From Gammaproteobacteria bacterium (GTDB lineage: Bacteria; Pseudomonadota; Gammaproteobacteria; JAADGQ01): a DNA stretch of 64,000 nt. Positions within the stretch are counted from its first letter, which is position 1, and each line of letters begins with the position of its first letter. The notes under the pieces were generated by a model, which did no database searches, was not told the DNA's origin, and saw nothing but the letters and a program-made list of their open reading frames with translations. This document shows positions 1 through 64,000 of the stretch, in pieces. Position numbers and translations under genes: made by a program. Location: contig JAKITI010000013.1 in the NCBI GenBank assembly GCA_021648145.1, positions 1 to 64,000 on the forward strand, read 5' to 3'.

Positions 1-1403
1 CGTGTGGCATAAAAAGTAGTTTTACTCGGTGTTCCACCGATTGTTGGTGGAAGGTTTTTCTTATTTACCATAATAGAAAAAGGTGTAGATGCTGTGAGTT
101 TGCTGTTGTCTGATACAGAAAGGGTCACTTTATAGGTGCCAGCATCAGTAGGTTTTCCAGATATTGTTCCGTTTTTTTGATTGACAGTGATCCCTTTTGG
201 AGCTCCCGAGATAGAGAATGTTAACGAATCATCTTTATCAGGGTCGGAAGCTTTGGGCTCGAATGCGTAAGTGTCTCCGATAAAAATCGTTGTATCTTCT
301 GGGACTTTGATGAAAGTGGGTGGGCTATTTTTCTTATTTACCGTAATAGAGAAAGATGTAGACGCTTTGAGTTTTCCATCTGATACAGAAAGGGTCATTG
401 CATAGGTGCCAGCATCAGTAGGTTTTCCAGATATTTTTCCTATTTCTGGATTGACAGTGATCCCTTTTGGAGCTCCCGAGATAGAGAATGTTAACGAATC
501 ATCTTTATCAGGGTCGGAAGCTTTGGATTCAAATACGTAAGTGTCTCCAATAAAAATCGTTGTATCTTTTGGAACTGTAGTGAAAGTGGGGGGATTATTT
601 TCCGGTGCTTTTGCAGGCGGCTCAATGTTTGTTGGTTTTTCACTGGTGGGTGGTTTATTTGCTGGTATTGGTTTTTCACTGGTAGGTGGTTTATTTACTG
701 GAGTTTCTGTTGGTGGTTCACTATTTGTTGGTGGCTCATCGGTAGTAGGTGGAATATCTACTACTTGACTAGTTTGTGGTTGAGGGTTTATTGCTTCAAC
801 TGTGATAGAAAACGGTTCTGTTGTGAGTGTCGTGTTTCCAGTGTCAGCCTGTATTGTGATGTCAGAATAGGTTCCAATATCAATGTCAGCGGGTGTGCCA
901 CTGATTTTTCCAGTGTCAGTATCAAAAAGTATCCATTCAGGTTTGTTTGTAATCGTGAAAACTATCTCTCCTTCAATAGAAGAGAATTCGGGAGTGTAAG
1001 TGTAAGTTTCATTTTCTTTAACAAGGGCGGGAGGTGTATTTAAAAGGGTATATTGTGGTGAAAGCCCTTTTTCTTCTACAGTGATAGAAAATGGTTGAGT
1101 CGTTAATATTGTAAGTTCAACAACAGTCTGAATCTCGATATCGGGATAGAAGCCAGTGTCAGTATTAGAGGGTGTGCCACTGATTGTCCCTGTATCAGGA
1201 TCAAAGAGTATCCATTCAGGTTGGTTTGATATTGTAAAAAGAGCCTCTTCTTCAGCAGTGAGTGAAAATTCAGGGGTATAAGTATAGGCCTCTCCTACTT
1301 TAATAGTGGCAGGAGGCGTATTTGTAAGTCTGTCCGTGCCGCCGCAACCTGAAAGCAGTAAGATTGCTATGACTATTAGATATCTATTCCATGTGTTACG
1401 CAT
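1..1403 (-). CDS. Ig/cadherin-like repeat lipoprotein (partial, 3' end outside window)
   Basis: An open minus-strand frame runs from an ATG at 1403 to the left edge without a stop, so the C-terminus is missing. The N-terminus is a lipoprotein signal: basic start, short hydrophobic stretch and a lipobox ending LLSGC, which predicts a lipid-anchored exported protein. Two putative Ig-like (He_PIG type) domains follow, each with the signature DPDTGTISGTP or DTDTGKISGTP. A Pro/Thr/Glu-rich linker built on PPT repeats lies at about 590-770. After it come two nearly identical cadherin-like domains of about 90 residues (DNA 58-330 and 331-600). The first domains closely resemble the protein encoded just upstream (1513-2451), so the two genes are paralogues, separated by about 109 bases and probably co-transcribed. 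Function is not known; a surface adhesion or matrix role is inference. Confidence 0.8.
   Translation of the reverse strand, partial: MRNTWNRYLIVIAILLLSGCGGTDRLTNTPPATIKVGEAYTYTPEFSLTAEEEALFTISNQPEWILFDPDTGTISGTPSNTDTGFYPDIEIQTVVELTILTTQPFSITVEEKGLSPQYTLLNTPPALVKENETYTYTPEFSSIEGEIVFTITNKPEWILFDTDTGKISGTPADIDIGTYSDITIQADTGNTTLTTEPFSITVEAINPQPQTSQVVDIPPTTDEPPTNSEPPTETPVNKPPTSEKPIPANKPPTSEKPTNIEPPAKAPENNPPTFTTVPKDTTIFIGDTYVFESKASDPDKDDSLTFSISGAPKGITVNPEIGKISGKPTDAGTYAMTLSVSDGKLKASTSFSITVNKKNSPPTFIKVPEDTTIFIGDTYAFEPKASDPDKDDSLTFSISGAPKGITVNQKNGTISGKPTDAGTYKVTLSVSDNSKLTASTPFSIMVNKKNLPPTIGGTPSKTTFYAT
58..600 (-). repeat. Tandem 270/273-bp repeat encoding two cadherin-like domains
   Basis: Bases 58-330 and 331-600 are two highly similar tandem copies, 273 and 270 bases long, differing by scattered substitutions and one codon-sized indel. 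Each encodes one copy of the domain with the signature SDPDKDDSLTFSISGAPKGI. The low divergence points to recent duplication or homogenisation within the gene. Confidence 0.85.
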
Positions 1404-1512
1404 CTGTGCATGACCCTTATGACAATAAAAATAACTTGAGTTGTTATCGTCAGTCTATTGCAAAAATGCTTGTTTTTTTTTGATGGATCTCTCAATTTAC
1501 ACTATTTTTATG

Positions 1513-2451
1513 TTAATCAATTTTTATGTGTGCAGGGTTTGAGTATTGACTCTCGTTACCATAAACATCAAAAGCCGTCATTACAAAAAAATATTCAGGC
1601 AAGAGTAAATTTTCAATGGGGTGGGGTTCTGGCTCTGTAAAGTCGAGTCTAACTCTCTTGTCTTTATCATATTCCCCCTCTTTCGTACCATAATAGATGT
1701 AATAACCTGCCAGATCTTCTAGCTCCGTTCCATCTTCATTTTTTGTGGGAGCGGTCCAGCTAATGGTTGCTGTTTCTATGCCAGGTATGACCGAAAAAGT
1801 GAAAGGTTGCAGGTATGTTTGGTTTGTACCATCTGAAACAGAGATTGTAATTTCATATTTCTCACCAATATGTTCAACTTCCGGCTGAACAGATACCACA
1901 CGCTCGTCTTTATCAAAACTGATCCAGTCGGGGAGGGGGCTCAGGTCAGGAAGCTCTATAAAAAATTCTAAAGGGGTTTTTTCTTGGTCGGATGCATCGA
2001 GTTCAAAGGTATACGTTCGTGTCGCATAGAAATCTGTTGTTTTTGGTATTCCGCTGCCTTCTTTAATTGTGATTGTTGGTGAGAAATTTACATCTTCCAC
2101 CGTGATTGAAAACGCTCCAGTCGTTAATTTTTTATCGCCAATAGTGGTTTGAATTTCGATATTGGGGTATGTTCCAACATTAGCCTGAGAGGGGGTGCCA
2201 CTTATTGTTCCTGTATCAGGATCAAGGGATATCCAGTCAGGTTGGTTTTTTGGTATTGTGAAGTTTATTTCCCCTAAAATAGCGGGGTAAAATTTAGGTG
2301 TGTAAACATATGTTTCACCCTCTTTAATATCTGCAAGTGGCGTGTTTGTAAGTACATACGTATATGCTTTGGGCGTGCCACCGCCATCACAGCTAGATAA
2401 CAATAAAGCCACTATGATGATTAAAATTTTACTCTGAATATGATATTGCAT
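1513..2451 (-). CDS. Lipoprotein with Ig-like repeats and C-terminal fibronectin III-like domain
   Basis: This 312-residue protein starts with a lipoprotein signal peptide (hydrophobic stretch then LLSSC, Cys near residue 21). A putative Ig-like He_PIG domain with DPDTGTISGTP follows. A second cadherin-like repeat covers roughly residues 125-220. A C-terminal segment with ISWTAPT and GYYIYYGT looks like a fibronectin type III fold. The first domain matches those of the neighbouring gene at 1-1403, so the pair probably arose by duplication. It is the promoter-proximal gene of the two. No enzymatic motif is visible; the domain set is typical of bacterial cell-surface or matrix-binding proteins, and the exact role is unknown. 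Confidence 0.8.
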   Translation of the reverse strand: MQYHIQSKILIIIVALLLSSCDGGGTPKAYTYVLTNTPLADIKEGETYVYTPKFYPAILGEINFTIPKNQPDWISLDPDTGTISGTPSQANVGTYPNIEIQTTIGDKKLTTGAFSITVEDVNFSPTITIKEGSGIPKTTDFYATRTYTFELDASDQEKTPLEFFIELPDLSPLPDWISFDKDERVVSVQPEVEHIGEKYEITISVSDGTNQTYLQPFTFSVIPGIETATISWTAPTKNEDGTELEDLAGYYIYYGTKEGEYDKDKRVRLDFTEPEPHPIENLLLPEYFFVMTAFDVYGNESQYSNPAHIKID

Positions 2452-2618
2452 TCTTAACCTCTTACAACCATTCTACGGTTATCCAATGGATATCTTAAAT
2501 TTTCACCATAACATAAATATATTTATGTTGAATTGAACTCACTAAAAGAGTATGAAGTAGGTTCAAACAGGGAGCCTGCTAGGCTTGCACGGTATTTTAA
2601 TATAAATTAGGGTTAAAT

Positions 2619-3659
2619 ATGACGGCGGCATGTCAAATTATACAGATTGATTCTGATACAAATGCATGGGATGAGTTTGTTCAATCTAAAAGCAACGCAT
2701 CAATTTACCACCTATCCGTATGGAAAAAGCTGATTAAACAGCTTTTTGGCCATTCATCTTATTATCTGCAGGCGATGTCTGATGAGGAAGAGGTTGTTGG
2801 TGTTTTACCGCTCGTCCGCTTAAAAAGTATGTTGTTTGGTGATTATATTGTCTCCATGCCATTTTTTAACTATGGCGGGGCGTTGGCGAATTCACTGGAG
2901 ATAGAGCTGGCTTTGATGAATCGAGCCGGTGAGCTTGCTGCCGAGTTAGGCGTGCAGCACATTGAGTTCCGCGATACAGTGGCACGAGGTGAGCCGTGGC
3001 CCGTACGTGAAGATAAAGTTGTTATGGAGCTGGCATTGCCTGATTCAGAAGATGAATTATGGTCAAACATCGGTACTAAAGTAAGGGCGCAGGTAAAACG
3101 CCCGCAGCGTGAAGGCGTGGAAATACGCAGCGGTGGTTTGGAGTTAGTGGATGATTTTTATCGCGTCTTTTCTGAAAATATGCGTGATTTGGGAACGCCT
3201 GTCTATTCAAAGTCACTTTTTTCAGAAATATTAAAAGCGTTTCCTGATAATAGTTATATCGTATTAATTAATCATGATGGTGGCCCTGTCGCCGCTGGTT
3301 TTTTACTGGGTTTTAATGGACGACTGGAAATTCCGTGGGCTTCGTCATTACGAAAACATAATCGTATTGGTGTCAATATGGCGCTCTACTGGAATGTACT
3401 TAAGCTCGCAATAGCTAATGATTATAAAGTATTTGATTTTGGGCGTTCTACCGTTGGCTGTGGCACGTATCGTTTTAAAAAGCAGTGGGGCGCAGAGCCG
3501 AAACAGCTCTATTGGCACTATTGGCTCAAAGAGGGCGGCGCTGTGCCTCAGCTGAACCCTGATAATCCAAAATATAAGATGGCGATTAATGCGTGGCAGC
3601 GCTTACCTATAGGGGTCGCTAACTGGCTTGGGCCAAAAATTGTTAAAAATTTACCGTAA
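2619..3659 (+). CDS. FemAB-like protein, PEP-CTERM/XrtA-associated type
   Basis: The 346-residue protein has the GNAT-like FemAB fold: an N-terminal segment WDEFVQSKSNASIYHLSVWK, a central VKRPQREGVEI region, and a C-terminal FDFGRSTVGCGTYRFKKQWG motif. This arrangement is characteristic of the FemAB family tied to XrtA/PEP-CTERM exopolysaccharide loci. FemAB proteins transfer aminoacyl groups to peptidoglycan-type acceptors; the substrate of this subfamily is not established. No exosortase, glycosyltransferase or PEP-CTERM target was found nearby, so in this window it is isolated. It converges on uvrA, with a hairpin between them. Confidence 0.75.
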   Translation: MTAACQIIQIDSDTNAWDEFVQSKSNASIYHLSVWKKLIKQLFGHSSYYLQAMSDEEEVVGVLPLVRLKSMLFGDYIVSMPFFNYGGALANSLEIELALMNRAGELAAELGVQHIEFRDTVARGEPWPVREDKVVMELALPDSEDELWSNIGTKVRAQVKRPQREGVEIRSGGLELVDDFYRVFSENMRDLGTPVYSKSLFSEILKAFPDNSYIVLINHDGGPVAAGFLLGFNGRLEIPWASSLRKHNRIGVNMALYWNVLKLAIANDYKVFDFGRSTVGCGTYRFKKQWGAEPKQLYWHYWLKEGGAVPQLNPDNPKYKMAINAWQRLPIGVANWLGPKIVKNLP

Positions 3660-3673
3660 ATAATTCTGCTTAT

Positions 3674-3708
3674 GTAGGTTGGGGTTCGCAAGCTCACCGC
3701 CAACCTAC
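3674..3708. repeat. Palindrome between convergent genes (REP-like or bidirectional terminator)
   Basis: GTAGGTTGG at 3674-3682 is perfectly complementary to CCAACCTAC at 3700-3708, with a 17-base loop that can add pairs. It lies between the ends of the FemAB gene and uvrA. It could be a dispersed REP-type palindrome or a shared terminator, although no T-run follows. Only one copy was noticed in this window. Confidence 0.5.
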
Positions 3709-3724
3709 GGTATGTCGCTATTTG

Positions 3725-6574
3725 TTAACTTAATGGCGGTGCTGTAGCGGCTGCTTTTTTAATATGCTTGGCTAAAAATTGTCCTGTGTAAGACTCTGCA
3801 TGATTGCACAGCGTTTCAACAGTGCCTGCTGCGAGAATCATACCGCCGCCATTGCCGCCTTCAGGGCCTAAATCGATAATCCAGTCAGCTGTTTTAATGA
3901 CATCCAGATTATGTTCGATGATAACAATGGTGTTGCCATGTTCACGCAGACGGTACAACACATTGAGCAGTTGCTGTATGTCGTGAAAGTGCAGGCCTGT
4001 TGTAGGTTCGTCGAGAATATAGAGTGTTTTTCCAGTATCACGCTTGGATAGTTCGCGCGCCAGTTTGATGCGTTGCGCTTCGCCCCCCGAAAGAGTAGTC
4101 GCGTTTTGTCCCAACGTGATGTACGAGAGGCCGACATCCAGAAGGGTTTGTAATTTACGTTTTACAACTGGAATAGCATCAAAAAATTCGGCAGCATCTT
4201 CAACGGTCATTTCAAGAATTTGATGTATATTTTTGCCTTTGTATTTAATCTCCAGCGTTTCACGATTGTAACGCTGGCTTTTGCATACATCACAAGGCAC
4301 ATAAATATCCGGCAAAAAGTGCATTTCAACTTTTATCACGCCGTCACCACGGCAGGCTTCGCAGCGCCCACCTTTGACGTTGAAACTAAACCGCCCGGGC
4401 ATATAACCCCGGGAGCGTGCCTCTTTTGTGCCCGCAAAAATTTCACGTACGGGTGAAAAAAGTCCTGTATAGGTCGCGGGATTAGAGCGTGGTGTACGGC
4501 CGATTGGGCTTTGGTCGATATCAACAATTTTATCGAACTGCTCTAAACCAGTAATTTTTTCATGAGGTGCAGGTGCTTCACCGCCTTTGTTGATAGCGAT
4601 GGCGGCGGCTCGGTAGAGCGTATCATTAATCAGTGTTGACTTTCCTGAGCCCGAAACGCCAGTAATACAGGTGATTAAACCGACTGGAATTTCAGCATTC
4701 ACTTTTTTAAGGTTATTCCCCGTTGCACCAATAATTTTTAAAACACGCGTTGGATCAAATTCAGCCAAAGTACTTGGCCCTGTAATACTTTTAGTGCCCA
4801 AGAGGTATTGGCCGGTGAGCGAAGCTGGATTATTAATCACTTCATCGGGCGTACCTTGAGCAATGATATTGCCACCATGCACACCAGCACCTGGGCCAAT
4901 GTCGAGTACGTAATCGGCCATGCGAATAGCATCTTCATCATGCTCAACGACGATCACAGTATTACCAAGATCACGTAGATAAGTCAGCGTTTTTAGCAGT
5001 CGTTCATTATCCCGTTGATGCAGTCCAATTGAGGGTTCATCAAGCACATACATCACACCGACTAAACCTGCGCCAATCTGGCTGGCAAGGCGAATACGTT
5101 GCGCTTCACCGCCGGAAAGAGTGTCAGCACTGCGATTCAGGCTCAGATAGTCCAGCCCGACATTGACTAGAAAACTCAGGCGTTGAGCAATTTCCTTGAC
5201 GATTTTGTCTGCAATTTGACCACGACTCCCAGGCAGCTTCAGTGTGGTGAATAGTGCATATGCATCGCCCACCGACATTGCTGAAACCACTGGCAATGTG
5301 TATTCGTTAATAAATACATGGCGTGCTTCTCTGCGCAGACGAGTAGCGTTACAGTCAGTACATGATTGGTGGCTGATGTATTTGGCTAATTCGTCACGCA
5401 CAACATTGGACTCCGTCTCACGATAACGGCGCTCCATATTAGGAATAACACCTTCAAAAGCATGGATGCGGCTGGTGGATTTGTTGTCACTTTGATACGT
5501 GAATTTAATCTTTTCATCACCACTTCCATACAATACCACTTGCTTGATATTTTCCGGCAAGTCATCAAATGGTGTTTCAATATCAAATTGATAGTGTGCG
5601 GAAAGTGCCTTGAGAAGCTGGAAATAATAGTTGTTGCGTCGATCCCAGCCTCGCACAGCGCCTCCGGCGAGGCTTAATTCTGTATTTTGAACAACGCGTG
5701 CAGAGTCAAATACCTGCATCGTACCCAAGCCGTCGCAAGTGGGGCAGGCACCGACTGGATTGTTGAACGAAAAAAGCCGTGGTTCCAATTCTGGAATGTT
5801 GTAGCCGCAATGAGGGCAAGAAAAACGAGCAGAAAAGACCAGGTTAGCTTTTTTATCATCATCCATAAAAGCGATGTAAAGCAGTCCATCACTGAGTGTA
5901 AGTGCAGATTCAACGGAGTCTGCCAAGCGTTGTTTGATATCATCACGTACTTTAAAGCGATCAATAACGACTTCAATATTGTGTTTTTTATAGCGATCTA
6001 ATACTGGGGTTTGGTCAATTTCAACCACTTCTCCATTCACACGAGCTCGTACATACCCTTGGCTCAACAGTTGATTGAAAACTTGTTGATGCTCACCTTT
6101 TCGGTCACGTATGACGGGTGAGAGCAGCATCAGCTTTGTACCTTCCGGCTGCTCAAGAATATGGTCTACCATTTGGCTGACCGTTTGAGCTTCCAGTGTG
6201 ATTTTATGCTCGGGACATTGAGGTTCGCCAACACGCGCAAACAGCAGTCGCAGGTAGTCATAGATCTCAGTCACAGTGCCTACGGTGGATCGTGGGTTGT
6301 GAGAGGTTGATTTCTGTTCAATAGAGATCGCGGGCGAAAGCCCTTCGATATGATCAATATCGGGTTTTTCCATCACCGAAAGAAATTGCCGAGCGTAGGC
6401 CGAGAGTGATTCTACATAGCGACGCTGTCCTTCGGCATAAATTGTATCAAAGGCCAGTGAGGATTTGCCCGAGCCAGATAGACCGGTAATTACAATGAGT
6501 TTATCGCGCGGCAGATCAACATCAATATTTTTTAAATTGTGTGTGCGTGCACCACGAATGAGAATTGTATCCAT
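3725..6574 (-). CDS. uvrA: Excinuclease ABC subunit A
   Basis: This is full-length UvrA (949 residues, usual about 940), the damage-sensing ATPase of nucleotide excision repair that loads UvrB. Visible motifs are Walker [10 protein letters not shown] near residue 31 and a second Walker [10 protein letters not shown] in the C-terminal half. Two ABC signatures LSGGEAQRI and Walker B segments LDEPSIGLH and LDEPTTGLH are present. Zinc-binding cysteines occur as CPHCG/CPTCDG and [12 protein letters not shown], plus an extra CTDC pair. The order uvrA, divergent MFS transporter, ssb is common in gammaproteobacteria. No complete LexA box was found upstream. Confidence 0.98.
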
Positions 6575-6797
6575 AAGAAAATTATTGTTTTTGATGGATT
6601 GAAAGGGGATATAGGGTATCAGTTTTTTTACTGTATGTTATCAATCCATTTTACGGATCCATATTATATTGAGTGTTCGCATCAATGATAGGGCTGGAGG
6701 TATTTTTCAATATCAAGAGCTGTGTCTCAATAAATTAACCTGATAGAATGCAGCGGACTTTATAAAGAATAATAACCGAATTGCATTTGATATCTAT

Positions 6798-8177
6798 ATG
6801 ATACAACAAGACATGACCCCTTTAGAGCGGCGAGCGACGATTTCGGCAGCAGGGCTTTTTGCACTGCGCATGATCGGGCTATTTATGATATTGCCCGTTT
6901 TTGCTTTGTATGGTGAAGAGCTGGAAGGTTCCACCCCTCTGTTGATTGGTTTGGCTATTGGTATTTATGGCTTGACCCAGGCGCTATTGCAAATTCCATT
7001 TGGCATGTTGTCTGACCGTTTTGGGCGTAAACCCATGATTGCCATTGGCCTGTTAATTTTTGCCGCAGGTAGTGTTGTAGCGGCGATGTCAGACAGTATC
7101 GTGGGCGTGATTATAGGCCGAGCGTTGCAAGGGGGGGGGGCGATTGCTGCGGTTATTATGGCGATGACTGCGGATTTAACCCGTGAAGAGCATCGTACTA
7201 AAGCGATGGCTATGATTGGTATGACAATCGGCGCTGCATTTGCCATATCACTTGCGATGGGGCCCGTGCTGAATAACTGGATTGGTGTTGATGGTATTTT
7301 CTGGCTGACGGCTGTGTTGTCATTACTTGGTTTGGTGTTACTGAAATATGGGGTGCCGCGGATTGAGAAGTACCGATTTCATCGTGATACTGAAGCATCG
7401 CCTTCGCAATTTAAAGATGTTTTAAAGAATGGCCAGTTATTACGTCTGGATTTCGGTATTTTTATTCTTCATATGATCCTGACGGCCAGCTTTGTGGTGA
7501 TGCCACTGGCACTGCGAGACCATACGGGAATTGATGTCAGTGATCACTGGCAGATCTATTTAGGTGTGATGGTGCTCTCCTTTATTGGCTTTGTGCCCTT
7601 GGTGATTCTGGCCGAAAAGTACCGTAAAATGAAGCAGGTATTTGTTGCTGCAACAATTTTGATCGGCTTGGCTCAGGCTATCTTAGTCTTTGCTATTGAT
7701 TCATTCTGGGCTGTGTTTGCCACACTCCTGATGTTTTTTATTGCTTTTAATGCATTGGAAGCGACATTGCCTTCATGGATCAGCAAAACAGCACCGGCGG
7801 ATAAAAAAGGAACGGCAATGGGCGTTTATTCCAGCTCACAGTTTTTTGGTGCATTTGTTGGTGGTGTGGTCGGTGGCTTGATTCACCAGCACCTTGGTCT
7901 TGAAATTGTATTCTTATTTTGTGCGGTAAGTGCGGGTATCTGGGCGCTCGTAGCTGTGGGGATGAGTGTTCCGTCACACTTGAAAACCTACATGATTAAT
8001 GTAGGTGAGATTGATTCATTGGAAGCAAATACTTTGGAAGAAAAGCTCAAAGTAGTGACGGGTGTTGCTGAAGTTGTTGTTGTGAGTGAAGATGGTGTCG
8101 CTTATCTGAAAGTGGATAGTGAAACAGTGGATTGGGATTCGCTTTATCTCTATTCTATTGATGATGAACGTGCCTGA
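6798..8177 (+). CDS. yajR: MFS transporter of the YajR type
   Basis: The 459-residue protein has twelve hydrophobic segments and the MFS signature after TM2 (GMLSDRFGRKPM). The N-terminus LERRATISAAGLFALRMIGLFMILPV and the length match E. coli YajR (454 residues). The last 60 residues after TM12 form a soluble ferredoxin-like YAM-type domain (INVGEIDSLEANTLEEKLK). The substrate of YajR-type transporters is unknown. A run of ten G at 7131-7140 lies in frame within the coding region (GGG codons) and could slip. The gene is divergent from uvrA and precedes ssb on the same strand. Confidence 0.85.
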   Translation: MIQQDMTPLERRATISAAGLFALRMIGLFMILPVFALYGEELEGSTPLLIGLAIGIYGLTQALLQIPFGMLSDRFGRKPMIAIGLLIFAAGSVVAAMSDSIVGVIIGRALQGGGAIAAVIMAMTADLTREEHRTKAMAMIGMTIGAAFAISLAMGPVLNNWIGVDGIFWLTAVLSLLGLVLLKYGVPRIEKYRFHRDTEASPSQFKDVLKNGQLLRLDFGIFILHMILTASFVVMPLALRDHTGIDVSDHWQIYLGVMVLSFIGFVPLVILAEKYRKMKQVFVAATILIGLAQAILVFAIDSFWAVFATLLMFFIAFNALEATLPSWISKTAPADKKGTAMGVYSSSQFFGAFVGGVVGGLIHQHLGLEIVFLFCAVSAGIWALVAVGMSVPSHLKTYMINVGEIDSLEANTLEEKLKVVTGVAEVVVVSEDGVAYLKVDSETVDWDSLYLYSIDDERA

Positions 8178-8209
8178 ATATTAGAAATTAGAGATTGAGG
8201 AAGAGAGTT

Positions 8210-8725
8210 ATGTCAAGAGGTATTAACAAAGTTATATTGGTCGGAAATCTAGGAAATGATCCTGAAACTCGCTATATGCCAAATGGTAATGCGGTGACAA
8301 ATATCACTATTGCGACCAGTGATTCCTGGAAAGATAAACAGAGTGGTGAGCAGCAAGAACGTACTGAATGGCATCGCGTGGTTTTCTTTAACCGTTTGGC
8401 TGAAATCGCGGGTGAATATTTGCGTAAAGGCTCACAGGTTTATGTTGAAGGTCGCTTGCAAACGAAAAAGTGGCAAGATAATAATGGCAATGATCGTTAT
8501 ACCACTGAAATAGTCGCATCCGAGATGCAAATGCTTGGAGGGCGTGCAGGCGGTGGCGGCGGCAATATGGGGGGCGGCCAGCAATACGGCGGTGACTCTA
8601 TGGGAGGCGGTGGAGAGCAGCGCGCGCCCACTTCAAAACCAGCTCAACAACAAAACCAACCTCAACAAAGCCAACCTCAGAAATCAGGTGGCATGGATGA
8701 TTTTGATGACGATATACCTTTTTAA
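8210..8725 (+). CDS. ssb: Single-stranded DNA-binding protein
   Basis: A 171-residue SSB. It has an N-terminal OB fold ([18 protein letters not shown], then [23 protein letters not shown]), a Gly/Gln-rich flexible linker, and the acidic tail DFDDDIPF that recruits repair and replication partners. The ATG at 8210 is preferred over the in-frame TTG at 8195, because it gives the family-typical MSRGINK start and has a GAGGAAGAG ribosome-binding site just upstream. The gene follows the MFS transporter by about 30 bases and precedes sucC by 25. Confidence 0.97.
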
Positions 8726-8750
8726 TCACAAATGACTTAGGGATAAAGAG

Positions 8751-9920
8751 ATGAACCTGCATGAATATCAAGCGAAGCAACTGTTCGCAGATTATGGAAT
8801 TCCCATACCTTCGGGTAAGGCGGCCGAGTCATTGGCTGAAGCAGTTGAAGCTGCTCATGTGTTGGGCGGTGATCAATGGGCTGTCAAAGCACAGGTGCAT
8901 GCAGGAGGGCGTGGTAAAGGCGGTGGCATTAAATTAATTTCTAATATAAGTGAGCTGGAAACTGCGGTCAGTGCTTTATTAGGTTCAAAACTTGTGACTC
9001 CTCAAACTGACTCAGTGGGTTTGCCAGTAAACACTGTGTTGATCGAAAAAGTTCAACCTTTTAGTCGAGAGTTATATCTGGGCGTACTGGTTGATCGCCA
9101 AAGTGAACGCATTATTGTGATGGCTTCTGCTGCGGGTGGAATGGATATTGAAGCTGTTGCGGCGGATACACCGGAAAAAATTCATACCGTTGCCATTGAT
9201 CCAATTGTGGGTTTGCAATCTTACCAATGTCGTCAACTTGGTTTTGCTTTGGAGCTGGATAAAAGTCAGTTCGGATCGTTTGGAAAACTGCTGCAAAATC
9301 TCTATCGCCTCTATTTGGAAAAAGATTGCAGCCTGGCAGAAATCAATCCAATGGTGGTCACTGATTCGGGTGATTTGGTGGCATTGGATGCCAAGTTAGT
9401 GATTGATGATAATGCGCTCTATCGTTTGCCTGCGATTAAAGCAATGGCGGATGCATCTCAAGAAGATGAGACTGAACATAAAGCCGAAAAACTGGGTTTG
9501 AACTATATTACTCTGGAGGGTGATATCGCTTGTATGGTTAACGGTGCAGGGCTCGCAATGGCGACAATGGATTTGATTAAACTGCATGGCGGAAAGCCTG
9601 CTAATTTTCTTGATGTAGGCGGCGGAACGACAGCTGAACGTGTTACTGAAGCATTTAAGCTGATTCTGGCCGACCATAAAGTCAATGCGATTTTAGTCAA
9701 TATTTTTGGTGGTATTGTGCGTTGTGATCTTATTGCGACAGGAATCATTAATGCGGTCAAAGAGGTTGGAATTAATATTCCAGTAGTGGTACGTCTGGAA
9801 GGCACTAATGTTGAGCAAGGCAAAACATTGTTGCAAGAGAGTCATTTAAGTATTGTGACAGCGGAAAATTTGACAAAAGCTGCTGAGCAAGCCGTTACTT
9901 TAGCTGCAAGGAACCAATAA
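8751..9920 (+). CDS. sucC: Succinate-CoA ligase, ADP-forming, beta subunit
   Basis: A 389-residue SucC starting [20 protein letters not shown], with the ATP-grasp region ([15 protein letters not shown]) and the C-terminal CoA-ligase part ([16 protein letters not shown]). With SucD it forms the citric-acid-cycle enzyme that converts succinyl-CoA to succinate and makes ATP or GTP. The gene is 25 bases after ssb, has the ribosome site AGGGATAAAGAG, and lies only three bases before sucD. Confidence 0.98.
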
Positions 9921-9923
9921 ATC

Positions 9924-10796
9924 ATGGCAATTTTAATAAACAAAGCAACACGATTGATTTGTCAGGGATTTACAGGCAAACAAGGGACTTTTCACTCTGA
10001 GCAAGCGATTGCTTATGGTACAAAAATGGTGGGTGGCGTGACACCAGGTAAAGGCGGTTTGACTCATCTTGGGCTGCCTGTTTTCGATACAGTACGTGAT
10101 GCAGTGGCTGAAACGAGTGCAAATGCTACGATGATTTATGTGCCGGCTCCATTTGCAGCGGACTCAATTTTGGAAGCGGCAGATGCAGGAATCAAGCTGA
10201 TTGTCTGTATTACCGAAGGCATTCCTGTTTTGGATATGGTGAAAGTCAAAGCGGCACTGCGCGCCAGTGGTGCGGTATTAGTCGGTCCAAACTGTCCGGG
10301 TGTGATTACACCTGGTGAATGCAAAATCGGTATCATGCCAGGCAGCATCCACATGGAAGGTCAGGTTGGAATTGTTTCGCGCTCAGGTACTTTAACTTAC
10401 GAAGCGGTACATCAAACGACACTGAATGGTTTGGGGCAAAGCACTTGTGTGGGGATCGGCGGCGACCCTATTCAGGGTATGAATTTTATCGATTGTATTG
10501 ATCTGTTTGAAAAAGATGAGCAGACGCGAGGCATCGTAATGGTGGGTGAAATTGGTGGTGGTGCCGAAGAGGATGCGGCTGAATATATCAAAGCCTATGT
10601 TACCAAGCCCGTCGTTGCTTATATTGCGGGTGTAACAGCGCCTTCAGGGAAACGAATGGGTCATGCGGGTGCGATTGTGAGCGGTGGTAAAGGGACGGCT
10701 CAAGGTAAAATAGCAGCACTGGAAGCGGCGGGCGTGACAGTGGTACGTTCACCCGCTGAAATTGGTGCTGCAATGCTTGGTAAATTATCCAGTTAA
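9924..10796 (+). CDS. sucD: Succinate-CoA ligase, ADP-forming, alpha subunit
   Basis: A 290-residue SucD starting [21 protein letters not shown] (CoA-binding Rossmann domain). The phosphorylated active-site histidine is expected at His247 in [18 protein letters not shown]. It partners the SucC encoded three bases upstream, and nadE begins three bases downstream, so sucC-sucD-nadE is almost surely one transcript. No sdh or odh genes accompany them, so this TCA block is split from the rest of the cycle. Confidence 0.98.
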
Positions 10797-10799
10797 ACA

Positions 10800-12413
10800 A
10801 TGTTAAAAATAGCAACCGCACAGATTAATCTCTTGGTCGGAGATGTTTCGGGTAATGTGGCGCGTATTATTGAATCCGCACGGCATGCGCGTGATGAGCT
10901 GGGCGCTGATGCCATACTCTTTCCCGAATTAACATTGACGGGCTATCCGCCTGAAGATCTATTGTTGCGCCCAGGTTTAATGCGTCGAGTTGAGCAGGGC
11001 ATGAAAACCTTATGTGATGAAGTGACGGGTATTGATTTGATCGTTGGTCATCCTGCTAAGAGTGAGCGTGGTCTTTATAACGCTGCGTCATTGATTCATG
11101 AAGGAAAAATAGTTGCGACGTGCTATAAGCAGAATCTGCCTAATTACAGTGTGTTTGATGAGCATCGCTATTTTGGTGCGGGTGATGGGTTTTGTGTTGT
11201 TTCGATCAAAGGCATCTCAGTCGGCATCGCTATTTGTGAAGATCTCTGGTTTCCTGAGCCTTCAAAAAAAATGGTCGATGCAGGGGCAAAAATTATTTTA
11301 AGTTTGAATGCCTCTCCTTTTCATCGTGGCAAAGCGGGTGAGCGTGAAGCGATTATTGCTCAAAGAGTATCAGAGAGCAGAGTTCCTGTTATTTATACCA
11401 ATTTGGTGGGTGGGCAAGATGAGTTGGTATTCGATGGGCATTCGTTTGCCATGAATTCTGATGGTAAAATTGTTCAGCAAAGTCCTGCTTTTAAAGAGTC
11501 TGTTCAAGTTGTTACGTGTGAGATCAACGTTCAAAATATTCAGTTGCAATCTAATATTATACCTCCCCCTGAACTATCAAATCTGGAATCTGTTTATCAG
11601 GCGTTGGTATTGGGTGTGCGGGACTATATTGAAAAAAATGGTTTTGGTGGCGCGCTGATTGGCTTGTCAGGGGGTATTGACTCAGCATTGACACTTGCCA
11701 TTGCTGTCGATGCTATAGGCAGTGAGCGCGTTGAAGGTGTGATGATGCCTTCTCGCTACAGTGCAGATATGAGCCTTGAGGATGCAAAGGCCGAAGCGGA
11801 ATCTTTAGGTGTGCATTATGATGTGATTCCTATTGAGCCCACGTTCACCGCTTTTCTTGAGAGCCTGGACGAGATTTTTTCTGGGCTTCCAGTCGATGTG
11901 ACAGAAGAGAATATTCAAGCACGTTGCCGTGGCACTTTGCTGATGGCAATCTCTAATAAAAAACATAAAATAGTTTTAACAACAGGCAATAAAAGTGAAA
12001 TGTCTGTGGGTTATTCTACGTTGTATGGTGATATGGCAGGTGGCTTTGCACCGATCAAAGATGTTCCTAAATGTCTGGTATATGAGCTGGCTCATTACCG
12101 AAATACAATTTCACAAGTCATACCACAGCGCGTGATTGATCGTCCACCTTCGGCTGAATTGGCACCCGAGCAAAAAGATGAAGACAGTTTGCCGCCTTAT
12201 TCGATTCTGGATGCGATATTGCTGATGTATGTTGAGCAGGATCACTGCCTCGAAGAGATTATTACAGCAGGTTATGATGAAAGTGTGGTGAGGCGTGTGG
12301 TGGCGTTAGTTGATCGTAACGAGTATAAACGCCGTCAAGCACCGCCCGGTATCCGTATTACACAACGTGCTTTCGGGCGGGATCGGCGCTATCCAATTAC
12401 ATCAGGGTATTGA
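10800..12413 (+). CDS. nadE: Glutamine-dependent NAD+ synthetase
   Basis: The 537-residue two-domain NAD+ synthetase amidates nicotinate adenine dinucleotide with ammonia drawn from glutamine. The N-terminal nitrilase-type amidase domain carries the expected Glu43 (FPELTLTGYP), Lys110 (YKQNLPNY) and Cys146 (AICEDLW) triad. The synthetase domain carries the pyrophosphatase P-loop SGGIDS at residues 290-295. It starts three bases after sucD, which suggests translational coupling. It converges on the gene ending at 12448. Confidence 0.97.
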   Translation: MLKIATAQINLLVGDVSGNVARIIESARHARDELGADAILFPELTLTGYPPEDLLLRPGLMRRVEQGMKTLCDEVTGIDLIVGHPAKSERGLYNAASLIHEGKIVATCYKQNLPNYSVFDEHRYFGAGDGFCVVSIKGISVGIAICEDLWFPEPSKKMVDAGAKIILSLNASPFHRGKAGEREAIIAQRVSESRVPVIYTNLVGGQDELVFDGHSFAMNSDGKIVQQSPAFKESVQVVTCEINVQNIQLQSNIIPPPELSNLESVYQALVLGVRDYIEKNGFGGALIGLSGGIDSALTLAIAVDAIGSERVEGVMMPSRYSADMSLEDAKAEAESLGVHYDVIPIEPTFTAFLESLDEIFSGLPVDVTEENIQARCRGTLLMAISNKKHKIVLTTGNKSEMSVGYSTLYGDMAGGFAPIKDVPKCLVYELAHYRNTISQVIPQRVIDRPPSAELAPEQKDEDSLPPYSILDAILLMYVEQDHCLEEIITAGYDESVVRRVVALVDRNEYKRRQAPPGIRITQRAFGRDRRYPITSGY

Positions 12414-12447
12414 GGCTTTACCTCCGCGCTCATTCTCGGACAGCCTT

Positions 12448-12972
12448 CTAGCCAGTGTTCCGGTGGCCATCATAAATACGTTCGGTTTTCCACGTTGTAT
12501 AACGGGCGGCATCAAATTTTTTATTGTAGCTTTTGCACAATTCATACTCTTTTCTAAAGTGCATGGCTGTGCGAAAGGTGTGTAAATCTTGGTCGGCTGT
12601 GACGGTTTCAATACGCCCGACCTGAAATTTTTTATTTTTTATTTTTCCATCATCAATCCAGTGAACCTGATAAACCAGACTTTTTGTATCGCGGCGCTTG
12701 TCGTAATGGACTCTTTTTGTAACGCCCCGAACTCCCGTTGTCGTATTATTGGATAAGGCGGGCTTTCCTATGATGCCATTCTGAGCAGAGTCCAGATTTG
12801 CAACTTTTTGATCACGCCAACTTTGAGCGGCTTCGAGTGCTTTGTTTTTGCTGCCCCATAGGTTATGGGAGAAGTATCGACTGTGTTCTTTTCCGTTTCG
12901 GACGACCCGGACTTGATAGCCTGAAGAGTCGGGTTGTGTGATGTTTTTTTTATCTTTTAAATTTAACGTCAT
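12448..12972 (-). CDS. AP2-like DNA-binding domain protein (two repeats)
   Basis: A 174-residue basic protein with no signal peptide. Two segments resemble the AP2/ERF-type DNA-binding fold found in bacterial and phage proteins. One is GYQVRVVRNGKEHSRYFSHN, followed by NKALEAAQSWRDQK, at about residues 19-56. The second is GVRGVTKRVHYD, then YQVHWIDDG and TADQDLHTFRTAMHFRKEYE, at about residues 79-145. No HNH or integrase domain is attached, unlike many bacterial AP2 proteins. The ribosome-binding site is weak. Neighbours are nadE (convergent) and the giant beta-helix gene upstream. A DNA-binding role is inferred from the fold resemblance only. Confidence 0.6.
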   Translation of the reverse strand: MTLNLKDKKNITQPDSSGYQVRVVRNGKEHSRYFSHNLWGSKNKALEAAQSWRDQKVANLDSAQNGIIGKPALSNNTTTGVRGVTKRVHYDKRRDTKSLVYQVHWIDDGKIKNKKFQVGRIETVTADQDLHTFRTAMHFRKEYELCKSYNKKFDAARYTTWKTERIYDGHRNTG

Positions 12973-13193
12973 AATGAAATTATAGTACCTAAGTTTTTTT
13001 CTGACATAACTCCCTTTAAATCTCCATGAAATATTAACAACATTCTATTGGGATTGGGTGTTCATCTCAAGTAATTAAACAAAAAAGGTATGGTTAATAG
13101 GCTTGAAATCGCTGAAAGTGTGACTGCTGTGGCATAAAGTGGAGTATTCAGAGCATAACGACACATAGGGTTTAAAGCAGTCAGCATAAACTA

Positions 13194-16100
13194 TTAGATG
13201 ATTTTATTGGTATATTTTTTGGCTGTGAAACGGATGCTGAATAGTGCAAATAAATAGAATAATATCCAAGGGTTCAGAGCTCCTGTGCCACTGTATGCAT
13301 CAGAGCCGCCAGGAAGTTTTTTTGTACTGTCGCTGTCATTTTCTTGGGTCGCTTCTTTAATTTTTACAGTGGCTACTGTACGGCGGGGTGCCAGTGTCGC
13401 CCCCCCTTGTGGGTTTTTGAGTTCTAGCTGGAAAATTTCTTCTGATTCTTTCTCATTTTCATCTTCCAAAATGGTGATATTAATGGTTTTAGAAGCTTCT
13501 CCCGTTTTAAATGCGATGGGAATATTTTCACGCGGAGTAAAATCAACATGTGGAGTGGCTGCATTTTTTTCGATGAGGTTACCTTCATTATCTTTACCAT
13601 CAAGTGATACGGTGCTCAGTTCAACTCGAACAGTCCCTTCAGTACCCCCACTGCGTAAAACCTTTACTTCAACGCTACCACTTGCTTCAGATGCTGAGTA
13701 TGAGGCCACGTTGAAGGCAAATTCACCTGGGTCTTCCGGTTTGGGATCATTATTTATGAGGGTGAGTGTTATGGGTTCGCCTAATGCAGCTGTTTGAGGT
13801 GGTTTAGGGTTCTCCTTTGTGGCTGTAAAGCTGTCAGGGCCACCTTCTGATTCTAAATACAAGCCCAGTATAACTGTTTTATCTTCTGACCAAAAAGGGT
13901 CGTCGTATACGGAGAAGGCGAAAATTTTACTACCCGTTTCACCCTTGGCAAAAGTTATTGTTGTATCGTAGGCTTTGAAGTGCTGGCCCTCGGTCGCAGT
14001 GCCGCCAAGGACTGTATATCTGATGATAACCTCACTGTCACTACCTTCAGTTCGGGTCACAGTTAATGTGATATCACTGGTCTCTTTGTCAAACCCTTCA
14101 TTTAATGCCCACTCTTTTTTTACTGGATCCCACGTACTACTAAACCTCTCATCAATACTTCCCGTTAGGGTTGAAGTGTTAAAAGTACTGGATGAAACAC
14201 CCGTGAAGCTGAATATACCAGGGGTGTAACCTTCAATATCATTATCTTCTATGGTTAGTGTTGCGCTTGCTGTGGTGGTTTGGTTGGTGAAAAGTACTGG
14301 AAAGTCTGGAATGGTGAGTGATTTGGGGTTGAGTAAGTTGATTGTCAACGTTTCATTTTGGGCTTCAAATGTTGAATTATCAAGAATTGGAATAATAAAT
14401 GACGTACTCTTTTCACCCTCTGAAAAGTGCAGTGTTCCTGATATATCTTGATAGTCTTCGCCCGCAGTTGCAGTGCCTGCGGTTAAATTGTAGTCGATGG
14501 TGACTTCACCGTTAAAGCTATCTAGGCGTTCGACTAAAATTTTTGCGTTATCATTGTTATTTTCTTTAATGGTGAATTCTGTTTTTTCGAATCGGAACTC
14601 GCCAGGGTGGCTGTCATCAATAAAAATCACAGAGGTGCAGTTTATTCCATGAAGGCTGGAGCCATTGGTCGGGTTTTTAAGGATAAGCTTGATCGTTTCA
14701 TCTTTTTCACTTAAAGATTCGGCAAGTGTTTTGACGGTGAATGTTTTTTCTTTTTCTCCCTCTGCAAAAGTGAACGTTCCGGAGACGGTCTCATAATCTT
14801 CGCCTTCTGTTGCGGGGATGAGTGTTCCTTTGCGGTTGTCTCCTTCGCAGTTCTTGCCGTCATCTACAACAGTTTCGTAGTCAACACTGACTTCACCTTG
14901 AGTTCCGTTGGTGCGTATGACTTTGATGGTGAGTTCTGAGCCTTCGGTTACGATATAACTGCTTTTTTCGAAAGCAAATAAGCCCGCGTCAGTATCATCA
15001 TCCAGAATCTCGAGAACTGTTTCACTATTTTCGCCCAATACAGCGCCATTCGTTGGGTTTCTCAAACCCAGGTTGATCGTTTCAGTGCCTTCATTGTGAG
15101 TATCATTGGCCAGCTTGATTTTGAAACTAATGGGTTCAGCATCACCATCTTGCCACTCCAGTTTACGAGTGAACTGGCTTAATATTGTTTGCGTGCCGGT
15201 TGACTCACCCAGTGAAGTAGTCAGGCGCAGGTAATCTTTGAAGCCTGTTGGGTTGGCGGGAAGTGTGGTGGCTTCTGATGCTGTGCCATTACGCATATCA
15301 AAAAGCTCAATAGAGACCTGACCCTGGCTGCTGCCTGTGCGTGTTACCGTGATTTCAGCCGTTTCAGATTGCTCGCTACGCTGGTAAATATTTTGTTGAA
15401 ATTGAATAACACCAGTGTTGATTCGGCTGCTACTTGATTCATACGCACCTATGTCACATGTGCTTTCAGAGCGTTCGTGATAGCGTTGATCGGCAATGGT
15501 GCAGGTTGTGCTGTTAGCTTTGCTGATGGCAGGGCTATTGTCGGTCAAAGCGTGATACTGAGTGCTGTTTTCTGTAGAGCTCAGAGTGGCTTCAAGCAGT
15601 GGTGATGTTTCACTTTGATCACTCTCTTGTGTGAAATAACAGCTGGCATCATCACTCAAATTATAGCCTTTGCTGATGATTGCTGCACTGTTGCCTGTGC
15701 AGTTAGTCCCTGATATCGGGTTGCTTATAATGCTGTTTTCAATGCTGATTATGCCGTGCTTGAGTGTTTCACCGGCAGGGGTATCATCTGCAAAAAGGTT
15801 GCTTCCTGTTGTGCTGGCGCTGTTGAATGCCAGAGTGGTATTGTTCAGGGTTATGTTTGCTAAATCGCTTGCTGCATTATAGATGCCGCCGCCAGATGCG
15901 TTGGCACTGTTGCCACTTATGGTGCTGTTTTCGATTAAAATACTGGATTGATTGTATAGCCCTCCACCATCTTCAGAGTGATTATCATTAATGGTGGAAT
16001 AGGTGATTGTTACGGGTCCTAAGGCACTGATACCACCGCCATGCTTGACTGAGCTGTTGTCTGTGACGCTTGAATTGATGAGTGTCAGCTGGTTGTCTCT

Positions 16101-17975
16101 TTCGTGATAGATTGCACCACCATACAATGTACTGCGGTTCTGTTTCAGTGTGACTTTATTGAGTGTTGTTCGCCCATCAAAATTATTTTGTGTTTTGAGT
16201 GAATTGATGGCTCCACCTGTGACGGCACGGTTATTTTCAAAGAGAGTGTCACGAATGTAGAGGTCGGAACTGGCTGAAATAATGGCTCCCCCTTTTGCAA
16301 TTGTGCCGCTGTTATCAGTGCTCGTACCGTTGCCATCAAATGTGGTGCCAAAAATCATCGCAATAGCGCTTTCTAGAAAAATACCCGCACCGAAACCTTC
16401 ACCTGCTTTGTTGCCTTTATTTTCGAGTATCTGGCTGTCGGTGATACGTAACAGACCATTGCTAGCAGAATAAATGCCAGCACCATTGTCAGCCCAGTTG
16501 TTTTCAATGGTGACAGCAGTTAAATCAGCACTACTGCGGGTCACTATATAAAGCCCACCACCATTATTGCTGCTTTTATTATTTTTAAGTTCGCCTTCTT
16601 GCCAAGTAAGGGTACTTTCATTATTTAAAAAAATACCGGCGCCATTTATTTTACTGTCATTGTTAGTGATATTGACACTGTTAAGAGTGATTCTGGCTGA
16701 GGCGTGGATCGCTCCACCACTTGAGCCCAGTGCGCTATTATTATTGAGTACGGCATGATTGATATTCGCTGTGGGCTGAATAAAAATACCGGCAGGTGTT
16801 TTGTTGCTATATAGGTAGAGTGCGCCCCCAGAGGTTTTACTTTCATTGTTTTCGATTAAAACAGGCTCGGGAACGATTTCAATGTCTTTATTTATAGTGA
16901 GTGTGCCTAGGTTAATATAGAGCCCAGCGCCTGCTAAGTCACTTTTGTTGTTACTAATAATCGTTTTTTTATTGATCTCAAGTTCGCCCTCTTTTTGATA
17001 GATACCGCCGCCATTAGTTTGGCTGAAGTTGTTTTCTATCGTCAGGTTGCTGAGCGTGCTCTTGGCTTGGTAAATAAAGAGTGCGCCACCCTCCTTGCCG
17101 ATATTGCGATTAAATTGACTGTTTTCGATGAGCAGTGTATTGCCATTCACATAAACAGCTCCACCACTGGATTTACTTGTGTTTTGTGTGAAAACTGCAT
17201 CTTGAATGGTGAACTCTCTATTTAAACCTTCGCTATATAAAGCACCTCCAAGTCCATCGGCTTCATTATCGGTAAAAGTAACATTTGTTAAGCTGGTTAG
17301 AGTGGAGTAGTTGAATAGTGCACCGCCATGTCCGTTGCTTCTATTGTTTTCAAATTGAATGTTGCTGAGGGTTAAGTTGCATGAGCATTGAATTGCACCC
17401 CCATGTGTGGTGGCTGCGCCATTTATAAATTTAAGATCTGATAGTGTGATTTCAGGCGTTCTGAAATCTTTGTCGGTCTCCATTCTTAACTGTATATCAA
17501 AAAAACGAAACTTCTCTGCGCCATCGAGAATAACTTCGCCCGCCTCATCACTTTTTTTGACTTCCAGGCTGGAAACAATATCAAGGTCACCCCCTGTTGC
17601 ATTGGCTATTCGTATGGGCAGTAGTTGCCCTGCTATATTTTCGGCCTCATCATTTTCAGCCGCTTTTAATGTCAGGGTGTATATTCCGGGGGGGATAATG
17701 ATGGTATCTTTTTCAAAACCAATATTGGCTTCCTGAATGGCTGCCCGTAATGTGCACTTTGCATTATTTTTCCATGTGACTAGCTCTTCGGCGGAATCTT
17801 TGTGTGTTTTTAATTGGGTACCGGACCAAGGGTTGCTATTGCACACGCCATCTTCAAGGTCAGAATCAACGGCATCGATTGTGTCGTTAACAATGAATTC
17901 GGCGCTCCAAAGTGGAGAGTTGGCCAGAAGAGTCAAAGCCAAAAAAATAGTACTGGAATGTCTCAAAAGCGTCAT
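13194..17975 (-). CDS. Giant secreted CSLREA / beta-helix / Calx-beta protein
   Basis: About 1593 residues. An ATG lies eight codons upstream at 17999, but the one at 17975 has a GGAG ribosome site at good spacing and begins a clean signal peptide. A CSLREA-type domain follows (FIVNDTIDAVD to CTLRAAIQEAN). A long right-handed beta-helix then covers about residues 180-830, built on repeated GGAI/GGAL/GGGI turns and FxxN strands as in polymorphic outer-membrane proteins. Five Calx-beta repeats occupy the C-terminal half, recognised by phrases such as GEFAFNVASYSASEASGSVE and GLFAFEKSSYIV. The tail is Gly-rich, then one hydrophobic helix (NPWILFYLFALFSI), then basic residues, resembling GlyGly-CTERM-type sorting signals. 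It is probably a surface adhesin. It sits 70 bases after hemY on the same strand. Confidence 0.8.
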   Translation of the reverse strand: MTLLRHSSTIFLALTLLANSPLWSAEFIVNDTIDAVDSDLEDGVCNSNPWSGTQLKTHKDSAEELVTWKNNAKCTLRAAIQEANIGFEKDTIIIPPGIYTLTLKAAENDEAENIAGQLLPIRIANATGGDLDIVSSLEVKKSDEAGEVILDGAEKFRFFDIQLRMETDKDFRTPEITLSDLKFINGAATTHGGAIQCSCNLTLSNIQFENNRSNGHGGALFNYSTLTSLTNVTFTDNEADGLGGALYSEGLNREFTIQDAVFTQNTSKSSGGAVYVNGNTLLIENSQFNRNIGKEGGALFIYQAKSTLSNLTIENNFSQTNGGGIYQKEGELEINKKTIISNNKSDLAGAGLYINLGTLTINKDIEIVPEPVLIENNESKTSGGALYLYSNKTPAGIFIQPTANINHAVLNNNSALGSSGGAIHASARITLNSVNITNNDSKINGAGIFLNNESTLTWQEGELKNNKSSNNGGGLYIVTRSSADLTAVTIENNWADNGAGIYSASNGLLRITDSQILENKGNKAGEGFGAGIFLESAIAMIFGTTFDGNGTSTDNSGTIAKGGAIISASSDLYIRDTLFENNRAVTGGAINSLKTQNNFDGRTTLNKVTLKQNRSTLYGGAIYHERDNQLTLINSSVTDNSSVKHGGGISALGPVTITYSTINDNHSEDGGGLYNQSSILIENSTISGNSANASGGGIYNAASDLANITLNNTTLAFNSASTTGSNLFADDTPAGETLKHGIISIENSIISNPISGTNCTGNSAAIISKGYNLSDDASCYFTQESDQSETSPLLEATLSSTENSTQYHALTDNSPAISKANSTTCTIADQRYHERSESTCDIGAYESSSSRINTGVIQFQQNIYQRSEQSETAEITVTRTGSSQGQVSIELFDMRNGTASEATTLPANPTGFKDYLRLTTSLGESTGTQTILSQFTRKLEWQDGDAEPISFKIKLANDTHNEGTETINLGLRNPTNGAVLGENSETVLEILDDDTDAGLFAFEKSSYIVTEGSELTIKVIRTNGTQGEVSVDYETVVDDGKNCEGDNRKGTLIPATEGEDYETVSGTFTFAEGEKEKTFTVKTLAESLSEKDETIKLILKNPTNGSSLHGINCTSVIFIDDSHPGEFRFEKTEFTIKENNNDNAKILVERLDSFNGEVTIDYNLTAGTATAGEDYQDISGTLHFSEGEKSTSFIIPILDNSTFEAQNETLTINLLNPKSLTIPDFPVLFTNQTTTASATLTIEDNDIEGYTPGIFSFTGVSSSTFNTSTLTGSIDERFSSTWDPVKKEWALNEGFDKETSDITLTVTRTEGSDSEVIIRYTVLGGTATEGQHFKAYDTTITFAKGETGSKIFAFSVYDDPFWSEDKTVILGLYLESEGGPDSFTATKENPKPPQTAALGEPITLTLINNDPKPEDPGEFAFNVASYSASEASGSVEVKVLRSGGTEGTVRVELSTVSLDGKDNEGNLIEKNAATPHVDFTPRENIPIAFKTGEASKTINITILEDENEKESEEIFQLELKNPQGGATLAPRRTVATVKIKEATQENDSDSTKKLPGGSDAYSGTGALNPWILFYLFALFSIRFTAKKYTNKII

Positions 17976-18045
17976 ATTTACTCCGAAAGAACTGATCATT
18001 GACCACTGTTTGTCACTTTATTTGTTAATCCGTTCCTTGGTGGAA

Positions 18046-19305
18046 TCAGGCCTGGGGAAGAAGCGTCTGATAAGGTTTCTGTAATACAGGCTCCTCAGGG
18101 GTAAATACTTCAGGTTGTGCAACGGTACGAGTTGTGAGTGCCAGGCCTTTTCTGAAGCATTCGAGTGCTTCTGCATTTTTGCCCATTTGCTGGAGCAGGA
18201 GATTACCTATCTCCTGATAAGTTTCAGGGCGTTCATCAACCTTGAGGCTGGAGTAAAAATAATTGAGGGCTTGTTCAGGCGCTTTGGTTTTCAAGCTCAG
18301 TCGACCCAGTGTTAAAAACAGTGTGGCATCGTCTGGGTGTTTGGATAACCAGCTTTCAGCATATTTAAGCTGTTTTTCAGGGTTTGCGCCTTCGGCAAAA
18401 CCATAGGCATACATCAGTGTAATACTCCAGTGGTTACGCAGGTTTTTACGCAACAGTGTTTCCGCTTCATGACCCGCGTCAAGCGCACCGAGGCGATGTG
18501 AGTAAACAAAAACAAGATCTTCTTGCTGATGCAGGCGGGAGGGTATTTGATTCCATACATCATGGAGCTTTCTGAGGCCTTGGTGTGCTGCATTTTCCAG
18601 CAAATGGCGCCAAATGTCAGTTTCCAGTACAGCAAGCTCGTTAGGTTCAAATGACTCGTGTTTTTTGAGTTGTGGGACGAGTGCTAATGCATTATCCCAT
18701 TGGCCTGTTTCGATATAGAGTGTTGCCAGTAACTTTAATACGCGTGGATGTTTGGGAAAAGATTGTTTTAGTTCCAGTAATGTCGTCAGGGCAGGTTCAT
18801 ACTCTTGCTGCTGGATATTGAGCTGCGCCTGGCTAATGCCCGCTGCTGCACCCCTGTTTTCATCGCAATCCTGAGCTTTATCCAGATAACTTTCTTGACG
18901 GGATGATAAGCCTTTGGCTTTTGCGGCTTGCGCGGCACCTAAAAAATTAAGTTGAGGTGTTTTGCTGTTGCGAGCGCCTGTGGTTAATAATTTTTCAGCT
19001 TTGCTCCATTGGCCTTCTGTTAATGCAATTAACCCTTCGGTTGTCTGTTTTTGTGATTTTTTGGTTTTACGCTTTTTATACCATTGGTTCATTTTTTCAG
19101 GCATATGGAGTGTGCCGCTGATGAAACGAATTAGTAAATAGCCAGTGGTGAATAGAGCGAGAAGGAGTACTGAAAAGACGGCAAAGGAGGTTTCAATGAC
19201 CCATGAATGGATATCAATACGTACATATCCAGGGCCATCGGAGAGAATCCAGGTCACACCAACTGCCGCAGTGAGGGCAATAGCAATGTAGAGCAGAATT
19301 TTCAT
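18046..19305 (-). CDS. hemY: HemY, inner-membrane TPR protein of the heme operon
   Basis: A 419-residue protein with two N-terminal membrane helices and the HemY_N signature (GPGYVRIDIHSWVIETSF). About 300 residues of tetratricopeptide-like helices follow. HemY is linked to late porphyrin biosynthesis by operon position and family history, but its biochemical role is not settled; it is unrelated to the protoporphyrinogen oxidase also called HemY. The gene abuts hemX with no spacer and is the last gene of the hemCDXY cluster. Confidence 0.9.
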   Translation of the reverse strand: MKILLYIAIALTAAVGVTWILSDGPGYVRIDIHSWVIETSFAVFSVLLLALFTTGYLLIRFISGTLHMPEKMNQWYKKRKTKKSQKQTTEGLIALTEGQWSKAEKLLTTGARNSKTPQLNFLGAAQAAKAKGLSSRQESYLDKAQDCDENRGAAAGISQAQLNIQQQEYEPALTTLLELKQSFPKHPRVLKLLATLYIETGQWDNALALVPQLKKHESFEPNELAVLETDIWRHLLENAAHQGLRKLHDVWNQIPSRLHQQEDLVFVYSHRLGALDAGHEAETLLRKNLRNHWSITLMYAYGFAEGANPEKQLKYAESWLSKHPDDATLFLTLGRLSLKTKAPEQALNYFYSSLKVDERPETYQEIGNLLLQQMGKNAEALECFRKGLALTTRTVAQPEVFTPEEPVLQKPYQTLLPQA

Positions 19306-20604
19306 TTACGCAGCCTCCCCGTGATTTTTATTGGTTGAGGTGGTTTGTTGTTTTCTGTTCAGGGCACGCAGCATTTTATGGGAAGTTGAAATATCAGGAA
19401 GCGCGGGTTTTAATTCAATGTTTTGCATTTGATCCAGCGAATCCAGAATATTTTTAGCGGCGGCATTATCATTAATAAAGTAATTTTGAATCCAGTCGCG
19501 TGCAACACTCAAATTTTGACGAAAAGCGGCAGTATCTTTGCGTAAGAGTGCGATACGTGCAGCCTCCAGTTTGAAGCGCAAGTTCTGGCGCAGATAAAAA
19601 CGTTGGTCGGGTGCCAGTGAAGGGGGGCTGGAACTTTCATCATCACGGCGCACCGAAACCAGGCTTTTAACTTCGCCCCAGATTGAGCTGATGGTTGTTT
19701 TCCAATCACTATTGGCATTATTTTCAATGCTAATGTGAGGTTTAAATGTGTCTGAGGGCCCTATGTCTGGAATGATGAGTGATTCGGCACCTTTCTCCAG
19801 GCTCGTCAATGATAGAGCAATACCATTGATATCCGGGAGGTCGACTGATTTAAGCGCATTAATTTCATTGGAGAGTATCCGGCGGGCATCAAGCAAACTT
19901 GGGTCGCCTGTTTGTTTAAGTCGTAAGTCAGCCGCTTTGAGTGCTGCAATGGCAGTATCAATATCACCTTCCAGATTAAGCCTGTGATGAGCAATGTTGA
20001 TCAGATATAGGGCTTCAGAAACATTCCAGCCCGATGGGTTGCTATTGTTATTCGTAGCTGTTTGTAAGTTGTTTACAGACGTTTGAATGGCTTGTTGCTG
20101 GTTTTTCAGTGCTTCTTGCTGTTGTTTGAGTCTCTGCTCAGCTTCCGCAGATTGGGATAGCTTGTTTTCCAGCGTTTGCACCTGACTCTGTATTTGTGTG
20201 ATGGCACCTTGTCTCTCGATTGATTGAGATGCGGCATGGGTTACCGTGTTGTTGGCACTTTGGGCAATATCTTTTGTTTCACTTAGTTGGGTGCTGACCA
20301 TTGTGAGCTGTTGCCATAGAAGGTAACAGATCACAGCTACAGCAAGCGCTACGAGCAGTGCCAATAGGCCAATAATGCGCCCACTATTGCTGCTTTTACT
20401 TTCAGATTGGCTTTTGGTTTTTGTATCAGCCTTGGCAGCGACTTTAGGAGGACTCGACTTTACTTGTTTTTTTTCCGATTTTTTTTCTTGCGGTGTCGTT
20501 GTTTCAGATTTGTTGGGTGGTACGGGTGTGTGTTCGGGTGTTTGGGCGGATGACTTTTGTGGCGGTGTATTTGGTTTTTTTGCTTTTTCTTTATGGTTAT
20601 TCAT
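19306..20604 (-). CDS. hemX: HemX-like membrane protein
   Basis: A 432-residue protein with a Lys/Pro/Ser-rich cytoplasmic N-terminus (about 75 residues) and a single membrane helix (IGLLALLVALAVAVICYLLW). A Gln-rich coiled coil follows at about residues 110-180, and then a periplasmic HemX domain (WNVSEALYLINIAHHRLNLEGD). The family is often annotated as uroporphyrinogen-III methyltransferase, but no methyltransferase motif is visible. It lies between hemD (40 bases upstream) and hemY (abutting), probably acting as a scaffold in heme synthesis. Confidence 0.9.
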   Translation of the reverse strand: MNNHKEKAKKPNTPPQKSSAQTPEHTPVPPNKSETTTPQEKKSEKKQVKSSPPKVAAKADTKTKSQSESKSSNSGRIIGLLALLVALAVAVICYLLWQQLTMVSTQLSETKDIAQSANNTVTHAASQSIERQGAITQIQSQVQTLENKLSQSAEAEQRLKQQQEALKNQQQAIQTSVNNLQTATNNNSNPSGWNVSEALYLINIAHHRLNLEGDIDTAIAALKAADLRLKQTGDPSLLDARRILSNEINALKSVDLPDINGIALSLTSLEKGAESLIIPDIGPSDTFKPHISIENNANSDWKTTISSIWGEVKSLVSVRRDDESSSPPSLAPDQRFYLRQNLRFKLEAARIALLRKDTAAFRQNLSVARDWIQNYFINDNAAAKNILDSLDQMQNIELKPALPDISTSHKMLRALNRKQQTTSTNKNHGEAA

Positions 20605-20644
20605 AATGATGCCTTGTTTATTGCTGTCCCTGTGTCTTATTCTG

Positions 20645-21403
20645 TCATTCGTGACTTAATGTTTCAAGAAGTCCTTCATCACTCGCAATTCTTGTTACTC
20701 TGGCTGGGTGTGTAAACCCAAGTGACTGTACCAGTTTGGCGGTTCTTTGACTGAAAACAACAAGCGGCTTATTCAGCAGCCATGCTTTGTCACTCTCTAG
20801 TGTCATATTGAAAATATTATGCAAACTTTCATTGCTGGTGATCACTATCATATCTATTTTTAGGTCAAGCAAGCAATGTGTATTTCCTGTGGGCTGGCTG
20901 CGCCGATAAACTTCCATATACTCTACCCATGCGCCGCGTTGACGCAAAGTATCTGCGATCAGTGTTCGTCCCCCCTCTCCACGGAAAATAATAATTTTTC
21001 TCCCTGTGACTGACTGGAGTGCTGAAGTCGCTAGTAGCGCTTCGCTGTGATATTCGTCAGTGGGTGAAATATGGGTGTTTAAGCCAAATTTCAAAAGGGC
21101 TCTTTGCGTACCCTTGCCAACGGCGGCTAACTGGATAAATTCGAATGCTTGTCGCGGATGTTGAGTCAATTGACAGGTATAAGTGACAGCATTCGGGCTG
21201 ATAAATATTGCAATATCAAAGTCATCAAGATGCGATATTGTGTTGTGAACAGCTTTAGCATTTTTTACAGGTAAAATCTCCAGTACTGGGAACCGGTGAG
21301 CAACACCTCCATGTAACTCTATTAAATGACACATGGTTTCTGCCTGATGGATGGGGCGTGTGATTAACACTTTCAGCCCTTTCAAATCAGGTTTTTTACC
21401 CAT
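20645..21403 (-). CDS. hemD: Uroporphyrinogen-III synthase
   Basis: A 252-residue HemD, which cyclises hydroxymethylbilane to uroporphyrinogen III with D-ring inversion. Conserved pieces are the N-terminal [41 protein letters not shown], and [20 protein letters not shown]. Sequence conservation in this family is low, but the position between hemC (8-base overlap) and hemX makes the call firm. Confidence 0.95.
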
Positions 21404-22328
21404 TATTATAAAGAGATTTTAAAATATCCCCCGCACCTTGAGAGAGCAGGTCATCAGCTAACGCTACACCGAGCCTGGCCGCATCTGTGGCTGGGCCTTC
21501 GATCATTGCCCGAAATAGGGTTGAGCCATCCGGTTGGCCGACAAGTCCACGCATTTTAAGTCGCCCACTTTCCAGCTCTGCAAACCCTGCAATAGGCACT
21601 TGGCATCCACCTTCAAGGCGATGGTTCATGGCACGCTCTGCAATAATTCGCGTGTGTGTGTCACTATGGTTCAGTGCAGCGATCAGTTGATTGATACGAA
21701 CATCATCCACTCTGCATTCAATGCCAACAGCCCCTTGGCCAATGGCAGGCAGACTCTCTTCGCTGGTGAGTCGGTAAGTGATTCTATTTTCAAACTCCAG
21801 GCGGATCAGCCCGGCGGCAGCGAGTATAATGGCATCGTAATCACCACGGTCGAGCTTGGCGAGCCGTGTATTCACATTGCCACGTAGATCAAGAATTTTC
21901 AGGTCGGGACGGCGTGCTTGTAATTGGCATTGGCGGCGCAGGCTGGATGTGCCTACACGTGAACCCTGGGGCAGTTCATCAAGGTTAGCGTAATGGTTGG
22001 AAACAAAAGCATCATGAGGATCTTCACGCTCACAAACCACGGGCAGATGCAGGCCATCAGGAAGTTCTACGGGCACATCTTTCATAGAGTGCACCGCAAT
22101 GTCTGCGTGGCCCTCTAGCATGCTTTGCTCTAACTCTTTAACGAAAAGTCCTTTGCCCCCAATCTTGGCTAAAGGGCTATCAAGAATTTTATCGCCTTGA
22201 GTGCTCATTGCCAGAAGCTCCACTTGTAGCTCAGGGTGTGCTTGTATAAGGTGTGCTTTCACATGCTCTGCTTGCCAGAGTGCCAAGGGACTTTTGCGTG
22301 TGGCGATTTTGATGGTATTTGTTGACAT
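21396..22328 (-). CDS. hemC: Hydroxymethylbilane synthase (porphobilinogen deaminase)
   Basis: A 310-residue HemC, which polymerises four porphobilinogens into hydroxymethylbilane. The family core is clear: [20 protein letters not shown], the catalytic-loop region [14 protein letters not shown], the Arg-rich [19 protein letters not shown], and the dipyrromethane-cofactor cysteine in [13 protein letters not shown]. It is the first gene of hemC-hemD-hemX-hemY, with its promoter in the 90 bases between it and the toxin gene upstream. Its stop overlaps the hemD start by eight bases. Confidence 0.98.
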
Positions 22329-22417
22329 AGTTCTTTATGATTTTTCTCGAAAAATGTTTATGCTACGATTTGAGCGGTCATTAGGCAAATTGGAAATTAC
22401 CTACAAACTTACACCAG

Positions 22418-22837
22418 TCATAAAAAAGGATTTATAAATTCCACTCCTTTAAGAACTACACCTGGTTGAAAATCTTCAGAATATAATCGTTTTACAGCGT
22501 TTTCATTTGCTACAGACCATAGCATCGCATCCCAAAACGACAGCGAGTGTTCTTCTACTGCATTCATTGCATAGTTTACGGTGCGGATTGATGGCAGTAT
22601 TGTCGGAAATAATAGCTGCCAATCGGCAATCTGTTGCTTTGCCTCAGAAGTTGAGACTTTTCCTTTGCGGGTGGCGGCAAAATAAAACTCGGCCAGAGTT
22701 TGTGATGTCAAAACACAATCGCAAGTTCGTGCGCATTTTTCTATTAATTCAACGGCTTGTTCTTGTTTGCAATTGGCATCCTTGTCAATAGCATAAATAA
22801 GGATATTTGCATCCAGCGTAATTCGATCAACGCTCAT
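22418..22837 (-). CDS. VapC-like PIN-domain toxin
   Basis: A PIN-fold ribonuclease toxin of about 139 residues starting MSVDRITLDANILIYAIDKD. The acidic active-site residues are visible as Asp in LDANI, Glu in TLAEFYFA, and Asp in SFWDAMLW with a further Asp in YSEDFQPG. The ATG at 22837 overlaps the antitoxin stop by 11 bases, which is typical of toxin-antitoxin coupling; an alternative start three codons upstream is possible. Cognate antitoxin: the Phd-like protein encoded immediately upstream. The cassette separates cyaA from hemC. Confidence 0.88.
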   Translation of the reverse strand: MSVDRITLDANILIYAIDKDANCKQEQAVELIEKCARTCDCVLTSQTLAEFYFAATRKGKVSTSEAKQQIADWQLLFPTILPSIRTVNYAMNAVEEHSLSFWDAMLWSVANENAVKRLYSEDFQPGVVLKGVEFINPFL

Positions 22838-23087
22838 ACAATGCATTTCGATTGATGCCTTTACCGCCAAGGTGATAGCCATCTTTTAATTGTCCACGCA
22901 ATCGTTGCAACGCTTCTTGCTGCTTGTTACTTAACGTCTTGGTTTCAGCAATAGGAACAAGTTTAGCGACTGCCTTTCCGTGTTTGGTAATTACAATTTC
23001 GTTACCAGATTCAAGCAAGCGAATATATTCAGAAAGGTGCTGGTTCACTTCTCGAATGTTTATCATCTGTTGCATGCGCATAACCAT
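22827..23087 (-). CDS. Phd/YefM-type antitoxin
   Basis: An 86-residue protein with the Phd/YefM core INIREVNQHLSEYIRLLESG then EIVITKHGKAVAKLVPI, and a toxin-binding C-terminal tail (QRLRGQLKDGYHLGGKG). Start choice is uncertain: ATGs lie at 23087, 23081, 23075 and 23066, and none has a strong ribosome site. The family consensus would fit a start near MINIREVN. A 22-bp palindrome overlaps the first of these starts and is a likely autoregulatory operator. Confidence 0.85.
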   Translation of the reverse strand: MVMRMQQMINIREVNQHLSEYIRLLESGNEIVITKHGKAVAKLVPIAETKTLSNKQQEALQRLRGQLKDGYHLGGKGINRNALYER

Positions 23088-23107
23088 TTGTAGTACGTTC
23101 TACAAAT
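23086..23107. promoter_or_regulatory. Palindromic operator candidate of the toxin-antitoxin operon
   Basis: ATTTGTAG (23086-23093), six bases, then CTACAAAT (23100-23107): a perfect 8-bp inverted repeat at the start of the antitoxin gene. Phd/YefM antitoxins usually bind such palindromes to repress their own operon; binding here is inferred. Confidence 0.6.
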
Positions 23108-23199
23108 ATACGCATTGCATTGGAATATATCAAGCGGGAATATACCTCACTCTAAACGACTTCGCCCTGCCTCCGGTTTCCTGTTAGGTAAATTGAAAA

Positions 23200-26037
23200 T
23201 TATGGTTGCTGAAGGTCAGGGGGTGTGGCAAGCAGCTCCAGTGCTTCGTTGAGTTTGCTTTCAACCTGTTTTTTGTAGTTTAGAAAGTGAATGGTCTGGG
23301 CATATTCAGCCTGTCCACCGAGCAGTGATCTGGGGACATCTAAATCGGTAATATAGATAGGGTAGGCAAGGCCACTTTGGCGCTTTTCAAGTACGTAAGC
23401 GGCGACTTTGTCATACAGAGATTGACCAAATTCCAGTGAGCTGAACTCTTGTCCATCACAATAAAAGGTAAATATTGGCTGGTTTTGCTCATCCGCTTCA
23501 ACAATAACCTGCATATTGAAATAGCCTTGGGCACGGTTTAAATGGCTGATGTTTCGTGGGGTGAGCTTAAATTTATTTTCTTTGCGTTTGTTGTTTATTT
23601 GGTAGCATTTTAATGTGGTTGCGATATCTTCAATTTCATTCTCAGAATACTGAAAACGTTGTCGGTCAATAACAGAGTCAATAAACAGTTTATATTGGCA
23701 CAACATACTTTTAAGGCTGTAATAACTTTCATGCTGTTGGTATAGGCTGCCTCGTTCGTCCAGAATAAATACGGTAATTTCACCCCCATTTTCTTGGAAA
23801 AATAGCTGTATCGTACCGGGTTCGTTAAACCGGTATAGGAGAGGTAACGGGCTGTTTGAGAGTACGTGCCTATCAAAAACAACAGGGCTGAATTGACTGG
23901 ATTCTTTCTCAAGAAATGGCAGTAATGCCTTAGGCTCGTCTAATTCTTTATATTGCAGAGTGTTATTTTTGAGTTTGAGTACATAGTAGGTTTGACTGAT
24001 AATGAGTAAATAACGTGCAATCTGAGCTTGCGGGCCATAAAAACATTGAACGACATCATCAAACAAACTCTTGATTCGCTGACTGATGGCGACACCTCTT
24101 GTGGGTGTGAAGCAATAGGTTGCGATTGAAGGCGGAGTCTCTTTTTTTGAGGGAACTCCCTGGCTAATATATTGACATAAGCTCTCCAGCAAACCTGACT
24201 CTTTTGTGCGGTGGGAGGTGATCAGAACTTCTTTCCAGCTTGTCAGAATGACTTGATCAAAATGAAGGGCTAAATTTTCATGAAGTCCGCCATAACTCAG
24301 TGAGTCCGTTCGATTGCTGGTTAGGTGAATGCCTTCGCGTGTGCGTGATTCCATTGGGTCAATGCCCAGATTGATAAATAAAAGTGATTTCGTTATTTTT
24401 GCGGGTTGAGCCAGCTCTTCAAAAGAAGCGCTTGTTAATGCATTGTTGGTATAGTGCTCTTCAAATGCGCTGACAATGAATCGTAACTCTTTAGTTGTTA
24501 GCGAGCTGTTAGAGGCGTTGAGCGATATATCGGTTTGGGTATCCAGTAAGCGATTGAAAAAACACCAACTTATCAGTTCAAAAAGATTTCGCCCTCGTTT
24601 TAGTGGTTGGGTAATTTCAATTTCTGTAGCGGTAATTTGACCTCTGAAAAGCAGCCATTGTGATTGCCGGTTTTTTCCACTGGTTTGGCAAAAACTTAAT
24701 TGGCTCTCCTTTAGATTGGGAGCAATGCCCTGATTGATTATTTCTATTTTCCCCGCTTTACGCTCAAATGCCGCATACAGCTTGCGCCCAAGAATAGTCA
24801 TATCCTGTTGGCTGATATGGGTCTCTTGTGCGTGTTTGCGTGCGAACTCGGAAAGGAACTGATAGCTATGGGTGAGTTCGCCTACAAGGATTTCACGTTC
24901 CTCCTGAACTTTTGTGACTTTCCAGGTATTTCGTTCATCAAGCGTCTTGATCTCTTGTGGTGTCCAGCCCCATGCCGTGACTAGGTTATGTAGCAGTTGG
25001 TATCGCCAGCTCTCTTGTTTGGATGGAGTGGTGCGACTTAACTGTTCGTTGGCTTTAAAATAAAAGCAGCGACGGGCAAGTTGTAATCGTTCCTTTTCTC
25101 CACGCTGACTGAGGTACTCTTCAATTTTGTTGATTAAAATGACATAAGGGTCAAGCTCATCAAGTTGTATCACTCCGTTGTAAATTGCGTTTTTAAATCG
25201 CACGGAAAGAAGATCAATATTGGGGTATTCGCTGGCATAGGTTTCCATTAATAAAATTTTGAGGACGGACTTGTAGGGTGAATCAATTCCCTTATACAGT
25301 TGCCATAGCGTCGCTCCAAAAAATTCTTCCGATGGAATACTGTTAACGCCCCCTAGGTCAATACACTCATTTTTGGTAATAAATCTTTGCTTTATCAGGT
25401 GCTCTACATGCTTGTCATATTCATGCTCTTTATTTGGTGGGATGAGCCACCAAATAGGATAGAGACCTGCCAGGAGCAGGCTAGTACGATAAAACTCTTC
25501 TAACAATAGGTGATATTGGGCGCTGCCACTGCTCTCGGATGAAAGCTGTTCGGTGCGACCTTGGCGAAAAGCTTGAGGTTCGACCAGAAAAAAGTGTACA
25601 TCAAGGTCAAATGTAATGGCCCATTCTTCGAGTGCTTTGGCTTTTTTTTGTAACTCATCCAGTTTGTCGGCTTTGATTTCGTGGCTGTGGCAAATCCAGA
25701 TATCGAAATCACTTTTTTTTGAATAGGCGACTGTGCCACTGCTACCCATCAGAAAAAGTGAATGGATTTCATAATGGGACAACGCTCTTTTTTTATAGTC
25801 AAAACTTCGAGCTATATTTTTTGCGATATCAAGCGTTTTTTTTGTGGGATTATAATCAGAAATGCCTTTGGGTGTGGATTTCGATATAAAACCAGGAAAG
25901 GCTGGATGGTTGGTGTGGAAAAGTAAAGGTAAAATATCGAGAAAAGATTGTTGTTTGCGGCTCAGGCAGGCATTGGCACGTACCAAACGCGCACGGTTTA
26001 ATGCCATAAAGCGTTTTTTGGCCGCCAATATCTCCAT
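23200..26037 (-). CDS. cyaA: Class I adenylate cyclase
   Basis: A 945-residue class I (enterobacterial type) adenylate cyclase that makes cAMP for CRP-type regulation. The nucleotidyltransferase signature is clear near residue 97: FLMGSSGTVAYSKKSDFDIWICH, with Gly-Ser and the Asp pair. Length agrees with Pseudomonas-type enzymes and exceeds that of E. coli (848). The C-terminal regulatory half is present. No glucose PTS genes lie nearby. The gene is codirectional with the downstream toxin-antitoxin cassette and hem operon, and divergent from pgl. Confidence 0.95.
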   Translation of the reverse strand: MEILAAKKRFMALNRARLVRANACLSRKQQSFLDILPLLFHTNHPAFPGFISKSTPKGISDYNPTKKTLDIAKNIARSFDYKKRALSHYEIHSLFLMGSSGTVAYSKKSDFDIWICHSHEIKADKLDELQKKAKALEEWAITFDLDVHFFLVEPQAFRQGRTEQLSSESSGSAQYHLLLEEFYRTSLLLAGLYPIWWLIPPNKEHEYDKHVEHLIKQRFITKNECIDLGGVNSIPSEEFFGATLWQLYKGIDSPYKSVLKILLMETYASEYPNIDLLSVRFKNAIYNGVIQLDELDPYVILINKIEEYLSQRGEKERLQLARRCFYFKANEQLSRTTPSKQESWRYQLLHNLVTAWGWTPQEIKTLDERNTWKVTKVQEEREILVGELTHSYQFLSEFARKHAQETHISQQDMTILGRKLYAAFERKAGKIEIINQGIAPNLKESQLSFCQTSGKNRQSQWLLFRGQITATEIEITQPLKRGRNLFELISWCFFNRLLDTQTDISLNASNSSLTTKELRFIVSAFEEHYTNNALTSASFEELAQPAKITKSLLFINLGIDPMESRTREGIHLTSNRTDSLSYGGLHENLALHFDQVILTSWKEVLITSHRTKESGLLESLCQYISQGVPSKKETPPSIATYCFTPTRGVAISQRIKSLFDDVVQCFYGPQAQIARYLLIISQTYYVLKLKNNTLQYKELDEPKALLPFLEKESSQFSPVVFDRHVLSNSPLPLLYRFNEPGTIQLFFQENGGEITVFILDERGSLYQQHESYYSLKSMLCQYKLFIDSVIDRQRFQYSENEIEDIATTLKCYQINNKRKENKFKLTPRNISHLNRAQGYFNMQVIVEADEQNQPIFTFYCDGQEFSSLEFGQSLYDKVAAYVLEKRQSGLAYPIYITDLDVPRSLLGGQAEYAQTIHFLNYKKQVESKLNEALELLATPPDLQQP

Positions 26038-26130
26038 CGTTAACAGTTTTCCTGATCAAGTTTTTTTGCTTATAATGATTAATATCGACATGCCATGCGA
26101 TAAGCTTATAAACTTTTTTATTTTGTAATA

Positions 26131-26156
26131 CGATAAAAGCTTGGTGGGTTTTATCG
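26131..26156. promoter_or_regulatory. Inverted repeat upstream of pgl
   Basis: CGATAAAA (26131-26138), ten bases, TTTTATCG (26149-26156): a perfect 8-bp dyad in the cyaA-pgl divergent region, 32 bases before the pgl start. It may be an operator; it does not match the HexR consensus, and no T-run argues for a terminator. Confidence 0.35.
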
Positions 26157-26188
26157 AAGTTTGAAATTATTGCCAGGGAAAAACAGAA

Positions 26189-26914
26189 ATGGAAATAAAA
26201 AAATATTCAGAATTGCAGGCTCTTAATCAGGCGGCGGCGGATCTCTTTTTAAGCTTAGCGCGTCAAGCAGTTGCCAGGCAGGGTGCTTTTCATGTGGCTC
26301 TTGCGGGAGGCTCTACGCCTCAAGCACTCTATGAGCTTCTAGCAATGCCCGAGTATGCTGAAGTGATTCCATGGGATAATGTATATATCTATTTCGGGGA
26401 TGAGCGTAGTGTGTTACCTGACGATGATGAGAGTAACTATGGGATGGCATGTGAGGCATTATTAAACCATGTGCCAATTCCTGAGGCACACATTCATCGT
26501 ATTGAAGCAGAGTGCAGTGATGTGCACCATGCGGCGGCGGCTTATGAGGAGTTGCTCCGTACCTGTCTGCCTTCAGATGAGCATGGTCAGGTTGAGTTTG
26601 ACTTGATTTTACTGGGAATTGGGCCTGATGGACATACGGCTTCACTGTTTCCAAAAACAGATATTTTACATGAAACCAAGGCGCTGGTTGGGGCTGTGTA
26701 TGTGAAAGAGAAACAAACGTGGAGAGTGAGTTTGACGTTTCCTGTATTAAATCAGGCCAGGCAACTACTGTTTCTGGTGGCAGGCCACAATAAAGCTGAA
26801 ATTATCGGTCAAATATTGGGGGGGGCGATGAATAAAACGGTTTACCCAGTACAGCAGATTAAGAGCCAACGGCAACTGTGGTTGATTGATCAGGCCGCAG
26901 CAGAACGGTTGTAA
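26189..26914 (+). CDS. pgl: 6-phosphogluconolactonase
   Basis: A 241-residue SOL/DevB-type enzyme that hydrolyses 6-phosphogluconolactone in the oxidative pentose-phosphate or Entner-Doudoroff route. Family motifs are visible: VALAGGSTPQALYELLA, IYFGDERSVLPDDDESNYGMA, and LLGIGPDGHTASLFP. The glucokinase gene follows five bases downstream, so the two form a sugar-entry operon. Zwf, edd and eda are not in the window. Confidence 0.95.
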   Translation: MEIKKYSELQALNQAAADLFLSLARQAVARQGAFHVALAGGSTPQALYELLAMPEYAEVIPWDNVYIYFGDERSVLPDDDESNYGMACEALLNHVPIPEAHIHRIEAECSDVHHAAAAYEELLRTCLPSDEHGQVEFDLILLGIGPDGHTASLFPKTDILHETKALVGAVYVKEKQTWRVSLTFPVLNQARQLLFLVAGHNKAEIIGQILGGAMNKTVYPVQQIKSQRQLWLIDQAAAERL

Positions 26915-26919
26915 CTAAA

Positions 26920-27915
26920 GTGATTGTTCTTGCAGGGGATATTGGAGGCACTAAAACATTATTGCAGATTTATGATGCTGCTCAAGGTCAGGAAATTAAT
27001 ACTCAAAACTTTGAGTCGTCCTGTTATGCCACTTTTGATGTTTTGTTGGCAACCTTTCTTAAATCACTTGATTGTGGTGTTCGTGAGTCTATTAAGTCGG
27101 TGTGCTTTGCTGTGGCAGGTCCTGTTTATGATGGCGTTAAAGGGCAAGTCGCTCAGGTCACAAATTTACCCTGGAATTTAAATAGTATTGATCTGAGTCA
27201 GTTTTTTAATGGCGCGTCCGTCTGTTTAGTGAATGATTTTGTCGCGGTTTGTCATGGAGTTGCTCTTCTGGAAGAGAAAGATATATTTGTGCTTCAGCCA
27301 GGAAAATCACTTCCAGGTGCCCACCAAGCCGTGATCGGCGCCGGAACTGGATTGGGAATGGGGCAGATTGTCTCATATGAAAATAGAGATTGTATATTGC
27401 CAGCGGAAGGCGGACACGCTGACTTTGCACCAGGCAGTTTGATTCAGTCCGAGTTACTTAATTATTTGCTACACAAAGGAGGGCGCGTTTCTATTGAGTC
27501 AGTATGTTCTGGTCGGGGTCTATTGAATATTTATTGTTTCATACGTGATTTGGAGCCTGAAAAAGAGAGTGCGGAGTTACGTGAAAAAATAAAAAATAGT
27601 GATCCTGCAGCCGCAATTACTTATTTTGCAAAGGAGTATCAGGATATTTTGGCTGAAAAATCACTGAAACTGTTTGTTGAGGTTTATGGCGCTGTAGCAG
27701 GTAATTTTGCATTAACAATATTGCCGCTGGGAGGGCTTTATATTGCAGGTGGAATTGCCCCCAAAATTATTGACTGGATGCGCCAGGATATATTTATGCA
27801 AGCGTTTAATAATAAAAATAAAATGACAGGTTTATTAGAAAATATTCCGGTTAGATTGGTATTAAATACCCACGTTGGATTGCTGGGCGCTGTATTTGTA
27901 GGCAGTCGATATTAA
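26920..27915 (+). CDS. glk: Glucokinase
   Basis: A 331-residue ATP-dependent glucokinase starting with GTG. It has the phosphate-binding AGDIGGTKTLL, the sugar-binding region with LVNDFVAVCHG, GAGTGLGMGQIV, and LPAEGGHADFAP with the conserved EGGH. The gene follows pgl by five bases, giving a two-gene operon that phosphorylates free glucose and processes it oxidatively. Confidence 0.95.
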   Translation: MIVLAGDIGGTKTLLQIYDAAQGQEINTQNFESSCYATFDVLLATFLKSLDCGVRESIKSVCFAVAGPVYDGVKGQVAQVTNLPWNLNSIDLSQFFNGASVCLVNDFVAVCHGVALLEEKDIFVLQPGKSLPGAHQAVIGAGTGLGMGQIVSYENRDCILPAEGGHADFAPGSLIQSELLNYLLHKGGRVSIESVCSGRGLLNIYCFIRDLEPEKESAELREKIKNSDPAAAITYFAKEYQDILAEKSLKLFVEVYGAVAGNFALTILPLGGLYIAGGIAPKIIDWMRQDIFMQAFNNKNKMTGLLENIPVRLVLNTHVGLLGAVFVGSRY

Positions 27916-27993
27916 GACTTTTTTGGTGTTGGCCGATAAAAATATGAAGCTGTTATGGTTGTTGTTAATTAAATTTTTGTATCAATGTGAGTT

Positions 27994-28023
27994 TTGACTT
28001 TTTTGGTTCTTGTATGGTATTTT
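27994..28023 (+). promoter_or_regulatory. Possible sigma-70 promoter for the orphan secreted gene
   Basis: TTGACT at 27994-27999 and TATTTT at 28018-28023 with an 18-base spacer resemble -35/-10 elements. Initiation here would give a leader of about 110 bases containing a small stem (TCCGTA with TACGGA). The assignment is by eye. Confidence 0.35.
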
Positions 28024-28138
28024 CTTAGCTCGGTGTCAGTTTCTCAATGTAGACATCCGTAGTATTTACCAATTTAGGTTACGGAAAACTCCAATTTGTT
28101 AATGTTTTGTAATTTAAGGTTGTAGGAGGTTTACTATA

Positions 28139-28993
28139 ATGTTTATTAAGAAAATCAAAGCACTGTCTATATTAGGCTCGGTTGCTCTTATATTGCCATA
28201 CTCGGTTATGGCCGCACCACCCACTACTTATGGACAGTGGTACCTTACCGATGATGGTAATGGTAACGGTATTATTCAAGGTGTCGATGGTTCAGGTAAT
28301 GCAACAGGTCTCGCACCTTGCCCGACTACATTTTCATCATGTGCCGTGATCGTATCAGGTGATGGGTTTATTCAGATGACAGCTAATGCTGGTGCAGATA
28401 CTTATTTCTGGACTATTATCACCGATGAGTTGTCTCAAACTGCCTCTGGTGCATCGGGATCACAAGACTTTTGGATGGAAAATTTTGTAAAAGACGGCGG
28501 CCCTAACGGAATTGCGAGTCGTCAAGTTACAAATAGCTCCAGTGTGGCTCAGGGTGACTTTACTTCAACAGTAGATGTAAATACTGGTTGGGGTGCAGCA
28601 GGTGGCTCTGGTATTGAGATTGATATTGTCCAGGATATTGATGATAACACTGTAGGTTCAGAATTTGAGCAGTCTTTTATCTATAAACAAAAGCCAGCAG
28701 CGAGTGCAGGTGGATCTGCAGCTACGATGGATGCCGGTATCACGTGGAATGCAGGTGATGAATTAACGGTGGTATGGATTGGTCAAACAGTTGATCTGGG
28801 TGGCACATTAGGCACTGCAGCGGCTGATTTTTCATATGAATCTGTGATTGATGCAAGTAATGCCAAAGTTGATGATTACAGCTTCACTGTCCAAACATGG
28901 GACTGGAGTCCAACGAGTGATCTGAATACTGAGTTTGGTGCAGCGCCTCAGTTGCCAGGTGCATCTGCGCCTCATGGTAATGCTGGAAGTTAA
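28139..28993 (+). CDS. Secreted protein of unknown function
   Basis: A 284-residue protein with a textbook signal peptide (basic start, hydrophobic core, cleavage near VMAAPP). The mature part is acidic, poor in Lys/Arg, and rich in Gly, Ala, Asp, Ser and Thr. It has two close cysteines (CPTTFSSC) and alternating beta-like segments such as FEQSFIYKQKP and DELTVVWIGQTVDLG. No family is recognised. A strong AGGAGG ribosome site, a long leader and a dedicated terminator suggest a highly expressed single-gene unit. It could be an extracellular or surface-layer protein; that is inference. The LolA-like gene follows 170 bases later. Confidence 0.75.
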   Translation: MFIKKIKALSILGSVALILPYSVMAAPPTTYGQWYLTDDGNGNGIIQGVDGSGNATGLAPCPTTFSSCAVIVSGDGFIQMTANAGADTYFWTIITDELSQTASGASGSQDFWMENFVKDGGPNGIASRQVTNSSSVAQGDFTSTVDVNTGWGAAGGSGIEIDIVQDIDDNTVGSEFEQSFIYKQKPAASAGGSAATMDAGITWNAGDELTVVWIGQTVDLGGTLGTAAADFSYESVIDASNAKVDDYSFTVQTWDWSPTSDLNTEFGAAPQLPGASAPHGNAGS

Positions 28994-29026
28994 TTAAAAC
29001 CAGCTAGTATCAGGTTTTTTGTTTGA

Positions 29027-29056
29027 AAAAGAGAAGGTTCACCTTCTCTTTTTTTT
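29027..29056 (+). terminator. Rho-independent terminator after the orphan secreted gene
   Basis: AAAAGAGAAGGT (29027-29038) pairs perfectly with ACCTTCTCTTTT (29041-29052) across a two-base loop, followed by a continuing T-run. Confidence 0.9.
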
Positions 29057-29163
29057 GTCCTGTTTTTTGTATTAATTTATTATTAATGAAACTTTTTACT
29101 GACTTTCAGTCTCTTACAGAAAAGTAGTTATTTTGATTGTTAAATTTTCAGGAGGTTTGGTGT

Positions 29164-30003
29164 ATGGATAGCATAAAATATTGTTCATCTTTTTTACTAT
29201 TGGCTTTATTGGGAGGCAATGTCGCTGCACAGGCAGAAGAGGTTGTTGATAATAAAGTGCTGAGTGGCGAACAGATCGTAGAGCAATGTAATTATAAATA
29301 CCCGGGTGCGGATCAACGCACTCAATTGACCATTATCTTGAAAAATAAAAATGGTAATGAAAAAAAGAAAGTATTTTTAAGGTTGTGGAAAGATTACCAC
29401 GGCGAAGATAATATCCTGGAAAAAATGATACTTTTTACAGAGTATCCAGCCGATGCCAAAGGTGCTGCTTTTATGCGCTGGGCATATGACTCGGATGCAG
29501 GTAAAAATGCAGATCAATGGATTTACTTGCCAGCACTGCGCAAAATTCGTCGAGTTTCGATTCGTGATCCTGGTGATGCATTTATGGGGTCAGACCTGAC
29601 TTATAGTGATATTAGCTTAAGAAAGCTGGATGAAGATCAGCATACATTTCTACGAATGGATAAGCGGAACGGTGAGGAATATTATGTTGTAGAAAGTACG
29701 CCTAAAGAGAGCAAACCACTCTATAGCAAACGAGTCTCATGGTTTAAAAAAGCAGAAAGCTCTGATGGCTGTGTTAAAAATAGAATTGATTATTATGATG
29801 TAAAAGGTGACTTGCTAAAAAAACAGTTTATCGAGTGGCAACAAATCGATAAGGCTTGGGTTTGGGAAAAAGTGGATGTTCAAAATGTCCAGAATGGCCA
29901 CGCATCCATTTTTACAGTAAAAGATGTTGATGTTAATGTGGGTTTGAAAGATCGTATTTTTAAAAATGATGGAAGAACGTTAAAGCGTGGTTACAAACGT
30001 TAA
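29164..30003 (+). CDS. Outer-membrane lipoprotein-sorting (LolA-like) protein
   Basis: A 279-residue periplasmic protein with a signal peptide ending near VAAQAEE. The body matches the LolA-like lipoprotein-sorting family usually encoded beside RND/MMPL transporters. Recognisable pieces are SGEQIVEQCNYKYPGADQRT, WIYLPALRKIRRVSIRDPGDAFMGSD, and DLTYSDISLRKLDED. The ATG at 29164 is chosen because AGGAGG precedes it at eight bases; an upstream TTG at 29137 is less likely. No transporter is adjacent; the only RND/MMPL gene in the window is 32 kb away. A role in moving lipid or lipoprotein cargo across the periplasm is inferred from the family. Confidence 0.85.
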   Translation: MDSIKYCSSFLLLALLGGNVAAQAEEVVDNKVLSGEQIVEQCNYKYPGADQRTQLTIILKNKNGNEKKKVFLRLWKDYHGEDNILEKMILFTEYPADAKGAAFMRWAYDSDAGKNADQWIYLPALRKIRRVSIRDPGDAFMGSDLTYSDISLRKLDEDQHTFLRMDKRNGEEYYVVESTPKESKPLYSKRVSWFKKAESSDGCVKNRIDYYDVKGDLLKKQFIEWQQIDKAWVWEKVDVQNVQNGHASIFTVKDVDVNVGLKDRIFKNDGRTLKRGYKR

Positions 30004-30031
30004 ATTCAAATCGGAACGTGTAAAAAATAAC

Positions 30032-30066
30032 AAGCGCAACAAGTTAATTTTGTTGCGCTTTTTTTT
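30032..30066. terminator. Terminator between the LolA-like gene and rsmA
   Basis: AAGCGCAACAA (30032-30042) pairs perfectly with TTGTTGCGCTT (30050-30060), followed by T6. The stem lies between convergent genes and may serve both. Confidence 0.9.
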
Positions 30067-30075
30067 ATGAATAAA

Positions 30076-30873
30076 TTATTTTTGGGCGCTTTCTAAAGCA
30101 CTGACGGCATTGCTTAATTGAGCATATTGTTGCAGTGTGAGCACTTCTGGGCGTAATCTGGGGTTAATTCCAAGTGCTTCGATTTGCTGAGCGCTTAATA
30201 CCGTCTTTAAATTATTCCGTAATGTTTTTCGTCGTTGTCCAAAAGATTGGGTAACCACTTGTTTGAACATGCTTTTGTCATCAACTTCAACGGGTGGCAC
30301 TTTATGCGGCACTAATCGCACAATGGCAGAATCAACTTTGGGAGTGGGGGTGAACGAGGTGGGTGGTACGTTAAACAGAGCTTGTACCTGGCAGTGATAT
30401 TGAATCATGACACTTAATCGGCCATAGCTTTTACTTCCAGGTGCAGAGGCCATACGATTAACGACCTCTTTTTGCAGCATAAAGTGCATATCCTGAATGA
30501 TATTAATCTGCTCCAAAAGATGAAAAATCAAAGGTGTTGAAATATTGTAAGGTAAATTTCCGACAATGCGCAGCCGCTGATCATTGTGAACCAATGTACG
30601 GAAATCAAAACCAAGGGCATCGGCTTGGTGAATATTTAAGCCCGAAAATTGTGTGAATTTTTTCTGCAAGATAGGAATTAAGTCACGATCAAGTTCTATA
30701 ACATCAAGTTGCTTGATCGCCTCTAACAGAGGCTCTGTTATAGCGCCTTGACCAGGGCCAATTTCGACAAGATGCTGGCCTTTTTGAGGGGCGATTGCTG
30801 TGATGATTTTTTGAATCACCATCGGGTCGCGAAGGAAGTTTTGTCCAAATCGTTTGCGTGCGCGGTGTTGCAT
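30076..30873 (-). CDS. rsmA: 16S rRNA adenine-N6,N6 dimethyltransferase
   Basis: A 265-residue KsgA/RsmA that dimethylates two adjacent adenines near the 3' end of 16S rRNA. SAM motif I is VEIGPGQGAIT and the catalytic motif IV is GNLPYNIS. The C-terminal helical domain includes FGQRRKTLRNNLK. It follows pdxA by 23 bases on the same strand, as in the common pdxA-rsmA order, but surA is not upstream here. Confidence 0.97.
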   Translation of the reverse strand: MQHRARKRFGQNFLRDPMVIQKIITAIAPQKGQHLVEIGPGQGAITEPLLEAIKQLDVIELDRDLIPILQKKFTQFSGLNIHQADALGFDFRTLVHNDQRLRIVGNLPYNISTPLIFHLLEQINIIQDMHFMLQKEVVNRMASAPGSKSYGRLSVMIQYHCQVQALFNVPPTSFTPTPKVDSAIVRLVPHKVPPVEVDDKSMFKQVVTQSFGQRRKTLRNNLKTVLSAQQIEALGINPRLRPEVLTLQQYAQLSNAVSALESAQK

Positions 30874-30896
30874 GGTGTGAATGGATTGCCCTGTTT

Positions 30897-31886
30897 TTAG
30901 GTTTTCGAATGGTTGATCATTTCAATGGCTGTTTGAATTGCGACCTTTAAACTTCCTGTACTGGCTGTGCCTTTTCCTGCTAAATCAAGCGCGGTTCCGT
31001 GATCCACAGAGGTTCGAATAAAAGGCAAGCCGAGTGTCACATTCACGGCATGACCAAAGCCCATGTGCTTGAGCACCGGCAGCCCTTGATCATGATACAT
31101 CGCGAGTACGCTATCAGCGCGTTGCATATAGTGGGGTGTAAACAGACTGTCCGCAGGCAGTGGGCCTTCAAGGTTGAAACCTTCTAGGCGTAATTTTTCT
31201 AAAACAGGTGTAATGACTTCAATCTCTTCCATACCCATATGGCCATTTTCACCTGCATGAGGGTTTAAGCCACAGACTAGAATGTTAGGTTGATTTAAGC
31301 CGAAATATTGTTTTAGATCATGATAAATAATTCTAATGGTTTTCTCTAAACTGCTCTGAGTAATGGCCTGGCTGACTTTGTTTAATGGCAAATGGGTGGT
31401 GGCCAGTGTGACACGTAGGCCAGTCGTGGCGAGCATCATGACAACTTGCTTGGTATTTGATTGCTCTGCCAAAAACTCAGTATGGCCACTGAATGTAATG
31501 CCCGCTTCATTGATAATTCCCTTATGTACGGGTCCCGTGACCATTGCATCAAACATGCCACCCATACAGCCTTGTGCAGCGCGATATATAGATTCCAGCA
31601 CATATTTAGAGTTATTAGAATTGAGTAAGCCACATACGCTTTTTTCATAAAGTGGTATAGGCAATACTTTCAACGTTCCAGGGCAGTGTGACTCGGCGGG
31701 TTTGTCTGGGTCAAATGGAGTGATCTTTAAAGGCAGCTTCAGCAATGCAGCGCGAGCCGCGAGCATGTCAGGGTCAGCTATTGCAATCAGCTCAACGTCA
31801 AAATTATTTTGTGCTGCCTGAATGCATAAGTCAGGGCCAATACCTGCCGGTTCACCAGGGGTCATGACTAAGCGTTTTATTTTCAA
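30897..31886 (-). CDS. pdxA: 4-hydroxythreonine-4-phosphate dehydrogenase
   Basis: A 329-residue PdxA, an NAD-dependent dehydrogenase in pyridoxal-phosphate synthesis. Visible motifs are [23 protein letters not shown], the metal-ligand histidines in [11 protein letters not shown] and [14 protein letters not shown], and [15 protein letters not shown]. It is the first gene of a pdxA-rsmA unit. Upstream lies a divergent C92-type peptidase gene, where surA would sit in many relatives. Confidence 0.96.
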
Positions 31887-32022
31887 AAAGGAGATCCTTG
31901 TTACTCTAAACGGTTATAATTTCGAACTATACGCAGCCCCCTCAGAAGGGTCAAACAGACAGAGGCAACTTTAATGATAGTTTGGACTCTAATCCGTTAT
32001 GCGTCCATATTAAATCTGTGAG

Positions 32023-32949
32023 GTGGCTGAATGCGCGGTGTATCGAATGGGGCTTAAGCGGTGGCTGGTTGGTTGGGCAACCCAGTGGCTGAATAAAAGT
32101 ATAGAGGTCGGTGGCGTACCGATGTCAGATTTTAAACGTATTGGCCACGAACTGCGTCCCGCTGATGTCTTGTTAGTGGAAGGTCACAGCCGTGTCAGCG
32201 AAGTCATTAAAAATATCACGCGCAGCCCGTGGACACATTCGGCGCTCTATATTGGTCGCCTACATGATATTGAAGATGAGGCTGTGAGAAGGCAAATTGA
32301 AAAATACTATTTTGGCAGTCCAGGTGACCAACTCATTATCGAAGCTTTATTAGGTGAAGATACGGTTGTTAGACCCTTAAATAAATACGCTTCAGAGCAT
32401 CTTCGCATTTGTCGCCCCAAAGCGATCTCTTTTGACGATGCTAGCAGAGTGGTGAAATATGCTGCTGAGCGCCTTGGTACGAAATATGATTTAAGGCAGC
32501 TTCTTGACCTTGCCCGATTTATTTTCCCGTATTCAATTTTACCCCGCCGTTGGCGCTCCACCCTGTTTGAACATAATGCTGGACAGCAGACGCGCACAGT
32601 GTGCTCTTCCATGATTGCGGAAGCTTTTTCAAGTGTTCATTTTCCTATTTTGCCAGTGATACAGAGGTCAGGTCAGGGGCAAATGCATATGTATCAGCGC
32701 AACTCTCGTCTGGCAAAACCATGTGATTTTGATTACTCCCCTTATTTTGACATTATCAAATATCCCTTTATGGGGTTCGATGAATTGACCTATTATCGTC
32801 AATTACCATGGGATCAGGATGGTACTATTTGCAATGATGTCGGCGATTGTTTTACGCCATCTGAAGCTGATGCCAGTCATAAAAATAGAGCACCAATCAA
32901 AAAAAACAGTAAAAAACTTGACAACAATGGGGTTGAAGGTGCGAAATAA
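32023..32949 (+). CDS. YiiX-like permuted papain-type hydrolase (peptidase C92)
   Basis: A 308-residue protein with the permuted NlpC/P60-like arrangement. RPADVLLVEGHSRVSEVIKN leads to SPWTHSALYIG with the probable catalytic His, and TVCSSMIAEAF carries the probable catalytic Cys. Family members cleave amide bonds of murein peptides or lipids; the substrate here is unknown. The GTG at 32023 gives the longest frame, and an ATG at 32047 is an alternative. The C-terminus is polar and Lys/Asn-rich. It precedes fadE by 35 bases and may be co-transcribed with the beta-oxidation genes. Confidence 0.75.
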   Translation: MAECAVYRMGLKRWLVGWATQWLNKSIEVGGVPMSDFKRIGHELRPADVLLVEGHSRVSEVIKNITRSPWTHSALYIGRLHDIEDEAVRRQIEKYYFGSPGDQLIIEALLGEDTVVRPLNKYASEHLRICRPKAISFDDASRVVKYAAERLGTKYDLRQLLDLARFIFPYSILPRRWRSTLFEHNAGQQTRTVCSSMIAEAFSSVHFPILPVIQRSGQGQMHMYQRNSRLAKPCDFDYSPYFDIIKYPFMGFDELTYYRQLPWDQDGTICNDVGDCFTPSEADASHKNRAPIKKNSKKLDNNGVEGAK

Positions 32950-32984
32950 GAGTTCCGGTTGATTAGGATTGTCGGAGGATTGTC

Positions 32985-35396
32985 ATGACAAGTGTGTTGT
33001 GGTTAGTGGTTGTTATTTTTTCTATTGCTCTGCTCTTTTGGCGCACGTCGCTGCGCACCTGGAGTCTATCGGTTGGGCTTGTTTTAATCGCAGTTTCGAT
33101 TGTGACTGGTTGTGTGCCATTTTCGTTATGGATTCCCTTCCTGTTCATTGCTTCACTGAATATTACCTCTCTTCGTCGATCGCTGATCAGTGGTCGGGCT
33201 TTAGGGCTGTTTCGTAAAATATTACCTCGCTTATCTCAAACGGAACGTGAAGCTCTGGAAGCGGGCACCGTGGGTTGGGATGCTGAATTAGTCAGTGGAA
33301 ATCCAAAATGGGGGGAACTTCTGAATATCCCCTTGCCTAGGCTAACGATAGAAGAGCAGGCCTTTATTGATGGGCCAGTCGAAGAGTTATGCAAAATAAT
33401 CGACGACTGGAAAGCCACAGAAGAACTTCGTGATTTGCCTCCAGAGGTATGGGAGTTCATCAAGAAAAATGGTTTTTTCGGAATGATTATTCCCAAACGC
33501 TTCGGTGGTTTGGAATTCTCAGCATTGGCGCACTCCTCTGTGGTGATGAAAATAGCGACACGTTCCGTAAGTGCCTCTGTGACAGTGATGGTTCCCAACT
33601 CTCTGGGACCTGCCGAATTACTACTCAATTACGGCAGTGAAGAGCAGCAAAACTATTACCTCCCCCGTTTAGCTCGGGGAGAAGAGATTCCCTGTTTTGC
33701 GTTGACTGGGCCTGAAGCGGGTAGTGATGCTGGAGCCATGCCCGATTCTGGAATCATTTGCCGTGGTGAATTTGAAGGCAAAGAAGTCCTTGGAATTCGT
33801 CTCAACTGGCAAAAGCGCTATATCACGTTAGGGCCTGTAGCCACATTGTTGGGCTTAGCTTTCAAACTGTACGATCCCGAGCATCTATTGGGTGAGCAGG
33901 AAGAGTTAGGTATTACCTGTGCATTGATTCGTACCGACCTCCCTGGCATTGAAATTGGTCGTCGCCATATTCCACTGAATGCTGTTTTTCAAAATGGCCC
34001 CAATAGTGGCAAAGATGTTTTTATTCCGGTGGACTGGATCATCGGTGGTGCAGAAGGCGCAGGGCAGGGTTGGCGTATGCTGATGGAGTGTTTGGCCGCA
34101 GGGCGTTCTATTTCACTGCCCGCGATGAGCACCGGTGCGGGCAAGCTGGCCAGTCGTATGACGGGCGCGTATGCACGGATACGCAAACAGTTCAATATGC
34201 CGATCGGCTACTTTGAAGGCGTGGAAGAAGTGCTTGCTCGTATTGCAGGGCTGACTTACATGATGGATTCAGCACGTATGACCACAGCAAGCATGGTCGA
34301 TCAGGGCGAAAAACCTTCAGTAATTTCGGCCATCGTTAAATACCACCTGACCGAAGGTATGCGTCAGGTGGTGAATGATGCGATGGACATTCAAGGTGGC
34401 AGTGCAATTTGCATGGGGCCGCGTAATTTGATGGGACGTGTGTATCAGATTGTGCCTGTGGGAATTACCGTGGAAGGTGCGAACATTCTGACGCGCAGCA
34501 TGATTATTTTTGGCCAAGGCGCGATTCGTTGCCATCCTTATGTTTTAACCGAAATCCATGCAGCGGCAGACCCTGATGAAAAACGTGCGCTTGAAGTATT
34601 TGATCAAGCCTTATGGGGGCATGTGGGTTTTAGTTTAAGCAGTACGGTACGCTCATTTTTACTGGGAATCAGTGATGGTTATGGGGTTAAATCCCCTGTA
34701 AAAAGTAAAACAAAACGCTATTTTCAACGATTGACTCGAATGAGTTCTGCGCTTGCGATCAGTGTCGATATTGCAATGTTGACTCTGGGCGGGGCTTTAA
34801 AGCGTCATGAAAAGCTGTCGGCTCGTTTTGCCGATGTGTTGAGCCAGCTCTATCTGATCTCTTGTACTTTAAAGCGTTTTAAAGATGATGGCAGTCCAGA
34901 GCAGGATTTGCCGATTGTCCGCTGGATATGTGAAAACGCTTTTTACACCATTCAACAGAGTTTTGATGGTGTGATTAAAAATCTTCCCAATCGACCTGCT
35001 GCATGGTTTTTGCGTATTGTGATATTTCCTCTGGGCAGACGATATGCCAAGGCCAGCGACAAGCTCGGTCATCAAGTGGCAAGATTGCTGCTCTCGCCTT
35101 CCGAAACACGCGACCGTCTCACCCATGGAATTTTTATCGCCAGTGAACTGGATGAACCCACAGGATTGATTGAAGATGCTTTACAAAAAGTGATTGCAGC
35201 AGAACCGGCAGAGAAAAAATTACGTGCGGCAATCAAAGATGGAAAAGTGGTTTCTAGCGCTGAAAATTTAATCGCACAATGTGTTGAGTTGAAAGTGATA
35301 AGTGAAGACGAAGCAGAGCTGATAGAAGCTGCAACAGCGGCGCGTAATTTGGTGATTCAGGTCGATGATTTTTCTGCAGATGAGTTGAAAAGGTGA
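32985..35396 (+). CDS. fadE: Membrane-type acyl-CoA dehydrogenase
   Basis: An 803-residue FadE, close to the E. coli enzyme in length, unlike the 380-residue soluble acyl-CoA dehydrogenases. Two N-terminal membrane helices precede the dehydrogenase core. FAD- and substrate-binding motifs include CFALTGPEAGSDAGAMPD and VMVPNSLGPAELL. The C-terminal domain contains DAMDIQGGSAICMGPRNLMG. It introduces the first double bond in fatty-acid beta-oxidation. A GGAGG ribosome site precedes the ATG. The thiolase gene follows eight bases later. Confidence 0.95.
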   Translation: MTSVLWLVVVIFSIALLFWRTSLRTWSLSVGLVLIAVSIVTGCVPFSLWIPFLFIASLNITSLRRSLISGRALGLFRKILPRLSQTEREALEAGTVGWDAELVSGNPKWGELLNIPLPRLTIEEQAFIDGPVEELCKIIDDWKATEELRDLPPEVWEFIKKNGFFGMIIPKRFGGLEFSALAHSSVVMKIATRSVSASVTVMVPNSLGPAELLLNYGSEEQQNYYLPRLARGEEIPCFALTGPEAGSDAGAMPDSGIICRGEFEGKEVLGIRLNWQKRYITLGPVATLLGLAFKLYDPEHLLGEQEELGITCALIRTDLPGIEIGRRHIPLNAVFQNGPNSGKDVFIPVDWIIGGAEGAGQGWRMLMECLAAGRSISLPAMSTGAGKLASRMTGAYARIRKQFNMPIGYFEGVEEVLARIAGLTYMMDSARMTTASMVDQGEKPSVISAIVKYHLTEGMRQVVNDAMDIQGGSAICMGPRNLMGRVYQIVPVGITVEGANILTRSMIIFGQGAIRCHPYVLTEIHAAADPDEKRALEVFDQALWGHVGFSLSSTVRSFLLGISDGYGVKSPVKSKTKRYFQRLTRMSSALAISVDIAMLTLGGALKRHEKLSARFADVLSQLYLISCTLKRFKDDGSPEQDLPIVRWICENAFYTIQQSFDGVIKNLPNRPAAWFLRIVIFPLGRRYAKASDKLGHQVARLLLSPSETRDRLTHGIFIASELDEPTGLIEDALQKVIAAEPAEKKLRAAIKDGKVVSSAENLIAQCVELKVISEDEAELIEAATAARNLVIQVDDFSADELKR

Positions 35397-35404
35397 GGTA
35401 GACG

Positions 35405-36709
35405 ATGGCACTGAAAAAAGGCAGTTACCCCGGTCGAGCTGTTTACATTGTGGATGGCGCTCGTACTCCATTCCTGAAAGCACAAGGCAAACCCGGTGCT
35501 TTCACAGCTTCATCACTGGCTGTTGCGGCAGGAAGCTCACTGCTGGCGCGTCAGCCCTTTGAGCCGGATGCATTTGATGAAGTTATTTTGGGTTGCGTGA
35601 TGTCGGGGCCTGAAGAGGTCAATATCGCACGCGTGGTAGCGCTACGTTTGCAGTGTGGCCACCATGTGCCCGCGTGGACGGTGCAACGCAACTGCGCATC
35701 AGGTTTGCAAGCACTGGACAGTGCCGCATTGAATATTGCTACGGGTCGCTCTGATCTGGTGTTGGCGGGGGGCGTTGAAGCGATGAGTTACGCGCCGGTC
35801 ATGTTGAATAACTCAATGGTGGCTTGGTTAGGTGATTGGAACCGTGCTCGTACATTTTCTGCAAAACTGAAGATGCTCGCAGCATTGCGACCCGCACATT
35901 TAGTACCCGTGATTGGTATTTTAAAAGGTTTGACTGATCATGTGGTTGGGTTGTCGATGGGGCAAACGGCGGAGATTCTTGCCGAGCGCTTTAATATTGA
36001 TCGTGAAACGATGGATGCTTATGCGATGCGTAGCCATCAGCGCTTAGCGGCTGCACAGGATGCCGGTTATCTGCAAGAGATCGAAACAATTTACGATACA
36101 AAAGGCCATTATTACAGTGAAGATGATGGCCTGCGCCGTGATTCATCAATGGAGCGTTTAGCGAAACTGAAACCGGTATTTGATCGTAAATTTGGAATGG
36201 TGACCGCCGGTAATAGTGCCCAGGTTACGGATGGCGCGGCGTGGCTGATTCTGGCGAGTGAAGATGCTATTGAAAAATATCAATTGCCAGTTTTAGGTCG
36301 AATTGTTGAATGCCAGTGGTCAGGGCTAGATCCGGCGCAGATGGGCCTAGGCCCTGCTTATGCGATGGCAAAAATTCTCAAAAACCACCGATTTACTCCT
36401 AAAAAAATAGATTGTTGGGAAATTAATGAAGCATTTGCGACGCAAGTGATCGCCTGTGTAAAAGCTTGGCAAGATCCGGTTTTTTGCCGTGAAGCATTAG
36501 GGCGGCGTAGCGTTGTGGGTGAGATTGATGAGGCGCGGCTGAATGTGGATGGCGGTGGTATCAGTCTTGGGCATCCTGTAGGAGCGAGTGGCGCACGTAT
36601 CGTATTGCATCTGTTGCATGTCTTGAAACGCAAACAAGCTAAACGTGGTATTGCCAGCCTCTGTATAGGAGGAGGGCAGGGTGGAGCGATGTTGCTCGAA
36701 CGTGTTTAA
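35405..36709 (+). CDS. fadI: Acetyl-CoA C-acyltransferase (thiolase)
   Basis: A 434-residue thiolase that cleaves 3-ketoacyl-CoA to acetyl-CoA plus a shortened acyl-CoA. The nucleophilic Cys lies in QRNCASGLQALDSAA, the active-site His in GHPVGASGARI, and the second Cys in SLCIGGGQGGAML. Length and FadI-like spacing favour FadI over FadA. It sits between fadE and fadJ with gaps of 8 and 14 bases, forming one beta-oxidation operon. Confidence 0.93.
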   Translation: MALKKGSYPGRAVYIVDGARTPFLKAQGKPGAFTASSLAVAAGSSLLARQPFEPDAFDEVILGCVMSGPEEVNIARVVALRLQCGHHVPAWTVQRNCASGLQALDSAALNIATGRSDLVLAGGVEAMSYAPVMLNNSMVAWLGDWNRARTFSAKLKMLAALRPAHLVPVIGILKGLTDHVVGLSMGQTAEILAERFNIDRETMDAYAMRSHQRLAAAQDAGYLQEIETIYDTKGHYYSEDDGLRRDSSMERLAKLKPVFDRKFGMVTAGNSAQVTDGAAWLILASEDAIEKYQLPVLGRIVECQWSGLDPAQMGLGPAYAMAKILKNHRFTPKKIDCWEINEAFATQVIACVKAWQDPVFCREALGRRSVVGEIDEARLNVDGGGISLGHPVGASGARIVLHLLHVLKRKQAKRGIASLCIGGGQGGAMLLERV

Positions 36710-36723
36710 CTGGAGGCCAAATC

Positions 36724-38682
36724 ATGTCAGAAAAAGAGAAGGTTAAAAATCATCACTGGCAGCGTATTGATGACGATTATGGCATCGTCTGGCTGAGTCT
36801 GGATAAAGCGGATGCGACGACCAATGTTTTGAGTTATGAAGTGTTAAACGAGTTTGAAGCGCTGCTCAAGCAGTTACAAACTGAGTCACCACAGGGTTTG
36901 GTTATTCAGTCAAAAAAAGAGAATGGCTTTATTGCGGGGGCTGATGTTAACGCGTTCAAAGAGCTTAAAACTTATGATGAAGCATTGGAGCTGATCCAGC
37001 ATGGGCAAGCAGTATTTAATCGTCTGGAACGGTTAAATATTCCAACTTTGGCATTGATTCATGGGTTTTGCCTGGGCGGCGGGCTGGAACTGGCATTAGC
37101 ATGTGACTATCGCATTGCCGATGAAAATCCTAAAACAAAACTGGGTTTACCTGAAGTTCTGTTGGGAATTCACCCAGGGTTTGGTGGTTCTGTGCGTTTG
37201 ACCCGCTTGGTGGGCGCACCTGCGGCGATGAGTATGATGCTGAGTGGCCGAGCAGTTCGTGCGCGTGCGGCCAAAAAAATGGGATTGCTTGATGCGGCGG
37301 TGCCACAGCGCCAGCTACAGAGAGCGGCTCATCAATTTATCATGAAATCGCCTAAAGTCAGCCATGCGAGTGGCTGGAAAATGTTGACAAACTACTCACC
37401 CGTAAGGCAGTTATTAGCGTCAGTATTACGTCGAAAAGTCGCAAAGCGTGCGCGTCCAGAGCATTATCCTGCACCTTATGCATTGATTGATTTATGGGAA
37501 CAGTATGGTTGCGATAAAAGGCTGATGATGCGTGAAGAGGCTGCTTCAGTGGCACGCTTGATTATTGGTAAGACCGCCCAAAATTTAGTGCGTGTTTTTT
37601 TTCTGCAAGAGCAACTTAAATCGCAAGGTAAAAAATCACTGTTTACCCCTAAATATATTCACATCATTGGCGGCGGTGTGATGGGGGGAGATATTGCTGC
37701 GTGGTGCGCACTCTGTGGTTTGCGTGTGACGATACAGGATCGGCAGCATGAATCACTGGCGCGTGTGATTCAGCGAGCACACCGGCTGTTTAGAAAGCGC
37801 TTGAAACAACCCCGTTTAATAACCGAAGCACTGGAACGATTGAGACCCGATAAAGAAGGGCTTGGACTGTCTCGTGCAGATGTTGTGATCGAAGCGATCT
37901 TTGAAGATGTTGAAGCCAAACAATTACTGTTTCGTGAAATAGAACCGCAACTGAAAGAGGGCGCACTGCTGGCGACGAACACTTCCAGTATTCCGCTCGA
38001 AGTGCTGGGTGAGGCATTGGCAAAGCCTGAGCGTTTGGTTGGTTTACACTTTTTTAATCCTGTGGCCAAAATGCAGCTGGTTGAAATTGTGAGTGGTGAG
38101 TTGACTGATCCCGAGGTGGCTGCGCAAGCGGCGGCATTAACCCGTCATATCAACCGTTTGCCCCTGCCTGTAAAAAGTTCTCCAGGATTTTTAGTGAATC
38201 GTGTATTGATGCCTTATCTGCTGGAGGCGGTTGTTTTGGAGTCAGAAGGAGTCGCTCCAGAAGTGATTGATGAAGCAGCACTTGATTTTGGAATGCCTAT
38301 GGGGCCTGTCGAACTGGCCGATACGGTGGGCTTGGACATCTGTTATAGCGTCGCTGGAATTCTGTCTAAACAACTGCAACTAGAAGTTCCAAACCGGCTT
38401 GCGGAATTGGTAAAAGCGGGTCATCTTGGTCGAAAAACAGGTCAAGGATTTTATCAATATAAAAAAGGAAAAGTTCAGAAAAAACACTTTAAAGCAAATG
38501 ACGTCACAATCAAAGAAGTACAAGACCGTTTGATAAAACGCTTGCTTGATGAAGCACACATCTGTTTACAAGAAGGTATTGTAAAAGACGCTGATCAGCT
38601 AGATGCGGGGATTATTTTTGGTACAGGGTTCGCTCCATTCCGTGGCGGGCCAATATTTTATACTCAACAACGTCATAACTGA
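36724..38682 (+). CDS. fadJ: Enoyl-CoA hydratase / 3-hydroxyacyl-CoA dehydrogenase
   Basis: A 652-residue bifunctional enzyme. The N-terminal crotonase domain has GFIAGADVNAF and GFCLGGGLELALACDYRIA for the oxyanion hole. The NAD-binding domain has IIGGGVMGGDIAAWCALCG, and the dehydrogenase His lies in HFFNPVAKMQLVEIV. The E. coli enzyme is about 714 residues, so this one is short. The C-terminus ends in IFGTGFAPFRGG then IFYTQQRHN. A second, synonymously diverged copy of a 40-base piece of this end lies at 44033-44072, on the far side of the restriction system. Confidence 0.92.
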   Translation: MSEKEKVKNHHWQRIDDDYGIVWLSLDKADATTNVLSYEVLNEFEALLKQLQTESPQGLVIQSKKENGFIAGADVNAFKELKTYDEALELIQHGQAVFNRLERLNIPTLALIHGFCLGGGLELALACDYRIADENPKTKLGLPEVLLGIHPGFGGSVRLTRLVGAPAAMSMMLSGRAVRARAAKKMGLLDAAVPQRQLQRAAHQFIMKSPKVSHASGWKMLTNYSPVRQLLASVLRRKVAKRARPEHYPAPYALIDLWEQYGCDKRLMMREEAASVARLIIGKTAQNLVRVFFLQEQLKSQGKKSLFTPKYIHIIGGGVMGGDIAAWCALCGLRVTIQDRQHESLARVIQRAHRLFRKRLKQPRLITEALERLRPDKEGLGLSRADVVIEAIFEDVEAKQLLFREIEPQLKEGALLATNTSSIPLEVLGEALAKPERLVGLHFFNPVAKMQLVEIVSGELTDPEVAAQAAALTRHINRLPLPVKSSPGFLVNRVLMPYLLEAVVLESEGVAPEVIDEAALDFGMPMGPVELADTVGLDICYSVAGILSKQLQLEVPNRLAELVKAGHLGRKTGQGFYQYKKGKVQKKHFKANDVTIKEVQDRLIKRLLDEAHICLQEGIVKDADQLDAGIIFGTGFAPFRGGPIFYTQQRHN

Positions 38683-38706
38683 GATAATTTGGGTAAGAAA
38701 AGGCGG

Positions 38707-38740
38707 TAAAATATATTGGTCAACACCGGAACTGCTCAAA
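38707..38740 (+). repeat. Post-fadJ direct repeat, left copy (partner 44592-44625)
   Basis: Starts TAAAATATATTGGTCAACAC and matches 44592-44625 at 31 of 34 bases in the same orientation. The right copy lies beyond the DUF433/DUF5615 pair. With the fadJ fragment it shows that the right flank of the insert carries a diverged version of the fadJ downstream region. Confidence 0.75.
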
Positions 38741-38770
38741 TATGCATAGATATAATGATTTTCTCTTCAA

Positions 38771-38792
38771 TTAGGGCTTGTCAATAAATAAC
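38771..38792 (+). mobile_element. Solo MITE end
   Basis: The 22 bases here are identical to 61784-61805, the left end of the complete MITE-like element 23 kb away. No matching opposite arm was found nearby, so this is a remnant of a decayed or partly deleted copy at the left edge of the accessory block. Confidence 0.6.
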
Positions 38793-39155
38793 CCATTAAT
38801 TGGAATTAAGCGAGATAACGTTAAAAAATCCTATCGCAGCTTTCCAGCAGGAATCCATATCATCTTTTACTGAGTTGCGACAAACCATATAGAAATTATC
38901 AGTGTCATCCATCAGAAAATGGATGTACAGCAACACTTACCATAGCTTACCTGTTTCGATAAGTTACAACGCAGTTTTCTGTTTTCCATAGGCTGTCTTC
39001 ACACAGGAGCCCACGCCATAATATTTACCACACGATCTAACTCTACAAATAATTGACACCACACTGTCAAAAACTCCTTTTTAGTCAATAAGATGACTCA
39101 AAAATATAGAGGCAATATATTCGTTACTCGTTATTTTATCTATATTGTTTTGAAT

Positions 39156-39171
39156 GGCACAGGTCTTGCTT
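39156..39171 (+). promoter_or_regulatory. Sigma-54 (-24/-12) promoter match upstream of the restriction system
   Basis: TGGCAC-A-GGTC-TTGC-T is a perfect match to the general sigma-54 consensus TGGCAC-R-N4-TTGC-W. It is on the coding strand, with predicted initiation about 27 bases before the first methyltransferase gene at 39210. No enhancer-binding site was identified. Confidence 0.5.
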
Positions 39172-39209
39172 TGAGTCTGATAGTTATCAATCAAAGTTAA
39201 GGAAAACTT

Positions 39210-40076
39210 ATGTCTGTTGTTGTAAAAAATTCCATTGATGCAAGCAACAACGCCATCGAAAGGCCGCAAGGGAGCGCGCATTTCGACTGCACATTATCTC
39301 ACCGCAGCAGAAAGCGTATAAAGGAACTGGGCGAGGTCTTTACCCCTGAAGCCAGCATCGTGGACATGCTGAAACTGCTTGACCGAAGCCGCAGAGGAAT
39401 ATGGGGGAACGAAAACATTACTTTTTTCGAACCTTGCTGTGGCCACGGCAATATGGTTGTCGTCATCTACAGAAAGCGTTTGCAGGGTTTGTATAAAAAA
39501 GCGCTGCAAAGAGGTGAGAAAAAACCGGCCTATTATGCGGTCGCCAACGCGATTAACAGTCTGTGGGCGATTGATATCGACCCACTTAACATTACTCATT
39601 GCAGAGCCAGGGTGCTTGCGACAACCATGGAGTTCATAAAAGAAAAAACTGGTACATCCAGCGCCAGGAAAATCATTGCAAAAGAGACCTCATTCTTCGG
39701 CCACCTCCTGTGCGCGATTAACTGGCACATTCATGAAAATGAAACCCTTTCAAGTCTGTCCGGGGCAAAAGATGCCGAGACCGCAGCCGGTAAAACACAG
39801 GCAGGTCATCGCTGGTTTAGAAAATATGGACATCGGCCACTGAATTTCCAGACCAGCTGGACAGACCATTTCAAATCGAACCCGGCAGACAAGATCATCC
39901 GTATTAGTCACAGGCAAGCAGATCGATGGGTTAAAAACCTGATTGCGGGAAAACAATGCAGTGATTCAATTTTTCAATTTGCAGACTTTTTGACTGGTCA
40001 GAAAAAAATCCGGTTAATAATTTTCCCCAAAATAACGTCATTTATGCGGGAGGAGCCGCATGAAGACTGCGGTTGA
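39210..40076 (+). CDS. Methyltransferase-like subunit with SAM motif but no NPPY
   Basis: A 288-residue protein resembling the N-terminal part of an adenine-N6 DNA methyltransferase. GEVFTP is at residues 41-46, motif I FEPCCGHGN at 73-81, and an AIDIDP strand end at 120-125. The catalytic motif IV (NPPY or DPPY) expected further on is absent; the corresponding region reads as Trp/His-rich text with KYGHRPLNFQTSWTDHF. The end is not obviously truncated by a frameshift, since the next gene begins in another frame with its own ribosome site and a 17-base overlap. It may supply SAM binding to the next subunit, or be a degenerate partner. Local GC is about 50-55%, above the flanks. Confidence 0.75.
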   Translation: MSVVVKNSIDASNNAIERPQGSAHFDCTLSHRSRKRIKELGEVFTPEASIVDMLKLLDRSRRGIWGNENITFFEPCCGHGNMVVVIYRKRLQGLYKKALQRGEKKPAYYAVANAINSLWAIDIDPLNITHCRARVLATTMEFIKEKTGTSSARKIIAKETSFFGHLLCAINWHIHENETLSSLSGAKDAETAAGKTQAGHRWFRKYGHRPLNFQTSWTDHFKSNPADKIIRISHRQADRWVKNLIAGKQCSDSIFQFADFLTGQKKIRLIIFPKITSFMREEPHEDCG

Positions 40077-41538
40077 TTTGGGCGTCAGGACACATGTGGT
40101 TGATATTCTGGGTAACGTGGTGGGCAGGGATCAGCCTATCATGCTGATGGCAAAAGCGATAGAGCTGGTCACTACGCTGGATGAAGATGTTTTCCATAGC
40201 CAGGATGTGGTGTTCTTCGATCCATTTTGTAAAGCTGGAGAGATTCTTCTGGCATGCGCCTATGCAAGCTGCTGTGCCAAGTTTAAAACAGATGTAATGG
40301 ACATAGGGTCAGAAAAAGTTGAAATAGCAGTCAAGAATGAATTATATCACTCCAACCGCTACTTTGCCCTGTCCCCGGATGAACGACACCACCGTCTCAG
40401 CCTGAGAACCTTTTTGGGCAACGAAAATTCACATAAGAAAGAGTTTAACCATATCATCCGCAATGGCAATTATGTTTCCGAGATTGATGGGCGGCTTGAT
40501 CGAGAAAAATTTGAACGGGAGTTTTTATCCATGCTGGAGTATATAAAAAACACGTCAGGGAAAAAGAAAATTATTGCGGTGGGGAATCCACCTTATCAGG
40601 AGTCGGATGGGGGCGGGACAGGGAAAAGCGCTATCCCGATTTATAATATTTTTGTTGAAAAATTAATTGGAACGGCAGACGTTAGAGAATTTGTTATTGT
40701 CATCCCATCAAGGTGGTTTGCTGGGGGAAAAGGTCTAAACTCTTTTAGAGAAAATCTTATTAAATCAAAGAAAATATCGACAATTGCAAATTACTCTAAT
40801 AGCAGCACGGTTTTTCCGACAGTTGATATTAATGGTGGTGTTTGTTTTCTGCATTATAATAAAGGCGAAAAATCGAAAAACATAAAGTTCCTTGATAACG
40901 AAACCAGTCATTCAATCAACTTGGATGGTCTGGACATTATTCCAGATGACCCTCGCGCAACGATTATATATAAACACATTAAGTCCTTATGGAAAGGAAA
41001 ATGGGTTAGTGATACTGCTATGGCAAGAAATGCTTTTGGGATACCATCTAATTTATTCAAAAACAATACAGAAAAAACCAGATCTTCTGGTGAGAAAATA
41101 CAATGTTTTTTCATGGGCAAGCGAGTTAGATTTTTAAACCCCAGCTTAATCACCAATAACGCTGACTTGATTAAAAAATACAAAGTAGTTGTATCTAAAG
41201 CAGCTGGTGGTTCAAAAGGAAAAAGAAGATCGACGATACCAGTAAGCGTGTTTTTTATTTTAAATCCTGGTGAGGTTTGTAGTGAGACGTACAGTATTGT
41301 TGATGTTTTTTCTACAGTCACAGATGCAGAACGATTTTGTGCATTTCTAAAAACTGATTTTGCTAGATATCTTGTTGGGATACGAAAAATTACTCAGAAT
41401 GTTTCCAGAGATTCGTGGAAGTGGGTTCCACACATTGGAGTTGAGAAGGAATGGATCGACTGTGATCTTTTCGAATATTTTAAAATCACACCAGAAGAAC
41501 AAAAACACATCAAAAACAAGGTCAAGGAGTGGTCTTGA
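40060..41538 (+). CDS. Eco57I/TaqI-class adenine-N6 DNA methyltransferase
   Basis: A 492-residue DNA methyltransferase. Motif I is a variant, DPFCKAGE at residues 54-61, with Lys where Gly is usual. Catalytic motif IV is a good NPPYQ at 176-180. The segment FVIVIPSRWFAGGKGLNSFR and TVFPTVDINGGVCFL are typical of the Eco57I-class methylase fold. The C-terminal half, from about residue 195, is expected to recognise the target DNA and is strikingly AT-rich compared with the first half. GGAGGAG precedes the ATG. The stop overlaps the start of the helicase gene by one base (TGATG). Confidence 0.88.
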   Translation: MKTAVDLGVRTHVVDILGNVVGRDQPIMLMAKAIELVTTLDEDVFHSQDVVFFDPFCKAGEILLACAYASCCAKFKTDVMDIGSEKVEIAVKNELYHSNRYFALSPDERHHRLSLRTFLGNENSHKKEFNHIIRNGNYVSEIDGRLDREKFEREFLSMLEYIKNTSGKKKIIAVGNPPYQESDGGGTGKSAIPIYNIFVEKLIGTADVREFVIVIPSRWFAGGKGLNSFRENLIKSKKISTIANYSNSSTVFPTVDINGGVCFLHYNKGEKSKNIKFLDNETSHSINLDGLDIIPDDPRATIIYKHIKSLWKGKWVSDTAMARNAFGIPSNLFKNNTEKTRSSGEKIQCFFMGKRVRFLNPSLITNNADLIKKYKVVVSKAAGGSKGKRRSTIPVSVFFILNPGEVCSETYSIVDVFSTVTDAERFCAFLKTDFARYLVGIRKITQNVSRDSWKWVPHIGVEKEWIDCDLFEYFKITPEEQKHIKNKVKEWS

Positions 41539-41850
41539 TGGAAGAGCGGGAACTTTACGTCTACTCAACTGAAACCTACTTAAAAGAGGGGTTGGTTAAA
41601 GTCGGTCATTGTCTGCAAGGACGTTATAAGCAAAGAATCAAAGAACAATTTGGCACCAGCAACCCTGAGCTTCCAATTATTCTGTGGAATCATTCACTGC
41701 CTCAAGAGATAACAGATAAACACATTCATGGAAGAATGGAAAAAAATGGCATCAAGAAAAAATCTGATAGTGCTGGGCAGGAGTGGTTTTATGCTTCTAC
41801 AGATCAGGTTAAACAAGCGTTTAATGAAGTGGTTTTCGGGGAATCAAGAG
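40640..41850. other. AT-rich cassette spanning methyltransferase 3' end and nuclease 5' end
   Basis: From just after the NPPYQ codons to the start of the helicase core, GC falls to about 30-35% (for example 27% in 41041-41100), while the DNA on both sides is about 50-55%. The segment covers the presumed target-recognition half of the methyltransferase and the GIY-YIG-like domain of the next protein. Confidence 0.7.
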
Positions 41851-43997
41851 TCGAGAACTATCAACTCAGAAAAGAACAGCAAGCCGCTGTTGACAAGGCA
41901 TGCAAGTGGTTTTCTGGCGATTATTCCTCGGGCACGGTCAGGTCGGCAACGCATAAGGATCGTTTTTTGCTAAATGCCAAGATGCGGTTTGGTAAATGCT
42001 TTACCGGTCTTCATGTCGCCAAGGAAATTGGGGCAAAAAACACCCTGATTATGACCTATAAACCCGAGGTGATTAGCGAATGGATGGAAGCTGCGAATGG
42101 GCATGTCGATTTTTCCGGTTGGCTGGGTATTCGAGCTAAAAAACGGAATGGTAATAGCATAGAAGCTTGCTTGTCTGATAATGGTGAATTTCCTCCTTTT
42201 GATGGCTCTAAAGTGCTGGGTATTTCTTTGCAGGATTTAGCTATTGATACCGATGGAAAAACTAAAATAAGACTGGAACAAGTGGTGGCAACGCATTGGG
42301 ATTTGGTGATATTTGACGAAGTGCATTTTGGTAGCCGAACAGAGCGAGCCAAACATATTATCGACAGTTTGGAGTCTGATTTCCGACTTGATCTTTCCGG
42401 TACGCCGTTTCGGCTGATTCAGGAAGATGATTTTTGCTCACAACAGGTCTTTACCTATAGCTATCTGGATGAGAAAAAAAACAAGCAACAGGAAATTGAT
42501 AATGATCCCGGTGGCGACAAGCCTTATGTGTATCGGGAAATGCCCGATCTGGACATTTCAACCATCGAAATCACTCAACAGGATATTGCCGAACAACGAG
42601 AGACGTTTTTAACTGACGATCTGGATTTTTCCTTGAATGAGCTGTTCAAGGCGACCAAAAGTGGCTTTGTTTATAATGATGCTGTCGATCATTTTTTGGA
42701 CGGTTTAACCAAAGCCGGACATGATGCCAGAGCCATCAGCGTTTTTGGCAAACTGGGTAGCCAGTTGGGCGCACCGCCTGTGCGTCACTCTGTCTGGTGG
42801 CTGAACCGAGTTGATTCGGTGGCGGCACTGGCAAAAAAGTTGAGAAAGCACCCCTGTTTTTCCAGATTCGAGATCATCAATGCTTCGGGTTGCGAAGCCA
42901 GCGATGGTGATGAAAACAGTGTGATCGCGCGCGACAAGACAGATATCGAGAAAAAAATTCAGGCGGTTCATGGCAATCCGAATAAACTGGGCACGATTAC
43001 GTTGACATGTCGCCGCTTTCTAACCGGCGTGACCATCAAGGAGTGGGACAGCATTCTGGTGCTGAATGATGTCAAGTCGGCAGAATCATATTATCAAGCT
43101 ATCTTCAGGGTACAATCGGCGTGGGTGGATAAAAAGAGCCGAAAAGTCCTCAAACCCCGCGCCTGGGTGTTTGATTTTGCTATTTCCCGCTGCTTGCGCA
43201 TTACCTATGAATACGCCAGCGCACTGGCTGACCAACTGGATCAGCAAGACAGTTATGAGCAAAATGTTCGGCTGGATCGTGATAACCTGACGGATACGGT
43301 AACAGGTCTGTGTGACACGCTGGACATCAAACGATTTTATGAAGGCAGTCTGAACAGCGATGCGACAACTGCAAAAGATATTTTCGAGGCGCTGAATCTG
43401 GAAGGCTCCCGAATTTCTCTGGCGAAACGTATTACCAGTGATGTGCTGGTGAATTTTGGTGCATTGAAGTTGCTGGAAGATAATCCCTATCTGTATGAAG
43501 TATTGAAAAAGGTCAAAGGTTACCGTACTCAGGAAGTCGGCACGATTGAGGATTTTGTGCATATCGGGATTGAGGCAGAGGAACTGAAGAACAAGAAAAA
43601 ACGGGAAAACACGACACTGGACGATACTGAGGAAGAAAACAAGGATTTTGTCGAGAAAGAGAAAGACAAGGAACGCAAATCAAGAAAGAAATGGTATGCC
43701 ACGCAAATCAAGCGCTTGGCTATTTGCATGGCCGATTTTATCTACATGACCTACGAACGGGAATATAATATTGATGATGTCATAAAAACCAAAAATCCGC
43801 ATTTTTTTTGGGTGATGACTGGTATTTCTCAAGATGATTTTGCAAAACTTTGTGATAAAGGGTTTGTTAATCGTCTTGCCTTGAATCGGATCGTGCGTGA
43901 ATTTCGGGATCAGGAAGAAACTTCGTTATTGCCTGAAGAATATATCTTTGAGAACCTGAAAATGTTAAATGAGCAGCGCGCTCAACTTATAGTGTAA
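41538..43997 (+). CDS. GIY-YIG/T5orf172 nuclease fused to SF2 helicase (restriction subunit)
   Basis: An 819-residue protein. Residues 1-100 look like a T5orf172 (GIY-YIG superfamily) domain: LYVYSTE, VKVGHC, an Arg near residue 29, and EWFYAS. A superfamily-2 helicase core follows, with motif I NAKMRFGKC at 146-154 in place of the usual GxGKT, DEVH at 260-263, SGTP at 287-290, and YYQAIFRVQS as motif VI. The C-terminal third has a Lys/Glu-rich coiled coil. The ATG at 41538 has AAGGAG eight bases upstream and overlaps the methyltransferase stop by one base. Together with the two methyltransferase genes it looks like an ATP-dependent restriction enzyme. Confidence 0.82.
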   Translation: MEERELYVYSTETYLKEGLVKVGHCLQGRYKQRIKEQFGTSNPELPIILWNHSLPQEITDKHIHGRMEKNGIKKKSDSAGQEWFYASTDQVKQAFNEVVFGESRVENYQLRKEQQAAVDKACKWFSGDYSSGTVRSATHKDRFLLNAKMRFGKCFTGLHVAKEIGAKNTLIMTYKPEVISEWMEAANGHVDFSGWLGIRAKKRNGNSIEACLSDNGEFPPFDGSKVLGISLQDLAIDTDGKTKIRLEQVVATHWDLVIFDEVHFGSRTERAKHIIDSLESDFRLDLSGTPFRLIQEDDFCSQQVFTYSYLDEKKNKQQEIDNDPGGDKPYVYREMPDLDISTIEITQQDIAEQRETFLTDDLDFSLNELFKATKSGFVYNDAVDHFLDGLTKAGHDARAISVFGKLGSQLGAPPVRHSVWWLNRVDSVAALAKKLRKHPCFSRFEIINASGCEASDGDENSVIARDKTDIEKKIQAVHGNPNKLGTITLTCRRFLTGVTIKEWDSILVLNDVKSAESYYQAIFRVQSAWVDKKSRKVLKPRAWVFDFAISRCLRITYEYASALADQLDQQDSYEQNVRLDRDNLTDTVTGLCDTLDIKRFYEGSLNSDATTAKDIFEALNLEGSRISLAKRITSDVLVNFGALKLLEDNPYLYEVLKKVKGYRTQEVGTIEDFVHIGIEAEELKNKKKRENTTLDDTEEENKDFVEKEKDKERKSRKKWYATQIKRLAICMADFIYMTYEREYNIDDVIKTKNPHFFWVMTGISQDDFAKLCDKGFVNRLALNRIVREFRDQEETSLLPEEYIFENLKMLNEQRAQLIV

Positions 43998-44301
43998 ATA
44001 TTAATTTCTTGGGCAGAGAAGTTGTGTTGATTGATGCCGGGATTATTTTTGGTACAGGCTTTGCCCCATTCCCAACAGCAAGCCAAATTACTTTTGGTGG
44101 TGAACCGAATAAAAATGATCTTTGCCGAAAATCGTTATCTTTAGAAACGATGATATAATTTTCATCCTGAGCATACTCCCAAATGCAGGTATCTGTAGTC
44201 CCTTGCATCTGTAAAAAATCAATATGGCTACTTTCTGGAAAATCTTTCGTGAGAAATTTAACCAGCTTTGAGCTAATGTTTTCATCCAAGAGTAGTTTCA
44301 T
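43987..44301 (-). CDS. DUF5615 PIN-like toxin with altered C-terminus
   Basis: A 104-residue protein starting MKLLLDENISSKLVKFLTKD. The PIN-like acidic residues are visible in LLLDEN and IIVSKDNDFRQR, then PPKVIWLAVGN. DUF5615 proteins usually continue with a helical segment here. Instead the frame runs antisense through the fadJ fragment (GAKPVPKIIPAS) and ends shortly after, so its natural end seems to have been replaced. It overlaps its DUF433 partner by four bases and converges on the helicase gene with an 11-base overlap. Activity may be lost. Confidence 0.8.
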   Translation of the reverse strand: MKLLLDENISSKLVKFLTKDFPESSHIDFLQMQGTTDTCIWEYAQDENYIIVSKDNDFRQRSFLFGSPPKVIWLAVGNGAKPVPKIIPASINTTSLPKKLIFTL

Positions 44302-44525
44302 GCAGCCAATGAAGTTGCAAGCCTTCGCTCTCTAGCAGCAGCAAAAGCAAAGACCATTTGTATATCTTTCTGACTAAGGCTTGGAAAGTCCTCTAAAATT
44401 TCGGATTCTGACATTCCTCCAGCAAAATATTCGAGAATGTCATATACCGTTATACGTGTACCTTTAATGCAAGGATTTCCACTACGAACATCAGGGTTAA
44501 TTATAATATACTCTTCAAAATTCAT
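44298..44525 (-). CDS. DUF433 antitoxin
   Basis: A 75-residue DUF433 protein: IIINPDVRSGNPCIKGTRITVYDILEYF then GMSESEILEDFPSLSQKDIQ. DUF433 proteins are winged-helix-like and are paired with DUF5615 PIN-type toxins. The stop overlaps the toxin start by four bases (ATGA type). The cassette lies between the fadJ fragment and the right copy of the post-fadJ repeat. Confidence 0.9.
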   Translation of the reverse strand: MNFEEYIIINPDVRSGNPCIKGTRITVYDILEYFAGGMSESEILEDFPSLSQKDIQMVFAFAAARERRLATSLAA

Positions 44526-44591
44526 TCGATATTACCTGCGTTGCTCAAACCTATATCTTATTATAGTTTTCACTTAAAAATAAAACTACTA

Positions 44592-44625
44592 TAAAATATA
44601 TCGGTCAACACTGGAATTGCTCAAA
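44592..44625 (+). repeat. Post-fadJ direct repeat, right copy
   Basis: Matches 38707-38740 at 31 of 34 bases, differing by C/T transitions. It marks the right boundary of the accessory block, beyond the DUF433/DUF5615 pair. Confidence 0.75.
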
Positions 44626-44780
44626 CAGTTCACTGATATCTCAACGTTGGAAAAGCTATGGCATATTTTTGACACATTAAGGTGCATTGAAAGGTATTGT
44701 CTGTGCATAAATAGATGAAAATCAGGTTGTATTTTATTTCTTTGCGCCTAACTCATTGAAAAATAACAGTTAAAATATTT

Positions 44781-44796
44781 TGGCATATTTTTTGCC
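44781..44796 (+). promoter_or_regulatory. Sigma-54-like promoter of the porin gene
   Basis: TGGCAT-A-TTTT-TTGC-C follows the -24/-12 pattern with correct GG-GC spacing, deviating only at the last base. Predicted initiation is about 28 bases before the porin start. Confidence 0.5.
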
Positions 44797-44834
44797 TTTC
44801 CCTGAGTGTTGATTTTAATGAGCAGGGAATAAGA

Positions 44835-46052
44835 ATGAAAAAATCACTAAACATGGCTCTGGTTAGCAGTGCAATAATGGGTTTGACAGCAGTGGGTTAT
44901 ATGCAATCGGTACAAGCTGATTCTATTGCTGATGCGATGAGTTCTGGTAAAGCGACTGTTGATTTTCGTTTGCGCTACGAGGGTGTTGATCAAACGGGAA
45001 AAAGTAAGAAAGCGAATGCGGCAACTTTACGTTCACGCTTATCTTATAAAACAAGTGATTTCCAGGGTTTTAGCCTTTTTATGCAAGGAGAGCATGTAAA
45101 AGCTCTGGTAGAGGATTACAACAGTAAAACGAATGGAAAAAATGATTATCCTGTTATAGATGACCCAGCAACGACAGACCTTAATCAGGCATATATCGCT
45201 TACAATATGGCTGACACCACAGTTAAATTAGGTCGGCAAGAAGTGGTTCTGGATAATGCCCGTTTTGTGGGTAATGTAGGCTGGCGTCAGAATGCACAAT
45301 CTTTTGATGCATTGACGGTCGTGAATACTGCACTGGCAGATACAACGATCATTTATGGTTATGTTAATAATATAAATACAATTACGGGTGGTGATACTGA
45401 TACAAAAACCCACTTAGTCAATGCATCATATTCTGGTTTGCCGATCGGTAAAGTCACAGGTTATGGTTACTTTCTTGAGCTCACTGATGCACCTGCGACC
45501 TCTAATTCAACTTTAGGTCTGCGCTTTACCGGTGATACTGAGGTTGCAGAAGGAACCAAACTTCTTTATACCGCTGAGTTTGCATCTCAAAGCTCTTACA
45601 AAGGGGGTGCGAATACTATTGAGGCAGATTATTTTTTTGGTGAATTTGGTGTTAATACATCAGGTATTACTGCAAAACTGGGTTATGAGGTGCTGGGTGG
45701 TAATGGAACCTATGCCTTTGGTACACCATTGGCAACAAAGCATGGCAAGAATGGTTGGGCCGATATGTTTTTAGTGACTCCTAAAGATGGCCTGGTTGAT
45801 CTCTCTTTTTCAATCAGTGGTAAGGTTAATGGCGTGAAGTTGATGGCGGTTTATCGTAATTTCAGCGCAGATAATGGTAGTGATAAATATGGCTCTGAAA
45901 TTGATCTGATCGCGGTTAAAAAATTCAGTAAAAACTATAAACTTATGGCTAAATACGCAAGCTATAGTGCAGATACTCCTGATACGAATAGTACTCTTTC
46001 TTATAAAAAGGATACTGATAAATTATGGTTGATGGGGCAAGCCACGTTCTAG
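44835..46052 (+). CDS. Outer-membrane porin (alginate-export-like beta barrel)
   Basis: A 405-residue protein with a signal peptide cut near VQADS, then alternating amphipathic strands ending in an aromatic residue (LMGQATF), as in outer-membrane barrels. The early VDFRLRYEGVDQTG, LRSRLSYKT and VKLGRQEVVLDNARFVGNVGWRQN are reminiscent of alginate-export/Opr-type porins. The substrate is unknown. It has its own promoter and terminator and is not obviously part of the nor cluster next to it. Confidence 0.75.
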   Translation: MKKSLNMALVSSAIMGLTAVGYMQSVQADSIADAMSSGKATVDFRLRYEGVDQTGKSKKANAATLRSRLSYKTSDFQGFSLFMQGEHVKALVEDYNSKTNGKNDYPVIDDPATTDLNQAYIAYNMADTTVKLGRQEVVLDNARFVGNVGWRQNAQSFDALTVVNTALADTTIIYGYVNNINTITGGDTDTKTHLVNASYSGLPIGKVTGYGYFLELTDAPATSNSTLGLRFTGDTEVAEGTKLLYTAEFASQSSYKGGANTIEADYFFGEFGVNTSGITAKLGYEVLGGNGTYAFGTPLATKHGKNGWADMFLVTPKDGLVDLSFSISGKVNGVKLMAVYRNFSADNGSDKYGSEIDLIAVKKFSKNYKLMAKYASYSADTPDTNSTLSYKKDTDKLWLMGQATF

Positions 46053-46072
46053 CCACTTTTGTCATACTATAG

Positions 46073-46105
46073 AGTCGCAGTCTCGTAATGAGGTTGCGGC
46101 TTTTT
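46073..46105 (+). terminator. Terminator after the porin gene
   Basis: AGTCGCAGTCTC (46073-46084) and GAGGTTGCGGCT (46090-46101) form a stem with a few G-U or mismatched positions and a five-base loop, followed by T5. It ends where the convergent regulator gene ends. Confidence 0.75.
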
Positions 46106-46788
46106 CATACCTCTACTTTTTTATACAGCGCTTCAAGATCTAATAACCTGATCACATTACCTTCTGTTTTTATCAACCCTTCTTTATTAAGCTTTCGGAG
46201 TGTTCGAGAGAGCGTTTCCGGTTTTATTGAGAGCTGCGCGGCAAGTATCTGTTTGGATGTTATAAGATGAATTTCATTATCGTTGTCAGGGGTATTCAGC
46301 AATAGGTAATTGATCACTCTATCAGTGGCTGTTTGCAGCGTTAATCGGTCGATCTCATTAATATGCTTGTGTAGCCGCTGGCTCATATTTGTCATCAAAC
46401 GAAAGCAGGTTTCAACTGAATGGCTCAAAATTTCTTTGAAGTCCTGATTAGAAAAACACCAGATTTCACCGTTCTCTATAAATTCTGCACTGACATGATA
46501 GTGATTAGGTTTGCCCGCAAACATAATGGCTTCTGCGAATGTTTGCCCGGGCTTGACTACTTTGATCACTTTCTCTTCTCCTGCGGGCGAGAGGCGGTAG
46601 ATTTTTAACAACCCGGTTCGTAGCCAAAAAAAATGGTTGGCATCTTCACCTTGGGAAAAGAGTTGCTCGCCGCTTTTCATCGTTTTGATCAGGGTATTTT
46701 TCAGTGCTTGTTTTAGCTGCTGTTCGTCTAACCCAGTGAATAGAGATGCATTGCGAAGCTGGTCGATGTGAGTTGTGTTCCAGGTCAT
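46105..46788 (-). CDS. dnr: Crp/Fnr-family regulator (Dnr-like)
   Basis: A 227-residue regulator with a cyclic-nucleotide-binding-type sensor domain (GEQLFSQGEDANHFFWLRTG, then GQTFAEAIMFAG) and a winged-helix domain with LAAQLSIKPETLSRTLRKL for DNA recognition. The N-terminal Fe-S cysteines of Fnr are missing, so it is not an oxygen-sensing Fnr. Divergent placement from norCB and the recognition-helix sequence favour a Dnr/NnrR-type NO-responsive activator. NO sensing is inferred from context. Confidence 0.85.
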   Translation of the reverse strand: MTWNTTHIDQLRNASLFTGLDEQQLKQALKNTLIKTMKSGEQLFSQGEDANHFFWLRTGLLKIYRLSPAGEEKVIKVVKPGQTFAEAIMFAGKPNHYHVSAEFIENGEIWCFSNQDFKEILSHSVETCFRLMTNMSQRLHKHINEIDRLTLQTATDRVINYLLLNTPDNDNEIHLITSKQILAAQLSIKPETLSRTLRKLNKEGLIKTEGNVIRLLDLEALYKKVEV

Positions 46789-46838
46789 CTTTATCCATAC
46801 CTCTGAGTTCCAGAATGAATGTGCTTTTTGTGAGGCAC

Positions 46839-46852
46839 TTGATCTAGGTCAA
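46839..46852. promoter_or_regulatory. Fnr/Dnr box of the nor operon
   Basis: TTGAT-CTAG-GTCAA differs from the TTGAT-N4-ATCAA consensus at one position. A -10-like TTAAAT at 46875-46880 puts the box centre near -41.5, as in class II activation of norC. The box lies in the divergent region, so it might also act on the regulator gene. Confidence 0.7.
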
Positions 46853-46917
46853 GGTGAAATGCCTAGTGATGCAGTTAAATATCTGCACAACACAATAATA
46901 CACAAAAGGAGAAGGAT

Positions 46918-47352
46918 ATGAGTGAGAGTTTCACCAAATCCATGGCTCGCAACATCTTCATTGGCGGCGGAGTGTTTTCATTCTTGCTGTTCATCGGTTT
47001 GACTGTTGACACCATGGAGCGCTTACCAGAACGTGATAATCGCCACAATATTACCCCCGAAGTCGTTCTTGGCAAAAAAGTATGGGAGGACAATAACTGT
47101 GTGGGTTGCCATACCATATTGGGTGAAGGTGCTTATTTTGCTCCCGAACTGGGGAATGTTTATCAACGTCTGGGGCATAGCACCGAGGCCATTAAAATGG
47201 TGATCAAGAGTCGCCCCGTGGAAGGCGTGCCGGGTCGTCGCAGTATGCCACAATTTAATCTGACTGAAGAAGAATTAGAGGGAATCGCACAATTCCTTAA
47301 GTGGACTTCTGAGATTAATACCAATAACTGGCCACCCAATATTCAGGGTTAA
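46918..47352 (+). CDS. norC: Nitric oxide reductase cytochrome c subunit
   Basis: A 144-residue membrane-anchored cytochrome c. It has one N-terminal helix, the heme site CVGCH at residues 61-65, and the axial Met at about residue 110 in GRRSMPQF. It passes electrons to NorB, where two NO are reduced to N2O. AAAGGAGAAGG precedes the ATG. norB follows by 12 bases. Confidence 0.97.
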   Translation: MSESFTKSMARNIFIGGGVFSFLLFIGLTVDTMERLPERDNRHNITPEVVLGKKVWEDNNCVGCHTILGEGAYFAPELGNVYQRLGHSTEAIKMVIKSRPVEGVPGRRSMPQFNLTEEELEGIAQFLKWTSEINTNNWPPNIQG

Positions 47353-48753
<1,401 letters not shown>

Positions 48754-48776
48754 CAAAGTTTAGTATGGAAGAAAGA

Positions 48777-48801
48777 GGGGCGTACCTTACGCCCCTTTTT
48801 T
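48777..48801 (+). terminator. Rho-independent terminator between norB and norQ
   Basis: GGGGCGTA (48777-48784) pairs perfectly with TACGCCCC (48788-48795) across CCT, followed by T6. It is strong enough to reduce readthrough from norCB into norQ, the ferredoxin gene and norD. Confidence 0.88.
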
Positions 48802-48824
48802 CTTTCATACATGGAGGGTATGAA

Positions 48825-49643
48825 ATGTTGAGTGAAGTGAGCACATTAAATAGTGTTGATGTTAAAGATATTCCATTTTATCAAGCTCAAGCGAACGAAG
48901 TGACCCTGTTTGAGCATGCCTATAAAAACAAGTTGCCACTTTTGATCAAAGGCCCCACGGGATGTGGTAAAACTCGTTTTATCGAGCATATGGCGGCAAA
49001 ACTAGGACGGCGGCTTTATACCGTGGCTTGCCATGATGATTTAACGGCGGCTGATCTAGTGGGGCGGCATTTGATCGGTGATGGTGAAACCATCTGGTGT
49101 GATGGCCCCTTAACGCGGGCGGTCAGAGAAGGGGCGATCTGTTATCTCGACGAGGTGGTTGAAGCACGAAAAGATACCACGGTCATACTTCACCCGTTAA
49201 CCGATGATCGCCGGATTTTACCACTTGAACGTACTGGTGAACTGCTTCATGCGCCCGACGAATTCATGTTGGTGGTTTCGTATAATCCAGGTTATCAACA
49301 TCTATTGAAGGGTTTAAAACCCAGCACTCGACAACGTTTTTTGGCTGTCAGTTTTGATTACCCTGAAGCCGAATTGGAAGTACGAATTGTTCACCAGGAA
49401 TCGGGGCTTCCAGAAGAGAAAGTAGGGCAGTTAGTGAGGCTGGCAAAAGCATTGCGTGCCCTGGATGGTTATGATCTGGAAGAGGGTGTCTCGACCCGAT
49501 TGCTGGTTTATTGTGGCAGTTTGATTCAATCCGGTATGGATTTAAAAGAGGCTTGCAGGGCTGCAATTGTTGAGCCATTGACCGATGACCTGGAGACTAT
49601 TTCGGGTTTGATGGAAGTGGTGGATGCTTGTTTGGGCGAATAA
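48825..49643 (+). CDS. norQ: NorQ/CbbQ MoxR-type AAA+ ATPase
   Basis: A 272-residue AAA+ ATPase needed to assemble active NO reductase. Walker A is GPTGCGKT at residues 43-50, Walker B is YLDEVVEA, and the sensor region is VVSYNPGYQHLLKGLKPSTRQRF, typical of CbbQ/NirQ/NorQ. The ATG at 48825 has GGAGG nine bases upstream; a longer frame from 48765 runs across the terminator and is rejected. NorD is its expected VWA partner. Confidence 0.95.
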   Translation: MLSEVSTLNSVDVKDIPFYQAQANEVTLFEHAYKNKLPLLIKGPTGCGKTRFIEHMAAKLGRRLYTVACHDDLTAADLVGRHLIGDGETIWCDGPLTRAVREGAICYLDEVVEARKDTTVILHPLTDDRRILPLERTGELLHAPDEFMLVVSYNPGYQHLLKGLKPSTRQRFLAVSFDYPEAELEVRIVHQESGLPEEKVGQLVRLAKALRALDGYDLEEGVSTRLLVYCGSLIQSGMDLKEACRAAIVEPLTDDLETISGLMEVVDACLGE

Positions 49644-49655
49644 GGCTCATTATTG

Positions 49656-50564
49656 ATGGAACTTCAGCGCATTAGGTTATGGACTCGGAGTGGTTTCTTT
49701 TTACTTTTTTTATTAGCACCACCACTGGATCTTTTTCGACTGGATTTGCTCAAGGGGCACTTTATTTTTTTTGGCATGAACTGGGAGTTTGGATTAGCCG
49801 TGTTGACGCAAGGTGAGCTGACTGCAACTGCCACCGTATTAAAAATTATTACGCTAGGGTTTTTACCTCTGGTACTTTTTGTCGGTGGAGGAATTTGGAT
49901 ATCATGGAAATATGGGCGGCTCTATTGCGGATGGTTATGCCCTCATTTTTCTGTGGTGGAGATGATCAACTCACTAATGCGCCGAGCCAGCGGTCGTCCC
50001 AGTTTGTGGGAAGAAAAAACACTGCCAGAAACCGAGTCAGATGGAACCATTTATCCACAAAAAAAACTTTATTGGGGCTGGACGGGTTTGGCCATTATTG
50101 GTTTTTCGTTTCTCTGGGCGGTGGTTTTATTGACCTATTTATTGCCCCCAGCAATGATCTATTCAAACCTTTTTACGGGTGAACTTACACGTAACCAAGG
50201 GCTTTTTATTGGTGTGGCAACACTGTTGTTCTGTCTGGAGTTTCTATTGGCCAGGCACTTGTTTTGTAGTTATGGCTGTGCCGTGGGACTGTTTCAGAGC
50301 TTGGCGTGGATGATTAATGATCGTGCCTTGGTGGTGACTTTTGATCGAGATCGGGGGGAAGCGTGTAAAACGTGCACTCAAGCGTGTGACAACACCTGCC
50401 CCATGCGGCTGCAACCCCGCAAGAATAAACGCCATATGTTTACTTGCACACAATGCACTCGCTGTATTGATGCTTGTGAGAAAGTACAAGCGCCAAGTGA
50501 AAGTTTATTGCATTGGCGGCCAGGTGATGAAAGCAGTAAGCAGTCACCGGCTCGCTTTAAATAA
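49656..50564 (+). CDS. NapH/NosR-like polyferredoxin in the nor cluster
   Basis: A 302-residue membrane protein with about four to five helices and cysteine motifs CGWLCP and CSYGCAVG. It carries two 4Fe-4S ferredoxin-like sets, CKTCTQACDNTCP and CTQCTRCIDACEK, near the C-terminus. This is the layout of the NapH/CcoG/NosR C-terminal family, which moves electrons or helps metal handling at the membrane. It lies between norQ and norD, with gaps of 12 and 22 bases, so a link to NO reductase assembly or electron supply is likely but not proven. Confidence 0.85.
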   Translation: MELQRIRLWTRSGFFLLFLLAPPLDLFRLDLLKGHFIFFGMNWEFGLAVLTQGELTATATVLKIITLGFLPLVLFVGGGIWISWKYGRLYCGWLCPHFSVVEMINSLMRRASGRPSLWEEKTLPETESDGTIYPQKKLYWGWTGLAIIGFSFLWAVVLLTYLLPPAMIYSNLFTGELTRNQGLFIGVATLLFCLEFLLARHLFCSYGCAVGLFQSLAWMINDRALVVTFDRDRGEACKTCTQACDNTCPMRLQPRKNKRHMFTCTQCTRCIDACEKVQAPSESLLHWRPGDESSKQSPARFK

Positions 50565-50586
50565 CAGGTTAAAACGGGAGTATTGT

Positions 50587-52422
50587 ATGGAAGAAGCCGT
50601 TGGGAAATATTGGCATCGCCTTATTACTCGCCATGCCGAGAATAGTTACCCTGAAGCTGTTGTTTGTCTGTCGAGTGTCACGAAACCAATCTCTATTATG
50701 TTTCGGGCACTGGGTGGTGATGGCGGGCTTAAAATCGAAGCCGCAACGCCAAGAGAGCATGGCGCTCAGCGTCATTGGTTGCAACGTATCGCTGGCAGTC
50801 ATAAAAAAGCGGCACTGGCGTGGCGAGATCAAGAAACTTTGCGTCTGTCAGAGAAGCTGAGTTTATACCCTTCTTCAGAGCTGAATCGTGACCTCTATTT
50901 CTGGCTGGTAGTGCTGGCAGCCGTCGATATTGTCGAAAAAAAAGATTGGTTTATTGATAATCAACAACGCAGCCTGAAAGTATTGCAGCAATACCCCGGT
51001 ATGCGCCAGCGCTACCTTCGCTTGGCCGAAGCCGAGTTAAAGCGAAGAGTTTCCCCCGAGTATCAATCAAAAGAAAATTTAGAACAAGAGCGTGCGATTT
51101 GGGCCGCATTAGTCGAGCCAGGCAGTCGAGAATACTTGCCTGAATCGAAGCATCCCCCCCAACCTGTTTATCTCTGGTTATATCCCGATTTAAGTGAAGT
51201 GATCCAACGGCGACACGATCCGGCTGAAAGTGATGAAGATGAATCCAGCCCTGAAGGCGAAGCGAAAGAGAGCAAGCAAAAGCATCGATACCAGGCTGAA
51301 CAGGTGGAGATGCCTAATGGTGATGATGGTCTGATTACTATTCGCTGGGAGAATATTTTCAGCTGGGCTGAATATATCAAAGTCAATCGTGCCACCGATG
51401 ATGACGAAGATGAAGATGCGGCCCAAAAAGCTGCGGATATGGATGTTTTATCCGTTGCACGAGAGCAAAAATCAAGTGCATCACGCTTACGGCTTGATCT
51501 GGATCTGCCCTCTGCTGAGTACGATGATATTCCCTTGGTGGGTGAAGTGACTCTGCCTGAGTGGGATTGGCGTAAAGAAAAAATGATCCCGGAGCAGTGC
51601 ATTATTCGTCCGATGTTACCGCGAGATGCCAAGCCAAAACCGTTGCCAGATGAACTGAAGCGTGTGGCACGTCGATTGCGCGGACAGTTCTCAGCGCTGG
51701 TGCAAAATCGAATTTGGTTGCGTAACCAAAAGGATGGTAGTGAGCTGGATATGGATGCCTATCTGGATCACTATATTTCTCGTAAAACAGCGGCGGTGAC
51801 AGAAGAGTTAGGGCTCTATCGTGATCTACGCCAAAATCAGCGCGATATTGCCACCTTGATGTTGGCTGATCTGTCACTCTCTACTGATGCCGCAGTGAAT
51901 AATGAGCAGCGTGTGATTGATGTGATCCGTGATACTTTGTTACTGTTTTCAGAAGCCCTCTCCGCGTGTGGAGATCGTTATGCCTTATATGGTTTTTCAT
52001 CTCGCAAACGGGAGCAAGTGCGCTTTTTTCATCTCAAACAATTTGAAGACAAATATAACGATCAAGTACGAGGACATATTCAAGCGATTCGTCCTGGTTA
52101 TTACACTCGAATGGGGGCTGCTATCCGTCACTCTGGAAATATTCTAAGCAAGCAAGCGGCAACCAAACAATTGATGCTGATTCTGACCGATGGTAAACCG
52201 AATGATCTGGATAAATATGAAGGTCGCTATGGTGTGGAAGATACTCGCAAGGCGATTATAGAGGTCAAACAACAAGGATTGATTCCTTTTTGTATTACGA
52301 TTGACCACAAAGCGGATGATTATTTACCACATATTTTTGGCAAAAATGGCTATGTGGTGGTGCGTGATCCGAAAGAGCTTCCGCAAAAACTGTTAGGGCT
52401 TTATGCGCGTTTGACGGGTTGA
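50587..52422 (+). CDS. norD: NorD, VWA-domain assembly protein of NO reductase
   Basis: A 611-residue NorD. The N-terminal half is helical. An acidic insertion lies near residues 215-235 (ESDEDESSPEGE), and a C-terminal von Willebrand A domain carries the MIDAS DLSLST and LMLILTDGKPND. NorD and NorQ act together as a chaperone that inserts the non-heme iron into NorB. The ATG at 50587 has GGGAG at six bases; a longer frame from 50341 overlaps the ferredoxin gene and is rejected. Confidence 0.93.
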   Translation: MEEAVGKYWHRLITRHAENSYPEAVVCLSSVTKPISIMFRALGGDGGLKIEAATPREHGAQRHWLQRIAGSHKKAALAWRDQETLRLSEKLSLYPSSELNRDLYFWLVVLAAVDIVEKKDWFIDNQQRSLKVLQQYPGMRQRYLRLAEAELKRRVSPEYQSKENLEQERAIWAALVEPGSREYLPESKHPPQPVYLWLYPDLSEVIQRRHDPAESDEDESSPEGEAKESKQKHRYQAEQVEMPNGDDGLITIRWENIFSWAEYIKVNRATDDDEDEDAAQKAADMDVLSVAREQKSSASRLRLDLDLPSAEYDDIPLVGEVTLPEWDWRKEKMIPEQCIIRPMLPRDAKPKPLPDELKRVARRLRGQFSALVQNRIWLRNQKDGSELDMDAYLDHYISRKTAAVTEELGLYRDLRQNQRDIATLMLADLSLSTDAAVNNEQRVIDVIRDTLLLFSEALSACGDRYALYGFSSRKREQVRFFHLKQFEDKYNDQVRGHIQAIRPGYYTRMGAAIRHSGNILSKQAATKQLMLILTDGKPNDLDKYEGRYGVEDTRKAIIEVKQQGLIPFCITIDHKADDYLPHIFGKNGYVVVRDPKELPQKLLGLYARLTG

Positions 52423-52664
52423 ATGTGGTTTTCGCCATCAAAAAGTCAGAGTGAAAATCATAAATCTTGAGCACTATGCTATTCGTCTTTTCCCAAATCA
52501 GGAAGCCGACTTAAGCGTTAATACACAGTAGGGCTGAGTTCATCATAAATTGCCATGGAAGAAATTTTAAAAGTTGATGGAAGATGCTGGTAGTATATTT
52601 TATGCCTTGAGTAAAAAAGCAATTCGCTAATATATTTTTAGTTCTTACATAGTGGGAAGTTAAG

Positions 52665-53084
52665 ATGCCAAAACAAGCTGTAACAGATCAAGAAATTATT
52701 GATTGTTTTGATGTGATGTCAGAGCTACGTACACATCTGGTAAAAGATCATTTTTTGAGCACAATCCGTTCTATGGAAATAGAAGGCTATCGGCTCGCTT
52801 TTATCAAAAATCAGGGCGCGATTGCTGCTGTTGCTGGATATCGTATCTCCACGAATTTATTTATGGGAAAACATCTTTATGTTGATGACCTTGTGACATC
52901 CAGGAGTGCACGGTCAAAGGGCTTTGGGGAGACGCTTGTTAAATGGCTGCGAGATATCGCAAAAAATAACAGTTGTAATTTTTATCATCTTGATTCAGGA
53001 ACTCATAGAGATCAAGCGCATAAATTTTATTTTAAACAGGGGTTTATTATCGCCAGCTACCATTTTAGTGAGCAGCTTAAATAA
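52665..53084 (+). CDS. GNAT-family acetyltransferase
   Basis: A 139-residue GNAT enzyme. The acetyl-CoA-binding motif A is visible as LYVDDLVTSRSARSKGFGETL (R/Q-x-x-G-x-G/A region SKGFG), followed by KFYFKQGFIIASYHF. The substrate is unknown. The gene stands alone between norD and a truncated toxin gene. Confidence 0.85.
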   Translation: MPKQAVTDQEIIDCFDVMSELRTHLVKDHFLSTIRSMEIEGYRLAFIKNQGAIAAVAGYRISTNLFMGKHLYVDDLVTSRSARSKGFGETLVKWLRDIAKNNSCNFYHLDSGTHRDQAHKFYFKQGFIIASYHFSEQLK

Positions 53085-53151
53085 TGGGTCAGTGGCTAAT
53101 TTCTTTACGATTCAGGTCGTGATTCGGCTGAGCTTTACACTGGATCTAATT

Positions 53152-53409
53152 TCATTCGTTATGTTTCGGTCTTTTCCAAAACAAGTTTTCTTTCACTGCG
53201 CCATACCCTAACCTAACCACATGAATTGAGCTTTTCTCTCTCAAATAAATAATACGAAATGGTGAATGAATAAGCTTTCTTATTTTAGGCTCATCAAACT
53301 CTGGAACCATTTTTCCAATGTCAGGATTTTCACGCAATGTTTGAATATGGTCGATAATAGATGACACAAACTGCTTGCCTACATGAGGAACACCTGCTTC
53401 TTCGTTCAT
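53152..53409 (-). pseudogene. N-terminally truncated RelE/ParE-type toxin
   Basis: An 85-residue frame with the C-terminal two thirds of a ParE/RelE toxin: FVSSIIDHIQTLRENPDIGKMVPEFDEPKIRKLIHSPFRIIYL and VVRLGYGAVKE. The usual first strand and helix are absent, and no antitoxin gene is adjacent. A tiny frame (53412-53453, 13 residues) precedes it and may be antitoxin debris. It lies between the GNAT gene and recC, convergent to the former. The ORF itself has no internal stop, so it could still be expressed. Confidence 0.6.
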
Positions 53410-53469
53410 CTCTAATTCGTAATATCCATCAACCCTTGAGTTACGGCCTTCATAAACTCCCTATATACC

Positions 53470-56400
53470 TTAATTCGTGTTCCTAGAGCTTAACAGGTGA
53501 TAAACAGCTTCTGATATTTCAACAAAATTATCATCTAAAGTGGTGGATGAAGTGGGATAGAGTATTTGGTGGTAAGCGTCGTTTGATTCACCTGCTACTC
53601 TGCTATTGCCTTCCCATATTCCTTGAGCCTTTTTTAAAGCTTCTTCGGGAGACTTATTTTTATTCAGGGCTTCTATATATTCATATCCACTGTTTGGGAA
53701 GAATTTAAGGGGCATGGAGAGCCCTTGCCAGTAATAATTCAAAAGCTTTTCCAGTTTCGCTTTAGCTAAATTAATAGGCGGCAGTGTGACCGTTTTATTT
53801 TCAGCAATATGGGTACTACTATGCTTACAGTGAGCTGGGGAGAGTGCATTAAAAATAAGGTGTTCGATTGATAATGGAATGTGATCACTATTTGCTTTGT
53901 ATTTTGCAAGGCGATAACGTATACGACCTTCCGAGGTGATATTACTTAACCAGCCTTGCAATGTGAAGTCACCTATTTTTAAATCAACCTCTAAATCCTC
54001 AAGCTTTGAGGCCTTAATATGAGGTGATAATTTATCCTTGAAATTTTCAACGGCCTCTTGTTGTTCTTTATAGATGATCTCCCCAAATCCACCATAGGGC
54101 AGTATCCCGCTTGCGTTATAGAGTGAGTAGTCATGGTAAGGGTCGTTCTCATCCAGTTCGCTGTTCAGCATGGTTTGTTTTAACTGGTAGCGTTGCAATG
54201 GGTCTAACTCAAAAGGTTCGGACTCTTCTAAGGCTTCATCGTACTCTTCAAGATGCACACCTAGTCGTTCTTTAAGAAAAAAGCGGCTGGGATTTTTGAA
54301 AAAATTGATGAGCTGTGTGAGTTGAACTGTTTTGTAACTGACCTCAGGCTCTGAAAGAGGGGCCGAAATAAAAGGGGTGGGTTTACTGTCTTCATTTTGC
54401 TTGGTTCCAATCCAAACATCGTTATAACTGAATAACTTTGAATCATTTTTATAATAGCGCTTGCTAAAAGCTTGCAGTGGATGCTCTGTGATAAATGGCT
54501 CTGTTTCAGTATAGCCCTCTTCAATATACTCAATCAGCTCACTCACCAATACGGATGGAATTTTTACAGAGTTATCATGCATGCTGCGGCCGATGTAACT
54601 GATATAAAAAGTGTGACGTGCAGAGAGCAGCGCCTCTAAAAATAGATAACGATCATCTTGTCGGCGGGATCGGTCACCTTTGCGGGGTGATTGATCCATT
54701 AGGTCAAAACCGAGGGGGCGCTGATGCCGTGGATAGTCTGAATCATTCATACCAAGCAGGCAGACTATTTTAAAAGGAATGCTGCGCATGGGTTGCATCG
54801 TGCAAAAAGTAGTCTGCCCTGTAATAAAGCGTTGGCTCTGGCTTTCATTGTCAAGATGAGCTTTGAGATAGTCTTGCAGAACGGAGCGCGCTAAAGGCTC
54901 TTCAAATTGAGCCATCTCTGTATGCTCTATGAACTGGCTGAGTGCATCGCGAATAATTTGTAATACAGCATTTGACTCTTCGTCCGCTTCAAAAAAAGTG
55001 TCGAGAATTTGATGAAGTAGCTGAACCCACTCTTTGGGTTTATACGGCTTATTTAATTTGCTTTTAAATATTGATAGTTGAGAGATGAAAAACTGTAGCT
55101 GGCCCAGCAGTATCGAATTTTTCCCCTCAATACCGCTGTATGGAAAAATATCGTTGAAAACTGTTTTTTCGGGAGACATGGCGTAGCCCAGTAGCATTCT
55201 TTGCATACCGAAATGCCATGAGTTGGGGTTGTCACTCTCTCCCCAGCGTATCCCGCTTTCTTGAATCCACTGCCGGATATTTTCAAGGTTATTTTCATCA
55301 ATATCAAAATGTTTTGATATTTCAGGTGTCTCCAGTAAAGAGAGTATTTCTGTGGCAGTAAAACGATTGTCAGGCAGTTGGATAAGCTGTAGAAAAGTTT
55401 GAATGAGCGGCTGCTCTTTTGTGACTGAGCGATCAGCGATTGACCATGGAATAAAAAGCTGTTTTTTGGCCGTCTTGAATACAGCTTCAATATAAGGGGC
55501 GTAAATATCAATGTCTGGTGCCATCACAATAATGTCGTGTGGCATGAGTGTGGAGTCTTGCTCGAAACAGTGAAGGAGTTGATCGTGCAGCACCTCAATT
55601 TCTCTCATGGGGCTGTGGCATATGTGAAGCTGGAATGAGTTATCATGGTCAGAGAGTTCAGTGGCGTGCTCTTTTACTGCTTCATTCAGCAGTAAAATAT
55701 CAGTTTGAATATTTGCAAGCAGCGTATTGCCTTTGGGGGCGATAAATAGATCGTGGTCGATGCTTGGGTATTGATGCAATAGCTCTTGAAAATCTCGCCC
55801 TGATTTTCCCAGTGATGCTAATAAACTGTTACCCACGGTGTAATACTCTGTGGCATCAGTTTTTCCGTGTTTTTGCCAAAGCGCACGTAAACGGCTGAGG
55901 TCACGCTGCGGAATAATGTCTCCCCAATAAGATAAGCAGGGGTTGAGCAAGTAACAATTCACTTCGGTGATATCAGCAAGCCGCGCAATGACATCAAGAT
56001 AAGCGGGCGGCATGGCCGATGCACCAAAAACAGTGATTCGCTCTGGCAGTGCCGAGGGATTTAATTGCCCTTTTTCATGGAGGCTAATAAATTTCTGGAT
56101 GAGTTTGCAGCGATGTGGTGTGGCTTGCTCTTTTATCAATGCACGCCAGAGTTGTGCTTGCCAGTGTCTCTCTTTTCCAGTTTCCCATGCCATGATCCAG
56201 TCAGGTCTATAGACCATGTATTGATCAAATATATCAGCAATATTGCGAGCCAGTTGGTAGAGTTTGAGCGAAGCGCTTCGAGTCGATAAATAGTGATTCA
56301 GTGGTTCAAAACCTGGCTTTTGAATCAGCAGTGGTAGCAACCCTTGAATTTTCCATACCAGAACTTCTTTATCAAAAGAGGAGGTGTCTGGGGTCTCTTT

Positions 56401-56628
56401 CAGTTGGCTTTGAAAAATTTTCCAGATAAATGATGCCGGAAAGGGAAATTCAAAGTGAGCTGCTAAAGAGCGCTTTTTAGCCAGTTCAATGATAAGCCAT
56501 CGTGCCATACCCTGATTTTGTATGACAATAATCTCTGGGGATAACGGATGATTCAGTGGCGTATCAAATGTTGTTGCAAGATGATCCAGAAGTGGCTCAA
56601 GGCGATTACTGTGATAAATATTCAGCAT
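53470..56628 (-). CDS. recC: Exodeoxyribonuclease V gamma subunit
   Basis: A 1052-residue RecC, the inactivated-helicase and Chi-recognising subunit of RecBCD. The N-terminus MLNIYHSNRLEPLLDHLATT and internal segments such as ERITVFGASAMPPAYLDVIARL, PFKIVCLLGMNDSDYPRHQRPLGFDLM and LGVHLEEYDEALEESEPFELD are diagnostic. recB and recD are not adjacent: downstream is a toxin remnant and upstream a response regulator, so the complex is encoded at separate sites or elsewhere. Confidence 0.94.
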   Translation of the reverse strand: MLNIYHSNRLEPLLDHLATTFDTPLNHPLSPEIIVIQNQGMARWLIIELAKKRSLAAHFEFPFPASFIWKIFQSQLKETPDTSSFDKEVLVWKIQGLLPLLIQKPGFEPLNHYLSTRSASLKLYQLARNIADIFDQYMVYRPDWIMAWETGKERHWQAQLWRALIKEQATPHRCKLIQKFISLHEKGQLNPSALPERITVFGASAMPPAYLDVIARLADITEVNCYLLNPCLSYWGDIIPQRDLSRLRALWQKHGKTDATEYYTVGNSLLASLGKSGRDFQELLHQYPSIDHDLFIAPKGNTLLANIQTDILLLNEAVKEHATELSDHDNSFQLHICHSPMREIEVLHDQLLHCFEQDSTLMPHDIIVMAPDIDIYAPYIEAVFKTAKKQLFIPWSIADRSVTKEQPLIQTFLQLIQLPDNRFTATEILSLLETPEISKHFDIDENNLENIRQWIQESGIRWGESDNPNSWHFGMQRMLLGYAMSPEKTVFNDIFPYSGIEGKNSILLGQLQFFISQLSIFKSKLNKPYKPKEWVQLLHQILDTFFEADEESNAVLQIIRDALSQFIEHTEMAQFEEPLARSVLQDYLKAHLDNESQSQRFITGQTTFCTMQPMRSIPFKIVCLLGMNDSDYPRHQRPLGFDLMDQSPRKGDRSRRQDDRYLFLEALLSARHTFYISYIGRSMHDNSVKIPSVLVSELIEYIEEGYTETEPFITEHPLQAFSKRYYKNDSKLFSYNDVWIGTKQNEDSKPTPFISAPLSEPEVSYKTVQLTQLINFFKNPSRFFLKERLGVHLEEYDEALEESEPFELDPLQRYQLKQTMLNSELDENDPYHDYSLYNASGILPYGGFGEIIYKEQQEAVENFKDKLSPHIKASKLEDLEVDLKIGDFTLQGWLSNITSEGRIRYRLAKYKANSDHIPLSIEHLIFNALSPAHCKHSSTHIAENKTVTLPPINLAKAKLEKLLNYYWQGLSMPLKFFPNSGYEYIEALNKNKSPEEALKKAQGIWEGNSRVAGESNDAYHQILYPTSSTTLDDNFVEISEAVYHLLSSRNTN

Positions 56629-56766
56629 GATTAAATAATTGTATTAATAATAGTTACACCTGAACTCAGGACAGATAAATTAAAGCTTGCTCTTCTTTAG
56701 GTCGTACTTATGACACATAACAATACGGGCATGTAACAGTTTAATTAATACAAGGAAAGCACGGTA

Positions 56767-57942
56767 ATGGAATCTGGGAATAAGCTCAAAGTACTCGCGA
56801 TTGATGACGAACCATTAAATCTGGACATTATAGAAGAAATTCTTGAAGAGCGTTTTGAAATCGCGCAAGCCAACGATGGTGCAGAAGGAATTATGACTGC
56901 AGGGCACTTTAAACCTGACCTGATTCTGCTTGATGTCAATATGCCGGTTATGGATGGTCTTGAAACATGCAGGCGACTCAAGGCGGACGCAGAAACCTCT
57001 CATATTCCTGTTGTTTTTCTTTCCGCCCTGTCGCGTGTAGAAGAGCGTATGGCAGGTTATGCTGCGGGAGCAGATGATTACATTTCCAAGCCTTTTGATG
57101 AGCAAGAGTTATTGGTGAAAATTGAGCTCGCCTTGAGTAGTAAAACGACTAAAGATGAGCTGGAAAAAAGTTCAAATGATGCGATGAGTATGGCGATGAC
57201 CGCAATGTCCACAGCGGGTGAGGTGGGTGCGGTTTTACAGTTTACTCGAAAGAGCTTTCAGTGTGATAACTATAGCAGCCTGGCAAAGCAACTCCTTGAA
57301 ACGTGTGACCAGTATGGTTTGAAGGCGAGTCTGCGTATGAGATCGGGGAATGAAGAACTATTTTTTTCAGGTGAACCTGAAGTCAGTTCATTAGAGCAAA
57401 AAGTATTAAATCAACATGATCAAGGGCGCTTTGTAGACTTCGGTAAACGAACGGTTGTTCATTACAAATATATATCATTGTTAATAAAAAATATGCCTGT
57501 AGAAGATGCGGATAAATATGGCCGCATGAAAGATAACATTGGTCTATTGGCTGAAGCGGCGGATGCTCGTATTGAAGGTTTAATGATGAATTTGAAGCTT
57601 CAAGAACGAGAAGAGATGTTGGGTAAATTGCTCAATACAACGCGTGAAATTTTGAATGATGTTGATCAAGAGTACCGCTCTAATGGTAAAAAGAATGAAG
57701 GAATTATGTCTAACTTGGTGCAGAGGGTTGAATCTTCTTTTATGCATTTAGGGTTGTCGGATGAGCAAGAGCAAGCGCTGCTGGGTATTCTCTCTGGTGC
57801 AGAAAAAGAGTCAATTGCATTGTATGATTCAGGTTTGGATCTTGAAAAACGTATTGAGTTTTTGGTGAATGAGCTGAATGGGGTATCCCAATCTCAGGTA
57901 GAGGTTGCTGTTAAAGAGAAAGCTGAAGCCATACCTTGCTAA
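56767..57942 (+). CDS. Response regulator with unrecognised output region
   Basis: A 391-residue protein. Residues 1-125 are a complete receiver domain: DD at 13-14, phosphoacceptor Asp56 in LLDVNMP, Ser86, and Lys108 in SKPF. The rest has no helix-turn-helix, GGDEF, EAL, HD-GYP or CheB motif. It contains QCDNYSSLAKQLLETCDQYG and long helical stretches that may be sensory or coiled coil. The histidine kinase gene starts at the stop codon (TAATG overlap), so the pair is one operon. The output may act by protein-protein contact. Confidence 0.85.
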   Translation: MESGNKLKVLAIDDEPLNLDIIEEILEERFEIAQANDGAEGIMTAGHFKPDLILLDVNMPVMDGLETCRRLKADAETSHIPVVFLSALSRVEERMAGYAAGADDYISKPFDEQELLVKIELALSSKTTKDELEKSSNDAMSMAMTAMSTAGEVGAVLQFTRKSFQCDNYSSLAKQLLETCDQYGLKASLRMRSGNEELFFSGEPEVSSLEQKVLNQHDQGRFVDFGKRTVVHYKYISLLIKNMPVEDADKYGRMKDNIGLLAEAADARIEGLMMNLKLQEREEMLGKLLNTTREILNDVDQEYRSNGKKNEGIMSNLVQRVESSFMHLGLSDEQEQALLGILSGAEKESIALYDSGLDLEKRIEFLVNELNGVSQSQVEVAVKEKAEAIPC

Positions 57943-59456
57943 TGAAGTCACTCCTTTTTAACAGGTTTTTAAAGTCTGATTTACCCGAGGGGGTACGCCA
58001 GGAAGTGACACTTCGTGGTGCTCATGATATGGGGCAGCGCACAGGCATCATTGCTTTTGCCTACCCTTTTGTGGTGTCTTTAACACTATTGAGCAGTGAA
58101 ATCAGAAATATTTTTGGCTCTTTGAGTTCAATTATATTGCTACTATTAATTGCCAGTGGGTTTCGTTTCTATTTTGGCGCATGTTTAAAAAAATCTAAAT
58201 TCGCTGATATGGATTGCTATCTTCGATATTATGCAATTTCCAGCCTGGCCGGAGCCTTTTTTTTAGGGATGTATGCTGCTGTTGTGGGCTGGATGGTGGA
58301 GTATTCAGTCATCAGCTTTATGATGATTATTATTGTTGCGGGCATGACAGGTGGGGCAGTGAGCACCATGAACCAATATTTCAGACTATGGATTGGTTTT
58401 TTAGTAATGGCTTGGTCTCCTATCGTAATAGGTTGCATCTTTAGTGAAATAACAGGCTATCAGGCTCATGGCTATTTGTTGGCTGGTATGAGCGCTTCCT
58501 ATGCTGCTTTTATGGTGGTTGTTGGAAAGCAGGTTGCAGTTGAATATTGGCAAGGGCAACTGAGTCTAATTGAAGTTGAACAACAAAGTGCCCAGCTTGA
58601 ACAAGCCAATAAAAAGCTGATTGAACAAGAGGATGAAATTCGACAGCATCGAGATCACTTACAAGATGCTGTGGATGCACAGACACACGATTTAATATTG
58701 GCAAAAAATGAGGCTGAAAAAGCGAACCAGGCCAAATCAATGTTTTTGGCCAATATCTCCCATGAACTCCGAACTCCAATGCACGCGATTATCAGCTTTT
58801 CAAGTTTTGGTGTAAAAAGAATTAAAACGGCACCTCCTGAAAAATTGCTTGGCTATTTTGAAAAAATACATACAAGCGGTGAGCGTCTCTTGAAGTTACT
58901 TAATGATTTGCTGGATCTTTCCAAGCTGGAAGCAAAGTGCATGGAACTAAATATGGAACTGGGTCACTTTAAGGCGATGTTTCAGGGCTGTTTAAATGAA
59001 TTTGAAGCAAAGCTTGAAGAGCGAAACCAGAGTGTTGAAATCGTTCGTTTTGATTTTGATAAAAAAATTGAATTTGACTCAATACGAATATCTCAGGTGG
59101 TAACTAACCTGTTATCCAATGCAATTAAATTTACCCCAAAAGGAAAAAATATTTCGATTTCAGTTTTTGAAGATCACATGCAAAAGGGACGCAGGAAAAC
59201 AGATGTCGGCACTGTTGAAGCACTTCATTTTATAATCAGTGATCAAGGTATTGGGATTCCTGAAGACGAGTTAAAGGTTGTTTTTGATAAATTTATACAA
59301 AGCAGCAAAACAAAAACAGGCACCAGCGGAACAGGATTAGGTTTGTCGATAAGCCAGGAAATTATTGAAGGCCACCAAGGGCGCATCTGGGCAGAGCACG
59401 GTCAATCAGGTGGAGCAGAGTTTCATTTTTTAATTCCTGTAGTGTATTCCAATTAA
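57942..59456 (+). CDS. Membrane sensor histidine kinase
   Basis: A 504-residue kinase with about six N-terminal membrane helices, then a coiled coil (QQSAQLEQANKKLIEQEDEI). The HisKA domain carries the phospho-His in LANISHELRTPMHAI, and the HATPase domain has N-box VVTNLLSNAIKF, DQGIGIPEDEL and GTGLGLSI. No receiver domain is fused. The ATG at 57942 overlaps the response-regulator stop, which suggests translational coupling. The signal is unknown. Confidence 0.9.
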   Translation: MKSLLFNRFLKSDLPEGVRQEVTLRGAHDMGQRTGIIAFAYPFVVSLTLLSSEIRNIFGSLSSIILLLLIASGFRFYFGACLKKSKFADMDCYLRYYAISSLAGAFFLGMYAAVVGWMVEYSVISFMMIIIVAGMTGGAVSTMNQYFRLWIGFLVMAWSPIVIGCIFSEITGYQAHGYLLAGMSASYAAFMVVVGKQVAVEYWQGQLSLIEVEQQSAQLEQANKKLIEQEDEIRQHRDHLQDAVDAQTHDLILAKNEAEKANQAKSMFLANISHELRTPMHAIISFSSFGVKRIKTAPPEKLLGYFEKIHTSGERLLKLLNDLLDLSKLEAKCMELNMELGHFKAMFQGCLNEFEAKLEERNQSVEIVRFDFDKKIEFDSIRISQVVTNLLSNAIKFTPKGKNISISVFEDHMQKGRRKTDVGTVEALHFIISDQGIGIPEDELKVVFDKFIQSSKTKTGTSGTGLGLSISQEIIEGHQGRIWAEHGQSGGAEFHFLIPVVYSN

Positions 59457-59572
59457 CCTTATGACAAAATTAACAAACACGAGAGATTAATTGATCGTGA
59501 CTGATTTTTTCAGGATAAAGATGTAACATAGCAGGTATACTCAACAACGCCCTTTGTGGAGCTAATCTGGCT

Positions 59573-61387
59573 ATGAGTGAAAATGTGATAACACCTGAAG
59601 TTGCACCGACTATTCCTCTTCTGTTTTATGAACGCGTAAAACAGACACCTGATTCGATTGCCTATCGTGAATACGATATCGCAGCACAAGAATGGCATGA
59701 TAGCAGTTGGGCTGAAATGGCTACTGAGGTGGCTCGTTGGCAAACTGCTTTGGCAGCAGAAGGCTACCAGACTGGCGATCGTGTGGGCATGATGGTTAAA
59801 AACTCTCGTGCATGGGTCGTATTTGATCAGGCAGCTATGGGCTTGGGTCTGGTTACAGTGCCTCTCTATGTGGATGACCGGCCTGGCAACATGGCATACA
59901 TTATTGATCACGCTGATATTAAGTTACTCTTGGTTCAAAACAAAAGGCAGTGGCAACAACTTTTGACGGTTGGTGATGAGATAGACGGGCTATTACGCAT
60001 CGTTAGCCTGGAGTCTATTACAGAAGATGATCACCCGAATGATCCACGCCTGGAATCAATTGATGACTGGGTCTTTGGTCATCAAGGTACGTTGCAAACT
60101 AAAGTGACAGATCCTGATGCATTAGCCAGCATTGTTTATACTTCCGGCACAACAGGGCGACCCAAAGGGGTGATGCTCAGTCATAAAAACTTTCTCTATA
60201 ATGCTTGGTTTTCAAGTCAGTGCCAGGATGCAGGCAGAGATGATCTGTTTCTTTCTTTCTTGCCTTTATCTCACTCTTATGAACGCTCAGTGGGTTATTT
60301 TGCGCCTATGATGATTGGTGCTACGGTTGCTTATAACCGTTCTATTCTTAATTTAGCATCTGACTTATTAGCTGTTAAACCAACAATTTTAGTTTCGGTA
60401 CCACGTATCTATGAACGTGTGTACGGTAAGATTCAGGAAGGTTTGAAGGAAAAATCTGCCATTGCACAAAAACTGTTTGCCTTGGCAATCTCCGTGGGTT
60501 GGATTCGTTTTGAATATCAGCAAGGGCGTCGATCCTGGTCACCCAAACTTTTGCTGTGGCCTGTTCTAAATAAATTAGTGGCATCAAAAATTCGGGAAAA
60601 ACTGGGAGGACGTTTACGTGTGGCTGCCAGTGGTGGCGCAGCACTTTCTCCTGATGTTGCAAAGCTATTTATCAGTTTAGGAATACCACTGGTTCAAGGT
60701 TATGGCTTGACAGAAGCAAGCCCTGCAATTTCAGCGAACCGCTTGAATGACAATATTCCATCAAGTATTGGTACTGTACTTGATGGTGTGGAAGTTCGAG
60801 TGGGTGAAAAGAGCGAATTACAGACACGCAGCCCCTGTGTAATGCAAGGGTATTGGAAAAATGAAACGGCAACACAGGAAACATTTACAGAGGATGGGTG
60901 GTTAAAAACAGGAGATCAAGCACGTATTGATGATGGTGGTCATATCTACATTATCGGGCGTCTCAAAGATATTATTATTTTAGCGAATGGTGAAAAAATA
61001 CCGCCATCTGATATGGAAACGGCATTAATTCTTAATTCATTGTTTGAGCAAGCGTTAGTCATAGGGGAAGGCCGTTCTTATCTGAGTGCATTATTAGTTC
61101 TTAATTTAGATGAATGGAAGGTTTTAGCCGAAGAGCTAGATGTTGACCCTGAAAGTTCCGAATCTCTGAAAAATAAATTCGTGGAAAAGCGAGTGCTTTT
61201 AAATGTTCGCAATGCCTTGAAAAATTTTCCGGGTTATGCGCGAATTCGTCAAATTTCACTCTATTTATCGCCATGGACTGTAGAAGATGGTTTGATGACA
61301 CCGACCTTCAAATTGAAACGTCAAAAAATGATTGAACGCTATGGCGATGATATTGAAAGCATGTATCAAAAGGACTCACAATTATGA
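59573..61387 (+). CDS. Long-chain acyl-CoA synthetase (AMP-forming)
   Basis: A 604-residue AMP-binding enzyme. The P-loop is YTSGTTGRPKGVMLSH, the A5 motif GYGLTEASPAIS, and A7/A8 read GWLKTGDQARID and IIGRLKDIIILANGEKI. Length and order match bacterial long-chain acyl-CoA ligases. It activates fatty acids to acyl-CoA and so could feed the fadE-fadI-fadJ set elsewhere in the window. The thioesterase gene downstream overlaps by four bases. Confidence 0.93.
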   Translation: MSENVITPEVAPTIPLLFYERVKQTPDSIAYREYDIAAQEWHDSSWAEMATEVARWQTALAAEGYQTGDRVGMMVKNSRAWVVFDQAAMGLGLVTVPLYVDDRPGNMAYIIDHADIKLLLVQNKRQWQQLLTVGDEIDGLLRIVSLESITEDDHPNDPRLESIDDWVFGHQGTLQTKVTDPDALASIVYTSGTTGRPKGVMLSHKNFLYNAWFSSQCQDAGRDDLFLSFLPLSHSYERSVGYFAPMMIGATVAYNRSILNLASDLLAVKPTILVSVPRIYERVYGKIQEGLKEKSAIAQKLFALAISVGWIRFEYQQGRRSWSPKLLLWPVLNKLVASKIREKLGGRLRVAASGGAALSPDVAKLFISLGIPLVQGYGLTEASPAISANRLNDNIPSSIGTVLDGVEVRVGEKSELQTRSPCVMQGYWKNETATQETFTEDGWLKTGDQARIDDGGHIYIIGRLKDIIILANGEKIPPSDMETALILNSLFEQALVIGEGRSYLSALLVLNLDEWKVLAEELDVDPESSESLKNKFVEKRVLLNVRNALKNFPGYARIRQISLYLSPWTVEDGLMTPTFKLKRQKMIERYGDDIESMYQKDSQL

Positions 61388-61779
61388 GCGAGGCGGGCTT
61401 ACCTGTTGGACGCATTCCGATACTACGCGTGCCAGCCATGCCTTCAGAGGTGAATCAGGGCGGCACTATTTTTGGCGGCTGGATTATGTCTCAAGTCGAT
61501 ATTGCGGGTAGCATTCCTGCGCGGATTCGGGCTGCGGGGCCTATTGTTACGCGAGCAGTAACTTCATTTGAATTTAAAAAACCGGTTTTTATCGGTGATT
61601 TGATTAATTGTTATGCCGAGATTCGTAAAGAAGGGGAGACCTCAATTGATGTGTTTGTTGAAGTGTATGCGCAGCGCATCAAAAATGGCGTAGTAGATTG
61701 TGTAAAAGTGACCGAAGCAACCGTAGTCTATGTTGCGATTGATGAGCAACGTCGGCCAAGGAATTTTTCCAAAAAATAA
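61384..61779 (+). CDS. yciA: Hotdog acyl-CoA thioesterase (YciA-like)
   Basis: A 131-residue hotdog-fold thioesterase. NQGGTIFGGWIMSQVDIAGSI carries the catalytic Asp and helix typical of YciA, followed by VTSFEFKKPVFIGDLINCYAEI. It hydrolyses acyl-CoA. The ATGA overlap with the acyl-CoA synthetase suggests the two opposing activities are made together, perhaps controlling free CoA. Confidence 0.9.
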   Translation: MSEAGLPVGRIPILRVPAMPSEVNQGGTIFGGWIMSQVDIAGSIPARIRAAGPIVTRAVTSFEFKKPVFIGDLINCYAEIRKEGETSIDVFVEVYAQRIKNGVVDCVKVTEATVVYVAIDEQRRPRNFSKK

Positions 61780-61785
61780 CTAATT

Positions 61786-61944
61786 AGGGCTTGTCAATAA
61801 ATAACTTGATCGTATTGCGCCGGATATCGTTTTGTATTCAAGGCGCTGAAAGGGGCGCATACTCATTGTATGTAACCCTTTCAGCAACGCCGAAGACAAA
61901 AGGATAGACAAGCAAGATGATCAAGTTATTTATTGACAAGCCCT
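61786..61944. mobile_element. MITE-like palindromic element
   Basis: 26-bp perfect terminal inverted repeats lie at 61786-61811 (starting AGGGCTTGTCAATAAATAAC) and 61919-61944. The interior is also imperfectly self-complementary, with GCTGAAAGGG on one side and CCCTTTCAGC on the other around a short centre, so the whole 159 bp can fold into a hairpin. There is no coding capacity. The same end sequence is present alone at 38771-38792. The parent transposon family was not identified, and a clear target-site duplication was not found. Confidence 0.8.
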
Positions 61945-62018
61945 TAGTGTGCCCGCCCGAAAACTCGGTAAAGTAAAACTCTGAGTCGCAAATCGCTCAT
62001 CATTTAATCTTTTTTTAT

Positions 62019-64000
62019 TTAGCTTGTAGGGCGATGAAAACGTTTAAACCAATAGGCCAGCGCAGGCAGTAAAAAAATCGCCCCCAGCATGTTAACCAGA
62101 AACATAAAGGTGAGCAGGATGCCCATGTCAGCCTGAAATTTAAGCGGTGAGAAGATCCAGGTGGCGACACCGATGGCCAGTGTGATAGCGGTAAAGAGTA
62201 CGCCGCTGCCGGTTTGGCTCAGAGTCATAAAATAGGCGTCGTAGAGTGTTTTTTCTGTGCGTAAAAACTCCCGCAGACGGCTGTAGATGTAGATGCCGTA
62301 ATCGACACCCACGCCGACCCCCAGCGCCACTACCGGCAAGGTGGCGACCTTCAGGCCAATGTCGAGCGTTGCCATCAGGGCGTAGGCCAGCAGCGAGACC
62401 AACGCCAGCGGCAGCATGATGCAGAGCGTGGTGGTGAGGGAGCGGAAGGTGATCAGGCAGAGGGCGATGATGATGCTGAAGAGATAAAGCAGGATGGGGA
62501 ACTGGGCTCGGTCGATCTCTTCGTTGGTGGCGGCCATGACGCCGACATTGCCGGTGGCGAGCAGAAACTGCACATCGTCGCGGTTGTATTCATCGCGATA
62601 GGCCTTCACGGCGCTGACGATTTTGGTGATGGTGGCGGCCTTATGGTCGGTGGTGAAGATCATCACCGGCATCACACTGCAGTCGTTGTTGAGCAGACCG
62701 CTGCTGGTGGGGATATAGGCCACCGACTGCGCCAGCGACGACTCGTTGCGCGGCAGTACCTGCCACTTCAGGCTGCCCTCGTTCCAACCGGCGTTGATGA
62801 CCCTGACAATGCCCGGCATCGCGATCACCGACTGCACGCCTTCAACATTGCGCATGGCCCACTGAAAGTGGTCGATGGTGCTCATGATGTCGTAGTTGAT
62901 GCAGCCCTCTGGCGTGGTCTCCACAATCACCGTCAGCACATCGACACCGATGGAAAACTTGTCGCTGATCACTTCGCTGTCGACGTTGTAGCGCGACTCG
63001 GCGCGCAGCTCCGGCACGCCGCGTTGTAGATCGCCAATTTTGACATCGGTGGCCTTCCAGGCACCGACGACCAGTAGAAGCAGAGAGAAGAGAATAATGC
63101 CGGTGGCCGGTTTCGCCGTGGCTGCTTTTGCCACCACCCGCCAGACGCCATTCATCTGCTCGGCGCGATGGCTCATCTTTTCGCGATGGCCCGGCCGAGG
63201 GGCGATGTACGACAGCAGCACCGGCAACAGCAGCAGGTTGATAAAGATGATCACTGCCACACCAACGCTGGCGGTAATGGCCATCTCCTGAATGATGCGG
63301 ATTTCGATCAGGTAGATGGTGATAAAGCCGATGGTGTCACTGGCCAGGGCAATGGTGCTGGGGATCAGCAGGCGTCTGAAACAGGTGCGCGCCGCCGTCT
63401 CAGCATCGGCCCCCTGGAAGACTTCACTGTTGTGGTTGTTGACCATCTGCACGCCGTGGCTGATGGCGATGGCGAAGATCAGAAAGGGGATCAGTACCGA
63501 CATGGGGTCGATGCCGTAGCCCATCGCTGTTAGCAGTCCCAGTTGCCAGACCACGGCGATAAGGGCGCTGCCCAGCAGCGCCGCCGTGAGGCGGAAGGAG
63601 CGGGTGTTGGCGAAGACCAGCAGGGCAGTGATGAAAAAGGTAAGGGCGAAAAAGAGGATTACCCGCGCCGCGCCGTCGGCGATATCCCCGATTGCCTTGG
63701 CAAAGCCGATGACGTGGATGTTGAGTTCGATATTGAAATCCTGATTCTGATTGAGACCCTGGTACTGGTATTTACCGCGAATGCGCTCCTCCAGCAGTTT
63801 GGCCACCTCAATGTAGTCCAGCGCCTTGCCGGTTTCGGGGTTGAACTCCTGCAACTGTACACTGATGAGGGCACCGCTGAAGTCGTTGGCCACCAAGCGG
63901 CCGACGATACCGGCCTTGAGAATATTCTGCCGCACCTTGGCCAGTCCCTCGGGCGTCGCCTCAAAATCGGCAGGGATGACGTTGCCACCAGCGATGCCAT
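62019..64000 (-). CDS. RND/MMPL-family transporter (partial, 5' end outside window)
   Basis: The frame is open to the right edge, so the start lies outside; a GTG at 63935 is internal. The visible 660 residues hold two groups of membrane helices. Examples are VILFFALTFFITALLVFANT and PFLIFAIAISHGVQMVNNHN in the first, and VVALGVGVGVDYGIYIYSRL in the second, with a periplasmic loop between. This is the MMPL/SSD-type RND layout of lipid or hydrophobic-compound exporters. GC is about 60% with GCC/CTG-rich codons, unlike the rest of the window, suggesting recent transfer. A LolA-like partner is 32 kb away. Confidence 0.88.
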   Translation of the reverse strand, partial: GIAGGNVIPADFEATPEGLAKVRQNILKAGIVGRLVANDFSGALISVQLQEFNPETGKALDYIEVAKLLEERIRGKYQYQGLNQNQDFNIELNIHVIGFAKAIGDIADGAARVILFFALTFFITALLVFANTRSFRLTAALLGSALIAVVWQLGLLTAMGYGIDPMSVLIPFLIFAIAISHGVQMVNNHNSEVFQGADAETAARTCFRRLLIPSTIALASDTIGFITIYLIEIRIIQEMAITASVGVAVIIFINLLLLPVLLSYIAPRPGHREKMSHRAEQMNGVWRVVAKAATAKPATGIILFSLLLLVVGAWKATDVKIGDLQRGVPELRAESRYNVDSEVISDKFSIGVDVLTVIVETTPEGCINYDIMSTIDHFQWAMRNVEGVQSVIAMPGIVRVINAGWNEGSLKWQVLPRNESSLAQSVAYIPTSSGLLNNDCSVMPVMIFTTDHKAATITKIVSAVKAYRDEYNRDDVQFLLATGNVGVMAATNEEIDRAQFPILLYLFSIIIALCLITFRSLTTTLCIMLPLALVSLLAYALMATLDIGLKVATLPVVALGVGVGVDYGIYIYSRLREFLRTEKTLYDAYFMTLSQTGSGVLFTAITLAIGVATWIFSPLKFQADMGILLTFMFLVNMLGAIFLLPALAYWFKRFHRPTS

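Follow-up and report, generated by a model that had tools for sequence, protein, structure and literature searches.

The window, i.e. the whole 64 kb stretch of DNA that was analysed, contains a three-gene operon on the forward strand (39210-43997) in which M1 and M2 overlap by 17 bases and M2 and R by 10. The operon is preceded by a 527-nt AT-rich gap, upstream of which the fadAB genes are located on the same strand. The features discussed in the following are compiled in Table 1.

Table 1. Features of the M1-M2-R locus, with positions in the window and the grounds for each assignment
Feature	Position	Strand	Basis
Inserted segment with operon	38642-44032		between two fadB 3'-end copies; limits approximate
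Weak candidate enhancer region TCTACAAATAATTGACA	39042-39070	+	8/10 fixed positions of TGTNAA-N5-TTNACA
Sigma-54-type -24/-12 promoter TGGCACAGGTCTTGCT	39155-39170	+	motif match and placement; promoter function predicted
Probable ribosome-binding site AAGGA	39199-39203	+	read from the sequence, function presumed; 6 nt before ATG
M1, methyltransferase-like subunit, 288 aa	39210-40076	+	motif I FEPCCGHGN, then AIDID
M2, Eco57I-type adenine methyltransferase, 492 aa	40060-41538	+	Eco57I Pfam match, E 5e-17
R, T5orf172 (GIY-YIG-type) nuclease and SF2 (ResIII) helicase, 822 aa	41529-43997	+	domain matches

In M1, residues E74, G78, G80, N81 and the IDID of 121-124 are invariant in the alignment, and no NPPY motif IV was found. 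The protein carries an N-terminal extension of about 20 residues that is absent from 11 of 12 relatives, whose start codons were chosen manually; in the twelfth (L031), an in-frame ATG lies further upstream, and this protein may be extended as well. The structure model of M1 is modest (pLDDT 63.5) and suggests a partial methyltransferase-like core. A fold-based family assignment was not adopted, as the best Foldseek matches, the adenine methyltransferases CamA and MmeI, reach E values of 0.15 or worse; the weak matches to this model also include LlaBIII and LlaGI, at a non-significant E of 0.9-1.1, and no sequence relatives of M1 were found in the PDB at E 0.01. In M2, the sequences DPFCKAGE and GNPPY are invariant in all 11 aligned proteins, and R shares R36, K156, D263-E264 and H266 with every one of the 14 sequences in its alignment. 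None of the NCBIfam models matched M1, M2 or R above its cut-off. With PADLOC, the best match of M2 is to a type II methyltransferase model and that of R to a fused type IIG model, both matches being partial. Thus, M2 provides a methyltransferase with its catalytic motif and R combines nuclease and ATP-dependent translocase domains; M1-M2-R is a restriction-modification-type operon, for which protection and cutting are predicted. The type ISP enzymes LlaGI and LlaBIII unite nuclease, helicase and adenine methyltransferase parts in a single polypeptide. The same parts are present in M1-M2-R, but here they are distributed over three genes, the nuclease is of the T5orf172 type and a methyltransferase-like subunit is added.

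Three-gene loci of this type (M1 without NPPY, Eco57I-type M2, GIY-YIG-type helicase R) form a widespread family. The same gene order is found in Methylomonas, Nitrosomonas, Legionella and several Bdellovibrionota loci, and the M1-M2-R order also occurs on a Legionella plasmid, with remoter versions on plasmids of Acuticoccus and Mycolicibacterium. Besides the operon in the window, the family loci listed are L029-L043, L124, L146 and L147. A pattern scan of viral contigs gave no M1 relatives, and two remote matches were found in phages. In the closest genome, a sister species of the same genus (G001), R is 80% identical and its matched frame contains two stop codons, M2 is truncated and diverged beside insertion-sequence-like DNA at the end of a contig (locus L030, contig C87), and M1 was not found.

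Upstream of M1, TGGCACAGGTCTTGCT agrees with every fixed position of TGGCACRNNNNTTGCW. Its GG (39156-39157) and GC (39168-39169) take the positions -25/-24 and -13/-12, and the 10 nt between them conform to TGGCACR-N4-TTGCW, as expected for a -24/-12 promoter. Placed from the GC element, the predicted transcription start falls at about 39181, which would leave a leader of 29 nt. TGGCACAGGTCTTGCT is the sole sigma-54 match with zero mismatches in the window. A preliminary description of this DNA had reported a sigma-54 site in front of a restriction-type operon. Its motif, with all fixed positions fitting, is confirmed, as are the forward strand, the short distance (39 nt to the ATG of M1, the first gene) and the restriction-modification type of the genes downstream, whereas its interval, 39156-39171, was displaced by one base.

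The host genome encodes RpoN (495 aa) and eight enhancer-binding proteins with a full sigma-54 activation domain. To judge the site against its genomic background, all 31 contigs (2.66 Mb, both strands) were searched for the motif. Five perfect matches were found as compared to 3.5 expected from a first-order (dinucleotide) composition model, so that the bare count is unremarkable; the emphasis previously given to a perfect match is correct as to the match itself but carries less weight than it appears to. The reversed pattern gave no matches, a control that makes the motif look better than it is, since chance alone would yield just 0.6 occurrences of that pattern. With up to two mismatches, 23 sites were counted in the window and 25 in shuffles. 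Placement is more discriminating. When upstream zones are defined as non-coding DNA 20-200 nt before a start on the same strand, three of the five perfect sites fall into such zones, against 0.09 expected genome-wide (window ORFs scaled up to the genome; Poisson P ~1e-4); for the window alone, the expectation is 0.002. The three sites precede flgB (29 nt), a PEP-CTERM gene (47 nt) and the M1-M2-R operon (39 nt), the former two being classic sigma-54 targets. The fourth lies within a coding sequence, presumably murC, and the fifth is intergenic with no nearby gene. All five have A at motif position seven. Downstream of the intergenic site (L012; G000:C8:116868-116883, minus strand), no gene was called on the same strand for 1 kb, and the site could serve a small RNA.

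The sites with a single mismatch show a similar distribution. Among 68 such sites, 65 were classified (the other three lying in the window, 2, and on contig C21, 1) as 53 coding and 12 non-coding, and ten of these 12 are located 44-188 nt before a start, compared to about 1.5 expected. The genes behind the one-mismatch sites, identified by sequence, are taken to include glnK, nirB, a type IV pilin gene and a nitrate transporter gene. It should be noted that the site classes derive from a simple ORF picker and that some intergenic labels are doubtful (upstream of L104 the DNA looks coding, and L106 may start later). Judged by site placement, the genome uses the sigma-54 consensus, and a perfect, well-placed site is therefore more apt to be real than spurious. 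TGGCACAGGTCTTGCT is such a site, being non-coding, on the strand of the operon and at a short distance from it, beyond what chance predicts. The reading preferred here, and considered likely from sequence evidence, is that TGGCACAGGTCTTGCT serves the M1-M2-R operon as a functional sigma-54 promoter.

The conservation of the site was addressed in the 300 nt upstream of M1 relatives at 19 loci, comprising 12 close ones (11 of a 16-locus set and one plasmid locus) and seven remote ones; the presence of rpoN in the host was not a criterion. No site comparable to TGGCACAGGTCTTGCT, which scores 18.9 bits, was found at any of the 19 related loci. The best one reached 13.3 bits (L033, at -119), in a matrix whose weights were set by the analyst. 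The expectation that the motif would be kept upstream of homologous loci is thus contradicted. The preliminary assignment of the operon to sigma-54 control agrees with the site, its strand and distance, rpoN, the eight activators and the flgB and PEP-CTERM sites, but not with this lack of conservation. As the restriction system is mobile, absence from all related loci still leaves a locally acquired promoter possible.

The surroundings of the operon bear on this point. The inserted segment is flanked by 40-bp copies of the fadB 3' end (38602-38641 and 44033-44072, 90% identical), the second of which resembles the tail of a different fadB, and this suggests that the island was integrated by recombination at fadB. 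In the sister genome, a porin gene follows about 150 bases after fadB, with the operon absent between the two. The gap before M1 contains the C-terminal remnant of a ParE toxin (38817-38942) with an in-frame stop, recognized by Pfam ParE_toxin at E 3.5e-4 and 21.5 bits against a cut-off of 23. It also contains, at 38769-38792, a copy of the 24-base end of a MITE-like element; the 157-base element itself is located at 61787-61943 and has 25-base perfect terminal inverted repeats (GGGCTTGTCAATAAATAACTTGATC). Because the operon was inserted behind fadB and is missing at this place in the sister species, the promoter looks locally acquired. We therefore attribute it, with probability rather than certainty, to the insertion of the mobile operon behind fadB and not to inheritance within the family. 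The remnants in the gap, together with the additional N-terminal residues of M1, make local assembly of the promoter the most likely course.

A more specific version of this origin would have a different sigma-54-controlled gene supply the promoter together with the beginning of the M1 coding sequence during assembly of the island, the promoter then being functional but its regulation a by-product with no selected benefit. This proposal is compatible with a working promoter and differs from the preferred reading in origin and benefit. It would account for the M1 extension missing in 11 of the 12 relatives, it agrees with the absence of the insertion at fadB in the sister genome, and the toxin remnant and transposable-element end in the gap are signs of the patchwork that it implies. 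Conversely, no donor gene for promoter and extension was detected among 143 genomes, the host's own included. Only six short foreign matches to the promoter DNA (E 0.001-0.01 per genome) were obtained, along with two to the N-terminal peptide of M1 (E 0.04 and 0.75), which is chance level for that number of genomes; a captured gene start was accordingly not assigned to any source. On balance, capture is a tentative possibility, somewhat short of an even chance.

A second alternative concerns the level of expression in the uninduced state. Under dual control, a sigma-70 promoter or read-through would supply a level of transcription that maintains methylation, and the sigma-54 promoter would add an inducible boost. 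Such an arrangement would keep the genome from being unmethylated while the activator is off. Read-through from fadB into the operon is possible, with fadAB upstream on the same strand and no terminator-like site found on the forward strand between 38683 and 39209. The sigma-70 component fares less well. In the 200 nt before M1, the best sigma-70-like site has a score reached by 21% of resampled sequences, and the best sites before M1 in 12 relatives are likewise at chance level; a sigma-70 promoter as an alternative to TGGCACAGGTCTTGCT was rejected on this basis. Dual control is thus regarded as doubtful. That TGGCACAGGTCTTGCT is a chance or relic motif, unused while a weak sigma-70 promoter in the gap, or read-through originating at fadAB, drives the operon, is unlikely: it accords with about 3.5 perfect matches expected in the genome, two of five perfect sites not lying before genes, the absence at 19 of 19 related loci, the missing terminator-like site and sigma-70-like hexamer pairs with 9/12 matches upstream of M1 (e.g. 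39093-39121; nine pairs in 38400-40200 vs 3.9, sd 2.1, in shuffles), but not with upstream-zone expectations of 0.09 in the genome and 0.002 in the window, the exact spacing to ribosome-binding site and ATG, or a best sigma-70-like site no better than resampled sequence.

If TGGCACAGGTCTTGCT is a working sigma-54 promoter, we infer that the operon depends on sigma-54, that transcription starts where predicted and that expression is either on or off. The sigma-54 holoenzyme would sit on TGGCACAGGTCTTGCT as a closed complex until an enhancer-binding protein of the host, bound upstream and acting in trans, remodels it, and only then would transcription start near 39181. M1, M2 and R would be translated in that order from one overlapping message, with the methyltransferase parts made first. 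A difficulty of this scheme is that the genome would be unmethylated at the moment of switch-on. It could be met if R required association with the M subunits for its activity, or if a second promoter or read-through gave a basal level of expression. Silent methyltransferase genes would be unusual for a restriction system, which counts against the preferred reading. It seems quite unlikely that methylation and restriction are both switched through sigma-54 by a host activator (e.g. PrsR or the flagellar or nitrogen activators), with the methylation state of the genome following physiology and restriction armed only in one lifestyle, e.g. surface growth.

The search for an activator was directed at the upstream region and at the candidates in the host. 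None of the eight enhancer-binding-protein genes is located on the contig of the window. In an NCBIfam scan of seven of them (L007 was left out), NtrC and PrsR pass the curated cut-offs, PrsR as TIGR02915 with 710 bits compared to a cut-off of 502.6; below the cut-offs remain two activators resembling GlrR and NtrX and three further ones. For NtrC, the box consensus TGCACC-N5-GGTGCA was scored over 12 positions. The restriction operon reached 7/12, glnK and nirB 8, and the nitrate-transporter-like gene 11. As a score of 8 was also obtained upstream of flgB and of the PEP-CTERM gene and at two other sites, equalling glnK and nirB, this scoring separates poorly. By eye, NtrC-like half-boxes can be recognized at glnK and nirB, and none at the restriction operon. 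Control by NtrC was set aside, as no box clearer than 7/12 emerged, but NtrC may still be the activator, since glnK and nirB themselves reach only 8 by this score.

PrsR is the regulator of PEP-CTERM and exopolysaccharide genes. For PEP-CTERM promoters, the excerpts of the published analysis give a mean distance of 62.8 nt between motif 1 and the sigma-54 motif 2, with a range of 32-92 nt (PMC1569441). The host PEP-CTERM gene with a perfect site matches this layout, with TGTCAATTTTTTTTACA located 62 nt before the promoter, and a PEP-CTERM gene in a related genome (G002) has a similar motif pair at 63 nt. Across the host (G000), G001 and G002, the pair precedes two of six PEP-CTERM genes over the Pfam cut-off. 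The arms TGTNAA-N5-TTNACA, derived from the host's own PEP-CTERM upstream site, were used to search the region before M1 and yielded TCTACAAATAATTGACA, which overlaps an inverted repeat, TTGACA-N6-TGTCAA, and ends 96 nt before the promoter, outside the range in the excerpts (PMC1569441). By criteria set after inspection, simulated regions reach a score of at least 8 in 17% of cases, two perfect half-sites in 5% and both in 1.6%; the score taken by itself is not significant. With an imperfect motif-1-like stretch (8/10), 96 nt away and matched in 17% of simulations, control by PrsR was rejected as an established fact, and PrsR as activator of the restriction operon is kept as a lead. The physiological signal to which the preliminary description had tied the operon is accordingly not borne out: there is no clear NtrC-type box, by a poorly discriminating score, and the PrsR-type box is marginal and at an unusual distance.

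Other candidate sites were considered and set aside. Six-base arms such as those of the palindrome TTGACA-N6-TGTCAA are, by our own estimate, common by chance. A motif shared with 13 other upstream regions of the host and that of the porin gene did not emerge either, the best 18-mers scoring 12-15 as compared to 12-16 in eight resamplings per region; for L077 and L092, the match exceeded all eight resamplings by one, a margin too small to carry weight. A candidate FNR/DNR-type box, CTGATAGTTATCAA, overlaps the predicted start (39177-39190, 9/10), a score reached by chance in 5% of cases. A second box of this type, also 9/10, is found at 46839-46852 between a Crp-family gene and what is presumably norC.

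Several known systems are comparable in part. The PEP-CTERM/PrsR promoters, as excerpted, have a -24/-12 site shortly before the gene, and the host contains both PrsR and a PEP-CTERM gene of this kind; here, by contrast, a restriction operon follows, and the motif-1-like site is imperfect (8/10) and its distance of 96 nt lies outside the published spacing (PMC1569441). The closest parallel comes from Xylella fastidiosa, where the excerpted data include a predicted sigma-54 site, TGGCACAGTGCCAGCA (-28), before the type I restriction-modification operon XF2724-21, scoring 8.69 in the matrix of that study (PMC3224663). Both loci have a -24/-12 sequence just upstream of restriction-modification genes, but the Xylella site is weaker, a prediction only, and belongs to a different restriction class (PMC3224663). 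According to the excerpts of PMC9879122, the Salmonella RNA-repair operon rsr-yrlBA-rtcBA is controlled by RtcR and sigma-54 and linked to prophage induction. It resembles the proposed arrangement in being a stress-response operon switched via sigma-54 by an enhancer-binding protein, but it serves RNA repair and has its activator gene adjacent, whereas the genes here are of restriction-modification type with no activator gene on the contig (PMC9879122). C-protein-controlled systems, in the excerpts on Kpn2I, are regulated restriction-modification operons as well; unlike these, M1-M2-R has no controller-protein gene within the operon. In a Burkholderia ntrC mutant, the excerpts list a type I R subunit among the genes with increased transcription (value 2.9), be it a direct or an indirect effect (PMC5491218). 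A C. difficile rpoN paper was discarded as a precedent, since "restriction" in its excerpts refers to cloning and one reference only.

Among the open-licence literature matches listed, no tested sigma-54-controlled restriction operon was found and one was predicted (Xylella). The site described here is hence not the first prediction of its kind, a sigma-54 site before restriction genes having been predicted earlier in the excerpted Xylella study (PMC3224663). If the promoter works as proposed, a restriction system would stand behind a class of promoter that does not fire unless its activator is present, and methylation and restriction would both be conditional. This would raise the question of how the unmethylated genome of the cell is spared from cleavage upon switch-on, and the locus would be a tangible example in which to study what physiological cue activates a defence. 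The operon may represent such a conditional defence, but no promoter of this type was found before related operons (0/19).

Further observations were made in the vicinity of the island. A sigma-54-like site, TGGCATATTTTTTGCC (44781-44796, forward strand), precedes the porin gene (at 44835) by 38 nt; its counterpart in the sister genome reads TGGTATATTTTTTGCT, with GG and GC kept in both; this conservation is weak evidence, as the region is alignable overall between the two genomes. Further diverged direct repeats are found at 38707-38740 and 44592-44625, and the repeats around the island are 90-91% identical. A DUF433/DUF5615 gene pair, probably of toxin-antitoxin type, is located at 43987-44525 on the minus strand, inside the repeated fadB-tail region, and the reading frame of its DUF5615 member extends into antisense fadB sequence.
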